From Acidimicrobiales bacterium (GTDB lineage: Bacteria; Actinomycetota; Acidimicrobiia; Acidimicrobiales; Bog-793): DNA of 64,000 nt. Positions 1 to 64,000 of this stretch are shown piece after piece (the stretch's first letter is position 1; every line of letters begins with the position of its first letter). The position numbers and the translations under genes were made by a program. The stretch is taken from positions 1-64,000 of the forward strand of contig DATGLP010000029.1 of NCBI GenBank assembly GCA_035294085.1, in the 5' to 3' direction. The notes below the pieces were generated by a model. The model was not told the DNA's origin, did not search any database, and worked only from the letters and a program-made list of their open reading frames with translations.

Positions 1-132
1 TTCGCCCTCGAGACCCAGCACGGCAAGGTGCACGAGTTCGGCGTGCGCATCGAGGAGATGCTCATCGTCCACGAGGACCGCACCGAGATCATCTCCACCT
101 TCCCGGTACAGGAGATCACCCTCGCTGGCTGA
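1..132 (+). CDS. M24 family metallopeptidase, C-terminal end only
   Basis: Only the last 43 residues are present; the gene begins outside the window. They contain GVRIEEMLIV, which lines up with GVRIEDMVLV near the end of the complete M24 protein at 4115-5347 in this window. In M24 (creatinase/Xaa-Pro dipeptidase) enzymes this strand carries the last glutamate that binds the dimetal centre. The gene is therefore probably a second pita-bread-fold hydrolase or peptidase. It precedes an MBL-fold hydrolase and a zinc dehydrogenase on the same strand. Creatinase-like, ectoine hydrolase-like or peptidase specificity cannot be told from this fragment. Confidence 0.7.
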   Translation, partial: FALETQHGKVHEFGVRIEEMLIVHEDRTEIISTFPVQEITLAG

Positions 133-238
133 GGAAGGCGCTGCGCCCGAATCGGGGCCAGCTGGCCGCGGCGCGGTCGGCGGTGGCTGGAACCGCGCCG
201 CCGCGCTGCGTTCCTTCTCGCCCGGCGACGGCGCGCGC

Positions 239-1054
239 GTGAGCTACCTGCCCGACGGCTACCTGCAGCTGTCGCCGCTGCGCTTCCTGCCCGACTCGGA
301 CGTCGGCCTCTGGTCGTCGTACTCCGGCGCGCTCGACGCCGAGGGCTACCTCGTGGCGAGCGTCGGAAGCCTGCTCGTGGAGGCAGGAGAGCGAGCCCTG
401 CTCGTCGACGCCGGCTTCGGGCCGGTGAGCGAGCCGGCGGAGCGCACCCCCGCCGAGCTCGGTGCCATCCGCTGCGGCGCGCTGCTCGACAGCCTCGCCG
501 GGGTGGGTCGCGACCCGGCGAGCATCGAGGCCGTCGCCTTCACCCACCTGCACGACGACCACGTCGGGTGGGCGCGCACCGGCTCTCCGTTCGCGAACGC
601 GACGTGGCTCGTGCCCGCCGAGGAGGTCCGGCACGCGCTCGCCACCGCCGGCTTCCTGCCCCTCGGCGAGCCCGAGGACCGCGTGCGTCCGGTGGAGGCG
701 GGCGAGGAGGTCTTCCCCGGCGTGAGCGCGCTGCCGACGCCGGGCCACACACCCGGCCATTGCAGCTACGTCGTGGAGGTGGGCGGCGTGCGCATCGTCG
801 TCATCGGCGACGTGATGCACTCGCCGGTCCAGGTAGCGCGCCACGACCTGCGGGCGGCGAGCGACTGGCACCCAGAGCTCGGCCGGGCGACGCGACGCCG
901 CCTCCTCGGTCGCCTCGAAGCCGACGGCAGCGTCGGCTTCGCCGTCCACTTCGGGAGTGTCGTCTTCGGGCGGGTCGAGCGGGCCGGCTCGGTGCTCGCC
1001 TGGCGCGGCTCGGACCCGGTGCCGCCCGAGGCCACGGGAGGGGAGGAACCATGA
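239..1054 (+). CDS. MBL-fold metallo-hydrolase
   Basis: The 271-aa protein has the metallo-beta-lactamase fold zinc motif THLHDDH at residues 102-108, a second histidine region TPGHTPGH near 164 and VIGDVMH near 195. This is the usual dimetal hydrolase pattern (HxHxDH, H, D, H). The fold covers lactonases, glyoxalase II-like enzymes and alkylsulfatases; the substrate is unknown. The GTG start at 239 is the first in the frame and no strong ribosome site was seen, so the true start could differ. Its stop overlaps the start of the next gene (ATGA), so it is translationally coupled with the zinc dehydrogenase and they probably act in one pathway. Confidence 0.82.
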   Translation: MSYLPDGYLQLSPLRFLPDSDVGLWSSYSGALDAEGYLVASVGSLLVEAGERALLVDAGFGPVSEPAERTPAELGAIRCGALLDSLAGVGRDPASIEAVAFTHLHDDHVGWARTGSPFANATWLVPAEEVRHALATAGFLPLGEPEDRVRPVEAGEEVFPGVSALPTPGHTPGHCSYVVEVGGVRIVVIGDVMHSPVQVARHDLRAASDWHPELGRATRRRLLGRLEADGSVGFAVHFGSVVFGRVERAGSVLAWRGSDPVPPEATGGEEP

Positions 1055-2094
1055 CCACGACCGATCCCGGCGCGAACCCCACGACGGCGCGCGCGCTCTG
1101 GTTCACGGCCGCCCGCAACGCCGAGCTGATCGAGGAGCCGGTGGCGGCGCCGAGGGGCGACGAGGTGACGGTGCGGGCGATCGTCTCGCTCGTCAGCGCC
1201 GGCACCGAGCTCCTCGTGTACCGGGGCGAGCTTCCCGCCGAGGACGACCTCGGGCTCGCGACGTGCAAGGGCAGCTTCGGCTTCCCGGTGAAGTACGCCT
1301 ACCAGGTCGTGGGGCAGGTGGTCGCCGCGGGGGAGGACGCCGACTACCGCCCGGGCGACGTCGTCTTCGCGCGTCACCCACACCAGGAGCTGTTCACGAT
1401 GACGAGCACGGGCTGGCTGCTGCGGCGCGTGCCGGCCACCGTCTCGCCCGAGCGCGCCGCGTTCGTCAACCTCCTCGAGGTGGCGCTCAACTGCATGCTC
1501 GACGTGCCCGTCCGCTTCGGCGACGTCGTCGCCGTCTACGGGCAGGGCGTCGTCGGGAGCTTCTGCGCGCAGCTGGCGCGCCGCACGGCGGGCGTGCTCG
1601 TCGTGGTCGACCCGATCGCGCAGCGGCGCGAGGCGGCGCTGCGCTGGGGCGCTGACGCCGCGGTGACCCCCGAGGAGGCGCCCGAGACCATCGCCCGCCT
1701 GAGCGGGGGACGCGGCGCCGACGTGTGCATCGAGGCGAGCGGTGCGCCGCCGGCACTGCAGGACGCCATCCGAGCCGCCGGCCAGGAGGCCACGATCGCC
1801 GAGGTGTCCTTCTTCGGCGCTCGCGACGTGCACCTCCGGCTGTCGCCGGAGTTCCACTACCGGCGGCAGCGGATCGTGAGCTCCCAGGTGAGCAGCGTCG
1901 GCTCCGGACTGCAGCCGCGGTGGGACTTCGCCCGCCGGAACGCCGCCGCCTTCGGCATCCTCGAGCAGGAGTGGCTGGAGACGCCCGTCTCCCACAGGAT
2001 CCCCTTCGACCGAGCGCCCGAGGCCTACCGCATCATCGACGAGCGGCCGAACGAGGCCACCGGGATCCTCCTCGTCTACGGCACGGACGGCTGA
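1051..2094 (+). CDS. Zinc-type alcohol dehydrogenase-like protein (MDR superfamily)
   Basis: The 347-aa protein resembles the threonine/sorbitol dehydrogenase-like branch of the medium-chain dehydrogenases. It shows the GroES-like N-terminal half (VSAGTELLVYRG) and a Rossmann segment VAVYGQGVVGSFCAQLARR around residue 165-183, followed by VVDP, an NAD-type dinucleotide-binding motif. The classic catalytic-zinc GHE motif is not evident, so catalysis may differ from true zinc alcohol dehydrogenases. The ATG at 1051 follows GGGAGGGGAGGAACC, a strong ribosome site, and overlaps the stop of the upstream hydrolase. Proteins of this subgroup often lie next to Gfo/Idh/MocA oxidoreductases, as here (3082). 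The substrate, perhaps a polyol or modified sugar, is inferred only. Confidence 0.8.
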   Translation: MTTTDPGANPTTARALWFTAARNAELIEEPVAAPRGDEVTVRAIVSLVSAGTELLVYRGELPAEDDLGLATCKGSFGFPVKYAYQVVGQVVAAGEDADYRPGDVVFARHPHQELFTMTSTGWLLRRVPATVSPERAAFVNLLEVALNCMLDVPVRFGDVVAVYGQGVVGSFCAQLARRTAGVLVVVDPIAQRREAALRWGADAAVTPEEAPETIARLSGGRGADVCIEASGAPPALQDAIRAAGQEATIAEVSFFGARDVHLRLSPEFHYRRQRIVSSQVSSVGSGLQPRWDFARRNAAAFGILEQEWLETPVSHRIPFDRAPEAYRIIDERPNEATGILLVYGTDG

Positions 2095-2098
2095 GCGC

Positions 2099-2971
2099 TC
2101 AGGAGCCCGCCAGGGCGTCGAGCGCGGCGAGCTGGCCCTCGGAGAGCTCCAGCCCCGCTGCCGCGCAGTTCTCCTCCAGGTGGGCCACCGAGCCGGTGCC
2201 GGGGATCGGGAGCATGACCGGCGATCGCGCGAGCAGCCATGCCAGGGCGACCTGCGCCGGAGTGGCGCCCGTCTCGGCCGCGATCGCCAGGTGCACCGGG
2301 CTCCGCTGGGCGAGCGCCCCGTTGCCGAGCGGCCACCAGGGGATGAAGCCGAGCCCCTCGCGCTCGCAGTAGCGCAGGACGTCCTCGGCGGCGCGGCTCT
2401 GGAGGTTGTACTCGTTCTGGACGGTCACCACGTCGACGAGCTGCTGGGCGGCGACCACCTGGTCGAGGGTCACGCTGGACAGCCCGATGGCTCGCACCTT
2501 GCCCTCGGCCTGCAGCTCGCCGAACACGCCCACCTGCTCCTCGAAGCTCACCTTCGGGTCGACCTTGTGGAGCTGGAACAGGTCGATGCGCTCGAGGCCG
2601 AGGCGCCGCAGGCTCATCTCGCACTCCTGGCGGATGAACTCGGCCCGCCCCACCGGCACGTAGACCCCCGGGCCGGTCCGCACCGTGCCCGCCTTCGTGG
2701 CGATGACCAGTCCTTCGGGGTAGGGCCACAGCGCCTCGCGGATGAGCTCCTCGCTCACGTAGGGGCCGTAGGAATCGGCCGTGTCGATCAGGTCGACGCC
2801 GAGCTCGACCGCTCGGCGCAGGACGCGGATCGCCTCGTCGCGGTCGGCCGGTGGGCCCCAGCAGCCGCTGCCCGTGAGCTGCGCCGCGCCGAAGCCCAGA
2901 CGGTGGACGGTTAGGCCGGCGATCGTGAAGGTCCCAGCCGCCGCGACGCCAGCCGAGTGATGACCGGTCAA
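2099..2971 (-). CDS. Aldo/keto reductase
   Basis: Aldo/keto reductase of about 290 aa. Family landmarks are seen in order: GVDLIDTADSYG with catalytic D and Y, VIATKAG with the lysine, DLFQLHKVD with the histidine, and the cofactor-binding C-terminal part LPIPGTGSVAHLEEN. The tetrad D-Y-K-H is intact, so an NAD(P)H-dependent carbonyl reductase is expected. I prefer the TTG at 2971, preceded by AAGGGGG, over the more upstream GTG at 3016, because a minus-strand -10 box (TACAAT, 3003-3008) would place the transcript start downstream of 3016. It converges with the zinc dehydrogenase, 4 bases apart, and diverges from the Gfo/Idh/MocA gene. Substrate unknown. Confidence 0.85.
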   Translation of the reverse strand: MTGHHSAGVAAAGTFTIAGLTVHRLGFGAAQLTGSGCWGPPADRDEAIRVLRRAVELGVDLIDTADSYGPYVSEELIREALWPYPEGLVIATKAGTVRTGPGVYVPVGRAEFIRQECEMSLRRLGLERIDLFQLHKVDPKVSFEEQVGVFGELQAEGKVRAIGLSSVTLDQVVAAQQLVDVVTVQNEYNLQSRAAEDVLRYCEREGLGFIPWWPLGNGALAQRSPVHLAIAAETGATPAQVALAWLLARSPVMLPIPGTGSVAHLEENCAAAGLELSEGQLAALDALAGS

Positions 2972-3002
2972 GAAGGCCCCCTTCGAGGTCGGTAGCACAG
3001 AG

Positions 3003-3012
3003 ATTGTATGAT
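3003..3012. promoter_or_regulatory. Overlapping divergent -10 elements between aldo/keto reductase and oxidoreductase genes
   Basis: A short AT-rich patch holds TACAAT on the minus strand (3003-3008) and TATGAT on the plus strand (3007-3012). Both match sigma-70-type -10 hexamers and point toward the two diverging genes. Convincing -35 boxes were not seen. The overlap suggests that the two genes compete for, or share, one control region. Confidence 0.45.
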
Positions 3013-3081
3013 GCACGATCCATCGCTGCAGAACCCGTGCCCCTGCGTGGCGGCTGCGGGGCGCGCCTGGAGGTCCTGCAT

Positions 3082-4083
3082 TTGTCCCGGTGGGCGATCC
3101 TCGGAACGAGCAGCTTCGCCGATCACGCCGTGGCGCCGGCGATCCTCGCGCTCGATGGCGCCAGCATCGCCGCGGTGCTGAGCCGGGACCGCTCCCGCGG
3201 CGAGGCCTTCGCGGCTCGTCACGGGGCCCGCCGGGTCTACACCTCCTACGAGGAGCTGCTGCGAGACGAGGACGTCGACATCGTCTACGTCGCGACGCCG
3301 AACGCGCTCCATGCCGACCAGGTGGTCGCTGCTGCCGGTGCGGGCAAGCACGTCCTGTGCGAGAAGCCGCTCGCGACGTCGGTGCGGGACGCCCGGCGCG
3401 CGCTCGAGGCGTGCCGGGCCGCGGGGGTCCGGCTCGGCGTGAACTTCCAGGCCCGACACCACCGCTTCGTCCCCGAGCTCAAGCAGCTCCTCGCGGCTGG
3501 CCGCATCGGGGAGGTCGTCACCGCCGAGGTCTGGGCGTGCCCCGGGCGTTTCCCGTCGCTCGGCTGGCGCGCCGACCCGCGCCTCGCCGGCCTCGGCGCC
3601 GTCCACAACCTCGGCGTGCACTGCTACGACCTGCTGCGCTGCCTGCTCGAGGTGGAGATCGTCGAGGTGACGGCGCTGCTCGACGTCGGGCGCACGGCGG
3701 CGCTCGAGCACGTCGCGCTCGTCCTGGCCCGGCTGTCGAACGGCGCCCTCGCCTACGTCAACGCCGGCGACGCCTCTGCCGAGCCGTCCGGCGACCTCGT
3801 GCTGCGCGGGAGCGAGGGCTCCGTGGTGGGCCGCTCGGTGACGCCGCCGGGCGGCGACCTCGTCGAGGTCGTCGTCACCTCGGCCGCGGGCTCCGCCGAG
3901 CGGCTCACGGGCGCGACGGACGAGACGCACCTCGGCGCGGTGGCGGCGTTCGAGCGAGCGGTGCACGAGGGCCGGGAGCCCGACGCGTCCGGTCTCGACG
4001 GGCTGCGCGCCGCTCAGGTGGTTGAGGCCGTCGTCGCCTCGGCGCGAGAGGGGCGGACGGTGCAGGTCGACCTGGACGACTGA
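3082..4083 (+). CDS. Gfo/Idh/MocA family oxidoreductase
   Basis: The 333-aa protein starts with a Rossmann fold (WAILGTSSFADHAVAPAI) and has the family signature CEKPLATSV near residue 95-103, in which the lysine is catalytic, then GVNFQARHHRFV and HNLGVHCYDLLR in the substrate domain. Members oxidise or reduce sugars, inositols and related polyols with NAD(P). The TTG at 3082 is chosen because GGAGG lies at 3069-3073, eight bases upstream, and the encoded protein then starts right at the Rossmann strand; upstream codons in the frame do not look like protein. It faces a convergent M24 hydrolase gene. Substrate unknown. Confidence 0.87.
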   Translation: MSRWAILGTSSFADHAVAPAILALDGASIAAVLSRDRSRGEAFAARHGARRVYTSYEELLRDEDVDIVYVATPNALHADQVVAAAGAGKHVLCEKPLATSVRDARRALEACRAAGVRLGVNFQARHHRFVPELKQLLAAGRIGEVVTAEVWACPGRFPSLGWRADPRLAGLGAVHNLGVHCYDLLRCLLEVEIVEVTALLDVGRTAALEHVALVLARLSNGALAYVNAGDASAEPSGDLVLRGSEGSVVGRSVTPPGGDLVEVVVTSAAGSAERLTGATDETHLGAVAAFERAVHEGREPDASGLDGLRAAQVVEAVVASAREGRTVQVDLDD

Positions 4084-4114
4084 GGGGCGCCGAGGCGCTG
4101 GCGCCGATTCCCCC

Positions 4115-5347
4115 TCAGGCGAGGAGGCGTTCGTCGTAGTCGACCCGGCTGAGCACCCGGGGGGCGCCGTCGGTGACGAGCACCATGTCCTCGATGCGCA
4201 CGCCGACCCCGCCGGAGTCCTCGACCCAGACGAGGGGCTCGAGCGCGAAGACCATGTTGGGCCGGAGCTCGTCGGCCGTCGCGCCGGCGAGGGTCTCGCC
4301 GACGTAGGGAGGCTCGTTCGCACCGGCGCCGATGCCGTGGCCGATGAAGAGGGAGAAGAGGTGCTCCTCGAGGCCGTGGCGGGCGACGGCGGCGCGCACG
4401 GCGCTCGCCACGTGCGCCGTGGTGTTGCCGGGGCGGAGCGCGTCGATCCCCGCCATCAGCCCCTCGTACACGGCGGTGTAGACCTGCCGCTGACGATCCG
4501 AGGGGCGCCCGACGACCGTCGTGCGCCCGATGTCGGCGAAGTAGCCGTTCCACATGGCGCCGATGTCGATGAAGCACAGGTCGCGGTTGCGGATGATCTT
4601 GTCGGTCGCGAGCCGGTGCGGCGGCGACATGTGCTCACCGGACGCGACGAAGGGGGTGATGACGTGCGCCATCTCGCCGCCGAGGTAGAAGAGGGTCTGC
4701 ATCGCGTCGCCGGCGACCTCGCACTCGCGGGCACCGGCGCGCGCCGACTCGATGGCTCGGATGGTCACGCTGTCCCCGATCGCGCACGCCTCCTCGATGA
4801 GCGCGATCTCCTCCTCGAGCTTCACCATGCGCGCGCGCTGCATCGGCGCGTCCCCGTCGACGACCCGAAGCGACGGAAGCTCGGCGGCGAGGCTCTCGAG
4901 CAGGGCCATCCCGACCTGGTCCACACCGAGGCGGCCCCGGTCTGCCCCCGCCTCGCGAAGCAGCGGCGCGAGCGTCGTGCGCACGAACCCTTCGACGAGC
5001 TCCCGCTGCTCCATGATCGGGACGGCGTGCACGGCGCCGAGCCAGGGCATGAAGCGGTTCGCCTTGTCCACCTCCCCGCCCGACGCGAGCAGCACGGGCG
5101 CGCCGCCGGGCAGGAGGAGGGCGCCGTTGAGGATCGAGGCCTTGCCGGCGATCACCTGGCTGCGCAGCGCCGTGAGGTAGCGGACGTTCTCCATCTTCCA
5201 CACCAAGAGCGCGTCGAGGCCGGCCAGCGCCATGGCGTCGTGGGCGCGGGCGACGCGCTTCGCGCGCAGCGCCTCGAAGTCGAAGCGCGCCTCCCAGTCG
5301 ACGGCCGACGTTCCGCGCGCGTAGCCCGGCTGCCGGCGCTGGTCCAC
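4115..5347 (-). CDS. M24 family metallopeptidase (creatinase/Xaa-Pro dipeptidase-like)
   Basis: About 410 aa, with an N-terminal creatinase-type domain (LDALLVWKMENVRYLTALRS) and a C-terminal pita-bread domain. The five metal ligands are visible in order: D in CFIDIGAMW, D in YFADIGRT, H in FIGHGIGAG, E in FALEPLVW and E in VRIEDMVL. An intact dinuclear active site is therefore expected. Specificity (X-Pro dipeptide, creatine-like amidine or another C-N bond) cannot be read from the motifs. Start choice: GTG at 5347 has GAGGGTGA upstream; GTG at 5356 and a longer frame to 5395 are alternatives. A partial paralogue opens the window, so two such enzymes bracket the dehydrogenase genes. Confidence 0.85.
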   Translation of the reverse strand: MDQRRQPGYARGTSAVDWEARFDFEALRAKRVARAHDAMALAGLDALLVWKMENVRYLTALRSQVIAGKASILNGALLLPGGAPVLLASGGEVDKANRFMPWLGAVHAVPIMEQRELVEGFVRTTLAPLLREAGADRGRLGVDQVGMALLESLAAELPSLRVVDGDAPMQRARMVKLEEEIALIEEACAIGDSVTIRAIESARAGARECEVAGDAMQTLFYLGGEMAHVITPFVASGEHMSPPHRLATDKIIRNRDLCFIDIGAMWNGYFADIGRTTVVGRPSDRQRQVYTAVYEGLMAGIDALRPGNTTAHVASAVRAAVARHGLEEHLFSLFIGHGIGAGANEPPYVGETLAGATADELRPNMVFALEPLVWVEDSGGVGVRIEDMVLVTDGAPRVLSRVDYDERLLA

Positions 5348-5587
5348 GGTGCTCACCCTCGCTGCCGGCTGGACGCGGTGCGCCGAGCCCGGCACGTCGC
5401 CGACGAGGCGCCCCCAGGGCCCAGCGCCCCGTCGGGGAGGCAGCCGGCGGTAGCGGAGGGCGGGCGCCGCGTCGCAGCGCGCGCCTGCCTCGACAGCAGG
5501 TGGCTGCTCGGGCGTCTCCTCGGCGCGCGGCCCGGACCGACGTGCCGCGGGCGCGTCTCGGGGCGGCCGAGCGGTGCGCTCATCGCG
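5348..5587. other. Intergenic stretch, no gene seen
   Basis: About 240 bases between two minus-strand genes. Open frames here have no protein-like composition and I see no RNA gene or clear hairpin. It probably holds the promoter of the M24 gene. Confidence 0.5.
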
Positions 5588-6808
5588 TCAGCCCACGACC
5601 TCCTCGGCGATCGCTCGGAAGTCCGCGTCGTCGATCAGGCCCTTCAGCTCGATCGAGCGCTGCTTGACTCGCGCGAGGATCGCCTGCTTCTCCTCCTCGG
5701 AGGCCTTGATGCCCGTGCGCTCGAGCGCCTCGTTGACGTTGTCGATCCCGCTCCCCTTGCCGAGGACGATGCGGGGCCCGCTCTGGCCCACGAGGCTCGG
5801 CACGTAGGGGAACGACTCGGTGAGGTCGACGTCGCGCACGTTGCGCACCCAGGTCGTGATGATCCCGGACTCGACGTCGAACAGGCGCGAGCCGGAGATC
5901 GGTCGGTTGCTCGGCTGCTCGACGCCGGCGATCTCGCAGACCGTGCGCGACAGGCCGGCCAGCTTCTCCGTGCGGATCCCGATGTCCACGCCGTAGCAGG
6001 TGAGGAGCGCGAGCACCGTCTCCTCGAGCGGCGTGTTCCCGGCGCGCTCGCCGAGGCCGGACACGGTCGTCTGGATGACGTTCGCGCCGAGCGCGGCGGC
6101 GATGAGGCTGTTCGCGACCCCGAGGCCGTAGTCCATGTGGAAGTGCGTCTCCACCGGCACGTCGAGACGCTCGCGGCTGACCGTGACGAAGCGCTCCACG
6201 GCGTGGGGCATGAGCGAGCCGAAGGTGTCGACGAGGCCGAGTCCGTCGAGGTGGCCCTCGCGGGCGACCTGCTCCACGAGATTCAGGTAGTCGGCGAGCG
6301 AGGCACGCGTGGCGTCGATGGGGAAGAACGAGACCTTGAGCCCGTTCTCGTGGGCGAGCGCGGTCGCCTCGACCGAGAGCGCGATCGCCCGCTCGACCGA
6401 CCAGCGGTAGCCGAGCTCGATGAGGTGGCGGCTGGAGGGCACCTCGGTCACGACGCCGTCGACGCCGCAGTCGACCGCCTTCATGATGTCGTCGGTCATG
6501 CAGCGGGAGAAGGCGTAGACCTCGGCGCCGAGGCCCGCCGCGGCGATCCGCTTCACGGCCTGGAAGTCCTCGTCCGAGACCGCCGGGAGGCCGGCTTCGA
6601 TGCGCTGCACGCCCGCCTCCGCGAGCGCCTCCGCGATCCGGACCTTCTCGTCCGCGGTGAAGACCACGCCGGCCTGCTGCTCACCGTCCCGGAGCGTGAC
6701 GTCGTGGATCTGGAGCTCCGGGCTGAAGCGGTAGGAGCTCGCGACCTCGTCGTCGTGGTTCCACGGGCTCGTGAACCACCGGTCCGTATGCCATCGCTCC
6801 TCGGCCAC
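5588..6808 (-). CDS. Isopropylmalate/homocitrate/citramalate synthase-like protein (HMGL/DRE-TIM family)
   Basis: The 406-aa protein belongs to the DRE-TIM metallolyases. IHDVTLRDGEQQAG carries the R-D and E residues that bind metal and acceptor; THFHMDYGLGVANSL carries the HxH metal pair near the barrel end; GLGERAGNTPLEE is the glycine-rich flap-like motif. It lacks the long LeuA regulatory C-terminal domain, and ends with a helical segment. Acetyl-CoA condensation with an alpha-keto acid, or the reverse aldol cleavage, is expected; which keto acid is unknown. The GTG at 6808 is preceded by GGAGGTTCACG, whereas the longer frame to 6859 has no such site. It lies outside any leucine or lysine operon, so a catabolic or secondary role is possible. 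Confidence 0.82.
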   Translation of the reverse strand: MAEERWHTDRWFTSPWNHDDEVASSYRFSPELQIHDVTLRDGEQQAGVVFTADEKVRIAEALAEAGVQRIEAGLPAVSDEDFQAVKRIAAAGLGAEVYAFSRCMTDDIMKAVDCGVDGVVTEVPSSRHLIELGYRWSVERAIALSVEATALAHENGLKVSFFPIDATRASLADYLNLVEQVAREGHLDGLGLVDTFGSLMPHAVERFVTVSRERLDVPVETHFHMDYGLGVANSLIAAALGANVIQTTVSGLGERAGNTPLEETVLALLTCYGVDIGIRTEKLAGLSRTVCEIAGVEQPSNRPISGSRLFDVESGIITTWVRNVRDVDLTESFPYVPSLVGQSGPRIVLGKGSGIDNVNEALERTGIKASEEEKQAILARVKQRSIELKGLIDDADFRAIAEEVVG

Positions 6809-7331
6809 CGTGAACCTCCAGTCCTGCCTGCCCCACTGGAACGAGACCGACGCGGCCACGCGCCGACGCGGCCGAGGTCAGAATCGATCCTGCACGTTAC
6901 ACGATGTCAGGAACGCGGCTCGCCTGCGAGGTGCGTGCGGCGGTACGGCGATCGGCCCCTTCGGAGGAGAGCCGTCCTCCGCCCGACCGCACCGGTCGGC
7001 ACGCGACGGGTGGCGGCGTCGAGCAGCTGGCCGAGGCCGGGCGCACGAGCGTTGGTGCGGGCCTCGCGCGCTGCGTGGCCGCTCGGCGCGGCGGGGCGTC
7101 GAGGAGGACGTCGTGCCCGCACGGGAGCTCGCGCCCGAGGCGAGGCGACCTCGGCCGGTCCGGTGGGCCGGCCACGCCAGGCGCTCTCGGCGCCCGCCTC
7201 CGTCTCCCCCCGGATCGGGCCGGCCACCGAGGTTCGCCCCCGGCCGGCCGGCCGGCGGGCCCGACGCCTCCGAGGCACGGGCTCGCCGGGCGGGAGCCGA
7301 GCGGGACGTCGGGCGGGTTCGCAGCGCCCTC
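6809..7331. other. Long intergenic region, no gene recognised
   Basis: About 520 bases between two minus-strand genes. Frames on both strands read as arginine/proline/glycine-rich low-complexity sequence with no domain or ribosome site. A less GC-rich patch near 6880-6910, containing GATCCTGCACGTTACACGATGTC in part, probably contains the promoter of the synthase-like gene. No tRNA or riboswitch was recognised. Confidence 0.5.
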
Positions 7332-8315
7332 CTACGGCGAGGTGGGGCGCGCTCCTCGAGCCGCCGGCGTGCCTCGCAGCCCGCGAGCTGGCGAGGGCGT
7401 CTCGCGCACCTGCGCCCGAGGCGCGGCGACGAGCGCCACGGTCCCGGCCCAGATCGCCGCGGCGAGCGCGAGGTGGAGGTCGGCGATGGTCGGCGTCGTG
7501 TGGAGCGCCGACGCGGCGCCAGCGGCGACCTGCGCGCCGAGGGCGGCGAGCAGGGCCCCGGCGAGCGCCGTCGAGCCGCGCATCCCCTCGGCCGCGCGGA
7601 TCGTGCGCAGGGCCAGCCTGGCCACGAGCACGGCGGCGAGCGCGGCGAGGCTGCGGTGGAGGAGCTGGAGCGCGACGAGCGGCCCGAGGGTCCCGCCCGC
7701 GAGCCTGCACAGCGGCCACGACGGGCACGCGCCCATCGCCCCGGCGTTGACGACGGCGGCTCCGGAGGCGAGGAGGGCGAGGAGGGCGCCGAGCGCGCCG
7801 AGCGCGAGGGGGTCGTGCCGGCGAGGCCGCTCGCCCGGAGGAACAGGATCGACGACGCTCTCGACGACGGTCACGGCAGCGGCTCCGAGGAGCAGGAGGG
7901 CGCACACGAGGTGCGCCGCGACCGTCGCGGGTGCGTTGTGGGTCACCACCGTCACCGCTCCGAGGAGCACCTGGACGCCGACGAGGACCACCATCGCGAG
8001 CGCGGGCCCGAGCGCGCGCGCCCGCTGGCGCCAGGCGGCGAGCGCCGTGGCGAGCACGGCGACGGTCACTCCCGCCGCGACGTAGCGGTGGACCTGCTCG
8101 AGGAGGGCGTGGTAGCTGTCGACCGGCCCGAGCTTGCCGTAGCACAGGGGCCAGCCCGGACAGCCCATCCCCGACTCCGTCACGCGCACGGTGCTGCCGA
8201 GCACCACGAGGAGGTAGGTCGCGACGAGCGTCGCCACGGCGAGGGCGCGCAGCCCCGCACGGCGCGGGCTGGCGCGCCCGGAGGGGGCGGCCGTCGTGGG
8301 GGCCTCGCCGGTCAC
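7332..8315 (-). CDS. ctaA: Heme A synthase, COX15/CtaA type
   Basis: The 327-aa polytopic protein has about eight hydrophobic helices. Heme A synthase hallmarks are seen: RVTESGMGCPGWPLCYG in the first loop with a cysteine pair, EQVHRYVAAG with a heme-ligand histidine, VTHNAPATVAAHL with a second, a second cysteine pair in ACPSWPLC, then LLHRSLAAL and HTTPTIADLHLAL with further histidines. It oxidises heme O to heme A for aa3-type cytochrome oxidase in the membrane. The GTG start at 8315 overlaps the upstream stop (GTGA), so it is coupled with the beta-propeller gene. Two cysteine pairs are typical of the Bacillus/actinobacterial class. Confidence 0.92.
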   Translation of the reverse strand: MTGEAPTTAAPSGRASPRRAGLRALAVATLVATYLLVVLGSTVRVTESGMGCPGWPLCYGKLGPVDSYHALLEQVHRYVAAGVTVAVLATALAAWRQRARALGPALAMVVLVGVQVLLGAVTVVTHNAPATVAAHLVCALLLLGAAAVTVVESVVDPVPPGERPRRHDPLALGALGALLALLASGAAVVNAGAMGACPSWPLCRLAGGTLGPLVALQLLHRSLAALAAVLVARLALRTIRAAEGMRGSTALAGALLAALGAQVAAGAASALHTTPTIADLHLALAAAIWAGTVALVAAPRAQVRETPSPARGLRGTPAARGARPTSP

Positions 8316-9541
8316 CGGTGCGCGCCGTTCGCCGGGGCGAAGATCGTGCAGGCGCCGGGCGGCAGGCCGGGCGCGCACCGCAGCGTCGGCGTCGGCAGCC
8401 AGGAGGCCTCGCGCTCGAGCAGGGAGTAGGGCGGCGCGAGGTCCACGCCGTCGGGTTCGTCGAGGTAGCCAGGTCGGCGGCCGGGCACCCCGTCGTGGCC
8501 GTACTGCCAGACGATCCGGTTCGAGCGCGGGTCGATCACGACGACGCGATCGTTGCCGTCGTCGTTGCACAGGAAGTCGCCGCTCGACGGCACCGGCTCG
8601 CACAGCGAGGGGTTGCGGAGCATGCCGGGACCGCTGCGGGGACCGTAGCGCCACAGGAGGTTCCCATGGCGGTCGAACTCGACGACCTGCCCTGGCGTGC
8701 TGTAGTCCGCGGTGACGTAGCGCCCCGGGGCGACCTCGTTGGTGTCGGAGGGGTACGAGACGCCAGGCGGGTGGGTGGACCATCGGACGCGCCCGGCGAG
8801 GTCGAGGGCGTCGACCCAGTCGCCGTTGATCTCCGTGACGAGCTCCTCGCCACGAGGGAGGGGGAACGCGCCGTTCGGGCTTCCGAAGCGGAGCGGCGGC
8901 GCGTGCAGGCAGCCCCTGTCGGCCGCTCCGAGGCGCTCGAGCGGGGTGTGGGCGCCGATGCGGGTGAGGAGCAGGCTGCAGTTCCTGATGTCCGCGATGA
9001 GCACGTGGTTGCCGGGCAGCACCATCGCGTCGTCGGGGTTCGAGAGGCGGTTCGGCCCGGCGCCTGAGTCGCCGAGGCGTCCGTAGCGCCACGTGAGGCG
9101 CCGCTGTCGCACGTCGAGCAGGGAGACGACCTGTGCCGCCTCCTCGGTGACGATGATGCTCCGACCGCCGCGCGCGAAGAATGCGTCGTCAGGCGAGGCG
9201 AGGCGCGCGCTCGCGCCCGGGGGCGGGAACTGCCACACGACCTGGCCCGTCCGGCTGACGAGCAGGAGGCGGTCGTTGCCCTCGTCCGCGATGAGGACGT
9301 CACCGGGCAGCGCCGACGGATCGGAGCCGGGCGCGAGGTTCGGGCTCGGCCGCGGCGCGACCGGGCGACTCCGAGGGCGCGCGACGGCACGCTGGCGCGC
9401 CGGGGCGCCGTGCGCGAGCACACCCGCCACGGCGAGCGGAACGAGAAGGCCGAGGCCGGTGCGTGCGACGAGCACGGCCAGCCTTCGGCGTCGGGCGCGC
9501 CGAGCGTGCAGGGCCGCGGTCTCCTGCGTGACGGTGGGCAC
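8312..9541 (-). CDS. Membrane-anchored beta-propeller (NHL/PQQ-like) protein
   Basis: The 409-aa protein has an N-terminal basic stretch and one hydrophobic segment (LAVLVARTGLGLLVPLAVAGVLA, about residues 20-43), so it is anchored or secreted. The rest shows repeated blades: LIADEGNDRLLLVSR, VLIADIRNCSLLL, FLCNDDGNDRVVVID, each followed by a W-x-Y/F-G element such as VVWQFPPPG, LTWRYGRLG, LLWRYGPRS, IVWQYGHDG. This is a six- or seven-blade propeller with NHL/PQQ-like repeats. Function unknown. The GTG at 9541 has a strong site, GGGAGGGAGC. Coupling with ctaA suggests a link to oxidase assembly or membrane biogenesis, but this is inference. Confidence 0.75.
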   Translation of the reverse strand: MPTVTQETAALHARRARRRRLAVLVARTGLGLLVPLAVAGVLAHGAPARQRAVARPRSRPVAPRPSPNLAPGSDPSALPGDVLIADEGNDRLLLVSRTGQVVWQFPPPGASARLASPDDAFFARGGRSIIVTEEAAQVVSLLDVRQRRLTWRYGRLGDSGAGPNRLSNPDDAMVLPGNHVLIADIRNCSLLLTRIGAHTPLERLGAADRGCLHAPPLRFGSPNGAFPLPRGEELVTEINGDWVDALDLAGRVRWSTHPPGVSYPSDTNEVAPGRYVTADYSTPGQVVEFDRHGNLLWRYGPRSGPGMLRNPSLCEPVPSSGDFLCNDDGNDRVVVIDPRSNRIVWQYGHDGVPGRRPGYLDEPDGVDLAPPYSLLEREASWLPTPTLRCAPGLPPGACTIFAPANGAHR

Positions 9542-9701
9542 GCTCCCTCCCGGACGCGGCTGGCATCGGACGATGACCGTAAGACACTACGTCAACTGCG
9601 ACACCTGAGGTGAGTCCGAGCGAGGGGCGGCGACCTGGCGCCACCTCGGCGGGCGGCGCCACCTGCAGCGGTGCCGGAGGCTCCGGGCGCGGCCGCCGTC
9701 C
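9542..9701. other. Intergenic region upstream of the propeller-ctaA operon
   Basis: A 160-base gap; a relatively AT-rich patch around 9575-9600 contains TTGACG on the minus strand, a -35-like hexamer, but no matching -10 at normal spacing. It likely holds the promoter of the propeller-ctaA operon and the terminator of the kinase gene. Confidence 0.35.
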
Positions 9702-11090
9702 CTAGCCCTCGGTGGGGACGACCGCGCGAACCACCGTCCCGGCGCCGGGCGAGGAGCGCAGCTCGAGGCGCCCGCCGAGCAGCACCGCCCGCTCGCGCAT
9801 CCCGATCACGCCGAGGTGGGCCCCGAGCTCGTCGAGATCGGCGGGCGAGAACCCGCGCCCGTCGTCTGCGACGGCGAGGTCGACGCTCGCTGGGTCGAAG
9901 CGGACGCTGATCCGAACGTGGCTGGCGGCGGCGTGGCGAGCCGCGTTCCGCACGGCCTCCTGGGCGATGCGGAACACGCCGAGCTCGACCTCCGCGTGCA
10001 GGCGTCGCTCGCGGCCGTCGACGGCGAGGTGCGTCGTGGGCCCGTCTTCCTCTTCGAGCTCGGCGAGCATGCTGCGCAGGGCGGCGACGAGACCGAGCTG
10101 GTCGAGCGCCGGCGGGCGCAGCCCCCGGGCCAGCCCCCGCAGGCAGTCCGCGACCTGCAGGGTCTGCAGGCGCGCCGCGACGAGGCCACCGGCGATCGCC
10201 TCGGGGAGCTCCGGTGCCTCGGCGAGGGTCTCGAGGCACCTGTTGAGGTGCAGGACCTGCTGGAGCGGCTCGTCGTGGAGCTCGCGGGCGAGCCGTCCAC
10301 GCTGCTCCTCCTCCGCCTTCACGACGAGCTCGGCGTAGTGGCGCACGCGGCGCTGCTCGGACCGCTCCTCGGTCACGTCGACGAGCAGGATCTGGACCGG
10401 CGCGCTCGTCGCGCTCGGCGTGACGACGCGCACCTGGTAGTCGCGCCCGCCGGGCGCCGAGACGACCCATCCGGAGCCCTCGTCCGGCTCGGGCGGGCTG
10501 CCGAGCAGGTCGGTGGCGGGGCGCCCGATGAGTCCGTCCCCGAGGAGCGCCGCGGCGGCCGGATTGGCGTCTTGGATGCTCCAGCCGTCGTCGAGGACGA
10601 GGATCGGCGCCGCATTGGCGTCGAAGAGCTGCCGGTAGCGTGCCTCGGCGGCGAGCTGGCGGCGGACGGCCGACTGCGCGCGCGCGTGGGAGAGGCGTTC
10701 GGCCTCGATGTGCCGCCCGACGAAGATCGCGACGGCGTCCACGAGCACGAGGCTGACGAGGTCGTTGCCGACGTGGCCGCGGTCGTGGGGCAGGAGCAGG
10801 TCGGGGAGCCACAGCAGCGTCGCCCAGACACCGGTGGCGGCGGAGCCGGACAAGCCGTAGCGCAAGGCCGCGTAGCCGACCGGGAGGATGAGCAGCGCGA
10901 CCGGGATGCCCTCGGGGAACGCGCGCGTCTCGAGCGAGGAGGTGAGATCGACGCCGAGGTGCGTGGCCGCGAGCGCGAGCACCGCCGCCTGGAGGGCCCA
11001 GAAGCGGGGATCGCGAAGCGGCGGGTGCAGCGCCCGGCGGAAGACCGTGGCGAGGTCAGCGCCGCGGCAGTCCGACGTGCCGTTCCTCAT
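9702..11090 (-). CDS. NarL-family sensor histidine kinase with PAS domain
   Basis: About 462 aa. The N-terminal third has several hydrophobic segments (WALQAAVLALAATHLGV, IPVALLILPVGYAALRYG, VWATLLWLPDLL, LVSLVLVDAVAIFVG), so it is an integral membrane sensor. A PAS-like domain follows (YRQLFDANAAPILVLDD). The HisKA_3 dimerisation helix RGRLARELHDEPLQQVLHL carries the phosphorylated histidine, and the HATPase part has NAARHA, DDGRGF and GVIGMRERA. It phosphorylates a NarL-type regulator, presumably that encoded just upstream. The ATG at 11090 overlaps the end of the regulator gene by 35 bases; no better start was found. The signal is unknown. Confidence 0.88.
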   Translation of the reverse strand: MRNGTSDCRGADLATVFRRALHPPLRDPRFWALQAAVLALAATHLGVDLTSSLETRAFPEGIPVALLILPVGYAALRYGLSGSAATGVWATLLWLPDLLLPHDRGHVGNDLVSLVLVDAVAIFVGRHIEAERLSHARAQSAVRRQLAAEARYRQLFDANAAPILVLDDGWSIQDANPAAAALLGDGLIGRPATDLLGSPPEPDEGSGWVVSAPGGRDYQVRVVTPSATSAPVQILLVDVTEERSEQRRVRHYAELVVKAEEEQRGRLARELHDEPLQQVLHLNRCLETLAEAPELPEAIAGGLVAARLQTLQVADCLRGLARGLRPPALDQLGLVAALRSMLAELEEEDGPTTHLAVDGRERRLHAEVELGVFRIAQEAVRNAARHAAASHVRISVRFDPASVDLAVADDGRGFSPADLDELGAHLGVIGMRERAVLLGGRLELRSSPGAGTVVRAVVPTEG

Positions 11091-12489
11091 GGTCGACCAG
11101 GTGGGTGGCCGCGTACAGGGCTGCCTCGGTCCTCGAGGCGAGGCCGAGCTTCGCCCGCAGGTTCGAGACGTACCCCTCGATTGTCCGGGTCCCGAGACCG
11201 AGCTCGACGGCGATCTCGCGGTTCGTGAGCCCGCGTCCGAGCAGACGGAGGACGGACGTCTCGCGCCGCGTGAGGGGCGAGCGTGCATCTCGCGGGTCGG
11301 CCCGCCAGCGGCGCGCGAGCCGGCGGGAGATCGCCCGGTCGAGGACGAACGTGCCGCTCGCGACGGCGCGCACGGCGTCGACGAGCTCGCGCCCCGAGCT
11401 CGTCTTCAGCAGGTACCCGGCGACGGCGACTTCGAGCGCCTCGACGACGTAGGCGTAGTCGTCGTAGGCGCTCACGATGAGGACGCGCAGGTCAGGGAAC
11501 CGCTCGGCGGCGAGGCGGGCGAGCGCCAAGCCGCTCAGCCCCGGGAGGTTCACGTCGATCAGCGCGACGTCGGGACGGAGGTGGTCGAGCAGTTCGAGCG
11601 CGTCCTCGGCGGTGCCCGTGGCGCCGACGACTTCGAAGTCGCGCTCTCGCGCGAGGAGCTGGACGGTGCCGTCGCGCAGCAGCGCGTGGTCGTCGACGAT
11701 GAGGACGCGGATCCGCGGTGGCGGGTCGGGCGCGACCACACGGTGGTGCGTGGCGGCAAGCTCGGCGTGCTCCCAGGGGGTCGACCGGTGTTCACCGTCG
11801 GCCGTCGGGCGGATGATGGGTGCGTGACCAGGATCGCCAGCGAGGCCGCTGCGTTCGCCCTCCTCGCCTCGCTCGCCACCCTCGTCCTCTACGCAGCCGC
11901 TGCCGTGGCAGTCGCCCTCCTGGCCGTCTCGAGCGGCCTGCGGAGCAGGCACCTGCGCCGCGAGCTCGACCGAGTGCTGCGCGAGATCCTCGGGTCGGGC
12001 GAGCTGGCTGGCGGGCGGGGCCGCCGCTGAGCTCGCCTCGCCGACGCGCCCGGCGAGGGCGCCTCCGGGCGTAGCGAGCGCCGCCTCGAGGGTCGTGGCG
12101 CCGAGCACCTGGCGGAGGGCCTGCGCGGCAGCGTTGAAGGTCCGCTGCACCGAGCCGCCGGCCTCGCCGAGCGGCGGTGGGTCGGGCGTCGCGGGGCGCG
12201 GCCGCTGACGCCCGCCGAGGGCGCCCTCGGCCGCCTCGACGACCTCGAGCAGCGTTATGGCAGCCGGCGAGCGCGAGAGCCAGTAGCCACCGCCCTTGCC
12301 CGCCTTCGAGCGCACGAGACCCGCTCGCACGAGGTCGGCGAGGACCTGCGAGGCGAAGGCGCGCGGCAGGCCGGCCTCGGCCGCCACCTCGCGGATCTTG
12401 CGCCCCTGCCCTCCTCGCGCCGCGCTCGCGAGGCACACCGCGGCCCGCAGTGCGTAGTCGCCACGCCTCGAGAGGGTGAGGTCCACCAA
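11056..12489 (-). CDS. Continuous ORF: Rrf2-type repressor joined to NarL-type response regulator
   Basis: One 477-codon frame without an internal stop. Residues 1-140 are an Rrf2 winged helix (LSRRGDYALRAAVCLA, FASQVLADLVRAGLVRSKAGKGGGYWLSR). The cluster-binding cysteines of IscR/NsrR are absent. Residues 141-255 are low-complexity, and antisense to them lies a 68-aa frame at 11824-12030. Residues 258-380 are a receiver (IVDDHALLRDG, phospho-acceptor D312 in LIDVNLPG, K in YLLKTSSG), and the end is a LuxR helix-turn-helix (LTRRETSVLRLLGRGLTNREIAVELGL). Any ribosome starting at the TTG 12489 or GTG 12486 must read through to 11056 unless the assembly has a frameshift. The regulator may also be made separately from GTG 11739 (227 aa). 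The paired kinase gene follows. Confidence 0.7.
   Translation of the reverse strand: MVDLTLSRRGDYALRAAVCLASAARGGQGRKIREVAAEAGLPRAFASQVLADLVRAGLVRSKAGKGGGYWLSRSPAAITLLEVVEAAEGALGGRQRPRPATPDPPPLGEAGGSVQRTFNAAAQALRQVLGATTLEAALATPGGALAGRVGEASSAAAPPASQLARPEDLAQHSVELAAQVPAPQAARDGQEGDCHGSGCVEDEGGERGEEGERSGLAGDPGHAPIIRPTADGEHRSTPWEHAELAATHHRVVAPDPPPRIRVLIVDDHALLRDGTVQLLARERDFEVVGATGTAEDALELLDHLRPDVALIDVNLPGLSGLALARLAAERFPDLRVLIVSAYDDYAYVVEALEVAVAGYLLKTSSGRELVDAVRAVASGTFVLDRAISRRLARRWRADPRDARSPLTRRETSVLRLLGRGLTNREIAVELGLGTRTIEGYVSNLRAKLGLASRTEAALYAATHLVDHEERHVGLPRR
11824..12030 (+). CDS. Possible small single-helix membrane protein, antisense to the Rrf2-regulator linker
   Basis: A 68-aa frame from GTG 11824. 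One hydrophobic helix (AAAFALLASLATLVLYAAAA and a few more, residues 8-35) is followed by a basic amphipathic helix (LRSRHLRRELDRVLREILG). By-eye third-position GC is about 90 percent, against about 77 percent for the opposite frame over the same bases, which favours this strand as coding. The ribosome site is weak. It is tail-to-tail overlapping with a longer regulator frame, so one of the two readings of this segment is probably not translated. No family recognised. Confidence 0.4.
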   Translation: MTRIASEAAAFALLASLATLVLYAAAAVAVALLAVSSGLRSRHLRRELDRVLREILGSGELAGGRGRR

Positions 12490-12508
12490 ACAAAAGTTTA
12501 GTGAGTAG

Positions 12509-12525
12509 CTTGACGTTAGATCAAG
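12509..12525. promoter_or_regulatory. Inverted repeat CTTGA-N7-TCAAG, likely operator
   Basis: A perfect 5-bp inverted repeat overlapping the -35 box of the polyferredoxin operon, 20 bases upstream of the divergent Rrf2 gene. It resembles an FNR/CRP-type half-site pair (TTGAT-N4-ATCAA) with one extra spacer base, and could also be an Rrf2 operator. Its position would let a bound protein block both promoters. Confidence 0.5.
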
Positions 12526-12538
12526 GGATCAATAATCT
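12510..12538 (+). promoter_or_regulatory. Sigma-70-type promoter of the polyferredoxin operon
   Basis: TTGACG (12510-12515), a 17-base spacer, then TAATCT (12533-12538). This is the best-matching housekeeping promoter I saw in the window, and is in an AT-rich island. The expected transcript start is near 12545, giving a leader of about 36 bases with GGGAGGAGC before the ATG at 12581. On the other strand TTGATC and TAAACT with 18-base spacing would start a nearly leaderless transcript for the Rrf2 gene. Confidence 0.65.
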
Positions 12539-12580
12539 GAGCCGAGAGCGGGGCGCCCGATCGAGCAGGGGAGGAGCGAC

Positions 12581-14173
12581 ATGACGGTCCTCGACGACAG
12601 CGCCGCGGTGCGAACGATCACGACGGGCGTGCCCGCTGGTGACGAGCGGGCTCCCGACCCGGTCAACGCCGCGATCCACCTCCGCCCCAGGCGGCGAGAC
12701 GGCGTCGGGGAGCGCTTCGCCGCGACGGATCCCGCGAGCGAGTTCGAGCTGACGCGCTTCCCACGGGTCGCCACCCTCGTGCGCAGCCGGCGATTCCAGT
12801 TCTTCCTGATCCTCCCGAACCAGATCATCTTCTGGCTCGTCATCTTCGTGGGGATCCTCGGCACGGTCGACCCCGTCCTCAACTTCGGCACCGCCATCAC
12901 CTGGTTCGTGTGGTTCTGCCTCGTGTTCGTGCTCATGGTCGTCGTCGGACGAGCCTGGTGCGCGATGTGCCCGTTCGGCGGGTTCGCCGAGTGGATCCAG
13001 CGTCGAGCGCTGTGGCAGCGGGTTCAGCGCCAGCTCGGGCTCGGGCGGAAGATGCCGGCGCGCGTCGCCCAGTACGGGCTGCTGCTGTCGGTGGCGTCCT
13101 TCCTCGGCCTCACCTTCGTCGAGGAGTACTTCAACATCGCGGGTCCGGGGTCTCCGGTCGCAACGAGCATCATGGTCCTCGGGATCGTCGCGACGGCGCT
13201 GGCCTTCTTCCTCGTGTTCGAGCGGCGGACCTTCTGCCGCTACATCTGCCCGCTGTCTGCGCTCATCGGATCGGTCGGGGCGATGGGCTCGGTGGCCGGG
13301 TTCCGGACACGAGACCGCGACCGCTGCCTCGAGTGCAAGACGAAGGACTGCATGCGAGGCGGCACGCGCGGCTACGGGTGCCCCTGGTACACGTGGCCGG
13401 GCAGCGCGGACTCGAACCTGACGTGCGGGCTGTGCAGCGAGTGCTACAAGGCGTGCCCGTCGGGCAACGTGGGGCTCTTCCTCCAGAAGCCGCTGACGTC
13501 GGTGATCGCTCCGGTCAGGCGCCGGGCAGACGTCGCCTGGGCGGTCGCGATCCTGCTCGGCCTCGTCGTCTTCCAGCAGGTGAACGCGCTGGGCTGGTAC
13601 TCGACGCTCGATGCCCGGCTGAACAGCGCGCTGCACTTCCCCGGCTACCCGAACCCCGTCGACTACTTCGGCATCATCGCCGTGGTCGCCGGGGCGCTCG
13701 CGGCGCTCGCGGCGCTCGCGAGCCGCGCGCTGCTCGACGGATCGGCCGTCGGGTCGAGCACCGGCGGCGATTTCATGACGCGCACCACACGCTTTCGCCG
13801 GTTCTTCCTCCCCGCCTCCTACGGCCTCATCCCGGTCGTTGGCGCCGACTACTTCGCGCGGCAGCTCCCGAAGTTCTTCCAGCACTCACCGGCCGTGGTG
13901 CCCGCCGTGCTGAACATCTTCGGGCACGGTGCCGTCGCCGGGAGGCTCGGGCACGTCGCGCTCTTGCCGGTCGGCGGGATCGTCACGGCGCAGGTCGTGG
14001 TGATCGGCCTCGGCACGCTCGGTGCGATGTGGTCGAGCTGGCGCATCGCGGGACGAGACCTGGCGCCCGTGGCTCGCCGCCCGCTCGCCGTGCGGGTGGC
14101 GACCACCTCGTTCGCGCTCTCGCTCGGCCTCGGCCTCGCTGTCCTGTACGTCCTCATGCACGGCGCCAACTAG
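12581..14173 (+). CDS. NapH/NosR/CcoG-like membrane polyferredoxin
   Basis: The 530-aa protein has several transmembrane helices (from FFLILPNQIIFWLVIFVGI) and cysteine motifs of the NapH/NosR/RdxA family: WCAMCPFGG, RRTFCRYICPLSAL, then RCLECKTKDC and CGLCSECYKACPSGN on the soluble face, enough for about two [4Fe-4S] clusters plus the two CxxxCP elements. The C-terminal half adds more helices, with an Ala-Leu repeat at GALAALAALASRALL. It should move electrons between the membrane quinone pool and soluble ferredoxin-like partners. AUG at 12581 follows GGGAGGAGCGAC. It is first in an operon with the ferredoxin-GltD-flavodoxin fusion and divergent from the Rrf2-regulator ORF. It is not NapH itself, since no nap genes are present. 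Confidence 0.82.
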   Translation: MTVLDDSAAVRTITTGVPAGDERAPDPVNAAIHLRPRRRDGVGERFAATDPASEFELTRFPRVATLVRSRRFQFFLILPNQIIFWLVIFVGILGTVDPVLNFGTAITWFVWFCLVFVLMVVVGRAWCAMCPFGGFAEWIQRRALWQRVQRQLGLGRKMPARVAQYGLLLSVASFLGLTFVEEYFNIAGPGSPVATSIMVLGIVATALAFFLVFERRTFCRYICPLSALIGSVGAMGSVAGFRTRDRDRCLECKTKDCMRGGTRGYGCPWYTWPGSADSNLTCGLCSECYKACPSGNVGLFLQKPLTSVIAPVRRRADVAWAVAILLGLVVFQQVNALGWYSTLDARLNSALHFPGYPNPVDYFGIIAVVAGALAALAALASRALLDGSAVGSSTGGDFMTRTTRFRRFFLPASYGLIPVVGADYFARQLPKFFQHSPAVVPAVLNIFGHGAVAGRLGHVALLPVGGIVTAQVVVIGLGTLGAMWSSWRIAGRDLAPVARRPLAVRVATTSFALSLGLGLAVLYVLMHGAN

Positions 14174-14183
14174 GAGGTCGATC

Positions 14184-16343
14184 ATGTCGATCACGGCGGC
14201 CATCCCCACCCGTGCCGAGGAGCCGGCGATGGCTCTGGAGGTCACGGTGGTGAAGGAGCGCTGCGCGGGTTGCCAGGAGTGCGTCGTCCGCTGCCCGACC
14301 GAGGCGCTGCGGATGGACGTCGCAACGTGGACCGTCGTCGCGGACGACGACGCGTGCGTGGGCTGCCGCCAGTGCGAGCGGACCTGTCCGTTCGCGGCCA
14401 TCCGCGTGCAGGGCGCACCGCGCGTCGCCGCGCGGACGCCTGCGCGTGCCAGCCAGCCGGCACAGCTCGTGGGCGACCTGAGCGAGACGCGCCACGGCTT
14501 CGCGAGCCTCGACGAGGCCCGCCGGGAGGCGGCGCGCTGTCTCGCGTGCCCAGACCCGACCTGCGTGCGCGGCTGCCCCGCCCACAACGACATCCCCGGC
14601 TTCATCGCGGCGATCGCGGCCGGGGAGCTCGGAGCTGCGCACGAGGTGCTCCGGCGCACGACCGTGCTCCCCGACGTGTGCAGCCGCGTGTGCGACCAGG
14701 CGATCCAGTGCGAGGGCGCCTGCTCCTGGTCGCTCGCGGGGGGGTCGCCGGTGGCCATCGGGGCGCTCGAGCGGTTCGTGGCCGACAGCGCGCCCGTTCC
14801 GCCCCCGACGCGCCGCAGCGCGCGCGGGCGCTCCCTGTCGGTGGCCATCGTCGGCTCCGGTCCCGCGGCCATCGCCGCGGCATGGGAGCTCGTGGAGCAC
14901 GGCGCCGCGGTGACGGTGCTCGAGCGGTCGTCGAAGCCGGGAGGGCTCCTCGGGTGGGGCATCCCGGCCTTCACGCTCCCTCGCGCGGTCGCGGGCCGGG
15001 CCTGGGACCAGCTCCTCGCCGCGGGGGTGGCGCTGCGGTGCGGCGTCGAGGTCACCCCCGCCGACCTGGACGACCTCTTACAGCGGTACGACGCCGTCGT
15101 CCTCGCGTTCGGCGCCGGCGAGGCGCTCCGCCTGCCGGTGCCTGGCGGCGACCTCGACGGCGTCGTCGACGCGACGGCCTTCCTGACGCGAGCCGAGGAG
15201 GCGCTTCGCGAGGGCGGCGCCCTGCCGGGGCTCGACCCGGCGAGGGCCTCGCGCGACGGCGCGCCTCCGCTCGTGCTCGTGATCGGCGGTGGCAACACCG
15301 CGATGGACGTCGCCCGCAGCGCGCGCCGGTTCGGGGCCCGCGCGCTGTGCGTCGAGTGGATGGACCGGCGCTTCGCACCGGTGCGACCGGACGAGCTCGC
15401 GGAGGCAGAGGCCGAGGGGGTGGAGGTGCGCTTCGCGACGACGCTCGCCGGCCTGGAGGGCGAGGGGGGTCGGGTCAACGCCGCGCTCCTCGGCCGCACG
15501 CTGCAGCGCCACGCCGGCGAGCGGCCGAAGCTCGTTCCGGGCTCCTCCGAGCGCGTTCGTGTCGACCTGGTGGTCATGGCCATGGGCTACCGAAACGACC
15601 CGGTCTTCTCCGCGGTGTTGCCCGGCATCCCCTTGCGGCGGATCGACGAGCGGCTCGCCGATCGGACGTGGCAGGCGAGCGGCCTCCTCGCGGTCCCGGC
15701 TCCGACCTTCGCTCGCGGCCGGCCCGTCGGCCGGCTCGCGCTCGGGCGCGAGGCGGGGCGCGTCGCGGCAGGCCTCCCGCGGCGCGACCGGGTCTGGGTC
15801 GTCGGCGACGCGCTCGTCGGTCCGTCCACGGTGGTCGAGGCGATGGCGCACGGACGGCGAGCCGCCCAGGCGATCCTCGCCCGCCAGCCGTCGCGCCCAG
15901 GCGCATCTCGCCGGGGAGGGCCGGCGGCGATCCTCGTCGCGGTCGAGAGCCGCGCCGGCAGGACCCGTGCACGCGCCGAGCAGCTCGCCGAGGTGCTTCG
16001 GCGCGACGGCGCCCAGGTCGCCGTCGCGCCGCTCGACGAGGTCGGCGCAGCGCAGCTCGCCTGGGCCGACCTCCTCGTCGTCGGGACGTGGGTCGAGGGG
16101 GCCGTGGTCGCGAACGTCCGCGCCGCGCGCGCCACGAGGCGATGGATCGCGAGCCTCGGCGAGCTCGGCGGCCTCCCGGTCGGGATCTTCTGCACCTACG
16201 GTCTGCACCCACGAGGGGCTCTCGCCGAGATGCGGCGTTCCTTCGAGGCACGCGGCGCGCGGGTCGTCGCCGAGGCGGCGTTCGGTCCGCGCTCGCGTGC
16301 CGATGTCGACGAGTACGCGCGGGAGCTCGTGCGCTGCAACTGA
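14184..16343 (+). CDS. Fusion of 2x[4Fe-4S] ferredoxin, GltD-like FAD/NAD(P) oxidoreductase and flavodoxin domain
   Basis: 719 aa in three parts. Residues 20-76 are a bacterial ferredoxin (C27, C30, C33, C37 and C58, C61, C64, C68). Residues 100-570 resemble the glutamate synthase small subunit: a cysteine-rich Fe-S part (CLACPDPTCVRGCPAHNDIP, CSRVCDQAIQCEGAC), FAD site VAIVGSGPAAIAAAWEL, NADPH site VIGGGNTAMDVARSARR, and WVVGDALVGPSTVVEAMAHG. The last 140 residues are flavodoxin-like (AILVAVESRAGRTRARAEQL, LLVVGTWVEG, GIFCTYGLHPRG). No glutamate synthase large subunit is nearby. It could exchange electrons between NADPH, ferredoxin and flavin, feeding the membrane polyferredoxin 10 bases upstream. 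AGGAGGT at 14172-14178 supports the ATG. The flavodoxin fusion is unusual. Confidence 0.85.
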   Translation: MSITAAIPTRAEEPAMALEVTVVKERCAGCQECVVRCPTEALRMDVATWTVVADDDACVGCRQCERTCPFAAIRVQGAPRVAARTPARASQPAQLVGDLSETRHGFASLDEARREAARCLACPDPTCVRGCPAHNDIPGFIAAIAAGELGAAHEVLRRTTVLPDVCSRVCDQAIQCEGACSWSLAGGSPVAIGALERFVADSAPVPPPTRRSARGRSLSVAIVGSGPAAIAAAWELVEHGAAVTVLERSSKPGGLLGWGIPAFTLPRAVAGRAWDQLLAAGVALRCGVEVTPADLDDLLQRYDAVVLAFGAGEALRLPVPGGDLDGVVDATAFLTRAEEALREGGALPGLDPARASRDGAPPLVLVIGGGNTAMDVARSARRFGARALCVEWMDRRFAPVRPDELAEAEAEGVEVRFATTLAGLEGEGGRVNAALLGRTLQRHAGERPKLVPGSSERVRVDLVVMAMGYRNDPVFSAVLPGIPLRRIDERLADRTWQASGLLAVPAPTFARGRPVGRLALGREAGRVAAGLPRRDRVWVVGDALVGPSTVVEAMAHGRRAAQAILARQPSRPGASRRGGPAAILVAVESRAGRTRARAEQLAEVLRRDGAQVAVAPLDEVGAAQLAWADLLVVGTWVEGAVVANVRAARATRRWIASLGELGGLPVGIFCTYGLHPRGALAEMRRSFEARGARVVAEAAFGPRSRADVDEYARELVRCN

Positions 16344-16547
16344 CCGGCGGTGCCGGGTCGGCCGCGCCCTCGCTCCCAGCTTCGACCCCGACCTGCGGGG
16401 CGGAGGGGGTCGACGGGGACCAGACCGGCTGCGCCGCTACCCGCGTGGAACCCCGAGGGGCCGGCGCGCGCGGATCCGTCCGTCATCGAGCTCGTCCGCT
16501 CGGCGGGATCCGCCTGGCCCCGGCGCAGCGGCTCGCGGCCGCTTGCG
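16344..16547. other. Intergenic, convergent gene ends
   Basis: About 200 bases between the ends of two converging genes. No ORF with coding character; a terminator is expected, but no clear T-tract hairpin was found. Confidence 0.4.
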
Positions 16548-17492
16548 TCAGCGGCGCGCTCGAGTCGGACGCCGGCTGGGCGCGGGCCGCTCCAGCTGGC
16601 TGGCCAGGCGCCGGAGGAAGGCACGCAGGATCTGGCGCGTCTCGCGCTCGCGCTCGGTCCGGACGGGCGCCGGGTACTCGTCGTGCCAGGTGCCCTCGAC
16701 CCGCAGCTCGCTTCGATCGGCGTCGAGTGCCGCGACGGTCGCGTCTGCCTCGAAGCGGCACGCTCGCGCACCGCCGATCCGCCAGGCGAGCAGGTAGCGC
16801 GCGCTGTCCTCCGTCGCGGGGTCGTCGGCGGCGACCGGGGCGAGCGAGACCTCGACCGGTGCGGGGCGAGGCCGGGCGCTGCGGCTCGGCTGCTTCCCGT
16901 CTGCTGCGGCGCCGAGGGACCCGGCGAGGACGCTCCCGAGGTGACCCGCGACCCGCGCCAGCGCCACCTGGGCGTCGCGGAAGGACAGCTCGACCTGGAC
17001 GTGATCCGAGCAGGCGTAGGCCGAAGGGTGGAGACGGTGCGAGTCGTCGGGGACGGGGTAGCTGCCCGCCGTGATGGCCGTGTCCCTCGCCGCGACCTCG
17101 GCGAGGGAGGTCCTCGCCAGGAGCTCGCGCAGCGCCACGGTCGCCTCCGTCCAGGTTGCATGCAGCGGACACACCGCGTCCCAGCGGCACGGACCGTCGC
17201 CGAGGGCGCACCGCTCGGCGTGCAGCGGTCCCTCGCCGGCTTCTATGACCTCGAGGACCGTGATCTGGTCCGGCGACCGGCTGAGCCGGAAGCCGCCGGC
17301 GCGCCCTGCCTTCGATGTCGCGAGCCCGGCCCGCACGAGGTCGGCGAGGATCTGCGACGCGAACGTCGCGGGCACCTCGGTGTCCGCCACGATCTCCCGG
17401 ATCTTGCGAGCGACTCCTGCATCGTGGCCCTTGGCAAGCGCGATCGCCGAGCGCATCACGTAGTCGCCTCGCTTCGACAACGTCAGGTCCAT
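16548..17492 (-). CDS. Rrf2 family regulator with three cysteines and a 165-residue C-terminal extension
   Basis: 314 aa, twice the usual 140-160 aa. Residues 1-145 are a typical Rrf2 repressor (MDLTLSKRGDYVMRSAIALA, FASQILADLVRAGLATSKAGRAGGF) with the cluster segment RCALGDGPCRWDAVCPLH holding three cysteines, as in NsrR/IscR-type [Fe-S] sensors of NO or cluster status. Residues about 150-314 form an extra domain (VQVELSFRDAQVALARVAGHL, ARYLLAWRIGGARACRFEADATVAALD) that looks like an alpha/beta ligand-binding fold, perhaps SRPBCC-like, but I do not recognise it. The ATG at 17492 begins exactly at the Rrf2 consensus; a longer frame to 17627 is not protein-like. It diverges from the radical SAM gene across an AT-rich control region. 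Confidence 0.82.
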   Translation of the reverse strand: MDLTLSKRGDYVMRSAIALAKGHDAGVARKIREIVADTEVPATFASQILADLVRAGLATSKAGRAGGFRLSRSPDQITVLEVIEAGEGPLHAERCALGDGPCRWDAVCPLHATWTEATVALRELLARTSLAEVAARDTAITAGSYPVPDDSHRLHPSAYACSDHVQVELSFRDAQVALARVAGHLGSVLAGSLGAAADGKQPSRSARPRPAPVEVSLAPVAADDPATEDSARYLLAWRIGGARACRFEADATVAALDADRSELRVEGTWHDEYPAPVRTERERETRQILRAFLRRLASQLERPAPSRRPTRARR

Positions 17493-17626
17493 GGCTGGGA
17501 GGTCAGCTCCAAGGCTCGAGGTTCTGCACTCGCCCAAGCGCAACCCTAACGCGGGCGCGATCCGCTGTTGCGCTCCGGGCCGATCGGCGGGGGTGCGGCT
17601 CCCGCAGCCTTCGTGTAGTGTTCGCA

Positions 17627-17660
17627 ACTATACGTTAAGTAGTAGACATCTCTTACTATG
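17627..17660. promoter_or_regulatory. AT-rich control region with TAGTA-N9-TACTA inverted repeat
   Basis: In a region of very high GC this stretch is about 60 percent AT. It holds an inverted repeat TAGTA (17640-17644) and TACTA (17654-17658), direct repeats of ACTAT (17628-17632 region and 17655-17659), and a -10-like TACTAT at 17654-17659. The position, 28 bases before the radical SAM start and upstream of the divergent Rrf2 gene, is right for an Rrf2 operator. Confidence 0.45.
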
Positions 17661-17686
17661 AGCTGGCGCGCCACAGGGGAGCGACG

Positions 17687-18949
17687 GTGACCGCAGCGCC
17701 GTACGCGTCGGGGGTCGGCCGGGCAACGGAGCAGGCGCGCGCGCGATCGCCCCGCCAGTCGGTGGAACGGACGGACCTCTCCCCGGTCGGGCGGGTGCGG
17801 CGCCTCCGCTTCGACGTGCAGGTCCGTCCGTTCCTCGTCCTGTTCGAGCTGACGCGCGCGTGCGACCTTGCCTGCCTCCACTGCCGGGCGGAGGCGGTGC
17901 CGCGCCGTCACCGCGAGGAGCTCACGACCGCGGAGGCCCGCGCCGTCCTCGACGACCTCGCGCAGCTCGGCCCGCCTCGACCGGTCGTCGTCTTCACCGG
18001 TGGGGATCCGCTCCAGCGTCCCGATCTGGCCGCCCTCGTCCGGCACGCGTCACGCGCCGGGCTGGCGGCCGCGGTCTCACCTGCAGGGACGCCCCGTGCC
18101 ACCAAGGGGCGCCTCTCGGCGCTGCGTGCGGCCGGTGTCCGCACGGTCTCCTTCTCGCTCGACGGTTCGAGCGCGAGCGTCCACGACGGCTTCCGGCAGG
18201 TGGCCGGGTCGTTCGCCTGGACCCTGGCAGCGTGCAGATCGGCGCGGTCGGCAGGCCTTCGGCTCCAGGTGAACACGACCGTCAGTCGGGAGACGGTGCT
18301 CGAGCTGCCGGGGATCTGCCGGCTCGTCGCCGAGCTCGGCGCGGACCTGTGGAGCGTCTTCTTCCTCGTGCCGACCGGCCGCGGCCGCGTCCTCCAGGCG
18401 CTCTCCGCCCGAGAGACCGAGGATGTCCTGGCCATCCTCTACGACGCGGCGGCATTCGTCCCGCTGAAGACGACGGAGGCGCCCGCGTTCCGGCGCCTCG
18501 TCCTTCGGGGGGGGCCAGCGACCGGAGGACTGCCGCCAGGCCCGCTCTACCGGGCGCTGCGTCGTCGCTTCGACCGGATCATCGCCGAGGGGTTCGCCGG
18601 CAACGGGCACGCGACGCGCACGCGCTCGCCGCTCGCGCTCGGCGACGGCAGGGGCGTGGTCTTCGTCTCCCATCGCGGCGACGTCCAGCCGAGCGGATTC
18701 CTGCCGCTCGTCGCCGGCAACGTCCGTCAGGCCACGCTGTCGAGCATCTACGCGTGTTCGCCGCTGCTGCGCACGATGCGCGATCCCGCGGCTCTCCAGG
18801 GTCGCTGCGGCCGCTGCGAGCTGCGGGAGGTGTGCGGTGGCTCTCGGGCGCAGGCGTTCGCGCGCCTCGGCGATCCGCTCGGCGAGGATCCGACGTGTCC
18901 GTACGAGCCACCGCCCCCGGCACGGGTCGGCGCGGGCTCGGGGAGGTAG
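17687..18949 (+). CDS. Radical SAM/SPASM protein (AhbD/NirJ-like group)
   Basis: 420 aa. The radical SAM cluster motif is C59-x3-C63-x2-C66 in TRACDLACLHCRAEA, followed by the SAM-binding FTGGDPLQRPD and SFSLDGSSASVHDGFRQ. The C-terminal SPASM-type region has GRCGRCELREVCGGSRAQAF and a last cysteine in DPTCPYEPPP, so auxiliary [4Fe-4S] binding is likely. Closest in architecture to heme/heme d1 pathway enzymes (AhbC, AhbD, NirJ) and peptide-modifying SPASM enzymes; the substrate is unknown. GTG at 17687 follows GGGGAGCGACG. It lies 3 bases before a second radical SAM gene and is divergent from a cysteine-bearing Rrf2 regulator, so expression may follow Fe-S or NO status. Confidence 0.85.
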   Translation: MTAAPYASGVGRATEQARARSPRQSVERTDLSPVGRVRRLRFDVQVRPFLVLFELTRACDLACLHCRAEAVPRRHREELTTAEARAVLDDLAQLGPPRPVVVFTGGDPLQRPDLAALVRHASRAGLAAAVSPAGTPRATKGRLSALRAAGVRTVSFSLDGSSASVHDGFRQVAGSFAWTLAACRSARSAGLRLQVNTTVSRETVLELPGICRLVAELGADLWSVFFLVPTGRGRVLQALSARETEDVLAILYDAAAFVPLKTTEAPAFRRLVLRGGPATGGLPPGPLYRALRRRFDRIIAEGFAGNGHATRTRSPLALGDGRGVVFVSHRGDVQPSGFLPLVAGNVRQATLSSIYACSPLLRTMRDPAALQGRCGRCELREVCGGSRAQAFARLGDPLGEDPTCPYEPPPPARVGAGSGR

Positions 18950-18952
18950 GCG

Positions 18953-20512
18953 ATGGGATTGCGCATCCGCTTGGTCGAGCCGCGACCGGCCGGTCACAAC
19001 GTCTACGACCTCGCCCTGCTGCCGCGCCTCGGGCTGCCACTCATGGGCCGTCTGCTCGCCGACGCCGGCCACGACGTCCGCATCTACTGCGAGGTGCTGG
19101 CCCCGGTCGACCTCGAGGACTGCCTGCGCGCCGACCTCGTCGGGATCTCCTCGACGACCGCCACCGCCCCCGCCGCGTACCGCCTCGCGGACCTGCTCGC
19201 CTCCGCGGGCGTCCCCGTCGTCCTCGGTGGTCCCCACGTCACGTTCTGCGCCGATGAGGGGCTGGCCCACGCGCCCTACGTCGTGCGAGGGGAGGGTCAG
19301 CAGACGATCGTCGAGCTCGTGTCGTGCATCGAGCGCGACGAGGATCCGTCAGGCGTGCTCGGCCTCTCCTACCTCGATGGTGCCGGCGAGCCGCGCCACA
19401 ACCCGGACCGGCGGCGCGCGACGCAGGCCGAGTTCGAGGCGCTCCCGATCCCTGACTTGCGCTTGATCGAGGGCCACGCGCGCCTCGTGACGAAGCCGAT
19501 CATGACCCAGTGGGGCTGTCCGTTCGACTGCGAGTTCTGCTCGGTCACGGCGCTGTTCTCCCGGGCGGTCCGCTACCGGCGGACCGACCAGGTGATCGCC
19601 GAGCTGGGCGAGCTCGGCGCACAGCGGGTCTTCTTCCACGATGACAACTTCGTCGTGAACAAGCGCCGTAGCGCCGAGCTCTTCGAGGCAATGCTCAGGA
19701 GAGACCTGTGTCCCACCTGGTTCGCGCAGGTGCGGGCCGCAACTGCTCTGCGTTCTCCGGCGCGACCCGAGGCCGACCACGACTTCCTGGCGCTGATGCG
19801 GCGCGCGGGTTGCCAGATGGTGATGATCGGCGTCGAGACGATCACCGACGAGGGCCTCGCCAGCATCGGCAAGCACCAGAGCGTCGACACGATCGAGCGA
19901 GCGGTCCGCGCCTTCCACGAGCACGGCATCGCCGTGCACGGGATGTTCGTCGCCGGCCTCGACGGCGACACGTCCTCGAGCGCCGAGGCCGCCGCGCACT
20001 TCGCCCGCCGCCTCGGCATCGACACCTTCCAGCTGATGGTGGAGACCCCACTGCCGGGTACGGCGCTCTGGCGGCGCGTGGGCGACCAGGAGCGCCTGCT
20101 GAGCGGGGACTGGTCGCTGTTCGACGGGCATCACGTCGTCATGCGGCCCGCCCGCATGACGCCGCTCGAGCTGCAGCTCGGCGTGCTCGAGGCCATGCGC
20201 CAGTTCTACTCGTGGCCGAGGATCCTCGCCTCGGGGATGGTGGGTGGGCTCCGCCGGCTGCCCGACCTCGCTGCAGCCTGCCGCCCGGCACTGCTGGGTC
20301 GCGTGCCTGCCATCTCCCGGGCCGTCCGGTCCCGGCGCTTCGAGGAGGTCGTGCCCGTGCTGCGGGCGATCCTCCCGCCCGAGCGGTGGCATCGTCTGGC
20401 AACGGATCTCTGGCTGCCCGCCCTGCGCTTCTACGCTCGGCGCCAGCTCGCTGCCTGGCGCCGGCAGGAGCAGTCCCGACGCCACCTCGAGTTCCTCGCG
20501 TCGCTTCCGTAG
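18953..20512 (+). CDS. B12-binding-domain radical SAM protein
   Basis: 519 aa. Residues 1-140 form a Rossmann-like cobalamin-binding domain of the BchE/HpnJ type (RLGLPLMGRLLADAGHDV, LVGISSTTATAPAAYRLAD, VVLGGPHVTF), without a DxHxxG motif. The radical SAM cluster is C189-x3-C193-x2-C196 in GCPFDCEFCSV, and later MVMIGVETITDEGLASIGKH and GMFVAGLDGD are typical. The C-terminal region is basic and helical. Such enzymes perform ring closures, methylations or rearrangements of lipids and tetrapyrroles; the substrate here is unknown. GGGAGGTAGGCG precedes the ATG. It is in one operon with the SPASM enzyme. Confidence 0.88.
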   Translation: MGLRIRLVEPRPAGHNVYDLALLPRLGLPLMGRLLADAGHDVRIYCEVLAPVDLEDCLRADLVGISSTTATAPAAYRLADLLASAGVPVVLGGPHVTFCADEGLAHAPYVVRGEGQQTIVELVSCIERDEDPSGVLGLSYLDGAGEPRHNPDRRRATQAEFEALPIPDLRLIEGHARLVTKPIMTQWGCPFDCEFCSVTALFSRAVRYRRTDQVIAELGELGAQRVFFHDDNFVVNKRRSAELFEAMLRRDLCPTWFAQVRAATALRSPARPEADHDFLALMRRAGCQMVMIGVETITDEGLASIGKHQSVDTIERAVRAFHEHGIAVHGMFVAGLDGDTSSSAEAAAHFARRLGIDTFQLMVETPLPGTALWRRVGDQERLLSGDWSLFDGHHVVMRPARMTPLELQLGVLEAMRQFYSWPRILASGMVGGLRRLPDLAAACRPALLGRVPAISRAVRSRRFEEVVPVLRAILPPERWHRLATDLWLPALRFYARRQLAAWRRQEQSRRHLEFLASLP

Positions 20513-20793
20513 GTTGGTGGAGGAAGGCGCAGCGTGGCGTTCTCGTGTACGAGGTCGCGACGGTCCCTGCGACCGGTTCGCGGCGGCGTTCCCGCCGGAT
20601 GCGCCGTCGGAGGTGGATGGCGCCGGCTCGGCGCTGCAGTGCCTGCCGACCGGAGAGTGCCCGCGCGCCTCGCGAGCCACCTCGGCCCAGCGGAAGAGGC
20701 CAGGCTCGGAGAGCCGGCGCTCACCTGAGCCTCCTCGCCTCCACCTCGACGCGCGGGTGCTCGCGTGGCCGCGCGTCGAGGACGGCGGTCGGC
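20513..20793. other. Intergenic, no gene recognised
   Basis: About 280 bases after the radical SAM operon. One plus-strand frame gives a plausible-looking fragment (RFAAAFPPDAPSEVDGAG) but has no start or family. A HicB antitoxin partner for the neighbouring HicA-like frame was looked for here and not found. Confidence 0.4.
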
Positions 20794-20997
20794 TCAGTCA
20801 CCACGCTGCCTTCCCAACCTGCCGGCCTGCCGCCAGATCGATCCCAGCGTACCCTTCGGCACCTCGTCACTCGGCTTGCCTGCCACCGTCATCGTTCGCG
20901 GCCGGTCGGGATCGCGGAACCGGCGGCGAGAGCCCACCTGTCTGTCCAGGCGCCAGCCGTCACGCTCCAGGGTACGGATGACGTCTCGCACCTTCAC
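20794..20997 (-). pseudogene. HicA-like toxin relic without catalytic histidine
   Basis: 67 aa from a GTG at 20997 (an upstream start to 21045 is possible). The pattern VKVRDVIRTLERDGWRLDRQ, GSRRRFRDPDRP, TMTVAGKPSDEVPKGTLGSI and WRQAG matches the HicA/YcfA dsRBD-like mRNA interferase family across its length. In active HicA the segment is GSHxxF, where the histidine is catalytic; here it is GSRRRF, with CGC in place of CAC or CAT. No ribosome site and no adjacent HicB antitoxin were seen. It is most likely an inactivated remnant, though a non-catalytic role is possible. Confidence 0.6.
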
Positions 20998-21121
20998 GAG
21001 TTCAAGGTACGGGATCGATGTGACGATCTCCTCGAGCCGTCGCACCCGCTGCGCGACCGCCGCTCTCCGATTGCGCGCCGTGGAAGGGAGTCCCCAGCGA
21101 AGTCGCTGTTCGTCGGGTCGG

Positions 21122-21194
21122 CGCCCCCGGCAGGACTTGAACCTGCGACACGCGGTTTAGGAAACCGCTGCTCTATCCCCTGAGCTACGGGGGC
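21122..21194 (-). tRNA. tRNA-Arg (anticodon CCU)
   Basis: Read on the minus strand: acceptor GCCCCCG pairs with CGGGGGC, the D-arm is GCTCAGGGGATAGAGC, the anticodon stem GCGGT/ACCGC encloses the loop TTCCTAA with anticodon CCT, and the T-arm is GCAGGTTCAAGTCCTGC. About 73 bases with discriminator G and no encoded CCA. It decodes AGG arginine codons. Confidence 0.93.
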
Positions 21195-21444
21195 GGCACC
21201 GTGAGGAAGCTCACGCGCCCGGCGATCCTACCCGCCCGGGCGCGTGCGGCTCGGCGCCGCTCGCCCGCGATGGAGCGGCTCGCGCCGCCATCGATCGGCG
21301 CGTCGCGAGCGTCCTCGTCCCTCGGGGCGCGCCGTCGCACCGCCGCCGCGGAGCGAGAGGCGCTGAGTCCCTGCCCACGCCTCGTCGCGCGGACACCGAC
21401 CGGGTAGCACGGCTCCCGCGCCCCCGCCGGGACCCTGCGAGGTC
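21195..21444. other. Intergenic, no gene seen
   Basis: About 250 bases between the DUF4389 gene end and the tRNA; open frames here are short and arginine-rich. It should contain the tRNA promoter. Confidence 0.4.
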
Positions 21445-22566
21445 CTACAGCGCGCGCACGAAGCTCGCGTACTGCTGGCTCAGACGGACGAAGGTGCTCT
21501 CGAGCGCGTAGGCGTCGCGCACGACGACTGTGGCGGAAGCCGCCGTGACGATCCCGCGGGCCTCGGTCGCGGCCACGCCGGCGCTCGAGGCGAGCGCTGC
21601 TCTCGCCTCGGCCGCCGAGGGCGGGACCGTCATCGACTCGATGGCGTCCTCGAAGGCGACGAGGGCCCGCTGCAGCGGCGCCGTGGCGCGGGCGACGCAG
21701 GCGACGGCGGCGCTCGAGCTCGCGCAGGGCCGGACCGCACGGGACCAGTTCGTGAAGGCGTCCGAGAGCCTCGAGTAGGCGAGCTCCGCGCGCGGCGCCG
21801 CCGAGTAGGTGGACTGCGCGACGAGGTCGAGGAGGGAGTAGCACAATCCGAGGAGGATGAACACACCGAGGAGGAGGCGCGCGCCTCCCGACAGGTGGCC
21901 GGGCAGCGGGCGCGCCGCGCTCTCGTCGTCCACGCCGCCCGGCCGCTCGCCGACCGGGTCACCGAAGAGCCCTGCCGGGTAGGCGGGGGTGACGAGCAGG
22001 AGGTACGCATTGGTCCTGGCATGGAAGCGGAGCGCGGCCGCCTCGGCCTGGAACAGGGCCCGCGGGAGGCGCCCGCCGACGAGTGCGACGAGCCAGGCGA
22101 TCGGCGAGAACACGGTGGCACCGAGGTCCACCACCGTCGCGAGGAGGTACGCGGGGAGCCCGAGGAAGGCGCGCAGCAGCACGGCGAGCCGGTTGAGGCG
22201 CTCGCGTTCGAGGACGAGCCGCGGCAGCTCGTCCCGCCACGCGAGCCGGAAGCCGGGGAAGCGCCCCGTCACGAAGCTGAGGTAGGCAGCGCAGCGCAGC
22301 CCGAGGTTCACGTAGCCCTCGAGGAAGTCGGCGAGCGGACCGGGCACACGTCCGAGCACGAGCGCCGACAACCAGGCGATCGGGACGACGACGACGGCAG
22401 CGATGCCGCACACCCCGAGCCACAGCACGCTCGGAAGGGCGAGCAGGAGCCGCACGAGGATGGAGAGGCGGCTCTGGTGGGCGTTCGCCGGGCCGATCAG
22501 CGGCGGCCTCGTCGGCGGCGTCGCACTCGTCGGTGCCCCCTGCGTCTCGGTCGGCGTCAGTGACAT
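21445..22566 (-). CDS. DUF4389 domain membrane protein
   Basis: 373 aa. Two similar membrane modules follow a proline-rich N-terminus: first LVRLLLALPSVLWLGVCGIA with GRVPGPLADFLEGYVNLGLR, then VLLRAFLGLPAYLLATVVDL with GGRLPRALFQAEAAALRFHAR. Each ends in a Y/F-x-x-L-x-T-x-x-(F/Y)P element (YLSFVTGRFPGF and YLLLVTPAYPAG), the DUF4389 pattern. A further transmembrane helix (LLLGVFILLGLCYSLLDLV) leads to an extracytoplasmic alanine-rich helical tail. Function unknown. AGGAGGTGGGTCC gives a very strong site for the ATG at 22566. It follows the single-pass protein gene at 22700-23494 on the same strand. Confidence 0.8.
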   Translation of the reverse strand: MSLTPTETQGAPTSATPPTRPPLIGPANAHQSRLSILVRLLLALPSVLWLGVCGIAAVVVVPIAWLSALVLGRVPGPLADFLEGYVNLGLRCAAYLSFVTGRFPGFRLAWRDELPRLVLERERLNRLAVLLRAFLGLPAYLLATVVDLGATVFSPIAWLVALVGGRLPRALFQAEAAALRFHARTNAYLLLVTPAYPAGLFGDPVGERPGGVDDESAARPLPGHLSGGARLLLGVFILLGLCYSLLDLVAQSTYSAAPRAELAYSRLSDAFTNWSRAVRPCASSSAAVACVARATAPLQRALVAFEDAIESMTVPPSAAEARAALASSAGVAATEARGIVTAASATVVVRDAYALESTFVRLSQQYASFVRAL

Positions 22567-22578
22567 GGACCCACCTCC

Positions 22579-22614
22579 TGTCGGGATGCCACGGGCTGTC
22601 GGGATGCCACGGGC
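22579..22614. repeat. Perfect tandem duplication of an 18-bp unit
   Basis: The unit TGTCGGGATGCCACGGGC occurs twice back to back (22579-22596 and 22597-22614), just upstream of the ribosome site of the DUF4389 gene. It is too short to be an array and may be slippage, or a duplicated regulator-binding site. Confidence 0.85.
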
Positions 22615-22699
22615 TCGTCGCCATTCCGGCGCGTGGTCGCGAGCGCTGCTCCGGACCGGCCTCGGCGCTGCAGCCGGCGCCCGGGCGTCGACCCCTTCG

Positions 22700-23494
22700 T
22701 CACGGCGAGCGCTCGCTAGGCCAGCGCACGCTGTCGACGGAGTTGTCGGCGAGGAGCGCGGAGAACTCGTCGGCGATCGTGGCGTGGTGGATGATGGCTG
22801 GGATCCCGTCCTGGCTGAAGTCGAGGTAGGGGCCGTCGGCGAGGGCGAACACGGCGAGGCCGGCGTGCACGGCGCACAGCACGATGAGCCGGTACCGCTC
22901 GGCTGTGCCGGCTCCCGTGCTCGGGTAGTAGTCGTACGCGGCGCCGTAGCCGGGCACGTAGCCGACGCTGGCGCCCGGCAGGACGTACGCGAGCGCAGCA
23001 CCGGGGGCGAGGCGGCCGACGACCTGCGCGACGAGCTGTTCGGGGCTCGCCCCCTGCGCCTCGAGCGCGAAGAACTGCAGCTGCCCGTAGTAGGCGCCCG
23101 CCGGGCTGCCCGGCGGCATGTTCGCGAGGCTCGCGAAGCTGAGCTCGAGCTCGTTCCCCGCCGTGGACGCGCTGCCGGTCGCGGGGAGGAGAGGTGGGAT
23201 CCAGTAGCGGACCGAGAAGCCCGACGTCGGGTTGACGTAGAGCGAGCCGCTCGCAACCGGCGGGCCGACGGGCTGCCCGCTGCAGGCGAGGACCGTGCAG
23301 CGGACGGGTGCGCCGGGGCGGGCGAGCAGCGCGACCGCGACGAGCAGCACGCTGAACCCCGCGAGCGCGCCGAGGAGGATCCCGAGCAGCTGCGGTCGAG
23401 ACAGCCGCACCGTGCGCCCCACCTGGTCGGGCGTGGCAGCGGGGTAGGAGAACCACCCGTGGGCGTGCGCGACGGCGCGCCAGCCAGCGCTCAC
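22700..23494 (-). CDS. Single-pass membrane protein of unknown function
   Basis: 264 aa with one hydrophobic helix near residues 35-58 (LLGILLGALAGFSVLLVAVALLA), a short cytoplasmic N-terminus and a large external domain. The external part has two cysteines (VRCTVLACSG), aromatic- and glycine-rich segments (GYVPGYGAAYDYYPSTGAG) and an ending that resembles no family I know (DGIPAIIHHATIADEFSALL). The GTG start at 23494 has only a weak ribosome site. Co-oriented with the DUF4389 gene 134 bases downstream and with the S53 peptidase gene upstream, so it may act at the cell envelope. Confidence 0.65.
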   Translation of the reverse strand: MSAGWRAVAHAHGWFSYPAATPDQVGRTVRLSRPQLLGILLGALAGFSVLLVAVALLARPGAPVRCTVLACSGQPVGPPVASGSLYVNPTSGFSVRYWIPPLLPATGSASTAGNELELSFASLANMPPGSPAGAYYGQLQFFALEAQGASPEQLVAQVVGRLAPGAALAYVLPGASVGYVPGYGAAYDYYPSTGAGTAERYRLIVLCAVHAGLAVFALADGPYLDFSQDGIPAIIHHATIADEFSALLADNSVDSVRWPSERSP

Positions 23495-23579
23495 CGGACT
23501 GCTCGACGGGCGGCGCGCGCGGCGCCGCCCGTCACTGGCGGACGGTGCGCTCCTCGGGCGGCGCGGGGCGCGGGGGAGC

Positions 23580-25244
23580 TCATCGGCTGGCTCGCTCGTA
23601 GGCGAGGAGGTCCTGGGCGAGGACGGCGGTGTCCGGGGAGCCGAGCCCGGTGGCGAGGTCGTAGCCGGGGGTGGCCCGGTAGAAGTCGTTCCCGCCGACC
23701 ACGACGTCGTGGAAGGGCGGCGGCTCGAGCGCGCGCTCGGCGCCGAGGGCGTAGAAGGCGGGGTTCGCGAAGCCGAGCGGGCGAGCGCCCGACCGGACGA
23801 GGAACTCGTCGACGAGGGCCGTGAGACCGGCCCAGACCGGGGCGGCGAGCGAGGTCCCCGAGCCTTCTGCCGGCTGGCCGTGCACGACGATCGCGTTGCC
23901 GGTGAGCACGTCGGCGACCGCCGAGACGTCCGGGACCTCCCTGCCCGAGGGACCGGCCCCTAGAGCGGTGGGCTGCCAGGCGGGACGGGGGACGAGCGTC
24001 GAGACGCCGCCGCCGGTCCCGAGCGAGAGCATCGGCAGCGTCCAGGCCTCCTCGCCGAGGTAGTCGCCGCGCGTCGTCACGTCGAGCGTCGTGCCACCGA
24101 CGCCGGTGACGGCGGGCAGGTCCGCCGGGAAGTCGACACCCTCGCCGGGGCTCACGGAGTCCTCCCCGAACTGCAGGCAGTCGGCGCCGCCCTGGTCGCC
24201 GCTCGAGGCGTAGGCGGTCGTCCCTCGCGCCGCCGCGGCGGCGACGGCGTCCTCCATCGCCGCGAGGTCGGCGGCGCCGAGCACCTTCTCGCAGGCGGCG
24301 AGGCTGATGCTCCAGATCGCCCCGGGGAAGCGCTGCGCCGCGTCCGCGAAGCTCGCCGTGAGCGCCGTCGCGAACTCAGCGTACGTCGTGCGCAGCCCGA
24401 CGCCGATGTTGTAGTAGACGAGGTGGGCGAGCGGGGCGATCTCGTGGACCGTCTCGAGGTCCATGTCCGCCTCCACCATCTCCGCGGCGAACGCGCCCTG
24501 GCCGTTCACGACCTGGACGTCGAAGGGCGGGAGGCCGAAGCGGCGCGCGAAGGCCGCGAGGTCGCTGGGCGAGTAGGGGCTGTCCTCGAAGAGGACCACC
24601 GTCTCCCCCGCGCCAGCGATCCCGCGCTCGAGGAGCGGGCCGGCGTCGTAGGCGGTGCGCAGGCCCGTCGGGGTCAGCCCACCCGCCGGGACGTAGGCGG
24701 CGACGGGCTGACCGTAGGAGCTGATGCGCCCGAGTCCTGCGACGGTTCGTGCGAGCGCCGGCGGGATCGCCGGCGCTCGCACGCTCGCGTAGAAGCGCTC
24801 GCCGCTGCGTGCCCGGAAGTCGTCGATCCGCACCCGGAGGGCGCGCCCGAGGCGTGCGGGCGAGCCGAGGACGATGGCGAAGCGCTCGCCAGGCCAGCTG
24901 CGCACGGCGAGACCCGCCGACGCCGCCCAGCGCCGCACCGGACCCGGTCCCGGCGCGCCCGCCGCCAGCGCCATGACGACGGAGGCGATGCGCGCCCGGC
25001 TCGGCCCGAGATCGGTCGAGGCCTCGAGCAGCCGGTGCCACGCGGCGCTGGCGCTCGGGGGCCGCCCCGCGCCGGGCGCGCGCGCCACGGCGGGCAGCGC
25101 GGCCCCGGCGAGCAGCGCCAGCGCGACGGCGCCGAACCCTGCGGGCACCCGGCGCGCGCGAGCGCAGGCGGCGCCGACGCGACGCGAGCCGAGCGCCACC
25201 CGCCTCCAGCCGGGCACCTCGTGCCCCGTGGCGCTCTCGGCCAT
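23580..25244 (-). CDS. Secreted S53 (sedolisin/kumamolisin) serine-carboxyl peptidase
   Basis: 554 aa with a signal segment (AGFGAVALALLAGAALPAVARA), an N-terminal propeptide, and the catalytic domain. Landmarks: the E-x3-D pair in VEADMDLE, the oxyanion-region AYASSGDQGGADC, the nucleophile serine in GSGTSLAAPVWAGL, and the C-terminal calcium site (DVVVGGNDFYRATPGYD). The catalytic Glu-Asp-Ser set is intact. Sedolisins are active at acidic pH outside the cell. I chose the ATG at 25244, preceded by GGGAG, over a TTG at 25286. The gene diverges from a PF00756 hydrolase. Confidence 0.88.
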   Translation of the reverse strand: MAESATGHEVPGWRRVALGSRRVGAACARARRVPAGFGAVALALLAGAALPAVARAPGAGRPPSASAAWHRLLEASTDLGPSRARIASVVMALAAGAPGPGPVRRWAASAGLAVRSWPGERFAIVLGSPARLGRALRVRIDDFRARSGERFYASVRAPAIPPALARTVAGLGRISSYGQPVAAYVPAGGLTPTGLRTAYDAGPLLERGIAGAGETVVLFEDSPYSPSDLAAFARRFGLPPFDVQVVNGQGAFAAEMVEADMDLETVHEIAPLAHLVYYNIGVGLRTTYAEFATALTASFADAAQRFPGAIWSISLAACEKVLGAADLAAMEDAVAAAAARGTTAYASSGDQGGADCLQFGEDSVSPGEGVDFPADLPAVTGVGGTTLDVTTRGDYLGEEAWTLPMLSLGTGGGVSTLVPRPAWQPTALGAGPSGREVPDVSAVADVLTGNAIVVHGQPAEGSGTSLAAPVWAGLTALVDEFLVRSGARPLGFANPAFYALGAERALEPPPFHDVVVGGNDFYRATPGYDLATGLGSPDTAVLAQDLLAYERASR

Positions 25245-25450
25245 GCGCAGGAAGCTCCCGGATCGTGTGGTGGCGGACGCTACCAAGCGGGCGCGCGATG
25301 AGCAACGATCGTTCTCGCGCGCTTTCGTGGCGGGCCTGCCGCAGCGCGCCGGTGGTCGTCGGCGCGCGACGCACCGCCCGGCACCGTACGCTCGTCGGGG
25401 GGCCAGCCGTGCGGCTGGCGAGGCCGGTCGGTCGGTCGAGGGGCGCCGGG
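25245..25450. other. Divergent promoter region
   Basis: About 205 bases between the S53 peptidase and the PF00756 hydrolase. A less GC-rich patch lies near 25260-25320 (GATGAGCAACGATCGTTCTCG). No clear promoter pair or operator could be assigned. Confidence 0.4.
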
Positions 25451-26494
25451 ATGCACGCGAACGGGACGTTGCTGGGGGACCACGCCGCAGGCGCGCCCCT
25501 CGCGCCGCGCCTGCCGGGCCGTCGCTCCCGGGCGCGCCGGGCCGCCCTCGCCCTCGCCGCGGCGGCGCTGGCGGCCTTCGCCGCCGTGGGCAGCTTCGGC
25601 GCCTTCCGCTACGTGTGGACGTTCCTCCTCTACCGCGGCGAGCCGCCGCCGTCGGTGCCGAGTCGCGTCGCGCTGCCGGGCGCGAGGCACCGGGTCGTCT
25701 CGGTCGTCCCGGCGCAGGTCGTGCACATCTCGGTGCGCAGCCCGGCGCTCGGCGGGCGCGCGGTGCCGGTCGTCGTCGTCCTGCCGCCCGGCTACGCGTC
25801 GCACCCGGCGCAGCGCTACCCGACCTTCTACCTCCTCGAGGGCTACCCCGCCTTCGGGGGGCCGCAGTCGTTCGTCAACGTCGGCAACATCGCCGGCCTC
25901 GAGTCCGTCCTCGTCGCCGAGGGCCGCATGTCCCCCACGATCCTCGTGATGCCGTCCGGCTCGCCGAGCCTGCTCGTCGACACGGAGTGGGCGAACGGCG
26001 TACGCCGGGACAACGGGTGGGAGACCTTCGTCGCCCGGGACCTCGTGCGGGCGATCCAGGCCCGCTACCGCGCCCTGCGGTCCGGGGCGAGCCGGGCGAT
26101 CGGCGGCCTGTCCGAGGGCGGCTACGGGGCCCTCAACATCGCGATCCACCACCCCGGCGAGTTCCGGGTCGTCGAGAGCTGGTCGGGCTACATGCTCGCC
26201 GACGACATCCCGGCGGTCTTCGGCCGGAACCCGGCGCGCCGACGCCTCAACAGCCCGGCCATCCAGGTCGTGGCGGCTGCCGCGCGCCTTCGGGCTGCGA
26301 GGACCTACATCTGGTTCTACTGCGGCACCGCCGACTACGACGTCGCCCAGAACCGGTCGTTCGCCGCGCTCTTGACGAGGCTCGGCATCGCGCACCGCTT
26401 CCGCATCGTGCCGGGCAACCACAACTGGGGGCTGTGGCGCTCGCAGCTGCCCGCCGCCCTCCTCGCGGCATCCTCCCACCTCGCCCATGGCTGA
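25451..26494 (+). CDS. Membrane-anchored PF00756 alpha/beta hydrolase (esterase D/mycolyltransferase-like)
   Basis: 347 aa with one N-terminal hydrophobic helix (AALALAAAALAAFAAVGSFG) and an external alpha/beta hydrolase domain. The nucleophile elbow is GGLSEGGYG, the acid is probably in CGTADYD, and the histidine in VPGNHNWGLW. The fold family includes S-formylglutathione hydrolases, Ag85 mycolyltransferases and siderophore esterases. It shares the VDTEWANG/TDTEWEDS element with the second hydrolase at 29552. The stop overlaps the DUF2156 gene by 8 bases. Together these suggest action on the aminoacyl lipid made by the neighbour, or on envelope esters; this is inference. Confidence 0.85.
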   Translation: MHANGTLLGDHAAGAPLAPRLPGRRSRARRAALALAAAALAAFAAVGSFGAFRYVWTFLLYRGEPPPSVPSRVALPGARHRVVSVVPAQVVHISVRSPALGGRAVPVVVVLPPGYASHPAQRYPTFYLLEGYPAFGGPQSFVNVGNIAGLESVLVAEGRMSPTILVMPSGSPSLLVDTEWANGVRRDNGWETFVARDLVRAIQARYRALRSGASRAIGGLSEGGYGALNIAIHHPGEFRVVESWSGYMLADDIPAVFGRNPARRRLNSPAIQVVAAAARLRAARTYIWFYCGTADYDVAQNRSFAALLTRLGIAHRFRIVPGNHNWGLWRSQLPAALLAASSHLAHG

Positions 26495-28682
26495 GCGTTC
26501 CCGCTACCTCGCGCTGCGCGGCCTCGCCTTCGCCGGCCTCGCCGCGGCGACCCTCGCCATGCCGGCGATGGCGCTCGGCTGCCTCTACCTCCTGCGCCCC
26601 GTCGTGAGCGGCTGGCCCGGGCCGCAGGTCTCGCAGGCCCTCGAGCTCGACGCGATCCCGCACCACGCGAGCGTCCCGCTCGTCGCCTTCGTCGCGGTCT
26701 TCGCCGTCGGCAGCGCCGGGCTCGCGCTCGTCACGAGGGCGATGCGCCTGAACCGGCTGTCCGCGGCGCTCGTGCTGCTGAGCGGCGTCGGCCTGTGGAC
26801 GTACCTCATCGAGGCGGGGTCGGTCTTCGTCGTCCTGCAGGTCTCCCTCGCCGAGGCGCTGCGGCATGCCGCCTCGATGCAGTCCGTGTACCTGGCTGGC
26901 GCGCTGGCGGGCCTCGCGGGCGCCCTCGTCGCGCGCGAGCCCACCGGGAGCCGGCGCGCCGTGACGCTCATCGTCTACGCCGTGACGGTCGGGGCCCTGC
27001 TCGACCTGCTCGCCGTCGTCGTACCGCACGGGCGCGAGGGCGGCGTGGTCGGGGAGGTCGCGACGAGCTTCGTGCCGCCCGTCGCCGCCGCGCTCATCGT
27101 CCCGACCGCGGTGCTCCTGCTCATCACGTCGCGCGGCCTCAGCCGGCGGAACCGCAGCGCCTGGCGGATCGCGCTCGCGCTCCTCGGGCTCTCGGCGCTG
27201 CTGCACCTCCTGCACGGCCTCGACTACGCGGACGCCTCGGTCACCGGCGTCATCACGATCGCGCTCGTCGCCCGCCGCCGCGACTTCGTCTCGAGGACCG
27301 ATCCGCACGCACGCCTGCCGGCCCTCGAGCGCATCGCGGGGTTCGTCGCCGCAGCGTTCGTCTTCGGCTTCCTCGCCATCGTCGTCAACCGGGTCGCCGC
27401 CGACCTCCCGGTGCACGCCGGCAGGGCGGCCGTGGCCGCGCTGCGTGCCCTCGTCGGCCTCGCCCCGGGCGGGCGGTCGTTCTTCCGAGGGAACTTCGGC
27501 GACTGGCTCCCGTGGGCGGTGGTCGGGATCGAGGCCGTCGGCGTCGCCCGCGGCGTCGCGGCGTGGCTCGCGCCCTGGCGCCACCAGCTCGGCGCGGACG
27601 AGCGGGCCGCGAGCCGCGCCGCGGACCTCGTGCGCCGCTACGGCGTCGACACGCTCGCGCCCTTCGCGCTGCGCGCCGACAAGGACCGCTTCTTCTACGA
27701 GGACCCGGCGGCGAGCCCCGACGCGGGCACCGTCCTCGTCGCGTACCGGGCCGTGCGCGGCGTCGCCATCATCACCGGCGACCCCGTCGGGCCGCCGCAG
27801 CTCGTCGAGGCCGCGCTGCGCTCGTTCCTCGACGGCGTCGTGCGCGAGCGGGGGTGGCGGCCCACCGTGCTCGGCGCGTCGTCCCGCTACCTCGACACCT
27901 ACCGCGCCCTCGGGCTGAAGACGCTCTACCACGGCGACGAGGCCGTCCTCGACGTGAAGACGTTCAGCCTGGAGGGACCGCCGATGCGCACCGCGCGCCA
28001 GGCCGTCCACCGCGTCGAGCGCCGGGGCTACCGCGCGGAGGTGCGCTACGCGGGGGACGTCCCTCCCTCGCTGTGGGACGAGCTCCGGGAGATCGAGGCG
28101 GAGTGGCTCGGCGGCCGGCCGAAGACGGGGTTCGTCATGCAGCTCGACGACCTCGGCGCGCTCGGCGGCACGGACGCCCTGTTCGTCATCGGGCGCTCCC
28201 CCGACGGTGCCGTCGCCGGCTTCCTGCACCTCGCGGTGTGCCCGGCGAGCCGGAGCCTGTCGCTCTCCTCGATGCCGCGGCGCCGGACGACGCCGAACGG
28301 CTTCAACGCCTTCCTCATCTCCGCGGCCGCCTCGTGGGGGCGCGAGCACGACTTCGTGGCGCTGTCGCTGAACTTCTCGCCCTTCGCCGGCCTGCTCGCG
28401 TCGGGCGCCGAGCCCTCGGGGGTCCGCCGGCTGGAGCGGCGCGCGCTCCTCGCGGTGAAGCGGCGCCTCGAGCTCCAGCTCGACAACCTGGCCGTGTTCA
28501 ACCGCCAGTTCGCACCGCACTGGGAGCCGCGCTTCGTCGCGTTCGAGCGGCACTCGGACCTGCCACGGGCGCTCGTCGCGATGCTCGCCGCCGAGGGCTA
28601 CCTGCCGTTCGCGGCGCGGGTGCGGGGCCGCAGCTGGACCCCAGTCCGCGTCCCCCCGATGGCGCCCGCGCCGGTCGCCTAG
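26487..28682 (+). CDS. DUF2156 protein, aminoacyl-phosphatidylglycerol synthase-like (MprF type)
   Basis: 731 aa. Residues 1-330 contain roughly eight transmembrane helices (MPAMALGCLYLLRPVV through AAFVFGFLAIVVNRVAADLP). Residues 370-720 are the cytosolic DUF2156 double-GNAT domain: RRYGVDTLAPFALRADKDRFF, GVAIITGDPVGPP, GLKTLYHGDEAVLDVKTFSL, and LSLSSMPRRRTTPNGFNAFL. In MprF/LysX-type enzymes this domain transfers an amino acid from aminoacyl-tRNA to phosphatidylglycerol, lowering membrane charge. Which amino acid is used is unknown. It is translationally coupled with the hydrolase upstream and followed after 8 bases by a DMT-like transporter. Confidence 0.87.
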   Translation: MAERSRYLALRGLAFAGLAAATLAMPAMALGCLYLLRPVVSGWPGPQVSQALELDAIPHHASVPLVAFVAVFAVGSAGLALVTRAMRLNRLSAALVLLSGVGLWTYLIEAGSVFVVLQVSLAEALRHAASMQSVYLAGALAGLAGALVAREPTGSRRAVTLIVYAVTVGALLDLLAVVVPHGREGGVVGEVATSFVPPVAAALIVPTAVLLLITSRGLSRRNRSAWRIALALLGLSALLHLLHGLDYADASVTGVITIALVARRRDFVSRTDPHARLPALERIAGFVAAAFVFGFLAIVVNRVAADLPVHAGRAAVAALRALVGLAPGGRSFFRGNFGDWLPWAVVGIEAVGVARGVAAWLAPWRHQLGADERAASRAADLVRRYGVDTLAPFALRADKDRFFYEDPAASPDAGTVLVAYRAVRGVAIITGDPVGPPQLVEAALRSFLDGVVRERGWRPTVLGASSRYLDTYRALGLKTLYHGDEAVLDVKTFSLEGPPMRTARQAVHRVERRGYRAEVRYAGDVPPSLWDELREIEAEWLGGRPKTGFVMQLDDLGALGGTDALFVIGRSPDGAVAGFLHLAVCPASRSLSLSSMPRRRTTPNGFNAFLISAAASWGREHDFVALSLNFSPFAGLLASGAEPSGVRRLERRALLAVKRRLELQLDNLAVFNRQFAPHWEPRFVAFERHSDLPRALVAMLAAEGYLPFAARVRGRSWTPVRVPPMAPAPVA

Positions 28683-28690
28683 GGGCCGCG

Positions 28691-29503
28691 GTGGCCCTCG
28701 CCGCGGGGCTCCTCCTCGCCGTCGCCTCGGCCGTCGCGTTGAGCTGGGGCTTCTTCGTGCAGCACGGCGTCGCGAGCGGCCTGGAGACCCTCTCGGTGCG
28801 CCGGCCCGTGCGCTCGCTGTGGCTCCTCTTCTCGAACCTCCGGTGGCTGAGCGGCTACCTCGTCGGCTGGCTCGGGTGGGGGCTGTACGTCGCCGCGCTG
28901 CACTTCGTGGCGCTGTCGGTGGTGCAGGCGATCGCGGCCGGCGGGATCGGCGTCCTCGCCCTCCTCGTGCGGCGCGCCGCACGGCTCTCGCGCCGCGAGC
29001 TCGCGGCCTCGGCGGTGTCGGTCGTCGGCCTCGCGCTCCTCGGGGCCAGCCTGGTCGGGAACGTCCCGCGCTCGCAGCACGTCGGCTGGGCACCCGTCGC
29101 CGTGGCCGTCGGCGCGTCGCTCGCAGCCGCGCTCCTCGGCGTCCTCGTCTCCTGGCGCACCGGTGCGCTCGCCTTCGCACTCGGCGCCGCGTCCGGCCTG
29201 TGCTACGCGGCCGGGGACATCGCCACGAAGGGGGCGCTCGGCGGGAGCGGCCTCGTCTTCGTGCCGATCCTGCTCGCGTGCCACGCGAGCGGCTTCGTGG
29301 CGCTCCAGCTCGCCTTCCAGCGCGGCGGTGCGATCTCGACGGCCGGCGCGTCGACGCTGCTCACGAACTCGGTCCCCATCGCCGCGGGGGTGGCCCTCTT
29401 CGGCGAGCGCGTGCCGGCCGGCGCGCTCGGCGTCGCCCGGGTGGCGAGCTTCGCCCTCGTCGTCGCCGCCGCCGTCCTGCTCGCTCGCGCGGACGGCCGC
29501 TGA
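28691..29503 (+). CDS. DMT-superfamily-like membrane transporter
   Basis: 270 aa, hydrophobic throughout, with about nine to ten helices. Starts VALAAGLLLAVASAVALSWG, has the GVASGLETLSVRRP loop and ends GERVPAGALGVARVASFALVVAAAVLLAR, a pattern like EamA/NIPA-type DMT carriers with an inner repeat. GTG at 28691 is 8 bases after the DUF2156 stop. The cargo is unknown; neighbours suggest a lipid or amino acid-related role. Confidence 0.7.
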   Translation: MALAAGLLLAVASAVALSWGFFVQHGVASGLETLSVRRPVRSLWLLFSNLRWLSGYLVGWLGWGLYVAALHFVALSVVQAIAAGGIGVLALLVRRAARLSRRELAASAVSVVGLALLGASLVGNVPRSQHVGWAPVAVAVGASLAAALLGVLVSWRTGALAFALGAASGLCYAAGDIATKGALGGSGLVFVPILLACHASGFVALQLAFQRGGAISTAGASTLLTNSVPIAAGVALFGERVPAGALGVARVASFALVVAAAVLLARADGR

Positions 29504-29551
29504 GGGCGCCGCGCCGGGACAGAGCGCACCGCCAGGCGCCAACATGAGGCG

Positions 29552-30505
29552 GTGCGCGCCGTCCCTCCTCGGCAGGTCGCGCGCCGCGCGCGGGCGGCGG
29601 TCCGGCCGCGATCGCTCGCCAAGGGCGCGCTCGCGCTCGCGGCCGCGGCGCTCCTCGGGGGCATGCCCTCGGCCGCCGCGGCGCCCCCCCGGGCGCGACC
29701 GCGCCGGCCCGGCCCGTTCGCCGAGCTTGCGGGGCCGGCGGTCGTCTCGGTCGAGGTGCCCTCCGCCGCGTTGCACCGACTCGTCCCCACCCTCGTCTAC
29801 CTGCCACCGGGCTACCCGAGGGCGCGCGCACGCTACCCGACCCTCGTCCTCCTCCACGGGGTGCCGGGCAGCGGCCACCAGCTGTTCGCCAAGCTCGACC
29901 TGGCGAACGTGCTCACCGCGCTCGTGCGGGCCCGCCGGATGCCGCCGACGATCGTCGTGGCCCCGAGCGACGGCCCGTCGTCGGGCACCGACACGGAGTG
30001 GGAGGACTCGCCGGTGAAGCCGAGCTCTCGCTGGGGGACGTTCGTGGCCGACGACCTCGCGCGCTACCTCCAGGGCAACCTGCCGGTGTGCACGTCGCGC
30101 GCGGCGCACGCGATCGGCGGCCTGTCGATGGGCGCCTTCGGCGCGGTCAACCTGGCGCTGCGCCACCCCGACGAGTACGGCGCGGCGACGCTGTGGTCGG
30201 GCTACTTCGTCGCCAACACGCCTGCCATCGACGGTCCTCGCAACTCGCCGGAGTGGCGCGACGACTCGCCGCTCTACTACCTGCCGACGATCGCGAGACG
30301 GGTGCGCGAGTCGGGGCTGCGCCTCTCCTTCTACACGGGCAGGAAGGACGAGTTCTACGCCGAGAACGTGGCGTTCGCGCGCCTGCTCGGCGCCGAGCGC
30401 ATCCCCTACCGCTTCCAGGTCCTGCCGGGGCGCCACTCCTGGCGGCTCTGGCGCGCCGAGCTCGTCCCCCAGCTCACCTGGGTCGGCGCCGTCGAGCACT
30501 GCTGA
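29552..30505 (+). CDS. Secreted PF00756 alpha/beta hydrolase
   Basis: 317 aa with a signal peptide (ALALAAAALLGGMPSAAAAPP) and an alpha/beta hydrolase domain. The nucleophile lies in IGGLSMGAFGAVNLAL, the acid in YTGRKDEFY and the histidine in LPGRHSWRLW. It is a paralogue of the protein at 25451 (shared YLPPGY/VLPPGY, DTEW, R/GWxTFVAxDL segments). A GTG at 29552 is used. Last gene of the lipid-modification cluster, converging on cobQ. Confidence 0.84.
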   Translation: MRAVPPRQVARRARAAVRPRSLAKGALALAAAALLGGMPSAAAAPPRARPRRPGPFAELAGPAVVSVEVPSAALHRLVPTLVYLPPGYPRARARYPTLVLLHGVPGSGHQLFAKLDLANVLTALVRARRMPPTIVVAPSDGPSSGTDTEWEDSPVKPSSRWGTFVADDLARYLQGNLPVCTSRAAHAIGGLSMGAFGAVNLALRHPDEYGAATLWSGYFVANTPAIDGPRNSPEWRDDSPLYYLPTIARRVRESGLRLSFYTGRKDEFYAENVAFARLLGAERIPYRFQVLPGRHSWRLWRAELVPQLTWVGAVEHC

Positions 30506-30535
30506 CGCTGCGGCCCGCGTCCTCGGGCGAGCGCC

Positions 30536-32032
30536 TCACCTGCCGCCGGCGCCCTCGCCGAGGAGGGCGAGCACGGCCTCGAGCTCGAGGTGCTCCTCGA
30601 GGGCATCGGCGAGGCGGTCGATCCGCGCCTCACGCAGGGCCGCGAAGCGGACGCTCGAGGGCCCGAGCGGCCTCCCGCGCCGTGCCGCCGCGGCGGCGAG
30701 GAAGCGGTGCCGCAGCTCGTCGGACTCGAACAGGCCGTGCACGCTCGTGGCGTAGATGCCCCTCGCCTCGTCGGCGACGCCCTCGCCCGCAGGCTGCCCG
30801 TCGGTCACGAGCCAGGCCGGCACGCCCGGGCGCGGGACGGGGCGGCCGTGGCGGATCTCGTAGCCGACGACCGGCTCGCCCGACGACGAGCGGCCGACGA
30901 CCCGGCGCGTCACCTTCTCCTCCTCGAAGGTCGTCACGACGTCGAGGAGGCCGAGCCCGGGCACCGTGCCGGCCCTCGACTCGACCTCGTCGTGGATCTC
31001 GACGCCGAGCATCTGGTAGCCGGCGCAGATGCCGAGGAGCGTGCTGCGCCGGGAGAGGGCCCTCGCGAGCGCCTCGTCGAGGCCCACCGAGCGCAGCCAG
31101 GCGAGATCCGCGACGGTCGCCTTCGAGCCCGGCAGGACGACGAGATCCGGGTCGCCGAAGGCGCTCGGGTGGCGCACGTAGCGCACGGCGACGCCCGGCT
31201 CGCAGGCGAGCGGGTCGAGGTCGGTGAAGTTGGCGAGGTGGGGCAGCCCGATGACGGCGACGTCGAGGCGGTCGCCCGCGCCGCCGGCGGGCGCCTCGCC
31301 TGCGAGCGAGAGGGAGTCCTCGGCATCGAGGCCGAGCGCGCCGAGGTGCGGGAGGACCCCGAGGGCGGGGAGCCTGCAGCGCCGCTCGAGCTTAGCGATC
31401 CCGGGCGCGAGGACCTCCTTGGCGCCGTGCAGCTTGTTCACCACGAAGCCGCGCAGCGTGCGCCGCAGGGGCGCCGGCAGGAGCGCGACGGTGCCGTAGA
31501 GCGAGGCGAAGACGCCGCCGCGCTCGATGTCGCCGACGAGGATCGCCGGGATGCCCGCCGCGCGCGCGAGCGGGAGGTTGGCGAGGTCCGCCTCGAGCAG
31601 GTTGATCTCGGCTGCGCCGCCGGAGCCCTCGACGAGCACGGCGTCGAAGCGGCTGCGCAGGTCGGCGAGCGCCGCCTCGACGACGCCCGCGAGGCGCGGG
31701 CGCGCCCGGGGCCAGTCGCCGGCGAGCGGGTCCGCAAGCGGCCGCCCGAGCACGACCACCTGGCAGTCGCCGTCGGCGCCGGGCTTGCACAGGACCGGGT
31801 TCATCGCCGCCTCCGGCTCGACGCGGGCCGCGGCCGCCTGGAGCGCCTGGGAGCGGGCGATCTCGTGGCCCGCAGCGGTGACCGCGGCGTTGAGCGCCAC
31901 GTTCTGCGCCTTGAACGGGGCGACGCGCACGCCCCGCCGGGCGAGGACGCGGCACAGCCCCGTGACGATGCTCGTCTTGCCGACGCCGCTCGCGGTGCCG
32001 CAGACCAGGAGCGCGCCGGCGGACGCGGCCAT
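30536..32032 (-). CDS. cobQ: Cobyric acid synthase (glutamine-hydrolysing)
   Basis: 498 aa. N-terminal ATP-binding dethiobiotin-synthetase-like domain: VCGTASGVGKTSIVTGLCR, APFKAQNVALNA, EGSGGAAEINLLEADLAN. C-terminal class I amidotransferase domain with the nucleophile cysteine in LLGICAGYQML and histidine in YATSVHGLFES. It amidates four carboxylates of adenosylcobyrinic acid a,c-diamide. The ATG at 32032 shares its A with the cobO stop (TGATG), so it is the last gene of the riboswitch-controlled operon. Confidence 0.95.
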   Translation of the reverse strand: MAASAGALLVCGTASGVGKTSIVTGLCRVLARRGVRVAPFKAQNVALNAAVTAAGHEIARSQALQAAAARVEPEAAMNPVLCKPGADGDCQVVVLGRPLADPLAGDWPRARPRLAGVVEAALADLRSRFDAVLVEGSGGAAEINLLEADLANLPLARAAGIPAILVGDIERGGVFASLYGTVALLPAPLRRTLRGFVVNKLHGAKEVLAPGIAKLERRCRLPALGVLPHLGALGLDAEDSLSLAGEAPAGGAGDRLDVAVIGLPHLANFTDLDPLACEPGVAVRYVRHPSAFGDPDLVVLPGSKATVADLAWLRSVGLDEALARALSRRSTLLGICAGYQMLGVEIHDEVESRAGTVPGLGLLDVVTTFEEEKVTRRVVGRSSSGEPVVGYEIRHGRPVPRPGVPAWLVTDGQPAGEGVADEARGIYATSVHGLFESDELRHRFLAAAAARRGRPLGPSSVRFAALREARIDRLADALEEHLELEAVLALLGEGAGGR

Positions 32033-32595
32033 CAGAAGTCGATGCCCCGGCGCGCCGCGATCCCCGCGTCGAAGGCGTGCTTCACCTTCACCATCTCGGT
32101 GACCGTGTCGGCGATCGCGACGAGCGCCTCGCTCGCGTCGCGCCCGGTGACGATGACGTTGACGCCGGGCGGGCGGCTCGCGATCGCCGCCAGCACCTCC
32201 TCCTCGTCGATCCAGCCCCAGTTGCACGGGTAGGTCACCTCGTCGAGGAGCACGAGGTCGAACGCGCCCGACGCGATCGCCTCGCGTGCCGTGGCCCAGG
32301 CCGCCCGGGCGAGCTCGGCCGAGCGCGCGAGGTCGTCGACGACCCAGGTGAAGCCGTCGCCGGTGGTGTGCCACGTGGCCCCGAGCTCGCGCAGCAGCCG
32401 CTCCTCCCCGGTGCGGAAGCGGCCGGACTTCACGAACTGGACGACGCACACGCGCCAGCCCCGGGCGAGGGCGCGCAGCGCGGTGCCGAGGGCAGCGGTC
32501 GACTTGCCCTTGCCGTCCCCGGTGTTCACGAGCACGAGGGAAGCCGCTCGCCGGCGGGCGCGCGGGGGCGGCGTCGTGGGCGGGGTCGACCTCAC
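32032..32595 (-). CDS. cobO: Cob(I)yrinic acid a,c-diamide adenosyltransferase
   Basis: 187 aa. Walker A VNTGDGKGKSTAALGTALRA, VVQFVKSGRFRTGEERLL, LLDEVTYPCNWGWIDEEEV and the C-terminal KHAFDAGIAARRGIDF are the CobO/BtuR signatures. It transfers the adenosyl group from ATP to Co(I) corrinoids, for both synthesis and salvage. The GTG at 32595 overlaps the ABC ATPase stop (GTGA). Confidence 0.95.
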   Translation of the reverse strand: MRSTPPTTPPPRARRRAASLVLVNTGDGKGKSTAALGTALRALARGWRVCVVQFVKSGRFRTGEERLLRELGATWHTTGDGFTWVVDDLARSAELARAAWATAREAIASGAFDLVLLDEVTYPCNWGWIDEEEVLAAIASRPPGVNVIVTGRDASEALVAIADTVTEMVKVKHAFDAGIAARRGIDF

Positions 32596-33407
32596 GCGCC
32601 GCCCGCCTCCGCCGCGACCGGCCCGGGGACCTCGAGGTCCTTCGGCCGCGCCGGCACGACTGCGCGCCCCGAGCGCGCCGGCAGCACCTCGACGCTCGCG
32701 GCGAAGAAGCGTCCGACGTTCGCCTCGGTGAGCACCTCGTCCGCCGTCCCGGCGGCGACGGCTCGCCCGCCCGCCAGCACGAGCAGCTCGTCGGCGTACT
32801 GGGCGGCGAGGGTGAGGTCGTGGATCGCGCACAGCACGCTGAGGGAGCGCTCGCGCCGCAGCTCGTCGGCGAGCTCGAGGACGCGCTGGCCGTGGCCGAG
32901 GTCGAGCGACGCGGTCGGCTCGTCGAGGACGAGCACGGGGGCCTCCTGGGCGAGGGCCCGTGCCAGCACCGCCCGCTGCGCCTCGCCGCCGGAGACCTCC
33001 CCGAGCGTGCGCCCGGCGAGGCCGGCGAGGCCGAGCCGCTCGAGCACGGCGGCCGCCACGAGGCGATCGCGCCTCGTCTCGCCCCCGAGGTAGGGGCGGT
33101 GGGGCGCGCGGCCGAGGAGCACGTAGTCGGTGACGGTCATCCCGGGCGGGAGCACGGGGCGCTGGGGGACGTAGGCGACGAGGCGCGCGGCGCGCCGACG
33201 GCTGGCGAGGTCCCGGCGCTGGCCCGCGACGCGGACCTCGCCCGCGTAGGGGACGAGGCCGGCGACGGCGCGCAGCAGCGTCGACTTGCCGGCGCCGTTC
33301 GGCCCGATCACCCCGAGGAAGCCGCCGTGCCGGACGCGCGCCGTGACGCCGGCGAGCACGACGCGCCCGCCGAGGGTCACCGACACGGCGTCGACCTCGA
33401 GGGTCAC
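32592..33407 (-). CDS. Cobalamin-type ABC transporter ATPase (BtuD/FecE-like)
   Basis: 271 aa. Walker A GPNGAGKST, Q-loop YVPQRP, signature EVSGGEAQRA, Walker B VLVLDEPTASLDLGH and switch histidine CAIHDLT are all intact. It energises uptake by the permease and binding protein encoded upstream. The riboswitch and cob genes in the operon indicate a corrinoid rather than siderophore substrate. The GTG at 33407 overlaps the permease stop (GTGA). Confidence 0.93.
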   Translation of the reverse strand: MTLEVDAVSVTLGGRVVLAGVTARVRHGGFLGVIGPNGAGKSTLLRAVAGLVPYAGEVRVAGQRRDLASRRRAARLVAYVPQRPVLPPGMTVTDYVLLGRAPHRPYLGGETRRDRLVAAAVLERLGLAGLAGRTLGEVSGGEAQRAVLARALAQEAPVLVLDEPTASLDLGHGQRVLELADELRRERSLSVLCAIHDLTLAAQYADELLVLAGGRAVAAGTADEVLTEANVGRFFAASVEVLPARSGRAVVPARPKDLEVPGPVAAEAGGA

Positions 33408-34534
33408 GCCAGCCTCCTCGCCTGGCGCAGCACGACGAGGAAGAAGGGAGCGCCGAGGAAGGCGGTGACCACCCCGAGCGGCACCTCCCCCGGGGCGAGC
33501 ACGGTGCGGGCGAGCAGGTCGGCGAGGATGAGGAAGCCGGCGCCGAACAGCAGCGACAGGGGCAGGATGCGCTGGTAGCTCGGCCCGACGAGCAGGCGGA
33601 TGGTGTGCGGCACGATGATCCCGACGAAGCCGATGAGGCCGCTCACCGAGACCGCCGCGGCGGTCCCCAGCGTCGCCGCCGCGATGACGACGAGGCGGAC
33701 GCGCTCCGCGCGCACCCCGAGGCTCGTCGCCTCCTCGTCGCCGACGCTGAGGACGTCGAGCAGGCGCCGACAGGCGAGGAGCGCGACCGCCGCGACGCCG
33801 ACGTAGGGCAGGACGAGGGTGACGTCGCTCCATCCCGCGGTCGACAGGCCGCCGAGGATCCACGTGTAGACCTGCTGGAGGACGGGCGTGTTGCGCTGCT
33901 GGAGGAAGGTCTGCGCTGCGGTGAAGAAGGCGCCGACCGCCACGCCGGCGAGGATGAGGTTGCCCGCCGGCCCACCCCGGCGGGAGCGGCCGAGGGCGAA
34001 GGTGGCGAGCACGGCGAGGATCGCGCCGGCGAAGGCCAGGGCGGGCACCGGGCCGGCGGGGAGCTGGGCCAGCCGGGGCAGCTCGATCACCGCGACGGTG
34101 GCGCCGAGGCCGGCCCCCGAGGCGACGCCGAGCAGGTACGGGTCGGCGAGCGGGTTCGAGAAGACCCCCTGGTAGGCAGCGCCGGCGAGGGCGAGCATCG
34201 CCCCGACGACGCCGCCGAGCACGATCCTCGGGGCTCGCAGCTGCCAGACGACGGCGACGCCCTCGGGCGACAGGTGCGGGTGGAGCGCGACGAAGGGCAG
34301 CCGACTGACGACCTCCTCGAGCACGGCGCCGGGAGGCAGGTCGGCGGGCCCGACGACGACGCTCGCCACCGCCGCGCCGAGGAGGAAGGCGATCCCCGCG
34401 ACCACCTGCACCGGCCTCAGGCGCGTCGGCTCGACGGTGGCCGTGGCGGCGTCGTCGATCTCCCACAGGCGCAGCGCCGGTGCTCGGGAGGCCTCACGCG
34501 CCTCCCGGCGCTCCCGCCGAGGGGCGAGGCTCAC
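33404..34534 (-). CDS. Cobalamin-type ABC transporter permease (BtuC/FecCD family)
   Basis: 376 aa with about ten helices. Family landmarks: LRAPRIVLGGVVGAMLALAGAAYQG, NPLADPYLLGVASGAGLGA, ILAGVAVGAFF and SGLIGFVGIIVPHTIRLLVG, the last being the coupling region. It forms the dimeric membrane channel. The N-terminal 50 residues are cytoplasmic and poorly conserved. GTG at 34534 overlaps the binding-protein stop (GTGA), which fixes the start. Confidence 0.92.
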   Translation of the reverse strand: MSLAPRRERREAREASRAPALRLWEIDDAATATVEPTRLRPVQVVAGIAFLLGAAVASVVVGPADLPPGAVLEEVVSRLPFVALHPHLSPEGVAVVWQLRAPRIVLGGVVGAMLALAGAAYQGVFSNPLADPYLLGVASGAGLGATVAVIELPRLAQLPAGPVPALAFAGAILAVLATFALGRSRRGGPAGNLILAGVAVGAFFTAAQTFLQQRNTPVLQQVYTWILGGLSTAGWSDVTLVLPYVGVAAVALLACRRLLDVLSVGDEEATSLGVRAERVRLVVIAAATLGTAAAVSVSGLIGFVGIIVPHTIRLLVGPSYQRILPLSLLFGAGFLILADLLARTVLAPGEVPLGVVTAFLGAPFFLVVLRQARRLA

Positions 34535-35490
34535 GTCCCGGCCGGCCGTGCGGCCCTCGCGTGCGCGCCTCGGGCCGTCAGGATGCGATCGAGGACGGCG
34601 ACGAGCGTCTCGAGGCTGTGGGGTCCCCACTCCGAGGCGAGCGAGTCGGGGATCCCGTAGACGTGGTGGAGGCGGACGGCCCGCAACCGGGCGAAGCCGG
34701 GGCGGTGGGCGAAGGTCGCGGGGCTCTGCCTGCAGCAGTCGGTGTCCGCGAGGAAGACGTAGTCGGGGTTGGCCCGCAGGAGGTACTCGGCGGACAGCTG
34801 CGGGTAGGCGGAGCCGTGCGCCGCCGCGTCCGCGATGTCGCGCAGCTTCAGTCGGGCGAAGATCGCGCCGACGAAGGTCTTCGAGGTGGCGCTGTACAGC
34901 GTCGGGTCGAGCTCGAGGTAGTAGGTCTTGCCGCGCGCCGCCGAGCCGGCAGCGCTCGCGGCGCGGGCGATGCGCTGGGCGAGCGTGCGGGCGACGCGGG
35001 ACGCCGCGGCGACGTGCCCCGTCGCTCGGCCGAGCTCGGCGAGCTGGGCGTCGACGCCGGCGAGCGAGGTCGCGGGAGGCAGCAGGAGCGCCGGGATGCC
35101 GAGCGTGCGCAGCTGGGCGACGAGGTGGCTGGCGTCGAAGGCGAGCAGGACGAGGTCCGGCCGCAGGCTCAGGTAGTCCTCGGCGCTCGTCTCCCCGCCG
35201 GTGAAGCTGGTGCGGGGGGCGTTCGGCGGGTACGTCGAGTAGCGGTCGACGCCGACGACCTGGGGGCCCGCCCCGATGGCGTAGAGCATCTGGGTCGCGC
35301 TCGGCGAGAGCGAGAGGATCCGCGTCGGTCGCGCCGGGATGCGCGCGACCCCCTCGGGCGTCGCGATCGCCACCGGGAAGCCGCGCCGGTGCGCGCCAGC
35401 CCCTCGGGGCGCCGCGCTCGCGACCGCGCCGGGCGCGAGCAGCCCGACGGCGAGGGCGAGAGCGAGGGCTCGGGCAGAAGGTCTTCTCAT
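34531..35490 (-). CDS. Cobalamin-type ABC transporter substrate-binding protein (BtuF-like)
   Basis: 319 aa with signal peptide (ALALALAVGLLAPGAVASA) and the two-lobed helical-backbone fold of class III binding proteins: RILSLSPSATQMLYAIGAG, LRPDLVLLAFD, ANPDYVFLADTD. No lipobox cysteine is evident at the cleavage site, unlike most Gram-positive binding proteins. The ATG at 35490 follows GAGGAGGAGTGCC. It is the first gene after the cobalamin riboswitch. Confidence 0.9.
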   Translation of the reverse strand: MRRPSARALALALAVGLLAPGAVASAAPRGAGAHRRGFPVAIATPEGVARIPARPTRILSLSPSATQMLYAIGAGPQVVGVDRYSTYPPNAPRTSFTGGETSAEDYLSLRPDLVLLAFDASHLVAQLRTLGIPALLLPPATSLAGVDAQLAELGRATGHVAAASRVARTLAQRIARAASAAGSAARGKTYYLELDPTLYSATSKTFVGAIFARLKLRDIADAAAHGSAYPQLSAEYLLRANPDYVFLADTDCCRQSPATFAHRPGFARLRAVRLHHVYGIPDSLASEWGPHSLETLVAVLDRILTARGAHARAARPAGT

Positions 35491-35559
35491 GGCACTCCTC
35501 CTCGTGGTCGAGGGCTCGTGCCGCCAGCAGGAGAGGACCCCTGCGACCTGCCCGTTACC

Positions 35560-35685
35560 TCGACGCGCCTGGTCGCTGCCGACTGGCCAGGCGACCTGGC
35601 TCGTCCTCCCTCGAGAGCTCGGAGGAACGACAGTTGCGGGACAGCGCCGGACTCCCACCGGACTTCGCTGACCAGCCGGTTGCTG
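35560..35685 (-). ncRNA. Cobalamin riboswitch
   Basis: On the minus strand the core AAGTCCGGTGGGAGTCCGGC then GCTGTCCCGCAACTGT (35631-35666) matches the conserved GGTGnGAnTCC and CCCGCnACTGT elements, and GAGCCAGGTCGCCTGG (35587-35602) is the B12 box. The P1 arms appear to be GGCTGGTC and GACCAGGC, which set approximate ends. It precedes the BtuF/C/D-cobO-cobQ operon and starts only a few bases after the cobB stop. Adenosylcobalamin binding should reduce expression downstream. Confidence 0.9.
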
Positions 35686-35693
35686 CGTGCACC

Positions 35694-37058
35694 CTAGGCG
35701 CGCGCCGCGCGCCGTGGCAAGGAGTCGAGCGCCGCGCGCACGAACCGCTGCGCGAGCACCGGGCGCGCCGCGAGGTGCTGGTGCAGGTAGCTGGCGAACA
35801 GGGTCGGCGACGAGAACCCTGCCCGCCCGCGGCCGAAGCGGCCCTCGAGCTCGAGGGCGTCGCCCGCGGGTTCGACGGTCGAGCGGTGGAACTCGTGGCC
35901 GACGAGCTCGGTGCCCGCGGGGCCGAGGAGCCCCGGCACCCGCGTCGTCGCTCGCCGGTAGCCGATCGCGAGGGTGTCGCCCAGGCGCGCCCGCACGCCG
36001 GCCAGCGCGCCGGCGAGGGGGACGCCGTCGAGCGATTCGCACAGGAGGAGGAAGCCCCCGCACTCGGCCCAGGTGACGAGGCCCGCCGAGACCCGAGCGG
36101 CGAGCTCGTCGAGGAGCGGTCGGTTGGCTGCGAGCTCGGAGGCGAAGACCTCCGGGAAGCCGCCACCGGCGTACAGCGCCGCCGCGCCGTCCGGCAGGCG
36201 CGCCGCGCGGCACGGGTCGAAGGGGACGAGCTCGGCGCCGGCCTGCTCGAGCAGCTCGAGGTTCTCGGGGTACACGAAGCTGAAGGCCGGCCCGGCGCAC
36301 AGCGCGACGACGCAGCGCCCGACGAACGAGGCGCTCGGCGGGTCGACGGCGCGCCGCGTCGGCGCGGCGCGCGCCAGGCGGAGGAGGGCCTCGAGGTCGA
36401 CGTGGCGCGCGACCACCTCGCCGAGGCGGGCGATCGCGGCCTGCGTCTCGGCGGGCCGCTCGGCGACCGGCACGAGGCCGAGGTGGCGCTCGCGCCAGAC
36501 GAGGTCGTCGCGTCGGGGGATGGCCCCGAGGACGGGCAGGCCGAGGGGTGCGAGCGCCTCGCGCAGCAGCTCGGCGTGCCCCGCGCCGCCGACCCGGTTG
36601 AGCACGACGCCGGCGACGTCGAGGGACGGGTCGTAGCTCGCGTAGCCGTGGACGAGGGCGGCCACCGAGCCGCTCATGGCCGACGCGTCGACGACGAGGA
36701 CGGTGGGCGCCTCGAGGACCCGGCTGACCTCGGCGGTCGAGCCGTCCACGCCGGGGAGCCCCGCCCCGTCGAAGAGCCCCATCACCCCCTCGACGACGAG
36801 GAGGTCGGCGCCGCGGGCCGCGGCGGCGGCGAGCCCCGGCAGGAGCTCGCGACCGGCCAGGAAGGCGTCGAGGGAGCGCCCCGGCCGCCCCGTGGCGGCA
36901 CGGTGGTAGCCGGGGTCGATGAAGTCGGGCCCGACCTTCGCCGCGCCGACGCGCAGCCCGCGTGACGCGAGCGCGGCCATGATCCCGGTGGCGACCGTCG
37001 TCTTGCCGACGCCCGAGTGCGTGCCGGCAACGACGAGGCGCGGGCCGAGGAGGGCCAT
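35694..37058 (-). CDS. cobB: Cobyrinic acid a,c-diamide synthase / hydrogenobyrinate diamide synthase
   Basis: 454 aa. N-terminal ATP-binding domain VVAGTHSGVGKTTVATGIM, KVGPDFIDPGYH and VEGVMGLFDGA; C-terminal amidotransferase domain with cysteine in TWAECGGFLLL and histidine in SYLHQHLA. It amidates the a and c side chains of (hydrogeno)cobyrinic acid with glutamine. In this family the name is CobB (aerobic) or CbiA (anaerobic); the sequence alone does not decide. AGGAGGGCC-type site before the ATG at 37058. Confidence 0.93.
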   Translation of the reverse strand: MALLGPRLVVAGTHSGVGKTTVATGIMAALASRGLRVGAAKVGPDFIDPGYHRAATGRPGRSLDAFLAGRELLPGLAAAAARGADLLVVEGVMGLFDGAGLPGVDGSTAEVSRVLEAPTVLVVDASAMSGSVAALVHGYASYDPSLDVAGVVLNRVGGAGHAELLREALAPLGLPVLGAIPRRDDLVWRERHLGLVPVAERPAETQAAIARLGEVVARHVDLEALLRLARAAPTRRAVDPPSASFVGRCVVALCAGPAFSFVYPENLELLEQAGAELVPFDPCRAARLPDGAAALYAGGGFPEVFASELAANRPLLDELAARVSAGLVTWAECGGFLLLCESLDGVPLAGALAGVRARLGDTLAIGYRRATTRVPGLLGPAGTELVGHEFHRSTVEPAGDALELEGRFGRGRAGFSSPTLFASYLHQHLAARPVLAQRFVRAALDSLPRRAARA

Positions 37059-37104
37059 GGCTCGATCCTTGCACCGACGCGCCCGCCGTCGGGCACGATG
37101 TGGC

Positions 37105-37998
37105 GTGCGCATCGTCTCGCTCCTGCCCTCGGCGACCGAGATCGTCTACCTCCTCGGCCTCGGTGGCGACCTCGTCGGGGCGACCCACGAGTGCGACTGG
37201 CCACCCGCGGCGCGCCGGGTCCGGCGGGTGTCGGCGTCCAACCTGCCGCCGGGCGCGTCGCCGGCCGAGATCGACCGGCTCGTCAGCGCGAGCGTCTCGG
37301 GCGGCGCGCCGGCCTACGTGCTCGACCACGAGGCGATCCGCGAGCTCGCCCCCGATCTCGTCATCACCCAGGACCTGTGCGCGGTGTGCGCGGTGCCCGC
37401 TGGCCACCTGCGCGCCGCGCTGGACGTGCTCGGGATCGAGGCGCAGGTCCTCTCGCTCGATCCCTCCTCGCTCGGCGAGGTGCTCGACTCGATCGTCGCG
37501 GTCGGGCGCGCGACGGGGACCGAGGCGCGCGCCCGGGAGGCCGTGGCCGCGCTGCGCGAGCGCCTCGAGGCCGTGCGCCGCGCCGTCGCGGCGCGACCTC
37601 GGCCGGCGACGCTCGCCCTCGAGTGGAGCGACCCGCCCTACAACGCCGGCCACTGGGTCCCCGAGATGGTGCGTCTCGCCGGTGGCGAGCCGCTCCTGGC
37701 GTCCGCCGGGGTGCCCTCGACGCGCCTCGCGTGGGAGGCGATCGGCCGCTCGCGCCCGGAGGTCGTCGTCTTCCTGCCCTGCGGCTACGGGCTCGACGCG
37801 GCGTGCGAGGAGGCGAGCGCGCTCCTCGCCAGCCGGCCCGAGCTGGCCGGCGCGCGGCGCCTGTTCGCGGGCGACGCCTCCGGGTACTTCTCCCGGCCCG
37901 GACCGCGCCTCGTCGACGGCACGGCCGCCCTGGCCGCGGCGCTGCACGACCGCTGCGGGATCGAGGCGCCGGCGGGGGTCCTGGCGAGGCTGCGCTGA
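37105..37998 (+). CDS. BtuF-like cobalamin-binding protein without signal peptide
   Basis: 297 aa of the same binding-protein fold as the gene at 34531 (RIVSLLPSATEIVYLLGLG, LAPDLVITQDLCAVCAV, PEVVVFLPCGYGLD) but beginning directly with the first strand, with no export signal. Such cytoplasmic BtuF homologues with the DLCAVCAV segment are common in actinobacteria and near cob genes; their role is not settled. GTG at 37105 is used; there is no clear ribosome site and the gap to divergent cobB is only 46 bases, so a leaderless transcript is possible. Confidence 0.85.
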   Translation: MRIVSLLPSATEIVYLLGLGGDLVGATHECDWPPAARRVRRVSASNLPPGASPAEIDRLVSASVSGGAPAYVLDHEAIRELAPDLVITQDLCAVCAVPAGHLRAALDVLGIEAQVLSLDPSSLGEVLDSIVAVGRATGTEARAREAVAALRERLEAVRRAVAARPRPATLALEWSDPPYNAGHWVPEMVRLAGGEPLLASAGVPSTRLAWEAIGRSRPEVVVFLPCGYGLDAACEEASALLASRPELAGARRLFAGDASGYFSRPGPRLVDGTAALAAALHDRCGIEAPAGVLARLR

Positions 37999-38054
37999 GC
38001 CAGCTCGCCGGCGGGCCGGTGGTGCCACCGGCGAGCGCCGCGGCGTGGCGCTCG

Positions 38055-40916
38055 CTACGACCGGACCCGCGCCACGGCCGTGGGCGCAGCGCTCTCGTGC
38101 CGCCGGCCTCCGCCCGTGGGGGACTCGAGGGAGCCCGGCGGGCGCGCCCCGGGAGGCGGCGGTCCGCACGGCGGCGGCGCCGATCGCCGGCGGGCGACCG
38201 CCTTGCGCAGCTCGTCGGCGCCTGCGACCACGACGGGGAAGGGGAGGAGCAGGGCGAGCTGCGCGGGGGACAGCGACGCGGTCCCGAAGAGCGCCTCGAG
38301 CGGCGGCGCGTAGGCGAGGAGCAGGGCGAAGGCGACCTCGAAGGCGACCCCCGCGAGCAGCGCACGGCTGCGCCGCAGGCCGAGCGACCAGATCGGCGCC
38401 CGCTCGGCGCGCACCGCGAAGGCGGTGCCGACCTGGCACGCGACGATCCCGAGCCAGGCGACCGTCGTCGCCTGCCGGTAGGCCTCGTGCAGCGGCGTGC
38501 CTGGCCCGGTCGGCGTCCCCGGGTGCCAGCCGGCACGCAGCAGGACGAGGAAGAAGCCGCCGAGGACGAGCGCGGCCGACACGACGCCGAGGAAGCCCCA
38601 CGAGCGCGCGAGCATCGACCGGCGGACGACGCTCTCGTGCCGGCCCCGCGGCGGCCGCTGCATGAGTCCGGGCTCGGCGGGCTCGCGGCTGAGGGCGAGG
38701 GCGGGGAGCGTGTCGGTGCCGAGGTCGATGGCGAGGATCTGCATGACCGTGAGCGGCAGGGGGATCGTGCCACCCGACAGGGCGAAGGCGAGGAAGGGGA
38801 CGATCTCCGGTACGGCGTGGGTGAAGATGTAGACGATGAACTTCCGCACGTTGTCGTAGACGCGCCGTCCCTCTTCGATCGCGGCGACGATCGTGGCGAA
38901 GTTGTCGTCCGTCAGCACCATCGTCGCCGCCTCGCGGGCGACGTCGGTGCCTGCCCTGCCCATGGCGACGCCGATGTCGGCGCGCCGCAGCGCCGGGGCG
39001 TCGTTCACCCCGTCGCCGGTCACGGCGACGACCTCGCCGAGCGCCCGCAGCGCGTCGGTGATCCGCAGCTTGGCCTCCGGCGAGCTGCGGGCGAAGATGA
39101 TCTCGTCGCCGCTCGTGAGCAGCGCGTCGAGCTCGTCCTCGCTGAGGCGGTCGAGCTCCTCGCCGCTGACGACCCTGCTCGCCGCCGAGCCGATGCCGAC
39201 CTGCCGGGCGACGGCCGCGGCCGTGAGCCCGTAGTCGCCGGTGACGACGTGGATCCGAACCCCCGCGGCGTGGGCCTTCGCGACCGACGCCGCCACCTCC
39301 GGACGGGGCGGGTCGAAGAGCGCGACGAGGCCGAGGAAGCACAGGTTGCGCTCGACCTCGTCGCGCCGGGGCGTCCCCTCGAGCCCCGCCGGCGCGGCGC
39401 GCCGCGCGACGGCGAGGACGCGAAGGCCCGCCCTCGCCTGCTCGGCGACGACCTCCTCGACGCGCTCGCGCCAGCTCGCCGTCATCGCCTCCTCGGCGCC
39501 GTGGCGCGTGGCGATCCGGTCGCACAGCGGGAGCACGCTCTCGGGCGCGCCCTTCGTGTGCACGACGAGGGCGCCATCCACCTCGTCGAGCGTCGACATC
39601 CGCTTCAGGTGGGGGTCGAAGTGGTAGAGGGCGCGGCGCGACCGGTCGCGCTCGGCGGGCCGGACCGGGACGCGTGCCCCGGCGGCGAGCTCGAGGAGGG
39701 CGAGCTCGGTCGGGTCGCCGGTCGGGCCGGCGAGCCCGTCCCCGCGGCTCGCCGTCGTGCACGTCGCGCCGGCGCGCGCGAGCGCCCGCAGCTCGGGAGG
39801 CGCTGCGGCGAGCTCCTCCGGCGATGCCGTGCCCGCGGCGGTCCACACGGCGGCGGCGCGCATCTGGTTGGCCGTCAGCGTCCCGGTCTTGTCGGTGCAG
39901 ATGACCGTCGTCGACCCGAGCGTCTCGACCGCGGAGAGGCGCTTCACGACGGCGCCTCGCCGCGCCAGGTCGCGCGCGCCGACGGCGAGTGCCAGCGTGA
40001 TCGTCGGCAGGAGCCCCTCGGGTACGTTGGCCACGATCAGGCCGACGGAGAAGCTGACGGCCGCCCGCAGGGAGAGGCCGGCCGCGGCGCCGAGGGGCAG
40101 GAAGGCGATCGCCGCCGCGAGCGCGACCGAGGCGATCAGCCACGCCACCCGCTTCACCTGCCGCTCGAGCGGGCTCTGCTCCCGGACGGTGCGCTGGGAG
40201 AGCGAGGCGATCCGCCCGAGCTCCGTGCGCATCCCCGTGCGCGTCACGACGGCGCGCGCCTCGCCCCCGGTGCAGGTCGACCCGCTCAGGACGAGGTTCC
40301 GGGCGCTGAGGAGCGGACCGTGCGTCTCGACGACGTGCGCCGCGCGGTAGGCGGGGAGCGACTCGCCCGTGAGGGTCGACAGGTCGACCTCGACCTCGCC
40401 TTCGATGAGCCGAGCGTCTGCGCTGATCCGGTCTCCCTCCTCGATGAGGACGACGTCACCGGGCACGAGCCGGCTCGCCTCCACCTCGGTGGGCTGGCCG
40501 TCGCGAAGGACGCGGGCCCGCTCGGGCAGGTAGGCGGCGAGCGCCTCGACCGCCCGCTCCGCCTGCTCCTCCTGGGCGAACGCGACGACGGCGTTGAGGA
40601 CGATGACCGCGGCGATGGCGCCCGCCAGGAGCGCGCTCCGGTTGACGAGCGCGAGGGCGGCGGCAGCGGCGAGGAGGAGGGCGAGCGGGTGCGTGAACTG
40701 CCGGGCCAGGTCGCCGGGCCAGTGCCGGCCGCCGCGGCGGGCGAGCTCGTTCGGGCCTTCGGCGACGAGTCGACGGGCTGCCTCGCGCTCCGAGAGGCCC
40801 GTCGGCGAGGTGCGCAGGCGCCAGAAGAGCTCGGCGAGGGGCTGGCGCGGGTCGAGGGGGGCCTCGCGACCGAGGCCGTCCGCCCCTCGCGACGGCTCGT
40901 TCGCGTCCCCGGTCAC
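38055..40916 (-). CDS. P2-type cation-translocating ATPase
   Basis: 953 aa. N-terminal cation ATPase domain, actuator motif [12 protein letters not shown]4 segment [20 protein letters not shown], phosphorylation site [11 protein letters not shown], nucleotide-domain KGAPES, hinge [21 protein letters not shown], and four C-terminal helices. The ANVPEGLL form of M4 is shared with Na+/K+ and CtpF-like pumps more than with SERCA. The ion is not determined (Ca, Na, K or Mn are possible). GTG at 40916 follows GGCGGGAGACCGAC and overlaps the stop of a small upstream frame. CtpF is a DosR-regulon member in Mycobacterium, which fits the DevR-like site at 41129-41142. Confidence 0.92.
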
Positions 40917-41056
40917 GTCGGTCTCCCGCCGCGACGGCGCCGCCTCCGCTCGCGGCGCGACCCGCCGCTCGGTCGGAGGGAGCGGGCCGCTCGAGGCCCC
41001 GCTCGCACCCCGGGTGGAGCTCCGGGCGCTGCGGCGGCCGCGCCGACGGCGGTCAT
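40913..41056 (-). CDS. Small upstream ORF overlapping the ATPase start
   Basis: 47 codons from ATG 41056, preceded by GAGAGGAGCACACC, the best ribosome site upstream of the ATPase. The peptide is Ala/Pro-rich, then very Arg-rich ([13 protein letters not shown]), and its TGA overlaps the GTG of the ATPase (GTGA). It may be a leader ORF whose translation couples to the pump gene. The composition gives no family and the peptide may not be functional. Confidence 0.45.
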
Positions 41057-41128
41057 GGTGTGCTCCTCTCGTCACACGCCGGTCCGGGCGGCTGCTCCAG
41101 GCTCGCGAGGGCGCCCGCCCGCGCTGTA

Positions 41129-41142
41129 GGGGCGAAGGTCAC
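41129..41142. promoter_or_regulatory. DevR/DosR-box-like site upstream of P-type ATPase
   Basis: GGGGCGAAGGTCAC fits GGG-N-C-N4-G-N-C-N-C, the frame of the DosR consensus GGGACTTTAGTCCC. It is about 73 bases upstream of the small leader ORF ATG. Confidence 0.5.
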
Positions 41143-41176
41143 GCCGGCAACCGAGCGGCCGTGCCGGCGCGAGCCG

Positions 41177-41626
41177 CTACACGCGATCGCCGAGCAGGCC
41201 GGAGAAGACCTGGCGCATCGAGAGGATGCCGGCCACGCGGCCTTCGGGCGTGACGACGAGGAGGTGGCGTACCTCATGGGCGAGCATCATCCTCGCCGCG
41301 TCGACGAGGTGGCTCGTCGTCGTCACCCAGTAGGGCCAGGGCGAGGCGACGGTCTCGACCTGCTCGTCGCCGCCGAGGCCGAGCGCGAGCGCGCGCGTGA
41401 GGTCCCGCTCGGTGACGAGCTCGCGCGGGAGCTCGCCGACGAGCAGCGCGGACACGTCCGCGGCCCGCATCACGCGGGCCGCCTGCCGCAGGCTGGCGCC
41501 GTGCGGGACGTGCACGACCGGGCGCAGCTCGAGCTCGCCGACCTCGACGTCGAGTCCGCGACGCCCCCGCCCGCCCTCCTCGCCTGCGGCGGCCGGCTCG
41601 CCACCGGCCGCGCCGGGAGCGCTCAT
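41177..41626 (-). CDS. CBS-pair domain protein (Hrp1-like)
   Basis: 149 aa. After a flexible Ala/Gly-rich start, two CBS motifs follow: [19 protein letters not shown] with [13 protein letters not shown], then [19 protein letters not shown] with [20 protein letters not shown] pairs bind adenosine nucleotides or similar ligands. A stand-alone CBS-pair protein, Hrp1 (Rv2626c), is one of the most induced DosR-regulon proteins. The ATG overlaps the PEP synthase stop (ATGA), so it is in that operon. Confidence 0.88.
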
Positions 41627-43929
41627 CGCCGCGCGCCGGGCAGCTTCGGCCGGTGCCGGGGCGCGAGCGGGCTCGGGATCGCGGGCTGGTCGCGACGCGC
41701 GCCCGCGAGGACGAGACGCCACTCGGCGTCGGCGACCGAGCGGCGCACGGCCTCGACAGCGTCGGGGTTCACCGAGATCGAGGTGATGCCGAGCTGCACG
41801 AGGTACTCGGCGAACTCGGGGCGGTTCGACGGCGCCTGGCCGCACAGCGACGAGGTGATGCCAGCCGCCTGGCAGGCCGCGACGATCCGGCCGATCGCGT
41901 CGAGCACCGCAGGGTCGGCCTCGTCGAAGAGGGGGGCGAGGACCTCCGAGTCACGATCGACGCCGAGTACGAGCTGGGTCAGGTCGTTGCTGCCGATCGA
42001 CACGCCCTCGACGCCCATCGCCGCGTAGGTAGGGATCCAGGAGGCGGCCGAGGGCACCTCGGCCATCACCCACACGGGGAGCGCGCTCGCCTCGGGGTGG
42101 GCCGCGACGAGCTCGAGGCAGCGCTCGAGCTCCCAGGCCGTCCGGACGAAGGGGATCATGAGGCGCAGGTTCGGGCTCGTCGTGGCCACCGTGCCGAGCA
42201 CGTCGAGCTCGAGGCGGAACAGGTCGGGCTGGTCCACGTAGCGGAAGCAGCCCCGGTAGCCGATCATCGGGTTGTCCTCCTGCGGCTCGACGTCGCCGCC
42301 GTCGAGCTTCCGGAACTCGTTGCTGCGGAAGTCGATGCTGCGGTAGACGACGGGACGGGGGGCGAAGGCCGTCACGATGCGCGTGAGGTGGGCCGCCATC
42401 GTGTCGACGAACGATCGGGCCTCGCCGCGCTCGAGCAGCTTGCGCGGGTGGACGCCGCGCAGCGCGTCGGTCACCATGAACTCGGCGCGCAGCAGGCCGA
42501 CCCCGTCGACGGGGAGCGCGGCGACCTCCTCGGCGTGCTCGGCGACGGCGAGGTTGACGTACAGGCGCGTCGCCAGCGGCTGCGTCGCGGCCGGTCGTGC
42601 CGGCGCCGCCGGCGGTGGCGGCGCCTCGCCCACCACGCCCTCGAGGACCTGGCCCTTCGCGCCGTCGACCGTCACCACCTCGCCGTCGCGAAGCACGGTC
42701 GTCGCGTTGCGCGTCCCGACGACGCAGGGCACCTGCAGCTCGCGCGCCACGATGGCGGCGTGGCAGGTCATGCCCCCGCCGTCGGTGACGAGCGCGGCCG
42801 CACGTCGCATCACCGGTACCCAGTCCGGGCTCGTCATGGTGGCGACGAGGACCTCGCCGTCGCGCAGCCGGTCGCCCTCGTCGGGCGAGGCGAGGACGCG
42901 CACGGCGCCCGACGCCCGCCCCGCGGAGGCGGCGAGGCCGTTCAGCAGGACCCGTCCGGGCGCACCCGCCTTCGCCGCGCGGGCGTGCAGGGTCGTGATG
43001 GGTCGTGACTGGACGAGGAAGGTCCTGCCGGCCGCCATGGCCCACTCGGCGTCCTGCGGGGACCCGTAGTGGCGCTCGAGGGCGAGGCCGAGGCGGGCGA
43101 GGTCGACGACCTCCTCGTCGCTGAGGACGCGACGCGCGCCCGTCTCGGCGTCGAGCTCGACCTCGCGATCCGCGCCGTCCGGCCCGCGCACGACGGCCAC
43201 TCGCTTGCGGCCGACGCGCACGCTCACGAGCGTGGGTCCGTCCTTCGAGACGACGTAGGTGTCGGGCTCGACCCGGCCGGAGACGACGACCTCGCCCTGG
43301 CCGAAGGCGGCCTCGATGACGATCCGGTCGGCGCGGTCCGAGGCGGGGTCCGCCGTGAACATGACCCCGGAGCGCTCGGAGGGGACCATCTCCTGGACGA
43401 TCACCGCCAGGGAGGGCTCCTCGGTCACGCCCTCGAAGGCTCGGTAGGCGACGACGCGCTCGCCGTAGAGGGACGCCCAGCAGTCGACGATCGCCGCGAG
43501 GAGCGCCTCCTCGCCTGCGACGTTCGTCCGGGTGAGGTTCATCCCGGCGAAGGAGGTCCCCGCGGTGTCCTCGCTCGTGCCCGAGGAGCGGACGGCGACG
43601 CTGGCCTTCTCGCCGAGCTCCCGGTAGGCGGCGAGCACCTCCGCGGCGAGTTCGGGCGGCACCGGGGTGCGCCGCAGGAGCTCCTGCGCCTGCGCCGCGG
43701 TCGAGGCGAGGCTCGCCGGGTCCTCCGGCCGCACGTCGGCGAGGAGGCGGCGCAGGGCGTCGCGCTGGCCGGAGCGCTCGACGGCCTCGAGGTAGGCCTC
43801 GCTCGTGATCACGAACCCGGGCGGCACCGGCAGGCCGGCCCGGGTCATCTCGCCGAGGTTGGCGCCCTTGCCGCCGACGAGGCCCACGTCCTCGAGGCCG
43901 ACGTCCTTGAACCAGCGGATCCGCTCCAT
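41623..43929 (-). CDS. ppsA: Phosphoenolpyruvate synthase (pyruvate, water dikinase)
   Basis: 768 aa. N-terminal ATP-grasp domain ([37 protein letters not shown]), the phosphohistidine swivel domain [18 protein letters not shown], and the C-terminal TIM barrel ([32 protein letters not shown] with the catalytic cysteine). It makes PEP from pyruvate and ATP. AAGGAGGACG is the ribosome site for the ATG at 43929. A DevR-box-like site lies 56 bases upstream, shared with the divergent PfkB gene. Streptomyces OsdR regulons also carry a pyruvate dikinase. Confidence 0.94.
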
Positions 43930-43984
43930 GCGTCCTCCTTCGAGAGCCCTGCCTCCAGCCTGTCGGCGGCGCCGGGCGCCGCCA

Positions 43985-43998
43985 GGGTCGAACGGCAC
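43985..43998. promoter_or_regulatory. DevR/DosR-box-like site between ppsA and PfkB genes
   Basis: GGGTCGAACGGCAC, in the same register as the DosR consensus. It lies 56 bases upstream of ppsA and 62 bases upstream of the divergent kinase gene, and shares the 16 bases GCGCCGCCAGGGTCGA with the site at 51692. Confidence 0.55.
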
Positions 43999-44060
43999 CT
44001 CCCGCCCGCGCGTCGCGCGCCGCGGCGCGCGCGCCGGTGCCGGGTACGCTCCCCGCGGAC

Positions 44061-45056
44061 GTGCGCGCGATCGATGTGCTGAGCGTCGGAGACGTGACCA
44101 CCGACGTCTTCATTCGCCTCCTCGAGGCGCGCGTCGTCGACGCCGGCGAGGGGGACCGCCGTCTCGAGCTCCCCTACGGGGGCAAGGTGCGCTTCGAGCA
44201 CGCCGAGACCGTGGCCGCGGGGGGGAACTCGTCGAACGCCGCGGTCTGCTTCGCCCGTCTCGGGCTCGCCGCCGCGCTCGTCGCCAACGTCGGCGGCGAC
44301 CAGGTGGGTCGCGACGTGCTCACGGCGCTCCACCGCGAGGGCGTGGACACGCGCTTCGTGCGCATCGACCCGGGGCTGCCGACGAACCGCAACTTCGTGC
44401 TGTGGTACGGGGACGAGCGGACGATCCTCGTCCACCACGAGTCGTACGAGTACCACTGGCCGCACCTGCGCCCCTCGGAGGTGCCTCGCTGGCTCTACCT
44501 GAGCTCGCTCGGCGACGAGACCCTCGAGTACTACGGGCAGCTGGCCGACTGGCTCGAGGCCGAGCCCGCGGTGCGCCTCGCCTTCCAGCCCGGGACCTTC
44601 CAGATCCAGCTCGGCACCGAGCGGCTCGCCCGCCTCTACCGGCGGGCCGACCTCCTTGTGTGCAACCGGGAGGAGGCAGCGGTCATCGGCGGTGGTCGCC
44701 ACGCCGACGTCGCCGACCTCCTCGACCACCTGCACGCGCTCGGGCCTCGGGTCGCCGTCGTCACCGACGGCCCGGCGGGCGCCTACGCGTCGGATGGCCG
44801 GCGCCGCTACCGGGTCCCCTGCTACCCCGACCGCGAGCCGCCCCTCGAGCGGACGGGGGCCGGCGACGCCTTCGCCGCCACGCTCGTCGCCGCGCTCGCG
44901 AGGGGGCTCCCCCTCGAGGTGGGACTCGCCTGGGCGCCGGCGAACGCGATGAGCGTCGTCCACCGCGTCGGCTCCCAGGGCGGCCTGCTCACCGAGAAGG
45001 AGCTCGAGGCGGAGCTCGAGCAGGCGCCGCCCGGCTACGCGGTGCGCCCCCTGTAG
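44061..45056 (+). CDS. PfkB-family carbohydrate kinase
   Basis: 331 aa ribokinase fold. [31 protein letters not shown] is the first PfkB signature (residues about 53-84, described in pieces), and [20 protein letters not shown] the second, with the catalytic base aspartate in GAGD. It phosphorylates a sugar or nucleoside; a phosphofructokinase activity is possible, as for the DosR-regulated PfkB of Mycobacterium. GTG 44061 has no clear ribosome site, but TACGCT at 44045-44050 would give a nearly leaderless transcript. Confidence 0.87.
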
Positions 45057-45060
45057 TGGC

Positions 45061-45552
45061 CTAGCGCAGCGGCATCCCCTCCGCGATGCGCTGCAGGTGC
45101 TCGAGGATGAGGATGTGCTTCCTCGTGTCGAGCTCCATCGTCTCGACGAGCAGCGGCCACAGCGTGGTCTGCGCAACCGGCTTGAGCGACCTGCGCAGCA
45201 GCTTCAGGCGGCGCGCGTCCTCCCGCTCGAAGCGAAGGAGGGCCGCGGTGGCCTCCCGCAGCGCCGCCGCGTCGGCGCGCCGCACCGGCACGTCGGGAAC
45301 CGCGTCGGCGCGCTCCCCGAGCTCGATGTCCGCCCGAAGCGTCTCGGCCAGCTGCTCGAAGAGGCGGTGGTGGCGCTGCTCGTCCTCGACGATGAGGTCG
45401 ACGAGGTACGCGACGTCCGGCGACTCGAGGCTCGCGCCGAGACGCAGGTACGAGTCGAGGAGGTCGCTCTCCTCCTGGACGTGGGCGCGGAAGGCGTCGT
45501 AGAGCTCGACGTCCCACGAACGCGTCTCGCTCGGACCGGTCTGCGTGCTCAT
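45061..45552 (-). CDS. Ferritin-like four-helix protein A (DevR-island)
   Basis: 163 aa, helical. Candidate diiron ligands are E in AHVQEESDLLDSY, the ExxH in EDEQRHHRLFEQL, E in FEREDARRLKLL and E/H in TMELDTRKHILILEHLQ. This is the ferritin/rubrerythrin-like pattern on four helices. It is a close paralogue of the protein at 51769-52245, which keeps every one of these positions. Function unknown; oxygen or peroxide reactions or iron handling are possible. A DevR-box-like site lies 93 bases upstream. Confidence 0.75.
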   Translation of the reverse strand: MSTQTGPSETRSWDVELYDAFRAHVQEESDLLDSYLRLGASLESPDVAYLVDLIVEDEQRHHRLFEQLAETLRADIELGERADAVPDVPVRRADAAALREATAALLRFEREDARRLKLLRRSLKPVAQTTLWPLLVETMELDTRKHILILEHLQRIAEGMPLR

Positions 45553-45644
45553 CGCGCCTCCTCCCCCGGGGCTGGCCACGAGGCTCGGGCCGCTCCCACC
45601 CCGGCCTGCGCAACCATCGAAGCCGCTCGAGCCGGAACGGGACA

Positions 45645-45658
45645 GGGACGAACGGCCT
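45645..45658. promoter_or_regulatory. DevR/DosR-box-like site upstream of ferritin-like gene A
   Basis: GGGACGAACGGCCT, preceded by GACA. It matches the DosR 14-mer at G1-3, A4, C5, G10, C12 and C13. Confidence 0.5.
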
Positions 45659-45720
45659 CTTCGGCCGGCCCGCTTCGGGCGCCGCGGCGCGCCCGCCCCG
45701 GCTCGCGTCCTCGCCGGCGG

Positions 45721-46188
45721 CTACGAACGGACGATGACGACCGGGCAGCTCGCGTGGTGCGCGACCTGGGTGCTCACCGAGCCGAGGAGCAGGCCCGCGA
45801 AGCCGCCCCTGCCGCGCGAGCCGACGACGACGAGCAGGGCGTCCTTCGCCGCGCCGAGGATGACGTTCGCTGGCGGGCCGCTCTCGATCTCGTAGTCGAC
45901 CGGGACGTCCGGCTCGTCGCCGAGCACCTCGGCGACCTGGCGCCTGACGAGGCGCTCGGCGTCCTCCGCCACCCCCTCGAAGGCTTCCGGGGGCAGGTAG
46001 GCGGTCGTGCTCAGTGCCGGGAGGCTCCAGGCGTAGACGACCCTGAGCGACGCCCCCCGGAGGCGGGCCTCCTCGGCCGCGAAGGCGAGCGCCCTCGAGG
46101 ACGGCTCCGACCCGTCGACGCCGACGACCACGGCGCGCCGGCGTTCGCTCGCCGTGGCCGCCTCCGCCGTCCCCTCGTTCGCTGGCAT
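45721..46188 (-). CDS. Universal stress protein, UspA family, ATP-binding type
   Basis: 155 aa, single Usp domain. Starts VVVGVDGSEPSSRALAFA and ends with the ATP-binding signature VGSRGRGGFAGLLLGSVSTQVAHHASCPVVIV (G-2x-G-9x-G-S). ATP-binding Usp proteins are the largest class in DosR-type regulons. It follows the DevR-like regulator gene after 57 bases on the same strand. Confidence 0.92.
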   Translation of the reverse strand: MPANEGTAEAATASERRRAVVVGVDGSEPSSRALAFAAEEARLRGASLRVVYAWSLPALSTTAYLPPEAFEGVAEDAERLVRRQVAEVLGDEPDVPVDYEIESGPPANVILGAAKDALLVVVGSRGRGGFAGLLLGSVSTQVAHHASCPVVIVRS

Positions 46189-46245
46189 GGTCGCGCTCCA
46201 CCTCCAGGTCGGCGTCGGTGCTGCCGGTGCGCCCGATCCCCGTCG

Positions 46246-46914
46246 TCAGCCCGGCCGGCGCGCGGCGTGGCTGCGACGCTCGGCGAGGCGTGCCGCGTAC
46301 ACGGCGGCCTCGGTGCGCCGGCCCATGCCGAGCTTGGCGAGCAGGTTCGAGACGTAGTTCTTCACCGTCTTCTCGGCGAGGTAGAGCTCGGCGCCGATCT
46401 GGCGGTTCGTCTTGCCCTCGGCGATGAGGTCCAGGATCTGCCGTTCGCGGGCGGTGAGCCGCTCCACGTCCTGGCGCTCGGCCTGGGCACGCCGCAGGCC
46501 GTCGAGCACGCGCCGCGTCGTCGCCGCGTCGATGAGGGAGTGGCCGTTCGCGACGGCCCGGATCGAGGCGACGAGCTCGTTGCCCTGGATCTGCTTCAGG
46601 ACGTAGCCGGCGGCCCCCGCCATGACCGCCTCGGCGAGCGCCTCGTCCTCGGCGAAGGAGGTGAGGATGAGGCAGGCGGTCTCGGGGTGGCGCGAGCGGA
46701 TCTCGCGGCACACGTCGATCCCGTCGCCGTCGGGGAGGCGCACGTCGAGCACGGCGACGTCCGGGCGCGCGGCGTCGATCCGCTCGAGCGCCTCGGCGGC
46801 GGTCGCCGCCTCCCCGACGACCTCGATGTCCTGGTCGGTCTCGAGGACGCGCCGCACGCCCTCGCGCACGACCTGGTGGTCGTCGAGGAGGAAGACGCGC
46901 ACGGGCACCGCCAT
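46246..46914 (-). CDS. DevR/DosR-like NarL-family response regulator
   Basis: 222 aa. Receiver with acidic pair DD10-11, phospho-acceptor D57 in VAVLDVRLPDG and K in YVLKQIQG; C-terminal LuxR domain LTARERQILDLIAEGKTNRQIGAEL. The recognition helix LAEKTVKNYVSNLLAKLGM and RRTEAAVYAA match the DosR sequence almost residue for residue, including the lysines and asparagine known to contact the DosR box. It therefore probably controls the DevR-box-like sites listed here. It is divergent from the DevS-like kinase gene, with a 57-base gap. Confidence 0.9.
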   Translation of the reverse strand: MAVPVRVFLLDDHQVVREGVRRVLETDQDIEVVGEAATAAEALERIDAARPDVAVLDVRLPDGDGIDVCREIRSRHPETACLILTSFAEDEALAEAVMAGAAGYVLKQIQGNELVASIRAVANGHSLIDAATTRRVLDGLRRAQAERQDVERLTARERQILDLIAEGKTNRQIGAELYLAEKTVKNYVSNLLAKLGMGRRTEAAVYAARLAERRSHAARRPG

Positions 46915-46944
46915 AGTCTGCCCGATGCGTCAAGCGACCGTACG

Positions 46945-46961
46945 TGCCACGCGAGGTGGCA
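46945..46961. promoter_or_regulatory. Inverted repeat TGCCAC-N5-GTGGCA in the regulator-kinase gap
   Basis: A perfect 6-bp inverted repeat in the 57-base region between the divergent regulator and kinase genes, 10 bases before the kinase GTG. It may be an operator or simply a ribosome-site-proximal hairpin. Confidence 0.35.
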
Positions 46962-46971
46962 GGATGTCGCG

Positions 46972-48108
46972 GTGGCCTTCGAGGCGCTGCACGACCCGGC
47001 CCGGCTGCGAGCGCTGCTCGCGTCCGTCCTCGCCGTCGAGTCCGACCTCGAGCTGCCGGGCGTGCTGCAGCGCGTCGTCGACGCGGCGCGCGAGCTCACC
47101 GGTGCCCGCTACGGCGCCCTCGGCGTCCTCGACCCACAGGGCAAGGGGCTCGCCGAGTTCGTCTACACGGGGGTCGACGAGGAGGTGGCGCAGGCCGTCG
47201 GGCACCTGCCGGAGGGCGCCGGGATCCTCGGGCTGCTGATCGTGGACCCGCGGCCGCTGCGCCTCGCGGACCTCACGAAGCACCCCGACTCGGTCGGCTT
47301 CCCCCCCGGGCACCCCCCGATGCGCTCGTTCCTCGGCGTGCCGATCCGCGTGCGAGACGAGGTCTTCGGCAACCTCTACCTCACCGAGAAGGTGGGGGCG
47401 CCGGAGTTCTCCGAGGAGGACGAGGCTCTCGCCGTCGCGCTCGCGGGGGCCGCCGGGCTCGCCGTCGGCAACGCCCGCCTGTACGCGCGCGTGCGCGAGC
47501 TCAGCGTCGCGGCGGACCGCGAGCGCATCGCGCGGGACCTGCACGACCGGGTCATCCAGCAGCTGTTCGCCACGGGCCTCGCCCTGCAGTCCGTGCTGCC
47601 GGTCACCGAGGTGCCGGAGGTGCGCGAGCGCATCCAGGAGGCGGTCGCCGAGCTCGACGACACCATCCGCCAGATCCGCACGACCATCTTCGCCCTCGAG
47701 CCGCCGCCGGCCGCCGCCAAGGGCGTGCGCGCCCAGGTGCTCGAGGTGTGCGCCGAGGCGACCCGGAGCCTCGGCTTCGAGCCCGAGGTCCGCTTCGTCG
47801 GCACCGTCGACCGCAGCGTCGACGGCGCGGTGGCGCCCGAGCTCCTCTCGACGCTTCGCGAGGCGCTGTCGAACGTGGCGCGCCACGCCAGGGCCCGCCA
47901 CGTCGAGGTGACGCTGTCAGCGATCGACGGCGGCGTCGAGCTCACCGTCGCCGACGACGGCGTCGGGATCCCCACGGCGAGGGCTCCGGGCGGGCGCGGC
48001 CTCGCGAACATGGCCGAGCGTGCCGCGGCGCTCGGCGGCGACCTCGCGCTCGCCTCGCGTCCGGGCGGCGGGACCGCGCTGTCCTGGCGGGTGCCGGTCC
48101 GAGGCTGA
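46972..48108 (+). CDS. DevS/DosT-like GAF sensor histidine kinase
   Basis: 378 aa without membrane helices. One GAF domain (residues about 28-172) with GARYGALGVLDPQGKGLAEF, HLPEGAGILGLLI and GFPPGHPPMRSFLGVPIRVR; H114 sits where the heme-ligating histidine of mycobacterial DevS is expected, so heme-based O2/NO/CO sensing is plausible. HisKA_3 has RIARDLHDRVIQQLFATGLAL with phospho-H191, and the ATPase part has DDGVGIP and GLANMAERA. DevS/DosT usually have two GAF domains; only one is present here. GTG 46972 is used, with a modest GAGGTGGCAGG site. Confidence 0.88.
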   Translation: MAFEALHDPARLRALLASVLAVESDLELPGVLQRVVDAARELTGARYGALGVLDPQGKGLAEFVYTGVDEEVAQAVGHLPEGAGILGLLIVDPRPLRLADLTKHPDSVGFPPGHPPMRSFLGVPIRVRDEVFGNLYLTEKVGAPEFSEEDEALAVALAGAAGLAVGNARLYARVRELSVAADRERIARDLHDRVIQQLFATGLALQSVLPVTEVPEVRERIQEAVAELDDTIRQIRTTIFALEPPPAAAKGVRAQVLEVCAEATRSLGFEPEVRFVGTVDRSVDGAVAPELLSTLREALSNVARHARARHVEVTLSAIDGGVELTVADDGVGIPTARAPGGRGLANMAERAAALGGDLALASRPGGGTALSWRVPVRG

Positions 48109-48137
48109 GGCGGCGGGGCGCGCGAGCCCGGACGCGC

Positions 48138-48165
48138 CGCCGCCCGGCCGGGTGGCCGGGCGGCG
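48138..48165. terminator. GC-rich 12-bp perfect hairpin between convergent genes
   Basis: Arms CGCCGCCCGGCC and GGCCGGGCGGCG with loop GGGT. It lies between the ends of the kinase gene and the convergent membrane-protein gene. There is no T-tract on either side, so it would be a bidirectional non-canonical terminator. Confidence 0.55.
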
Positions 48166-48184
48166 GGAGCTCGGGAGGCAGCGC

Positions 48185-48784
48185 TCAGGCGGCGCGCAGC
48201 CCTCCGGAGGAGCGCCCGAGGAGCTCGGCGTCCTCGCGGGTGCGCGAGGCGTGCCAGAAGCCGAGGACGACGAGGACGGCCAGCACGCCGGCGAGGCAGA
48301 ACGAGGCGACCGACGCCCACAGGGCGATCTGGCCGAAGGTCCAGAAGCCGTAGGCCTCGAGCAGGAGGCCGCGCAGCGTCGTTCCCCGGAACACCGTCTG
48401 CACGAGCCCTGCGAGCTTCGCGTCGTTCGGGTGCGCGAGCGACGCCGCGCTCACCTTCGAGTAGACGCCGTGGTAGGGCATCTCGGACAGGTGCACGGCG
48501 ATGAAGTGGTCAGCGTAGGCCTCCGCCTGCGGGCCGGTGAGCACCTGCTGCCCGGCGTACTGCTCCAGGTAGGGGCGCATCCCCGGCGTCACCTCCGTCC
48601 CCGGCTTGGCGTGGGCGAAGGCAGCCTTCGACGGGAAGAAGATCTGCTGCTCGGCCAGCTGGTTGTGCACGTTGCTGTTGGCGAAGGTGTAGCCCCACAT
48701 GAGCAGCGCGCCGGCCACCACCAGCACCACGACGAGCAGCGCGCCCCCGGCGCTGACGAGAACGTCGAAGACCTTGCGTCGCAT
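48185..48784 (-). CDS. Two-helix membrane protein of unknown function
   Basis: 199 aa. A first helix GGALLVVVLVVAGALLMWGYT, an external domain of about 110 residues (NSNVHNQLAEQQIFFPSKAAF, YLEQYAGQQVLTGPQAEAYAD, MPYHGVYSKVSAAS), and a second helix IALWASVASFCLAGVLAVLVVL. I recognise the layout from uncharacterised actinobacterial proteins but not a function. The DevR-box-like site 66 bases upstream places it in the hypoxia island. Confidence 0.72.
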   Translation of the reverse strand: MRRKVFDVLVSAGGALLVVVLVVAGALLMWGYTFANSNVHNQLAEQQIFFPSKAAFAHAKPGTEVTPGMRPYLEQYAGQQVLTGPQAEAYADHFIAVHLSEMPYHGVYSKVSAASLAHPNDAKLAGLVQTVFRGTTLRGLLLEAYGFWTFGQIALWASVASFCLAGVLAVLVVLGFWHASRTREDAELLGRSSGGLRAA

Positions 48785-48849
48785 CTCGTGCTCCTCTCAC
48801 TCGCTCCCTGGTCGTGACCACCATCCCCGCTGGACGCCGCTCGCCGACA

Positions 48850-48863
48850 GGGGAGAACGACCC
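48850..48863. promoter_or_regulatory. DevR/DosR-box-like site upstream of two-helix membrane protein
   Basis: GGGGAGAACGACCC, preceded by CGACA, as at the sites at 45645 and 52650. It matches the DosR 14-mer at both GGG and CCC ends and G10. Confidence 0.5.
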
Positions 48864-48900
48864 GGCCGGAGGGCCCCACTTCGACGCCCCCGCTCGATGC

Positions 48901-51627
48901 TCAGCGCAGCCGGCGCCGGTCGTCGGGTGGGGCCGGCGGCGTCGACGCGACCCGCAGGCGCGCGTCCACGACGACGACGCCCGCCGGCGTGGCGATCGCC
49001 GGGTTGCAGTCGGCCTCCGCGACCTCCGGGAGGTCCTCGGCGAGGCGGCTGACGCGCAGCACGAGGTCGACGAGGGCGTCGACGTCGACGGGGGACGAGC
49101 CCCGGTAGCCGGTCAGCAGGGGGGCGCCGCGCACGCCGAGGACCATCTCGCGCGCCTCCTCGGAGCTGAGCGGCGCGAGGCCCACCCGGTGGTCGGCGAG
49201 GAGCTCGACGGCGACGCCACCGAGGCCGAAGAGGACGACGGGCCCGAACTGGGGGTCCTGGACGAAGCCGGCGATCACCTCGACGCCGCCGTGCACCTGG
49301 GGCTGGACGACGGCGCCGGTCATCGCCGAGCCGATCGAGCGCGCCATGCTCTCGAACGCGGCGCGTGCCGCGGCCGGGCCCTCGACGCCGAGGCGCACCC
49401 CGCCGACGTCGCTCTTGTGGATGATCCCCGGGCCGAGCGCCTTCACGACGACGGTCCCGCCGAGCTCCTCGGCGGCCCGCGCGGCGTCCTCGGCGCTCGC
49501 CACCTCGACGGTCGCGAGCGCGGGGATCTCGTAGGCCTCGAGCACGGCGAGCGCGCGCCGGCCCGTCAGCCAGCCGTCGGGGCCGGCCGGCGCGAGGCGC
49601 CGGCGGGCCTCGTTCGCGTCGGTGCCGGCGACGACCGCCGGCAGGCGTGCCGGCAGCGACCGCCAGCGGCCGTAGGCGACGGCGTGGGCGAGCGCCCGGA
49701 CGGCGGTCTCCGGGTAGGTGAAGGTCGGCACCGGCCGGCGGGCGTTCGCGAGGATGCTGCGCCCCGCGTGGGTGCCGAACAAGGTGGCGAGGACGGGTCG
49801 GTCGATCCCCCGCGCGCCGGCCGCGTCGACCGCCGCGGCGATGGCGGCCGCGACGTCCACCGCCTCGGTCGTGAGCGGCGGGGTGAAGATCACGACCGCG
49901 GCATCCGCCTCCCCGCTCGCCAGGACGAGCTCGAGCGCGCGGCCGAAGGCGTCCGCGCTCGCCGAGGCGACGAGGTCGATCGGGTTGCGCACGCTCGCCG
50001 CGGCGGGGGCCGCCTGGCGCACCAGCGCCTGCAGCTCGTCGGACAGCGCCGGCACGGACAGGCCCGACCGCACGCAGGCGTCGGCCGCGAGCACCCCGGG
50101 ACCGCCCGCGTTCGTGATGATGGCCACCCGCTCGCCTGCGGGCACGGGCTGGTGCGCGAGCAGCGAGGCGACGTCGAAGAGCTCCTCGACGGTGTCGACG
50201 CGCACCACGCCGCTCTGACGGAACAGCGCCTCGACGGCCTGCTCCGAGCTCGCCATCGCCGCGGTGTGCGAGGACGCCGCGGCGATGCCCGCGCGCGTGC
50301 GCCCCGCCTTCACCGCCACGATCGGGGTGCGCCGCCCGACGCGCCGGGCGAGGCGGGCGAACTTGCGGGGGTTGCCGAAGGACTCGAGGTAGAGCAGGGC
50401 GACAGCGGTGGCCGGGTCCTCGTCCCACCAGACGAGGAGGTCGTTGCCGCTGACGTCGGCCTTGTTGCCCATCGACACGAAGCTCGAGATGCCGAGCCCC
50501 CGGGCGCTCGCCTCCGCGAGGATGGCGATGCCGAGGCCGCCCGACTGCGACGCGAAGCCGACCCGGCCGGCGAGCGGCCGCTCGGGGGCGAACGTGGCGT
50601 TCATCTGGACGGCGGGGTCGGTGTTCACCACGCCGAAGCAGTTCGGGCCGACGAGGCGCATCCCCCATCCGTGGGCGAGCCGGGTGAGGGCCGCCTGCGC
50701 TGCTTCCCCGTCGCTCCCGACCTCCGCGAAGCCGGCCGAGACGACGACGAGCGCGCCTACCCCCTTCGCGCCGCACTCGCCGACGACCCCGAGCACCGCC
50801 GGGGCCGGCACGGCGATGACCGCGAGGTCGACCCTCGCGGGCACGTCGGTCACGCTCGGCCAGCACGGAAGGCTCGCCACGGCCTCCGCCCTCGGGTTGA
50901 CGGGGTAGACGGCCCCCTGGAAGCCGCCGGCGACGAGGTTGCGCACGATCTCGTGGCCGATCGAGCCGGGCCGGCGCGACGCGCCGATCACCGCGATCGA
51001 CCTCGGCCGCAGGAGGCGGCTCATCGAGCGCAGGACGGCCTCGCGGTCGCGGCGCTCGGTGGCCTCGATCGACGCCTGGGAGGGGGCGATGTCGAGCACG
51101 ACGTGGACGGCGCCGTCGGACCGGCTCGAGACGGTCGCGAAGCCGGCACCGTCGAAGACCTGGCGCATGCGGGCGTTCGACGGCAGCATGTCCGCGACGA
51201 AGCGCCGCACGCCGCGCAGCCGGGCCTCGCTGGCGAGGTGCTCGAGGAGCAGCGTGCCGAGGCCCCGCCCCTGGTAGGCGTCGTCGACGACGAGGGCGAC
51301 CTCGGCCTCCTCGTGGCCGACGACGCGGTGGTACTCGGCGAGGCCGACGACGCGGCCGTCGCGCTCCGCGACGAGCGCGAGGTCGTCCGGGCCGCCCGAG
51401 GTGACCCGGGCGAGGTCGGCCTCGCTGAGGCGGGGGTGGGCCCCGAAGTAGCGGGAGGACGCGCTCTCCGGCGAGAGGCGGGCGTGGAAGTCGACGAGGG
51501 CAGCGCGGTCCTCCGGCGTCGCGGGGCGCACGCGCGCCGTCGAGCCGTCGGCGAGGAGCACGTCGACGGGTGCCAGCGCGGCCGGCGGCGGGCTCGCCGG
51601 CGCCCCCGTGGGACGCGTCCCGGGCAT
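48901..51627 (-). CDS. GNAT acetyltransferase fused to ADP-forming acyl-CoA synthetase
   Basis: 908 aa. Residues about 20-190 are a GNAT domain (VALVVDDAYQGRGLGTLLLEHL is the acetyl-CoA loop). Residues 210-680 carry CoA-binding and succinyl-CoA-ligase-like parts (RSIAVIGASRRPGSIGHEIV, GPNCFGVVNT, SQSGGLGIAI, with SSHTAAMASS holding the likely phosphohistidine). The last 220 residues are an ATP-grasp subunit (KALGPGIIHKSDVGGVRLG). It is Pat-like with the GNAT first, as in Streptomyces PatA, the reverse of E. coli PatZ. Either protein lysine acylation or acyl-CoA formation is possible. GAGGAGGCCTGCGTG precedes the ATG. Confidence 0.9.
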   Translation of the reverse strand: MPGTRPTGAPASPPPAALAPVDVLLADGSTARVRPATPEDRAALVDFHARLSPESASSRYFGAHPRLSEADLARVTSGGPDDLALVAERDGRVVGLAEYHRVVGHEEAEVALVVDDAYQGRGLGTLLLEHLASEARLRGVRRFVADMLPSNARMRQVFDGAGFATVSSRSDGAVHVVLDIAPSQASIEATERRDREAVLRSMSRLLRPRSIAVIGASRRPGSIGHEIVRNLVAGGFQGAVYPVNPRAEAVASLPCWPSVTDVPARVDLAVIAVPAPAVLGVVGECGAKGVGALVVVSAGFAEVGSDGEAAQAALTRLAHGWGMRLVGPNCFGVVNTDPAVQMNATFAPERPLAGRVGFASQSGGLGIAILAEASARGLGISSFVSMGNKADVSGNDLLVWWDEDPATAVALLYLESFGNPRKFARLARRVGRRTPIVAVKAGRTRAGIAAASSHTAAMASSEQAVEALFRQSGVVRVDTVEELFDVASLLAHQPVPAGERVAIITNAGGPGVLAADACVRSGLSVPALSDELQALVRQAAPAAASVRNPIDLVASASADAFGRALELVLASGEADAAVVIFTPPLTTEAVDVAAAIAAAVDAAGARGIDRPVLATLFGTHAGRSILANARRPVPTFTYPETAVRALAHAVAYGRWRSLPARLPAVVAGTDANEARRRLAPAGPDGWLTGRRALAVLEAYEIPALATVEVASAEDAARAAEELGGTVVVKALGPGIIHKSDVGGVRLGVEGPAAARAAFESMARSIGSAMTGAVVQPQVHGGVEVIAGFVQDPQFGPVVLFGLGGVAVELLADHRVGLAPLSSEEAREMVLGVRGAPLLTGYRGSSPVDVDALVDLVLRVSRLAEDLPEVAEADCNPAIATPAGVVVVDARLRVASTPPAPPDDRRRLR

Positions 51628-51690
51628 CACGCAGGCCTCCTCGTCTGGGCGGTTGCGCCCAGCTTGCAGGTTCGAGCTCGCAGCGCCGCC

Positions 51691-51732
51691 AGGGTCGATC
51701 GTCACACGCCTGCCGGTGTGACGATCGACCCT
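51691..51732. promoter_or_regulatory. Perfect 17-bp inverted repeat containing paired DevR-like sites
   Basis: Arms AGGGTCGATCGTCACAC (51691-51707) and its exact complement (51716-51732) around an 8-base centre. Each arm contains GGGTCGATCGTCAC, a DevR-box-like 14-mer. It lies between the divergent GNAT/synthetase gene (start 51627) and ferritin-like gene B (start 51769). The position is right for a shared operator; it could also fold as a hairpin in RNA. Confidence 0.65.
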
Positions 51733-51768
51733 ATCGATTCAGGCCGTGCGCTCTGGCAGCATCGCGCC

Positions 51769-52245
51769 ATGATCAAGAAGCGGTCGACCGAGGCCCTGTC
51801 CAACGACTGGCAGCTGCGCATCGCGCACGCCTTCAGCTCGCACGTGCGCGAGGAGACGCACGTGCTCGACGCCTACGAGCTCGTCGCCCAGACGACCGGG
51901 GACGAGGGGACGCGCTACCTGCTGCGGCTCATCCTCGACGACGAGCGCCGCCACCACGAGATCTTCGAGCAGCTCAGCGCGTCGCTCGATCGCGGGGAGG
52001 CTCCGAGGATCCCGGATCCGCCGAACCCCGCGCCCGCCGACCGCCCCGCGCTGAGCGCGCAGACCCGCCGCCTGCTCGAGCTCGAACGCTCCGACGAGCG
52101 CTCCCTGCGGGAGCTCGCTCGCGAGCTGCGCCCTGCCGAGCGAGCGACGCTGTGGCGGCTGCTCGTCGACCTCATGGAGCTCGACACGACGAAGCACATC
52201 AGGATCCTCGAGTACCTCCAGGAGCGGCTGGACGCCCTGGGGTGA
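51769..52245 (+). CDS. Ferritin-like four-helix protein B (DevR-island)
   Basis: 158 aa, paralogue of the protein at 45061. Shared: SSHVREETHVLDAY, LILDDERRHHEIFEQL, LLELERSDERSLREL and LMELDTTKHIRILEYLQ. The E, ExxH, E and E/H positions are conserved, so a dinuclear metal site is possible. Its start lies 36 bases after the 17-bp inverted repeat and has no strong ribosome site, so transcription may start very close to the ATG. Function unknown. Confidence 0.76.
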   Translation: MIKKRSTEALSNDWQLRIAHAFSSHVREETHVLDAYELVAQTTGDEGTRYLLRLILDDERRHHEIFEQLSASLDRGEAPRIPDPPNPAPADRPALSAQTRRLLELERSDERSLRELARELRPAERATLWRLLVDLMELDTTKHIRILEYLQERLDALG

Positions 52246-52286
52246 GCCCGCCCGAGGGCGCGCGCGCCGCACCGGGCGCCCACCGC

Positions 52287-52553
52287 TCACAGGTGGAGCG
52301 TCACGGCGTGGCCCTCCCTGGTCGCGATGTGCTCCTCGGCCTCGTAGACGAGGCGGTGGACGAGCTGGGAGAGCGCCCTCGCCGCGGCGAGCTCCTCGCC
52401 GATGAGCGGCACGTCCGGGTCGGCCGGGTGGCGGCGCGCCGCGCCCCATCCTGCGAGGTCGCGCCCGCCTGCGTGCAGGTGCGCATCGGCGCGGGTGCGA
52501 TCCTCGTCCTCGGTGAAGACCACCTCGATCGTCCACACTCGGTTCTCGGACAT
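52287..52553 (-). CDS. DUF1876 protein (Rv1738/Rv2632c-like)
   Basis: 88 aa: WTIEVVFTEDEDRTRADAHL, then LAGWGAARRHPADPDVPLIGEELAAARAL and VYEAEEHIATREGHAVTL. This is the small DUF1876 family; the hypoxia-induced Rv1738 of Mycobacterium belongs to it and structurally resembles ribosome hibernation factors. A role in translational shutdown during hypoxia is therefore a reasonable inference. GAGGAGGAGCGCG precedes the ATG at 52553. A DevR-box-like site is 97 bases upstream. Confidence 0.88.
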   Translation of the reverse strand: MSENRVWTIEVVFTEDEDRTRADAHLHAGGRDLAGWGAARRHPADPDVPLIGEELAAARALSQLVHRLVYEAEEHIATREGHAVTLHL

Positions 52554-52649
52554 CGCGCTCCTCCTCGCCTCCGGGCCGGCGAACGCCGCGGCTCGCCCCC
52601 GCCAGCTCCCTGGCGTCGCGAGCATGCCTGCCGGCGCCGAACGCCGACA

Positions 52650-52663
52650 GGGCTGGAGGTCCC
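52650..52663. promoter_or_regulatory. DevR/DosR-box-like site upstream of DUF1876 gene
   Basis: GGGCTGGAGGTCCC, preceded by GACA. Its ends, GGG and GTCCC, match the DosR 14-mer perfectly; position 5 is T instead of C. It lies between DUF1876 and the divergent GH76 gene. Confidence 0.5.
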
Positions 52664-52705
52664 CTCCGAGCGTCCCCGCAGGCGCCGCGCGGGGCCACCA
52701 CCGCC

Positions 52706-53755
52706 GTGAGCGGCCCGTCGAGAGGGACGGGCGTGGCGCGCCACGCTCGGCGTGCCGCCCGGCTGGGTCGCCGCCTTGCGGCGCGCTTCGGCCTTCCCGG
52801 CGTCGGCCTGCTCCGGGCGCGCCCGGTCCCGGGCGCGGGGATCGCCACCCTGTGGCCGTTCGCCAACGCCCTCGCCGCGCTCTGCGCGCTGGCCGGTACC
52901 TGGCCGGCTCGCTCGGCCTCGCGGGACGAGGCCGTCGAGCGGCTGGAGCACGCCGTCGCGGCCCTCGACGCCTACCGACGGGGGCCCGGCGCCTACTGCT
53001 CGGTCGTGCTCCCGCCGCTCGGTCCGGGGGGCGACCTCTACTTCGACGACAACGCCTGGGTCGGGCTCGCGCTGCTGCACGAGCACGACCTCACCGGCGC
53101 CGTCGCGTCCCTCGAGCGCGCCGCGGCGATCTTCGAGCTCCTCGCCCGCGGGTGGTCCGACGAGGAGGGCTGGGCGCACCCCGGCGGCATCCGCTGGGCC
53201 GAGCCCGCCTGGAGCACGGGGCGTACCGCCTGCTCGAACGCTCCCGCTGCCGCGCTCGCGCTGCGCCTCTACCTCCTCGGCGGTGCGACGCGGCACCTGG
53301 AGTGGGGGAGACGCCTCTATGGCTGGGTGCGCCGGAGCCTGCTCACGCCGGCGCAGCTGTACGCCGACCAGATCGCGCCCGACGGCCGGGTCGACGGCCG
53401 GATCTACAGCTACAACCAGGGGGCGATGATCGGGGCCGGCGTCCTCCTCGCGAGGGCGTCGGGCCGGCACCGCCACCTCGAGGAGGCGGCGAGCACCGCG
53501 CGCGCCTGCCTGGCGCGCCTCCGTGCCGTTCGGGCGCTCGACCAGCAGGGACCGGCGTTCAACGCCATCCTGGCGCGCAACCTGCTCCTCCTCGACGCCG
53601 CGCGGCCCGTGCCGGAGGCCGCCGACCTCGTCCGGCGGTACGCGGCGAGGCTGTGGCGGCGCCAGCTCGCGGGGAATCTCGCCGCGAGCCTCAACGGCGC
53701 GGCGGCGCCGATCGCCCTGAACGCCCTCCTCGCCGGGAGCGCGCCGACGCCGTAG
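52706..53755 (+). CDS. Glycoside hydrolase family 76-like protein (alpha-1,6-mannanase fold)
   Basis: 349 aa alpha/alpha-barrel protein. YFDDNAWVGLALL carries the paired aspartates that are catalytic in GH76, and RIYSYNQGAMIGAG is the other family hallmark. No secretion signal is obvious at the N-terminus, which is basic and hydrophobic, so the location is uncertain. GH76 members act on alpha-mannans, or in lipid/wall mannan modification. GTG 52706 is used. Confidence 0.78.
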   Translation: MSGPSRGTGVARHARRAARLGRRLAARFGLPGVGLLRARPVPGAGIATLWPFANALAALCALAGTWPARSASRDEAVERLEHAVAALDAYRRGPGAYCSVVLPPLGPGGDLYFDDNAWVGLALLHEHDLTGAVASLERAAAIFELLARGWSDEEGWAHPGGIRWAEPAWSTGRTACSNAPAAALALRLYLLGGATRHLEWGRRLYGWVRRSLLTPAQLYADQIAPDGRVDGRIYSYNQGAMIGAGVLLARASGRHRHLEEAASTARACLARLRAVRALDQQGPAFNAILARNLLLLDAARPVPEAADLVRRYAARLWRRQLAGNLAASLNGAAAPIALNALLAGSAPTP

Positions 53756-53779
53756 GGTCCGCCGCAGATGTTAGGGAAG

Positions 53780-53788
53780 TGTTACGAT
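53780..53788 (+). promoter_or_regulatory. Extended -10 promoter element
   Basis: TGTTACGAT (TGn plus TACGAT) in a short AT-rich patch about 125 bases before the large membrane protein gene, directly after the GH76 gene. No -35 box was recognised, as expected for an extended -10 type. Confidence 0.4.
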
Positions 53789-53911
53789 GCCCCTCCCGCG
53801 GCCTCGGCGCAGCAGGGCCGCGCCGTCCAGGGAGGGGAGGAGCGTGTCGCCGACGCCGCGCGAGGCGCGGGCGAAGCGGCTCGCGGCGCGAGCGGCCTGC
53901 GGGCGGCGGCC

Positions 53912-55885
53912 ATGAGCCTCCAGGCGCTCGCGCAGCCGCTCGAGCTGCGGCCGAGCGCCGCGGGGGCGCCGGCGCGCCGGCGCGTCCGTCTGGTCGGCCC
54001 GGGACTGCTCGCTGCCGTGGTCTACGCGGGTCTGGCGCTGGCGGCCGACTGGCCGATCTGGCCGGGCGATCCGTCGGCGCTGCCGACCCAGCCGGGCGGG
54101 GACATCACCCAGACGGTCTGGTTCCTCGCCTGGACGCCCTTCGCCCTGCTGCACGGCCACAACCTGTTCGCGACGAACTGGCTGAACGCCCCGGTCGGGG
54201 TCGACCTCGCCCAGAACACGGGGATACCGCTGCTCGGCCTGCTCGGCGCCCCCCTCACCGTGGCCGTGAGCCCCGTCGCCACCTTGAACCTGCTGCGGTT
54301 CCTCGCCTTCCCGCTGTCGGCCGGCTCCGCCTACCTCGTGTTCCGCCGCTGGGGCTGCTCGGCTGCTCCGGCCTTCCTCGGCGGCCTGCTCTACGGCTTC
54401 TCCCCCTACATGGTCACCCAGGGATCGGTCCACCTCGACCTCATCTTCGTCCCGATCCCGCCGCTGCTCCTCTACGCGTCCTACGAGCTCGTGGCGGGCG
54501 AGCGGGGGAGCGCCGTCGGCTGGGGGCTCTCGCTCGGGGCGCTCGCCACGGCGCAGTTCTTCATCTCGGCCGAGGTCCTGGCCACGACGACGCTGCTCGT
54601 CGCGATCGGGACCGTCTACCTGCTGGTCCTCCGGCCGGCGGCGGCCCCCCGGCGCTGGCGGCGCGTCGCGACCGGGCTCGCGTGCGCGGCGGGCGTCGCG
54701 GCGCCGCTCGTCGCCTACCCGATCTGGATGATGTTCCACGGCCCGGCGCACTACGTCGGCCCGGCGCAGGGCTACTCGAACGTCTACAACGCCGACCTGC
54801 TCGGCCCCATCCTGCCGACGAAGGCCCAGCTCGTCGCGCCCGTGCGGCTCGCCAGGCTCGGCACGTCCCTCGTCGGCGGACCGCTCAACGTGGACGAGAA
54901 CGGGAGCTACCTCGGCCTGCCGCTCCTCGTCAGCGCCGCCTGGCTCGTCGTCCGCCTCCGCCGTCGGCGCTGGCTCCCCTTCCTCGCCCTGATGGCGGCC
55001 ACGGCCTTCGTCCTCTCCCTTGGGCCGAGCCTCCACGTCGACCGGCGGGCCGAGCGCCTGCCGGTGGGCCTGCCGTGGCGCGCGCTCGGCCGCCTGCCGG
55101 TGCTCTCGAACGTGCTGCCCGTCCGTTTCTCGCTCTACGTCGCCTTCTTCGTCGCGGCCATCGTCGCCCTCGGCGTCGAGGCGCTGCGCGCCGAGGGCGC
55201 GCTCGGCTGGCGCGAGGCGACGGGGCGCCCACGCGCCCGTCGCGCCGCGACGGGCGTCGTCGCCGCGCTCGCGGCGTGCGCGACGTGCGCGTCGCTCGTC
55301 CCGCGCTGGCCGTACCGGACGGTCCGTCTGGCGCCGAACGACGCCGTCGGACCGGCGGCGTGGCGCGTCCTGCGGCCGGGCACGGCCGTCCTCGCCTACC
55401 CCTACCCGACGGCGTTCCGCGACAACGCGATGCTCTGGCAGGCGCTGTCGGGCATGCGCTTTCGGCTCCTCGGCGGCTACGCCCTCGTGCCGGACCGCCA
55501 CGGGCGCGCCTGGCTCCTCCCGTCGGTCCTCGCGCCCGAGCGTGTCGAGGCGATGTTCATCGACTCGATGCTGCCCTTCGCCGCCCCGGGCTTCCCGGCG
55601 GCGCGCGTGCCGTCCGCGATCACCCCGTCGCTCGTGGCCGAGCTGCGGCGGTTCCTTCGCGACCAGCGCGTCGGCGCCGTCGTCGTCCAGGTCGGCCCGC
55701 GCGACTGGTCCGGCATCGCCGCCTGGGTGGGCGCCGCGCTCGGGCCGCCGACGGCGGCCTTCGCGCGCGCCGAGGTCTGGACCGACGTCGGGCGACTGGC
55801 CGGAGCCGGGCGCCGTGCGCCGCCGCGCCCGCGCCTCGCGCTCGCCGGCGGCGCGCCGTCGGGTGGGGCACGCGCCTACCGTTAG
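53912..55885 (+). CDS. Large polytopic membrane protein, GT-C/YfhO-like
   Basis: 657 aa with about ten to twelve helices (GPGLLAAVVYAGLALAADWP, SAYLVFRRWGCSAAPAFLGG, LGLPLLVSAAWLVVRLRR) and a soluble C-terminal part. The first external loop contains PGGDITQTVWFLAW, with an aspartate placed as in the GT-C glycosyltransferase fold. Such proteins use polyprenyl-linked sugars in envelope or glycoprotein glycosylation. The ATG at 53912 is chosen; upstream codons in the frame are not protein-like. It follows a GH76 gene, consistent with a glycan theme. Confidence 0.75.
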   Translation: MSLQALAQPLELRPSAAGAPARRRVRLVGPGLLAAVVYAGLALAADWPIWPGDPSALPTQPGGDITQTVWFLAWTPFALLHGHNLFATNWLNAPVGVDLAQNTGIPLLGLLGAPLTVAVSPVATLNLLRFLAFPLSAGSAYLVFRRWGCSAAPAFLGGLLYGFSPYMVTQGSVHLDLIFVPIPPLLLYASYELVAGERGSAVGWGLSLGALATAQFFISAEVLATTTLLVAIGTVYLLVLRPAAAPRRWRRVATGLACAAGVAAPLVAYPIWMMFHGPAHYVGPAQGYSNVYNADLLGPILPTKAQLVAPVRLARLGTSLVGGPLNVDENGSYLGLPLLVSAAWLVVRLRRRRWLPFLALMAATAFVLSLGPSLHVDRRAERLPVGLPWRALGRLPVLSNVLPVRFSLYVAFFVAAIVALGVEALRAEGALGWREATGRPRARRAATGVVAALAACATCASLVPRWPYRTVRLAPNDAVGPAAWRVLRPGTAVLAYPYPTAFRDNAMLWQALSGMRFRLLGGYALVPDRHGRAWLLPSVLAPERVEAMFIDSMLPFAAPGFPAARVPSAITPSLVAELRRFLRDQRVGAVVVQVGPRDWSGIAAWVGAALGPPTAAFARAEVWTDVGRLAGAGRRAPPRPRLALAGGAPSGGARAYR

Positions 55886-55890
55886 GTCTG

Positions 55891-55912
55891 CGGGCACCGA
55901 GGGCGGTGCCCG
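55891..55912. terminator. 8-bp perfect hairpin between membrane protein and aldehyde dehydrogenase genes
   Basis: CGGGCACC and GGTGCCCG with loop GAGGGC, 16 bases before the dehydrogenase ATG. It may end the upstream transcript or affect initiation at the downstream gene. There is no T-tract. Confidence 0.45.
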
Positions 55913-55928
55913 TCGAGGACGGAGCGGC

Positions 55929-57326
55929 ATGACGACGGGAGGCAGCGAGGCTCGAGCCGCCGTCGAGGCGGTGGCGCGCCTGCGCGAGAGCTTCGCGGCC
56001 GGCATCACGCGGCCGCTCGGCTGGCGGCGCGCGCAGCTCGCCGCCCTCGAGCGGCTCCTCGCCGAGCAGGCAGGGGCGATCGAGGCGGCGGTGGGCGCCG
56101 ACCTCGGCCGGCCGTCGATCGAGGCCTTCCTCGCCGACGTCGCGTCGGTGCGCCGGGAGCTCGCCGCCCTGCAGGCCGGCCTCGGGCGCTGGGCGCGACC
56201 CGAGCGCGTCCGGGTCCCGCTCGCCCTGTTCGGGGCGCGTGCCTGCGTGCGGCGCGAGCCCCTCGGCGTCGTGCTCGTCGTCGCGCCGTGGAACTACCCG
56301 GTCAACCTCGTGCTCGCGCCGCTCGCCGCCGCGCTCGCGGCGGGCAACTGCGTCCTGGCGAGCCCCTCGGAGCACGCGCCGGCGTGCTCGTCGCTCCTCG
56401 CCGAGCTGCTCCCCCGCTACCTCGACGAGCGCTGCGTGGCGGTCGTCGAGGGCGGCGGGGAGGTGACCCAGGCGGCCATCGCGGCGCGCGTCGACCACGT
56501 CTTCTTCACGGGCAGCGCGACGATCGCCCGCTCGGTGATGGCGGCCGCGGCCGCCACCCTCACGCCGGTGACCCTCGAGCTCGGCGGCAAGAGCCCGGCC
56601 CTCGTCTGGCACGACGCCGAGGTGCGGGCCGCGGCGCGCCGCATCGCCTGGGGACGGTTCTTCAACGCCGGCCAGACCTGCCTCGCCCCGGACTACGTCC
56701 TCGTCCACCGCTCGGTCGCCGGCGAGCTCGTCGAGGCCCTCGCGCAGGAGGTGGCGCGCTTCTACGGGCCGGACCCCGCGGCCAGCCCCGACCTCGCCCG
56801 TATCGTCGACGACCGCCACGTCGAGCGGCTCGCCGCCCTGCTGCGCGACCACGGCGGCACCGTCGTGACCGGCGGCAGCGTCGATCGCGCCCGTCGGTAC
56901 GTGGCGCCGACGATCCTGCTCGGGGTCGACCTCGACGCCCCGGTGATGCGCGAGGAGATCTTCGGGCCGATCCTGCCGGTCGTCCCGGTCGCCGACCTCG
57001 AGGAGGCGCTCTCGATCATCGACGACCGCCCGACCCCCCTCGGCGTGTACGTCTTCGCGCGGGACCGCGCCCTCCTCGAGACGGTGCTCGAGCGGACGCG
57101 CTCGGGCGCGTTCGTCGTCAACTCCGTGCTCGAGCACTTCGCCGTGCCGGGCCTGCCCTTCGGGGGCCTCGGCGAGAGCGGCACCGGCGCCTACCACGGG
57201 CGGTGGGGCTTCGAGACGTTCTCGCACCGGCGGGCCGTGCTGCGGCGCCGATCCGCCCGCGACCTGCCCGTCGTCTACCCCCCCTACCGGCGCGCCCGCG
57301 CCGCCCTACTGCGCCGCTTCGCCTGA
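55929..57326 (+). CDS. Aldehyde dehydrogenase, class 3-like
   Basis: 465 aa, short for the superfamily, as for class 3 (ALDH3/coniferyl aldehyde) enzymes. Visible: VVAPWNYPVNLVLAPLAAAL, FTGSATIARSVM, the general base glutamate in TLELGGKSPALV and the nucleophile cysteine in NAGQTCLAPDYVLVH, then EEIFGPILPV. It oxidises medium-chain or aromatic aldehydes with NAD(P). The ATG at 55929 has GGACGGAGC upstream. Confidence 0.93.
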   Translation: MTTGGSEARAAVEAVARLRESFAAGITRPLGWRRAQLAALERLLAEQAGAIEAAVGADLGRPSIEAFLADVASVRRELAALQAGLGRWARPERVRVPLALFGARACVRREPLGVVLVVAPWNYPVNLVLAPLAAALAAGNCVLASPSEHAPACSSLLAELLPRYLDERCVAVVEGGGEVTQAAIAARVDHVFFTGSATIARSVMAAAAATLTPVTLELGGKSPALVWHDAEVRAAARRIAWGRFFNAGQTCLAPDYVLVHRSVAGELVEALAQEVARFYGPDPAASPDLARIVDDRHVERLAALLRDHGGTVVTGGSVDRARRYVAPTILLGVDLDAPVMREEIFGPILPVVPVADLEEALSIIDDRPTPLGVYVFARDRALLETVLERTRSGAFVVNSVLEHFAVPGLPFGGLGESGTGAYHGRWGFETFSHRRAVLRRRSARDLPVVYPPYRRARAALLRRFA

Positions 57327-57400
57327 GCGCGTCCTCGCTCGCGCGGCCGTCGTCGCGTGCACCGGCGTGGCGCGAGCGCCGCAGGACGGCGAGCGCGCCG

Positions 57401-57805
57401 CTACTGGTAGCTCGCCTGCTCGGGCACGAAGGAGATGACGACGCGCTCGTCGCCCGGCTGGTCGAAGGGGTAGGCGTCCTCGCCGAGGTACTTCCTCGCC
57501 ATGGCGTCGATGAAGGCGTTGCCCGGGTCGTCCGAGATCGTGGCGCGGCCTCGCAGCTCGAGGTAGCGGTAGGGGTTCGCCGGGTCCACGATCGACACGG
57601 CGACGGCGGGGTTGCGCCGCACGTTGCGGTACTTCTGGCGACGCGTCGTGGTCGAGAAGGCGACGCGCCGACCGTCCCAGTCGAACCAGACGGGGGTCGA
57701 GTGCGGCTCGCCGGACGGTCCGACCGTCGCGAGGTGGGCGATGACGGTCGCCCCGAGGAGGTCGGCGTGGCTGTCGGGGACGACGGCGTCGCTCGGCTCG
57801 GGCAC
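57401..57805 (-). CDS. PPOX-class (pyridoxamine oxidase-like) flavin/F420-dependent protein
   Basis: 134 aa split-barrel protein: IAHLATVGPSGEPHSTPVWFDWDG, RRQKYRNVRRNPAVAVSIVDP and YLELRGRATISDDP follow the pattern of actinobacterial F420/FMN-binding PPOX proteins such as Rv1155. The substrate is unknown. GTG at 57805 follows AGGAGGTGGAAC, which overrides the longer frame to 57850. Confidence 0.88.
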   Translation of the reverse strand: MPEPSDAVVPDSHADLLGATVIAHLATVGPSGEPHSTPVWFDWDGRRVAFSTTTRRQKYRNVRRNPAVAVSIVDPANPYRYLELRGRATISDDPGNAFIDAMARKYLGEDAYPFDQPGDERVVISFVPEQASYQ

Positions 57806-57894
57806 GTTCCACCTCCTCTCGCGCTCGGACCGCGAGGCTAGCGGCGGCACGGTGCCGATGGCCGTCCGGGCGCGCGCCTGGGTAGCGTCGGCGG

Positions 57895-59133
57895 GTGCGC
57901 GTCGCGAGCTCCGAGGCCGCCTCGAGCGGGTCAGGCGTCGACCTCGACCGCTACGGTGCGCCGGAGCTTCGCGCCCGCGCCGGCGCGAAGTGGTCCTCCG
58001 TCGGCCCGGACGGCCTCGCGGCGGGCCTCGCGGACATGGACTTCCCCCTCGCCCCGGCGGTGCGGGATGCGCTCATCGACGCGGTGCGGCGCGACGACCT
58101 CGGGTACCCCTCGCCCCGGCTCGCCGAGTCCTGCCGCCAGGCGTTCGCCCGCCGGTACGCCGAGCGGCACGGGCTCGAGGTGGACCCCGGCTGCGTCGTG
58201 CTGACGAGCGACGTCGTCCAGGCCATCTACGCGGCCGTCTGGTCCCTCACAGCCGAGGGCGACGGCGTCGTCTTCCTCACCCCCTCCTACCCGCCGTTCT
58301 TCGACGCGGTGCGCGAGACGCGCCGGCGGGTGCTCACCGCCGATCTCGTCGCCGGACCCAGCGGCTACGAGCTCGACCTCGAGCGTCTCGGCGACCTCGT
58401 GGCCAGGGAGCGCCCACGCTGCCTCCTGCTGTGCAACCCGCACAACCCGACCGGCCGGGCCTTCCGGCGAGAGGAGCTCGCCGCGCTCGGCGCGCTCGCC
58501 TGCGAGCACGACCTCCTCGTCGTCGCCGACGAGATCCACGCCGACCTCGTGCTGCCCGGGGCTTCCCACGTCCCGATCGCCTCGCTCGACGCCGAGGTGG
58601 CGCGCCGCTGCGTGACGCTCTCGTCGGCGAGCAAGGCCTTCAACGTCGCCGGCCTGCGCTGCGCGTTCGCCGCCTTCCCCTCGCGCGACCTGCTCGAGGC
58701 CTTCGACGTCCTGCCGGCCGCGATCCGCGGGAGCGTCTCGGTGGCCGGGATGCACGCCACCCTGGCGGCCTTCTCGGCGGGGGACGCCTGGCTCGACGCC
58801 GTGCTCCGTCGGCTCGCGGTCAACCGAGCGGAGGTGGTACGCGCCCTCGGGTCGCTCGCGGGCGTGCGCGTGCACCCGCCCGAGGCCACCTACCTCGCGT
58901 GGCTCGACCTCCGGGCGGCGGGCCTCGGCGACGACCCGGCCGAGGTCATCGCGCGCCGCTCGGGCGTCGTGTGCTCCTCGGGGCCGAGCTTCGGGCCGGC
59001 CGGGAGGGGCCACGTTCGCCTCAACTTCGCGACGAGCGCGCCCGTGCTCGAGGAGATCTGCCGGCGCGTCGCCGCGGTGATCCGCTCGTCCGCCCCGTCG
59101 AGCGCGTCCCGTTCGGATCGCGGCGGCGCCTGA
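57895..59133 (+). CDS. PLP-dependent aminotransferase, PatB/MalY (C-S lyase)-like
   Basis: 412 aa fold-type I enzyme. Landmarks: ADMDFPLAPAVRDAL and GYPSPRLAESCRQAF in the N-terminal part, CNPHNPTGRAF, VVADEIHADLVLPG, and the PLP lysine in SSASKAFNVAGLRCA. The arrangement is typical of PatB/MalY cystathionine beta-lyases, but general aminotransferase activity is possible. GTG 57895 diverges from the PPOX gene across a 90-base gap. Confidence 0.87.
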   Translation: MRVASSEAASSGSGVDLDRYGAPELRARAGAKWSSVGPDGLAAGLADMDFPLAPAVRDALIDAVRRDDLGYPSPRLAESCRQAFARRYAERHGLEVDPGCVVLTSDVVQAIYAAVWSLTAEGDGVVFLTPSYPPFFDAVRETRRRVLTADLVAGPSGYELDLERLGDLVARERPRCLLLCNPHNPTGRAFRREELAALGALACEHDLLVVADEIHADLVLPGASHVPIASLDAEVARRCVTLSSASKAFNVAGLRCAFAAFPSRDLLEAFDVLPAAIRGSVSVAGMHATLAAFSAGDAWLDAVLRRLAVNRAEVVRALGSLAGVRVHPPEATYLAWLDLRAAGLGDDPAEVIARRSGVVCSSGPSFGPAGRGHVRLNFATSAPVLEEICRRVAAVIRSSAPSSASRSDRGGA

Positions 59134-59157
59134 GCCGGCGAGCGCGCCGGCCCGCCG

Positions 59158-59901
59158 CTAGCCGCGCCCGGTCCGCTTCGGCGCGAAGGCGGCCCGCCAG
59201 GCGTGGCGATCGAGCGGCGCGAGCACCGGGTTCTCGCGCCGAAGCGTGCCGAGGCGACCCGAGGGGGCGGCGTCGTAGGCGTGGCCGGGGAAGACCCGGG
59301 TCCCATCCGGGAGCGGCGCGAGACGGCGCGTCAGGCTCTCGTAGAGCTCGTCGGGGTCGCCGCCGGGAAGGTCGGTCCGGCCGCAGCCGGAGAGGAAGAG
59401 GGTGTCGCCGGTGCACAGGAGGTCGCCGACGAGCAGGCACTGGCTCCCGGGCGTGTGCCCGGGGGTGTGCACGAGCGTGACCGCCAGGGCGCCGACCCGG
59501 AGGACCTCGCCGGGCTCGCAGGGCCGGAAGGCACGCTCCGGGAGCCCGGTCGAGCGCGCCAGCCAGGCGACCTCGCTCGCCTGCGCGTACACGGGCACGT
59601 CGCGCGCCTCGAGCAGCTCGGCGACGCCGCGGATCGCCGTCGGGCCGAGCGCCCCGCCGGCGTGGTCGGCGTGGTAGTGGGTCACGACCGCGCCGACGAG
59701 GGCCATCGAGTCCTCCTCGAGGAGCGCCACGAGCTCCTCGGGGTCGTAGGCGGGGTCGACGAGGACGGCCTCGCCGCTCGAGCGGTCCCCCAGCGCGTAG
59801 ACGTAGTTCGCCATCTGGCGGGCGACGGGGTCGTCCCTCGCGAAGTCCGAGCCGGCGAGGAGCTGGCGGAAGTAGCGCCGCGGCGCGTCCTCGCCGGTCA
59901 C
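59158..59901 (-). CDS. MBL-fold hydrolase, glyoxalase II-like
   Basis: 247 aa. HYHADHAGG (HxHxDH), HTPGHTPGSQCLL, CTGDTLF with the bridging aspartate, and PGHAYD give the complete dimetal site. The NYVYALGD start resembles persulfide dioxygenase/glyoxalase II-type proteins that handle glutathione or mycothiol thioesters and persulfides. GTG at 59901 overlaps the helicase stop (GTGA). Confidence 0.9.
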   Translation of the reverse strand: MTGEDAPRRYFRQLLAGSDFARDDPVARQMANYVYALGDRSSGEAVLVDPAYDPEELVALLEEDSMALVGAVVTHYHADHAGGALGPTAIRGVAELLEARDVPVYAQASEVAWLARSTGLPERAFRPCEPGEVLRVGALAVTLVHTPGHTPGSQCLLVGDLLCTGDTLFLSGCGRTDLPGGDPDELYESLTRRLAPLPDGTRVFPGHAYDAAPSGRLGTLRRENPVLAPLDRHAWRAAFAPKRTGRG

Positions 59902-61079
59902 GAGGCGCTCGACGCGGCCGGCGGCTCCCCGCAGAGGGCGTCGAGGTCGCGCAGGCGCGGGTCGTTCGAGAAGATCTCCACCATCGGTCGGCGCAGCCCG
60001 AGGCGACGCTGGAGGCGCTCGGTGCTCAGCTCCTGATCCCACAGCACGAGGGTGACGGCGATGCCGCGCGCCCCGGCGCGCGCCGTGCGCCCCGAGCGGT
60101 GCAGGTAGGCCTTGTGGTCCTCGGGCGGGTCGTAGTGGACGACGACGTCGACGCCCTCGATGTGCAGGCCGCGCGCCGCCACGTCGGTGGCGACGAGGGC
60201 GGGCAGCTTCCCCGCGGCGAAGGCGGCGAGGGCCCGCTCCCGCATCGGCTGGCGCAGGTCGCCGTGGACCGCCGCGGCGCGCACCCCGGCCTGGCGCAGC
60301 TCGGCGACGAGCCGGTCCGCCCCACGCTTGGTGCGGCAGAACAGGATCGTCTTGCCGGCCCCCGCCACGATCGCGGCGGCGACCCTCGCCTTGTCCATCT
60401 GGTGGACCTTCAAGAAGACGTGCTCCATGGCGCGCACGGTGACGGTGTCGGAGCGGACCTCGTGGAAGACGGGCTCGTGCAGGTAGCGGGCGACGAGGCG
60501 GTTCACCGCCGGCTCGAGGGTGGCGGAGAACAGCAGCGTCTGGCGCCGGCCGGCCATCCGCCGCAGCAGCCACTCGACCTGGGGAAGGAACCCCATGTCT
60601 GCCATGCGGTCGGCCTCGTCGACCACGAGGGTGCGTACCGCCTCGAGCGCGACGGCGCCGCGCGCGACGAGGTCGATGAGGCGTCCCGGCGTGGCGACGA
60701 CGAGGTCGAGGCCCGTGTCGAGCGCCGCCACCTGGCGGTCGAGGTCGGCGCCGCCGTAGACGACGCCGACGCGGCGCTCGAGCGCGCCCGCGAGGGGGGC
60801 GAGCACGCCGGCGACCTGGAGGGCGAGCTCGCGGGTCGGCACGAGGACGAGCGAGGCGGGGCGCTTCGCCTCGGCCGGCGGCGTGCGCATCAGCAGGGGC
60901 AGGCCGAAGGCGAGCGTCTTGCCGCTGCCGGTCTTCGCCTTGCCGCACACGTCCCGCCCGGCGAGGACGTCGGGGATGGCGAGCGCCTGGATCGGGAAGG
61001 GGCGTTCGATCCCCTGCGAGGACAGCTGCCTGACGAGCACCTCGTCGACGCCGAGGTCGGCGAAGGTCACGGTGGTCAC
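59898..61079 (-). CDS. DEAD-box RNA helicase
   Basis: 393 aa. Motifs in order: Q-motif IERPFPIQALAIP, I AKTGSGKT, Ia PTRELALQ, Ib TPGRL, II DEAD, III SAT, IV-V ILFCRTKRG and ATDVAARGLHIEGVD, VI HRSGRTARAG. It ends soon after motif VI, so there is no RNA-binding C-terminal extension. It unwinds structured RNA in ribosome assembly or decay. GTG 61079 begins at VTTVTFADLGV, which matches the family start. Confidence 0.93.
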   Translation of the reverse strand: MTTVTFADLGVDEVLVRQLSSQGIERPFPIQALAIPDVLAGRDVCGKAKTGSGKTLAFGLPLLMRTPPAEAKRPASLVLVPTRELALQVAGVLAPLAGALERRVGVVYGGADLDRQVAALDTGLDLVVATPGRLIDLVARGAVALEAVRTLVVDEADRMADMGFLPQVEWLLRRMAGRRQTLLFSATLEPAVNRLVARYLHEPVFHEVRSDTVTVRAMEHVFLKVHQMDKARVAAAIVAGAGKTILFCRTKRGADRLVAELRQAGVRAAAVHGDLRQPMRERALAAFAAGKLPALVATDVAARGLHIEGVDVVVHYDPPEDHKAYLHRSGRTARAGARGIAVTLVLWDQELSTERLQRRLGLRRPMVEIFSNDPRLRDLDALCGEPPAASSAS

Positions 61080-61171
61080 GCGACGAGTCTGCCACCTCGC
61101 GGCGCGACCGAGGACGTTCGGGCCGTGGGCCGGTATCCTCGCGCCGGCTGGCGCCGAGGGAGGGAGCGACG

Positions 61172-61642
61172 ATGGCGAGGCTGGCACCCGGAGACGTTGC
61201 GCCGCCGTTCACGCTCGCGGACGAGGAGGGACGTCCCGTCTCGCTCGCCGACTTCGCCGGCCGCCGCGTCGTCGTCTACTTCTATCCGGCCGACGACACG
61301 CCGGGCTGCACGAAGGAGGCGTGCCAGTTCAACGAGCTGCTCCCCGACTTCGCCTCCTCCGGCGTCGAGGTGCTCGGCATCTCGCCGGATCCGGCGGCCT
61401 CCCACCGCCGCTTCAAGGAGCGCTACGGGCTCGGGCTCACCTTGCTCACCGACGCCGACCACTCGGTGATGGAGGCCTACGGCGCCTGGGGCGAGAAGAC
61501 GCTCTACGGGCGCACGACCCTCGGCGTCATCCGTTCGACCTTCCTCGTCGGCCCCGACGGGCGCGTGGAGCGGGTCTGGTACGGCGTGCGGGTGGACGGG
61601 CACGCGGAGAAGGTCCTCGCTGCGCTCGGGTCGGGGAGCTAG
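61172..61642 (+). CDS. bcp: Thioredoxin-dependent peroxiredoxin, BCP/PrxQ type
   Basis: 156 aa. The peroxidatic cysteine lies in DDTPGCTKEACQFNE; the second cysteine five residues later is the usual PrxQ resolving cysteine. FYPADDTPGC and TFLVGPDGRVERVWYGV are typical. It reduces peroxides in the cytosol. The ATG at 61172 follows GAGGGAGGGAGCGACG and diverges from the helicase gene. Confidence 0.94.
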   Translation: MARLAPGDVAPPFTLADEEGRPVSLADFAGRRVVVYFYPADDTPGCTKEACQFNELLPDFASSGVEVLGISPDPAASHRRFKERYGLGLTLLTDADHSVMEAYGAWGEKTLYGRTTLGVIRSTFLVGPDGRVERVWYGVRVDGHAEKVLAALGSGS

Positions 61643-61834
61643 CTCCGCGCCAGCCGGCCGTCGCCTCGGAGGTCCACCACTCGACGAGCGCCGTCGCGCG
61701 CTGCGCCTTCGACACGGTCCACGTCGAAGCGTCACGGTCGACGAGTCGGTGGCGAGGGCGCTGGTGTCGCGAGGAGGGCTGCGGGCGGTCGGGGTCCCGG
61801 TGCCGCGTCGAGCCCGGTCTCGACCCGGCAGGTC
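61643..61834. other. Intergenic, convergent gene ends
   Basis: About 190 bases with no coding-like frame. The expected terminators of the peroxiredoxin and glycosylase genes were not resolved. Confidence 0.35.
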
Positions 61835-62554
61835 TCAGCGCAGGAGCGCTCGTGCCCGGTCGAGCACGGCGTCGAGCATCGCGGCGCTCAGGCGGCCGGT
61901 GAAGACGTTGCGCTGGCTCGGGTGCAGCGAGCAGATGAGCGTGCGCCCGGCTCCCGTCGGCCCGGGCAGGAGCGGCGCCTCGAGCAGGTGCCGGAAGGGC
62001 GGCCGGGGCCCGGCGGCGAGCGAGGGCAGGCGCCAGAGGGCGCCGAGGGCGAAGGACCCGAGGGCGACGACGACCCGTACCTCGCCGAGCAGCGCGAGCT
62101 CGCGCGCGAGGAAGGGCGCGCAGGCGTCCCGTTCCGCCGGCGTCGGCCGGTTCGCCGGCGGCGCGCAGCGGACGACCGCGGTGACCCAGGCATCCTTCAG
62201 GACGAGCCCGTCGTCGCGGGCCCGGCTCTCGGGCTGGCTGGCGAAGCCGGCTCGGTGGAGCGCGGCGAAGAGGAAGTCGCCGGAGCGATCGCCGGTGAAC
62301 ATCCGGCCCGTGCGGTTCCCCCCGTGCGCGGCGGGGGCGAGGCCGACGACGGCGAGGCGAGCGGCCGGGTCGCCGAAGCCGGGGAGCGGGCGAGCCCAGT
62401 AGGTCTCGTGCGCGAAGGCCGCTCGCGGGTGCGCGGCGACCTCCTCCCGCCAGGCCACGAGCCGCGGGCAGGCCCGGCAGGCCACGATCTCCTGCGCCAG
62501 GTGCTCGAGGTGGCGGCGCTCGTCGCGTGGCGCCGTCCTCCCGTCGGGAGCCAT
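61835..62554 (-). CDS. Family 5 uracil-DNA glycosylase (UdgB-like)
   Basis: 239 aa. The four-cysteine Fe-S glycosylase start (CRACPRL), catalytic motif GLAPAAHGGNRTGRMFTGD and second motif LHPSQRNVFTGRL identify UDG family 5, which removes uracil and some deaminated purines. The ATG at 62554 starts the conserved region; the longer frame to 62767 is antisense to the phosphatase gene and unlikely. Confidence 0.9.
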   Translation of the reverse strand: MAPDGRTAPRDERRHLEHLAQEIVACRACPRLVAWREEVAAHPRAAFAHETYWARPLPGFGDPAARLAVVGLAPAAHGGNRTGRMFTGDRSGDFLFAALHRAGFASQPESRARDDGLVLKDAWVTAVVRCAPPANRPTPAERDACAPFLARELALLGEVRVVVALGSFALGALWRLPSLAAGPRPPFRHLLEAPLLPGPTGAGRTLICSLHPSQRNVFTGRLSAAMLDAVLDRARALLR

Positions 62555-62618
62555 CGCCGGCAAGGCTACGGTCTTTGGCGATGGCCGAGCGGTACGACGC
62601 GTCCTTCGGGCGGGCCTG

Positions 62619-63296
62619 ATGGTCACCCGCCGCCGCCTCGCGCCCCCGACCGTCGTCTGCCTCGTCCGCCACGCCTCGACCCCGACGACGGGCAAGGTGC
62701 TCCCGGGCCGCGCGCCCGGCCTCCACCTCTCGGCCGAGGGGAGGGAGGAGGCCGAGCGCACCGCCACCCGCCTCGCCGGGCTGCGCGGCCTGGCCGCGCT
62801 CTACACCTCCCCGCTCGAGCGCGCGAGGGAGACGGCGGCGGTGATCGGCCGGGCCACGGGCCTGCGTCCTCGCGTCGAGCGCGGCCTCCTCGAGTGCGAC
62901 TTCGGCGAGTGGACCGGCGCCGAGCTCGCCGTACTGAGCCGCTCGCCCGAGTGGCCGGTCGTCGTCTCGCGCCCCTCGACGTTCCGCTTCCCCGGCGGCG
63001 AGTCCTTCGTCGAGCTCGAGGCGCGCGTCGTGACGACCATCGAGCGCCTCGTCGGCCGCCACCAGGGCGAGGTGATCATCGCGGTGAGCCACGCCGACCC
63101 GATCAAGGTCGCGCTCGGCCACGCCCTCGGCGCGCCGCTCGACGCGATGCAGCGCATCCAGGTCTCGCCCGCCTCGGTGAGCGCGATCGCCTACGGCCCG
63201 CGCGGCCCCCTCGTGCTCGCGCAGAACGTCGCCGACGGCCTCCAGACGCTTCGCGTCCTCGGCGCCCACGGCGCGACGCGAGGGCGCAGCCGATGA
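62619..63296 (+). CDS. Histidine phosphatase family protein, MSMEG_4193-like
   Basis: 225 aa. The phosphohistidine motif LVRHASTPTTGKVLPG, YTSPLERARETA with the second arginine, LLECDFGEWTG and ISHAD-like AVSHADPIKVALGHAL give the complete phosphoglycerate-mutase-like active site. The substrate is unknown. It is coupled (ATGA) with DUF3090 and followed by the SCO1664-type gene, a conserved actinobacterial trio. Confidence 0.92.
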   Translation: MVTRRRLAPPTVVCLVRHASTPTTGKVLPGRAPGLHLSAEGREEAERTATRLAGLRGLAALYTSPLERARETAAVIGRATGLRPRVERGLLECDFGEWTGAELAVLSRSPEWPVVVSRPSTFRFPGGESFVELEARVVTTIERLVGRHQGEVIIAVSHADPIKVALGHALGAPLDAMQRIQVSPASVSAIAYGPRGPLVLAQNVADGLQTLRVLGAHGATRGRSR

Positions 63297-63796
63297 GGGC
63301 TCGCTTCGAGTTCGCGCAGCCGGAGCGCGTCAGCGTCGGCACGATCGGGCCGGTCGGCCAGCGGGCGTTCTTCCTCCAGGCTCGCCAGGGTGCCGAGCTC
63401 CTCACGCTGAAGCTCGAGAAGCAGCAGGTGGCTGCGCTGTCCCAGCGCCTCGGCGAGCTGCTGCAGCGGCTCCCGCGCGCCGGCGAGCTCCCGGCGGACG
63501 CTGCCGGGACCCTCGAGGCCTTCGGCGAGGCGGACTTCGTCGTCGGCGCCCTCGCCCTCGCCTACGACGCGCGCGACGACCGCATCGTCGTCCTCGCGGA
63601 GGAGCTCGTCGGCGAGGACGAGGAGGGCGCCGAGGCGCGCCTCGCCCTCACCCGGGAGCAGGCGGGCGCCCTCGCGATCGAAGGGGTCCGCCTCGTCGAG
63701 GCCGGTCGCCCGCCGTGCCCGCTGTGCGGCTTCCCGCTCGACCCGAGGGGCCACGCGTGCCCGAGGACGAACGGCCACCGGCCGCCGCTGACCTGA
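63293..63796 (+). CDS. DUF3090 family protein
   Basis: 167 aa. RVSVGTIGPVGQRAFFLQARQG and LLTLKLEKQQVAALSQRL are the DUF3090 core, and the C-terminus has a zinc-ribbon-like CPLCGFPLDPRGHACP. Function unknown. The ATG overlaps the phosphatase stop (ATGA). Confidence 0.93.
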   Translation: MRARFEFAQPERVSVGTIGPVGQRAFFLQARQGAELLTLKLEKQQVAALSQRLGELLQRLPRAGELPADAAGTLEAFGEADFVVGALALAYDARDDRIVVLAEELVGEDEEGAEARLALTREQAGALAIEGVRLVEAGRPPCPLCGFPLDPRGHACPRTNGHRPPLT

Positions 63797-64000
63797 GCCC
63801 GGCGGAGTGGTTGGCGCTGCTGCGGCGCGGCGCCCTCGAGCTCGTCGGCCGGATGCCCTGGAGCTCGAACGCCACCTTCCTCGTCACGGTCAGGGGGGAT
63901 CGGCTCGGTCGGGCCGTGTACAAGCCGGCGGGCGGCGAGCGCCGCCTGTGGGACTTCCCCGCCGGCCTGTACCGCCGGGAGGTCGCCGCCTACGAGCTCT
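63757..64000 (+). CDS. SCO1664 family protein, N-terminal part only
   Basis: 81 residues to the window edge, from GTG 63757 overlapping DUF3090 by 40 bases. LVGRMPWSSNATFLVTVRGD and RAVYKPAGGERRLWDFPAGLYRREVAAYEL match the start of this kinase-like (PI3/4-kinase-fold) family. It completes the phosphatase-DUF3090-SCO1664 trio. Confidence 0.88.
   Translation, partial: MPEDERPPAAADLSPAEWLALLRRGALELVGRMPWSSNATFLVTVRGDRLGRAVYKPAGGERRLWDFPAGLYRREVAAYEL

Follow-up and report, generated by a model that had tools for sequence, protein, structure and literature searches.

A conserved gene pair of Acidimicrobiales encoding a NapH-like membrane polyferredoxin and a ferredoxin-GltD-flavodoxin chain, a candidate link between NADH and menaquinone

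NapH is the quinol dehydrogenase ferredoxin subunit of Nap; NosR and RdhC are its wider kin, and NapH, NosR and CcoG are thought to conduct electrons across the membrane. In AegA and YgfT of E. coli, for which an NAD(P)H-linked electron supply has been proposed, a ferredoxin domain precedes a GltD-like module, and we know of no flavodoxin in either chain. The same type of module, in which FAD is combined with two [4Fe-4S] clusters, characterizes NfnB, GltD, DPD and DsrL. A YRR motif binds the NADP phosphate in NfnB and its site acts as an NAD-or-NADP switch in DsrL (PMC7596348), and an arginine of NfnB, R201, shields the flavin N5 and permits bifurcation (PMC10482914). Among Rrf2-family regulators, the [2Fe-2S] protein RsrR of Streptomyces has sites at nuo and at a quinone oxidoreductase gene (PMC5015018).

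The window analyzed here comprises 64,000 nt of an Acidimicrobiales bacterium (GCA_035294085.1, contig DATGLP010000029.1, positions 1–64,000) and contains two adjacent genes, designated gene 1 and gene 2 (Table 1). Gene 1 is located directly upstream of gene 2 in all 80 loci with organism names, which made up the main relative set for gene pairing and are nearly all from Acidimicrobiales, many of them acid mine drainage in origin. The pair appears to be kept throughout an order of acid-loving actinobacteria, and we take the cultured Acidimicrobium ferrooxidans to be among its carriers. These features are not a product of chance: all 16 ferredoxin/GltD cysteines of gene 2 are invariant across 92 homologues, as are 12 gene 1 cysteines across 79. 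The building blocks are already known but the two-gene arrangement is new, and a search of open-access papers found no description of the operon.

Table 1. Positions of the gene pair, its domains and the flanking regulatory features in the window.
Feature	Position	Strand	Remarks
PAS sensor histidine kinase, partner of NarL-type regulator	9702-11288	-	start uncertain
NarL-type response regulator	11056-11739	-	shares open frame with divergent Rrf2 gene
Divergent Rrf2-family regulator	12070-12489	-	N-terminal part of open frame 11056-12489; without three cysteines
Divergent promoter/operator	12494-12538	+	box AAGTTTAG 12494-12501; CTTGAC 12509-12514
Same promoter element, -35 and -10	12510-12515; 12533-12538	+	TTGACG; 17-bp spacer; TAATCT
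Gene 1, NapH-like membrane polyferredoxin, 530 aa	12581-14173	+	ORF, Pfam, conservation, charge-based topology
Gene 2, ferredoxin - GltD-like - flavodoxin fusion, 719 aa	14184-16343	+	ATG 14184, stop ends 16343
8-Cys ferredoxin domain, aa 22-74	14247-14405	+	C27/30/33/37 and C58/61/64/68 invariant
Fer4_20 domain, aa 103-203	14490-14792	+	C119/122/127/131 and C166/170/176/180 invariant
GltD-like FAD/NAD(H) module, Pyr_redox_2, aa 219-474	14838-15605	+	T264 at NfnB N5-arginine site
E391-W392-M393 at NfnB YRR site	15354-15362	+	predicts NAD(H)
Flavodoxin domain, aa 583-719	15930-16340	+	P-loop SRAGRT, GTWVEG and FCTYG loops conserved
Second Rrf2 regulator	16548-17627	-	C-X6-C-X5-C; start probably near 17492

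Both open reading frames and the order of ferredoxin, GltD-like module and flavodoxin given for gene 2 by the initial annotation were confirmed, with Pfam identifying Fer4_7 (residues 26–72) ahead of Fer4_20 and Pyr_redox_2. A Shine-Dalgarno-like AGGAGG precedes gene 2 and overlaps the stop of gene 1; the homologues start around residue 17–20, hence ATG 14229 is an alternative start. From its cysteines, the Fer4_20 domain is predicted to hold two further [4Fe-4S] clusters, as in NfnB, GltD, DPD and DsrL, and these GltD-like oxidoreductases were the PDB hits of this part of the protein (E-values down to 2e-68). Unlike them, the gene 2 chain adds an 8-Fe ferredoxin and a flavodoxin. AegA and YgfT, which share the preceding ferredoxin domain but not the flavodoxin, align to the first 570 residues with approximately 30% identity; their curated models scored 210.5 bits (cut-off 1003) and 184.6 bits (cut-off 1154), respectively. 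The best curated matches, the gltA/GltD models, were likewise below the cut-off (266.8 versus 471.75 bits), and matches in plasmid records were limited to AegA/YgfT/GltD and lone 4Fe-4S proteins. To our knowledge, this is the first known case of a GltD-like family member fused to a flavodoxin.

The flavodoxin part scored just under the Pfam cut-off (24.2 versus 27 bits). Its AlphaFold model displays a (beta-alpha)5 arrangement with a pLDDT of 90, and Foldseek matched this domain to solved flavodoxins (E-value 5e-8). On these two results, the C-terminal domain is a genuine flavodoxin in fold, the lack of which had been named as a ground for abandoning the initial annotation, and the conserved FMN-loop residues predict FMN binding. 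In fold and loops the domain resembles short-chain flavodoxins, from which it differs in being tethered to a putative NAD(H) dehydrogenase; the layout is reminiscent of cytochrome P450 reductase, but the partner is of the GltD type and not of the FNR type. The flavodoxin is kept in 79 of the 80 named relatives. Forms of gene 2 without it exist among the relatives, indicating that it is dispensable for the core reaction, and in two short-form genomes a free-standing flavodoxin belonging to this subfamily is encoded as well (G059:C66 and G287:C15).

In gene 1, two Fer4_5 domains were the only Pfam matches; an outer FMN-binding domain, a trait of NosR and RdhC, was not found among them. The protein has approximately nine membrane helices, and its four-helix core with two Cys-Pro motifs is shared with NapH and the wider kin; as in NapH, two [4Fe-4S] motifs follow the core and the clusters are predicted to be cytoplasmic. 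Unlike NapH, the first motif is CX2CP instead of CX3CP (the second being CX3CP), and some five additional helices are present, with a nearly invariant DYFARQLPK segment; the curated NapH model gave 35.6 bits, below its cut-off of 213. The charge pattern localized all 12 invariant cysteines to the cytoplasm, with loops on the cysteine side carrying 3–14 K/R on average and those on the opposite side at most 0.9, which argues against electron export. The AlphaFold model was moderate (pLDDT 71), and Foldseek returned no match for it to solved membrane proteins. That a NapH-like protein adjoins gene 2 and that no nap, nos or nir gene is nearby, both noted initially, are supported; neither NapA/NapG nor any other nap gene was found among the conserved neighbors, so that gene 1, unlike NapH, is without a NapG/NapA partner. 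Elsewhere in the phylum gene 1 has distant relatives, whose scanned neighbors were not redox partners.

The nucleotide used by gene 2 was proposed initially to be NADPH, a proposal at odds with the residues at the YRR site. About 90 of 93 homologues possess D/E-W-M/L in place of YRR, an acidic residue replacing the Tyr in 91 and Trp occupying the second position in 90; RR is kept only in the divergent relatives L117 and L120. Since YRR is replaced by this acidic motif, NADH is the likely nucleotide, the argument from the acidic residue being a general rule.

A conserved promoter element sits between the operon and the divergent Rrf2 gene. Its double box was detected in 30 of 74 upstream regions, against a shuffle mean of 0.005. 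Where an Rrf2 gene diverges from the operon, 25 of 36 loci have the box, versus 5 of 38 where none does. The three cysteine ligands, which form an Fe-S motif kept in 60–64 of about 68 Rrf2 copies, are found in the second Rrf2 protein of the window and not in the divergent one; the second, with an additional 170 or so amino acids lacking a Pfam match, is also the closer relative of the regulator typical for the gene pair family. A NarL-type regulator is encoded near about half of the loci. The layout resembles that of RsrR, an Rrf2 regulator encoded divergently to its principal target, with sites in the intergenic region between the two and with targets in NADH metabolism (PMC5015018), but the DNA box and the target gene differ.

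We tentatively propose, as the best explanation, that genes 1 and 2 encode an Rrf2-controlled redox valve between NADH and menaquinone; the quinone-pool link of the initial annotation is thus retained as the likeliest role. Both proteins would constitute a single redox module at the inner membrane face. NADH would reduce the FAD in the GltD-like domain by hydride transfer, and single electrons would then pass through four [4Fe-4S] clusters, of which the GltD-like part and the N-terminal ferredoxin part each contribute two, to the NapH-like protein; the FMN flavodoxin tethered to the chain would serve as an extra one-electron relay or store. The NapH-like protein would be the dock for the gene 2 enzyme and would exchange electrons with menaquinone; a precedent for docking is the NapH-NapF interaction, which requires the first Cys motif of NapH (PMC5928378). 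Genes for menB, menA and menD were identified above cut-off on the same contig. Since the downhill direction is from NADH to menaquinone, the module most likely would oxidize NADH, as a valve operating in parallel with complex I. Rrf2 proteins acting as Fe-S sensors would switch it, although the divergent one in the window lacks the cysteines, and so would the NarL-type two-component system at about half of the loci. The conserved pair would then represent an unrecognized connection of NADH with the quinone pool in an acid-tolerant actinobacterial order, another GltD-like case of nucleotide change at the YRR site, and an Rrf2 regulon whose promoter box is apparent in the sequence.

The same parts could be used in reverse, with quinol or NADH electrons loading the tethered flavodoxin or ferredoxin as a low-potential supply for cytoplasmic enzymes (radical SAM or others). 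We regard this as unlikely, even though 8-Fe ferredoxins and flavodoxins typically act as low-potential donors, free flavodoxins occur in the two short-form genomes, and a second NuoH-like gene is present in 19 of 24 operon-bearing versus 6 of 36 other genomes (kinship ignored): transfer from quinol to flavodoxin is uphill with no energy-coupling part seen, a tethered flavodoxin is ill-suited as a diffusible carrier, and the neighborhood counts revealed no conserved client gene. Support for the downstream radical SAM enzymes, as the initial annotation had suggested, is not borne out, since TIGR04053 lies near the operon only in the window, in L039 and in L123, or about 3 of some 90 loci, and no locus other than the window has the B12 radical SAM gene; the linkage was rejected on these counts. 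It is improbable that an NADH-driven, menaquinone-linked complex splits or stores electrons in the tethered flavodoxin and so obtains low-potential electrons without Rnf or FixABCX; if true, it would be the GltD-type counterpart of those systems in these acidophiles. Flavin-based bifurcation of NADH electrons between menaquinone and the flavodoxin through an NfnB-like FAD is very improbable. Bifurcating NfnB does belong to the GltD fold, and high- and low-potential acceptors are both present, but the position of R201 is T264 in gene 2 and T/S/V/E in all 93 homologues, never Arg (PMC10482914). Beside the proximal cluster, A/S occupies the glutamate position in 90 of the 93, a weak argument because non-bifurcating GltS also has the glutamate ligand (PMC8097209).

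Transmembrane conduction of electrons towards an acceptor or reductase on the outer side, in the manner of NapH, NosR or CcoG, is quite unlikely. The NapH core of gene 1 would suit it, as would a predicted secreted lipoprotein gene just upstream in L117 and L120 and, in five loci, an NrfD gene or DsrO/DsrP-like pair at a distance of approximately 1–6 kb; against it are the cytoplasmic placement of the cysteines, outer loops devoid of a cofactor motif, and the lack of a conserved reductase or outer partner near the pair. It is hardly credible that gene 2 is a glutamate synthase small subunit or an AegA/YgfT-type catabolic enzyme. Its best curated models and its alignment with AegA/YgfT point that way, but every score is far under the cut-offs, GltB of this genome lies on another contig beside its own GltD (G000:C19:52048), and no purine gene is conserved near the pair. 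Nor is a glutamate synthase gene, whose routine association with homologues had been foreseen as evidence against the initial annotation, a conserved neighbor.

Co-occurrence was compared among 60 relatives, 24 operon-bearing and 36 others. Of the 60, 58 encode complex I; the gene pair was therefore rejected as its replacement, and the need for a second NADH oxidase is not evident. RuBisCO occurs in only 1 of the 24, and a link to autotrophy was hence rejected; NrfD is found in 20 of 24 versus 19 of 36 genomes (p 0.03), but this link is not significant within the family and was also rejected. The second NuoH-like gene in this genome is part of a ferredoxin-containing Ehr-like complex.

The ferredoxin-GltD-flavodoxin fusion that the initial annotation described beside a membrane polyferredoxin was borne out by the open reading frames, the Pfam domains and a (beta-alpha)5 model of the C-terminus. 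An AGGAGG is present at the stop of gene 1, and 12 Cys residues in this NapH-like protein and 16 in the fusion (gene 2) are invariant across 79 and 92 sequences, respectively. The C-terminal flavodoxin-like part scored slightly below the Pfam cut-off; when its 159 residues, together with 53 relatives, were input into AlphaFold, the fold was modelled with a pLDDT of 90 and a pTM of 0.85, and Foldseek matched it to solved flavodoxins (E ~5e-8). Receptors also appeared among the Foldseek hits; these are probably constructs fused to flavodoxin for crystallisation, as stated in at least one title. The P-loop, GTW-EG loop and FCTY loop are all kept among homologues.

Features of the gene pair, its surroundings and the loci compared
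Feature	Position	Strand	Description
Gene 1	12581-14173	+	530 aa, two Fer4_5 motifs (Pfam)
Gene 2	14184-16343	+	719 aa
Gene 2 Fer4_7	aa 26-72		Pfam
Gene 2 Fer4_20	aa 103-203		Pfam
Gene 2 Pyr_redox_2	aa 219-474		Pfam
Rrf2/NarL frame	11056-12489	-	Rrf2 and NarL-type response regulator genes, one open frame, no intervening stop
Rrf2 extension	16548-17060	-	~170 aa, C-terminal
Radical SAM genes	17687-20512	+	radical SAM/SPASM protein scoring above the TIGR04053 cut-off, then B12-binding radical SAM protein
HicA-like gene	20797-21194	-	adjoins tRNA-Arg(CCT)
L117	3601-11177		divergent short-form pair behind DsrO/DsrP-like FeS and NrfD pair and predicted lipoprotein
L120	7736 on		divergent short-form pair behind LppX-like lipoprotein alone
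L096	8386-11683		pair without flavodoxin, 62-67% identity, MAG labelled Chloroflexi
L148	9641-15051 (G000:C28, ~40.6-46 kb)		Ehr-like complex

In an alignment of gene 2 with Pyrococcus NfnI (5jca), E391-W392-M393 takes the place of the YRR with which the bifurcating enzyme NfnB binds the NADP phosphate (PMC7596348). Position 391 is Asp or Glu in 91 of 93 homologues, Arg being confined to L117 and L120; gene 2 is for this reason predicted to use NAD(H). The L117 and L120 enzymes may use NADPH, since they carry RR at the NAD(P) site. T264 stands where NfnB has R201, a residue that seems to form a hydrogen bond with flavin N5 and is considered to allow bifurcation (PMC10482914); Arg occurs at this position in 0/93 homologues. 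Close to the proximal cluster, 90/93 have Ala or Ser in place of glutamate, but this carries less weight, as GltS, which does not bifurcate, likewise has a glutamate ligand (PMC8097209).

For gene 1, AlphaFold gave a model of moderate quality (pLDDT 71) that contains about nine membrane helices and matched no solved structure. Because K/R-rich loops lie on the Cys side (7.6, 13.7, 5.2 and 3.1 K/R per loop, versus 0 to 0.9 opposite), the Fe-S sites are placed on the cytoplasmic side; a loop survey revealed no redox-active feature on the outer side. A nearly invariant G-A-D-Y-F-A-R-Q-L-P-K segment in helix 7 is a candidate quinone site, and the menaquinone genes menB, menA and menD lie on the same contig. 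The module failed the curated membership test for each of NapH, GltD, NfnB and AegA, and appears to work most like an AegA/DsrL-like putative NAD(H) dehydrogenase feeding a NapH-type membrane partner, with a flavodoxin built in.

Elsewhere in the source genome (31 contigs, 2.42 Mb), the Ehr-like complex comprises NuoH-like, antiporter-like, 30/49-kDa and 20-kDa-like subunits and a ferredoxin; no NiFe cysteine motifs were seen in its large subunit. A second NuoH-like copy occurs in 19/24 operon-bearing relatives versus 6/36 others (p 2e-6; within the family, p 0.012; both uncorrected for shared descent).

Gene 2 was present in 16 of 296 genomes drawn evenly from the class, and a scan of named genomes gave 80 loci, nearly all from Acidimicrobiales or unassigned Actinomycetes MAGs, many with isolate names that we read as pointing to acid mine drainage or acidic soil. 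The single-contig genome G014 (2,158,157 bases), presumably Acidimicrobium ferrooxidans DSM 10331, carries the fusion. In every one of the 80 loci, gene 1 immediately precedes gene 2, and 79 have the flavodoxin part. Of the short forms, which lack it (L113-L117, L120, L134, L096), some are basal and others scattered in a quick tree with long branches, on which at least four changes are needed; the core pair probably predates the fusion, with a few later losses. Short-form genomes G059 and G287, the latter also having a long form, encode at another site a free-standing flavodoxin that belongs to this subfamily; three further short-form genomes, G283, G134 and G214, lack one. The L096 pair reflects either transfer or misbinning. 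NrfD genes also lie ~1-6 kb from the pair in L050, L067, L082 and L111.

Among the 80 loci, many on short contigs, an Rrf2 gene lies near the pair in 56, a NarL-type response regulator in 44 and a kinase in 42; the survey found no further widely conserved neighbour. The elements A(A/G)GTnTA-N8-10-CTTGAC occur in 30/74 upstream regions (shuffle mean 0.005, maximum 1), 25/36 with a divergent Rrf2 gene versus 5/38 without, and TTGAC with TAnnnT 17-19 bases downstream in 35/74 (shuffle mean 0.5; TTGACG-17-TAATCT in the window). Boxes of this kind are shared by descent among relatives, which makes the counts non-independent, but both elements are short and intergenic. For the divergent Rrf2 gene, the left box would serve as a -10, the transcript perhaps being leaderless. 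Most Rrf2 copies keep C-X6-C-X5-C; an Rrf2 protein that has both a redox-active cluster and sites at genes related to NADH finds a precedent in Streptomyces RsrR (PMC5015018). The Rrf2/NarL frame is probably two genes, a fusion being possible. The Rrf2 extension, without a Pfam match, occurs in 19/80 loci.

No B12 radical SAM gene was found near the pair at the loci compared outside the window; a TIGR04053 gene lies near it in the window, in L123 and, among the 80 named loci, in L039 only.
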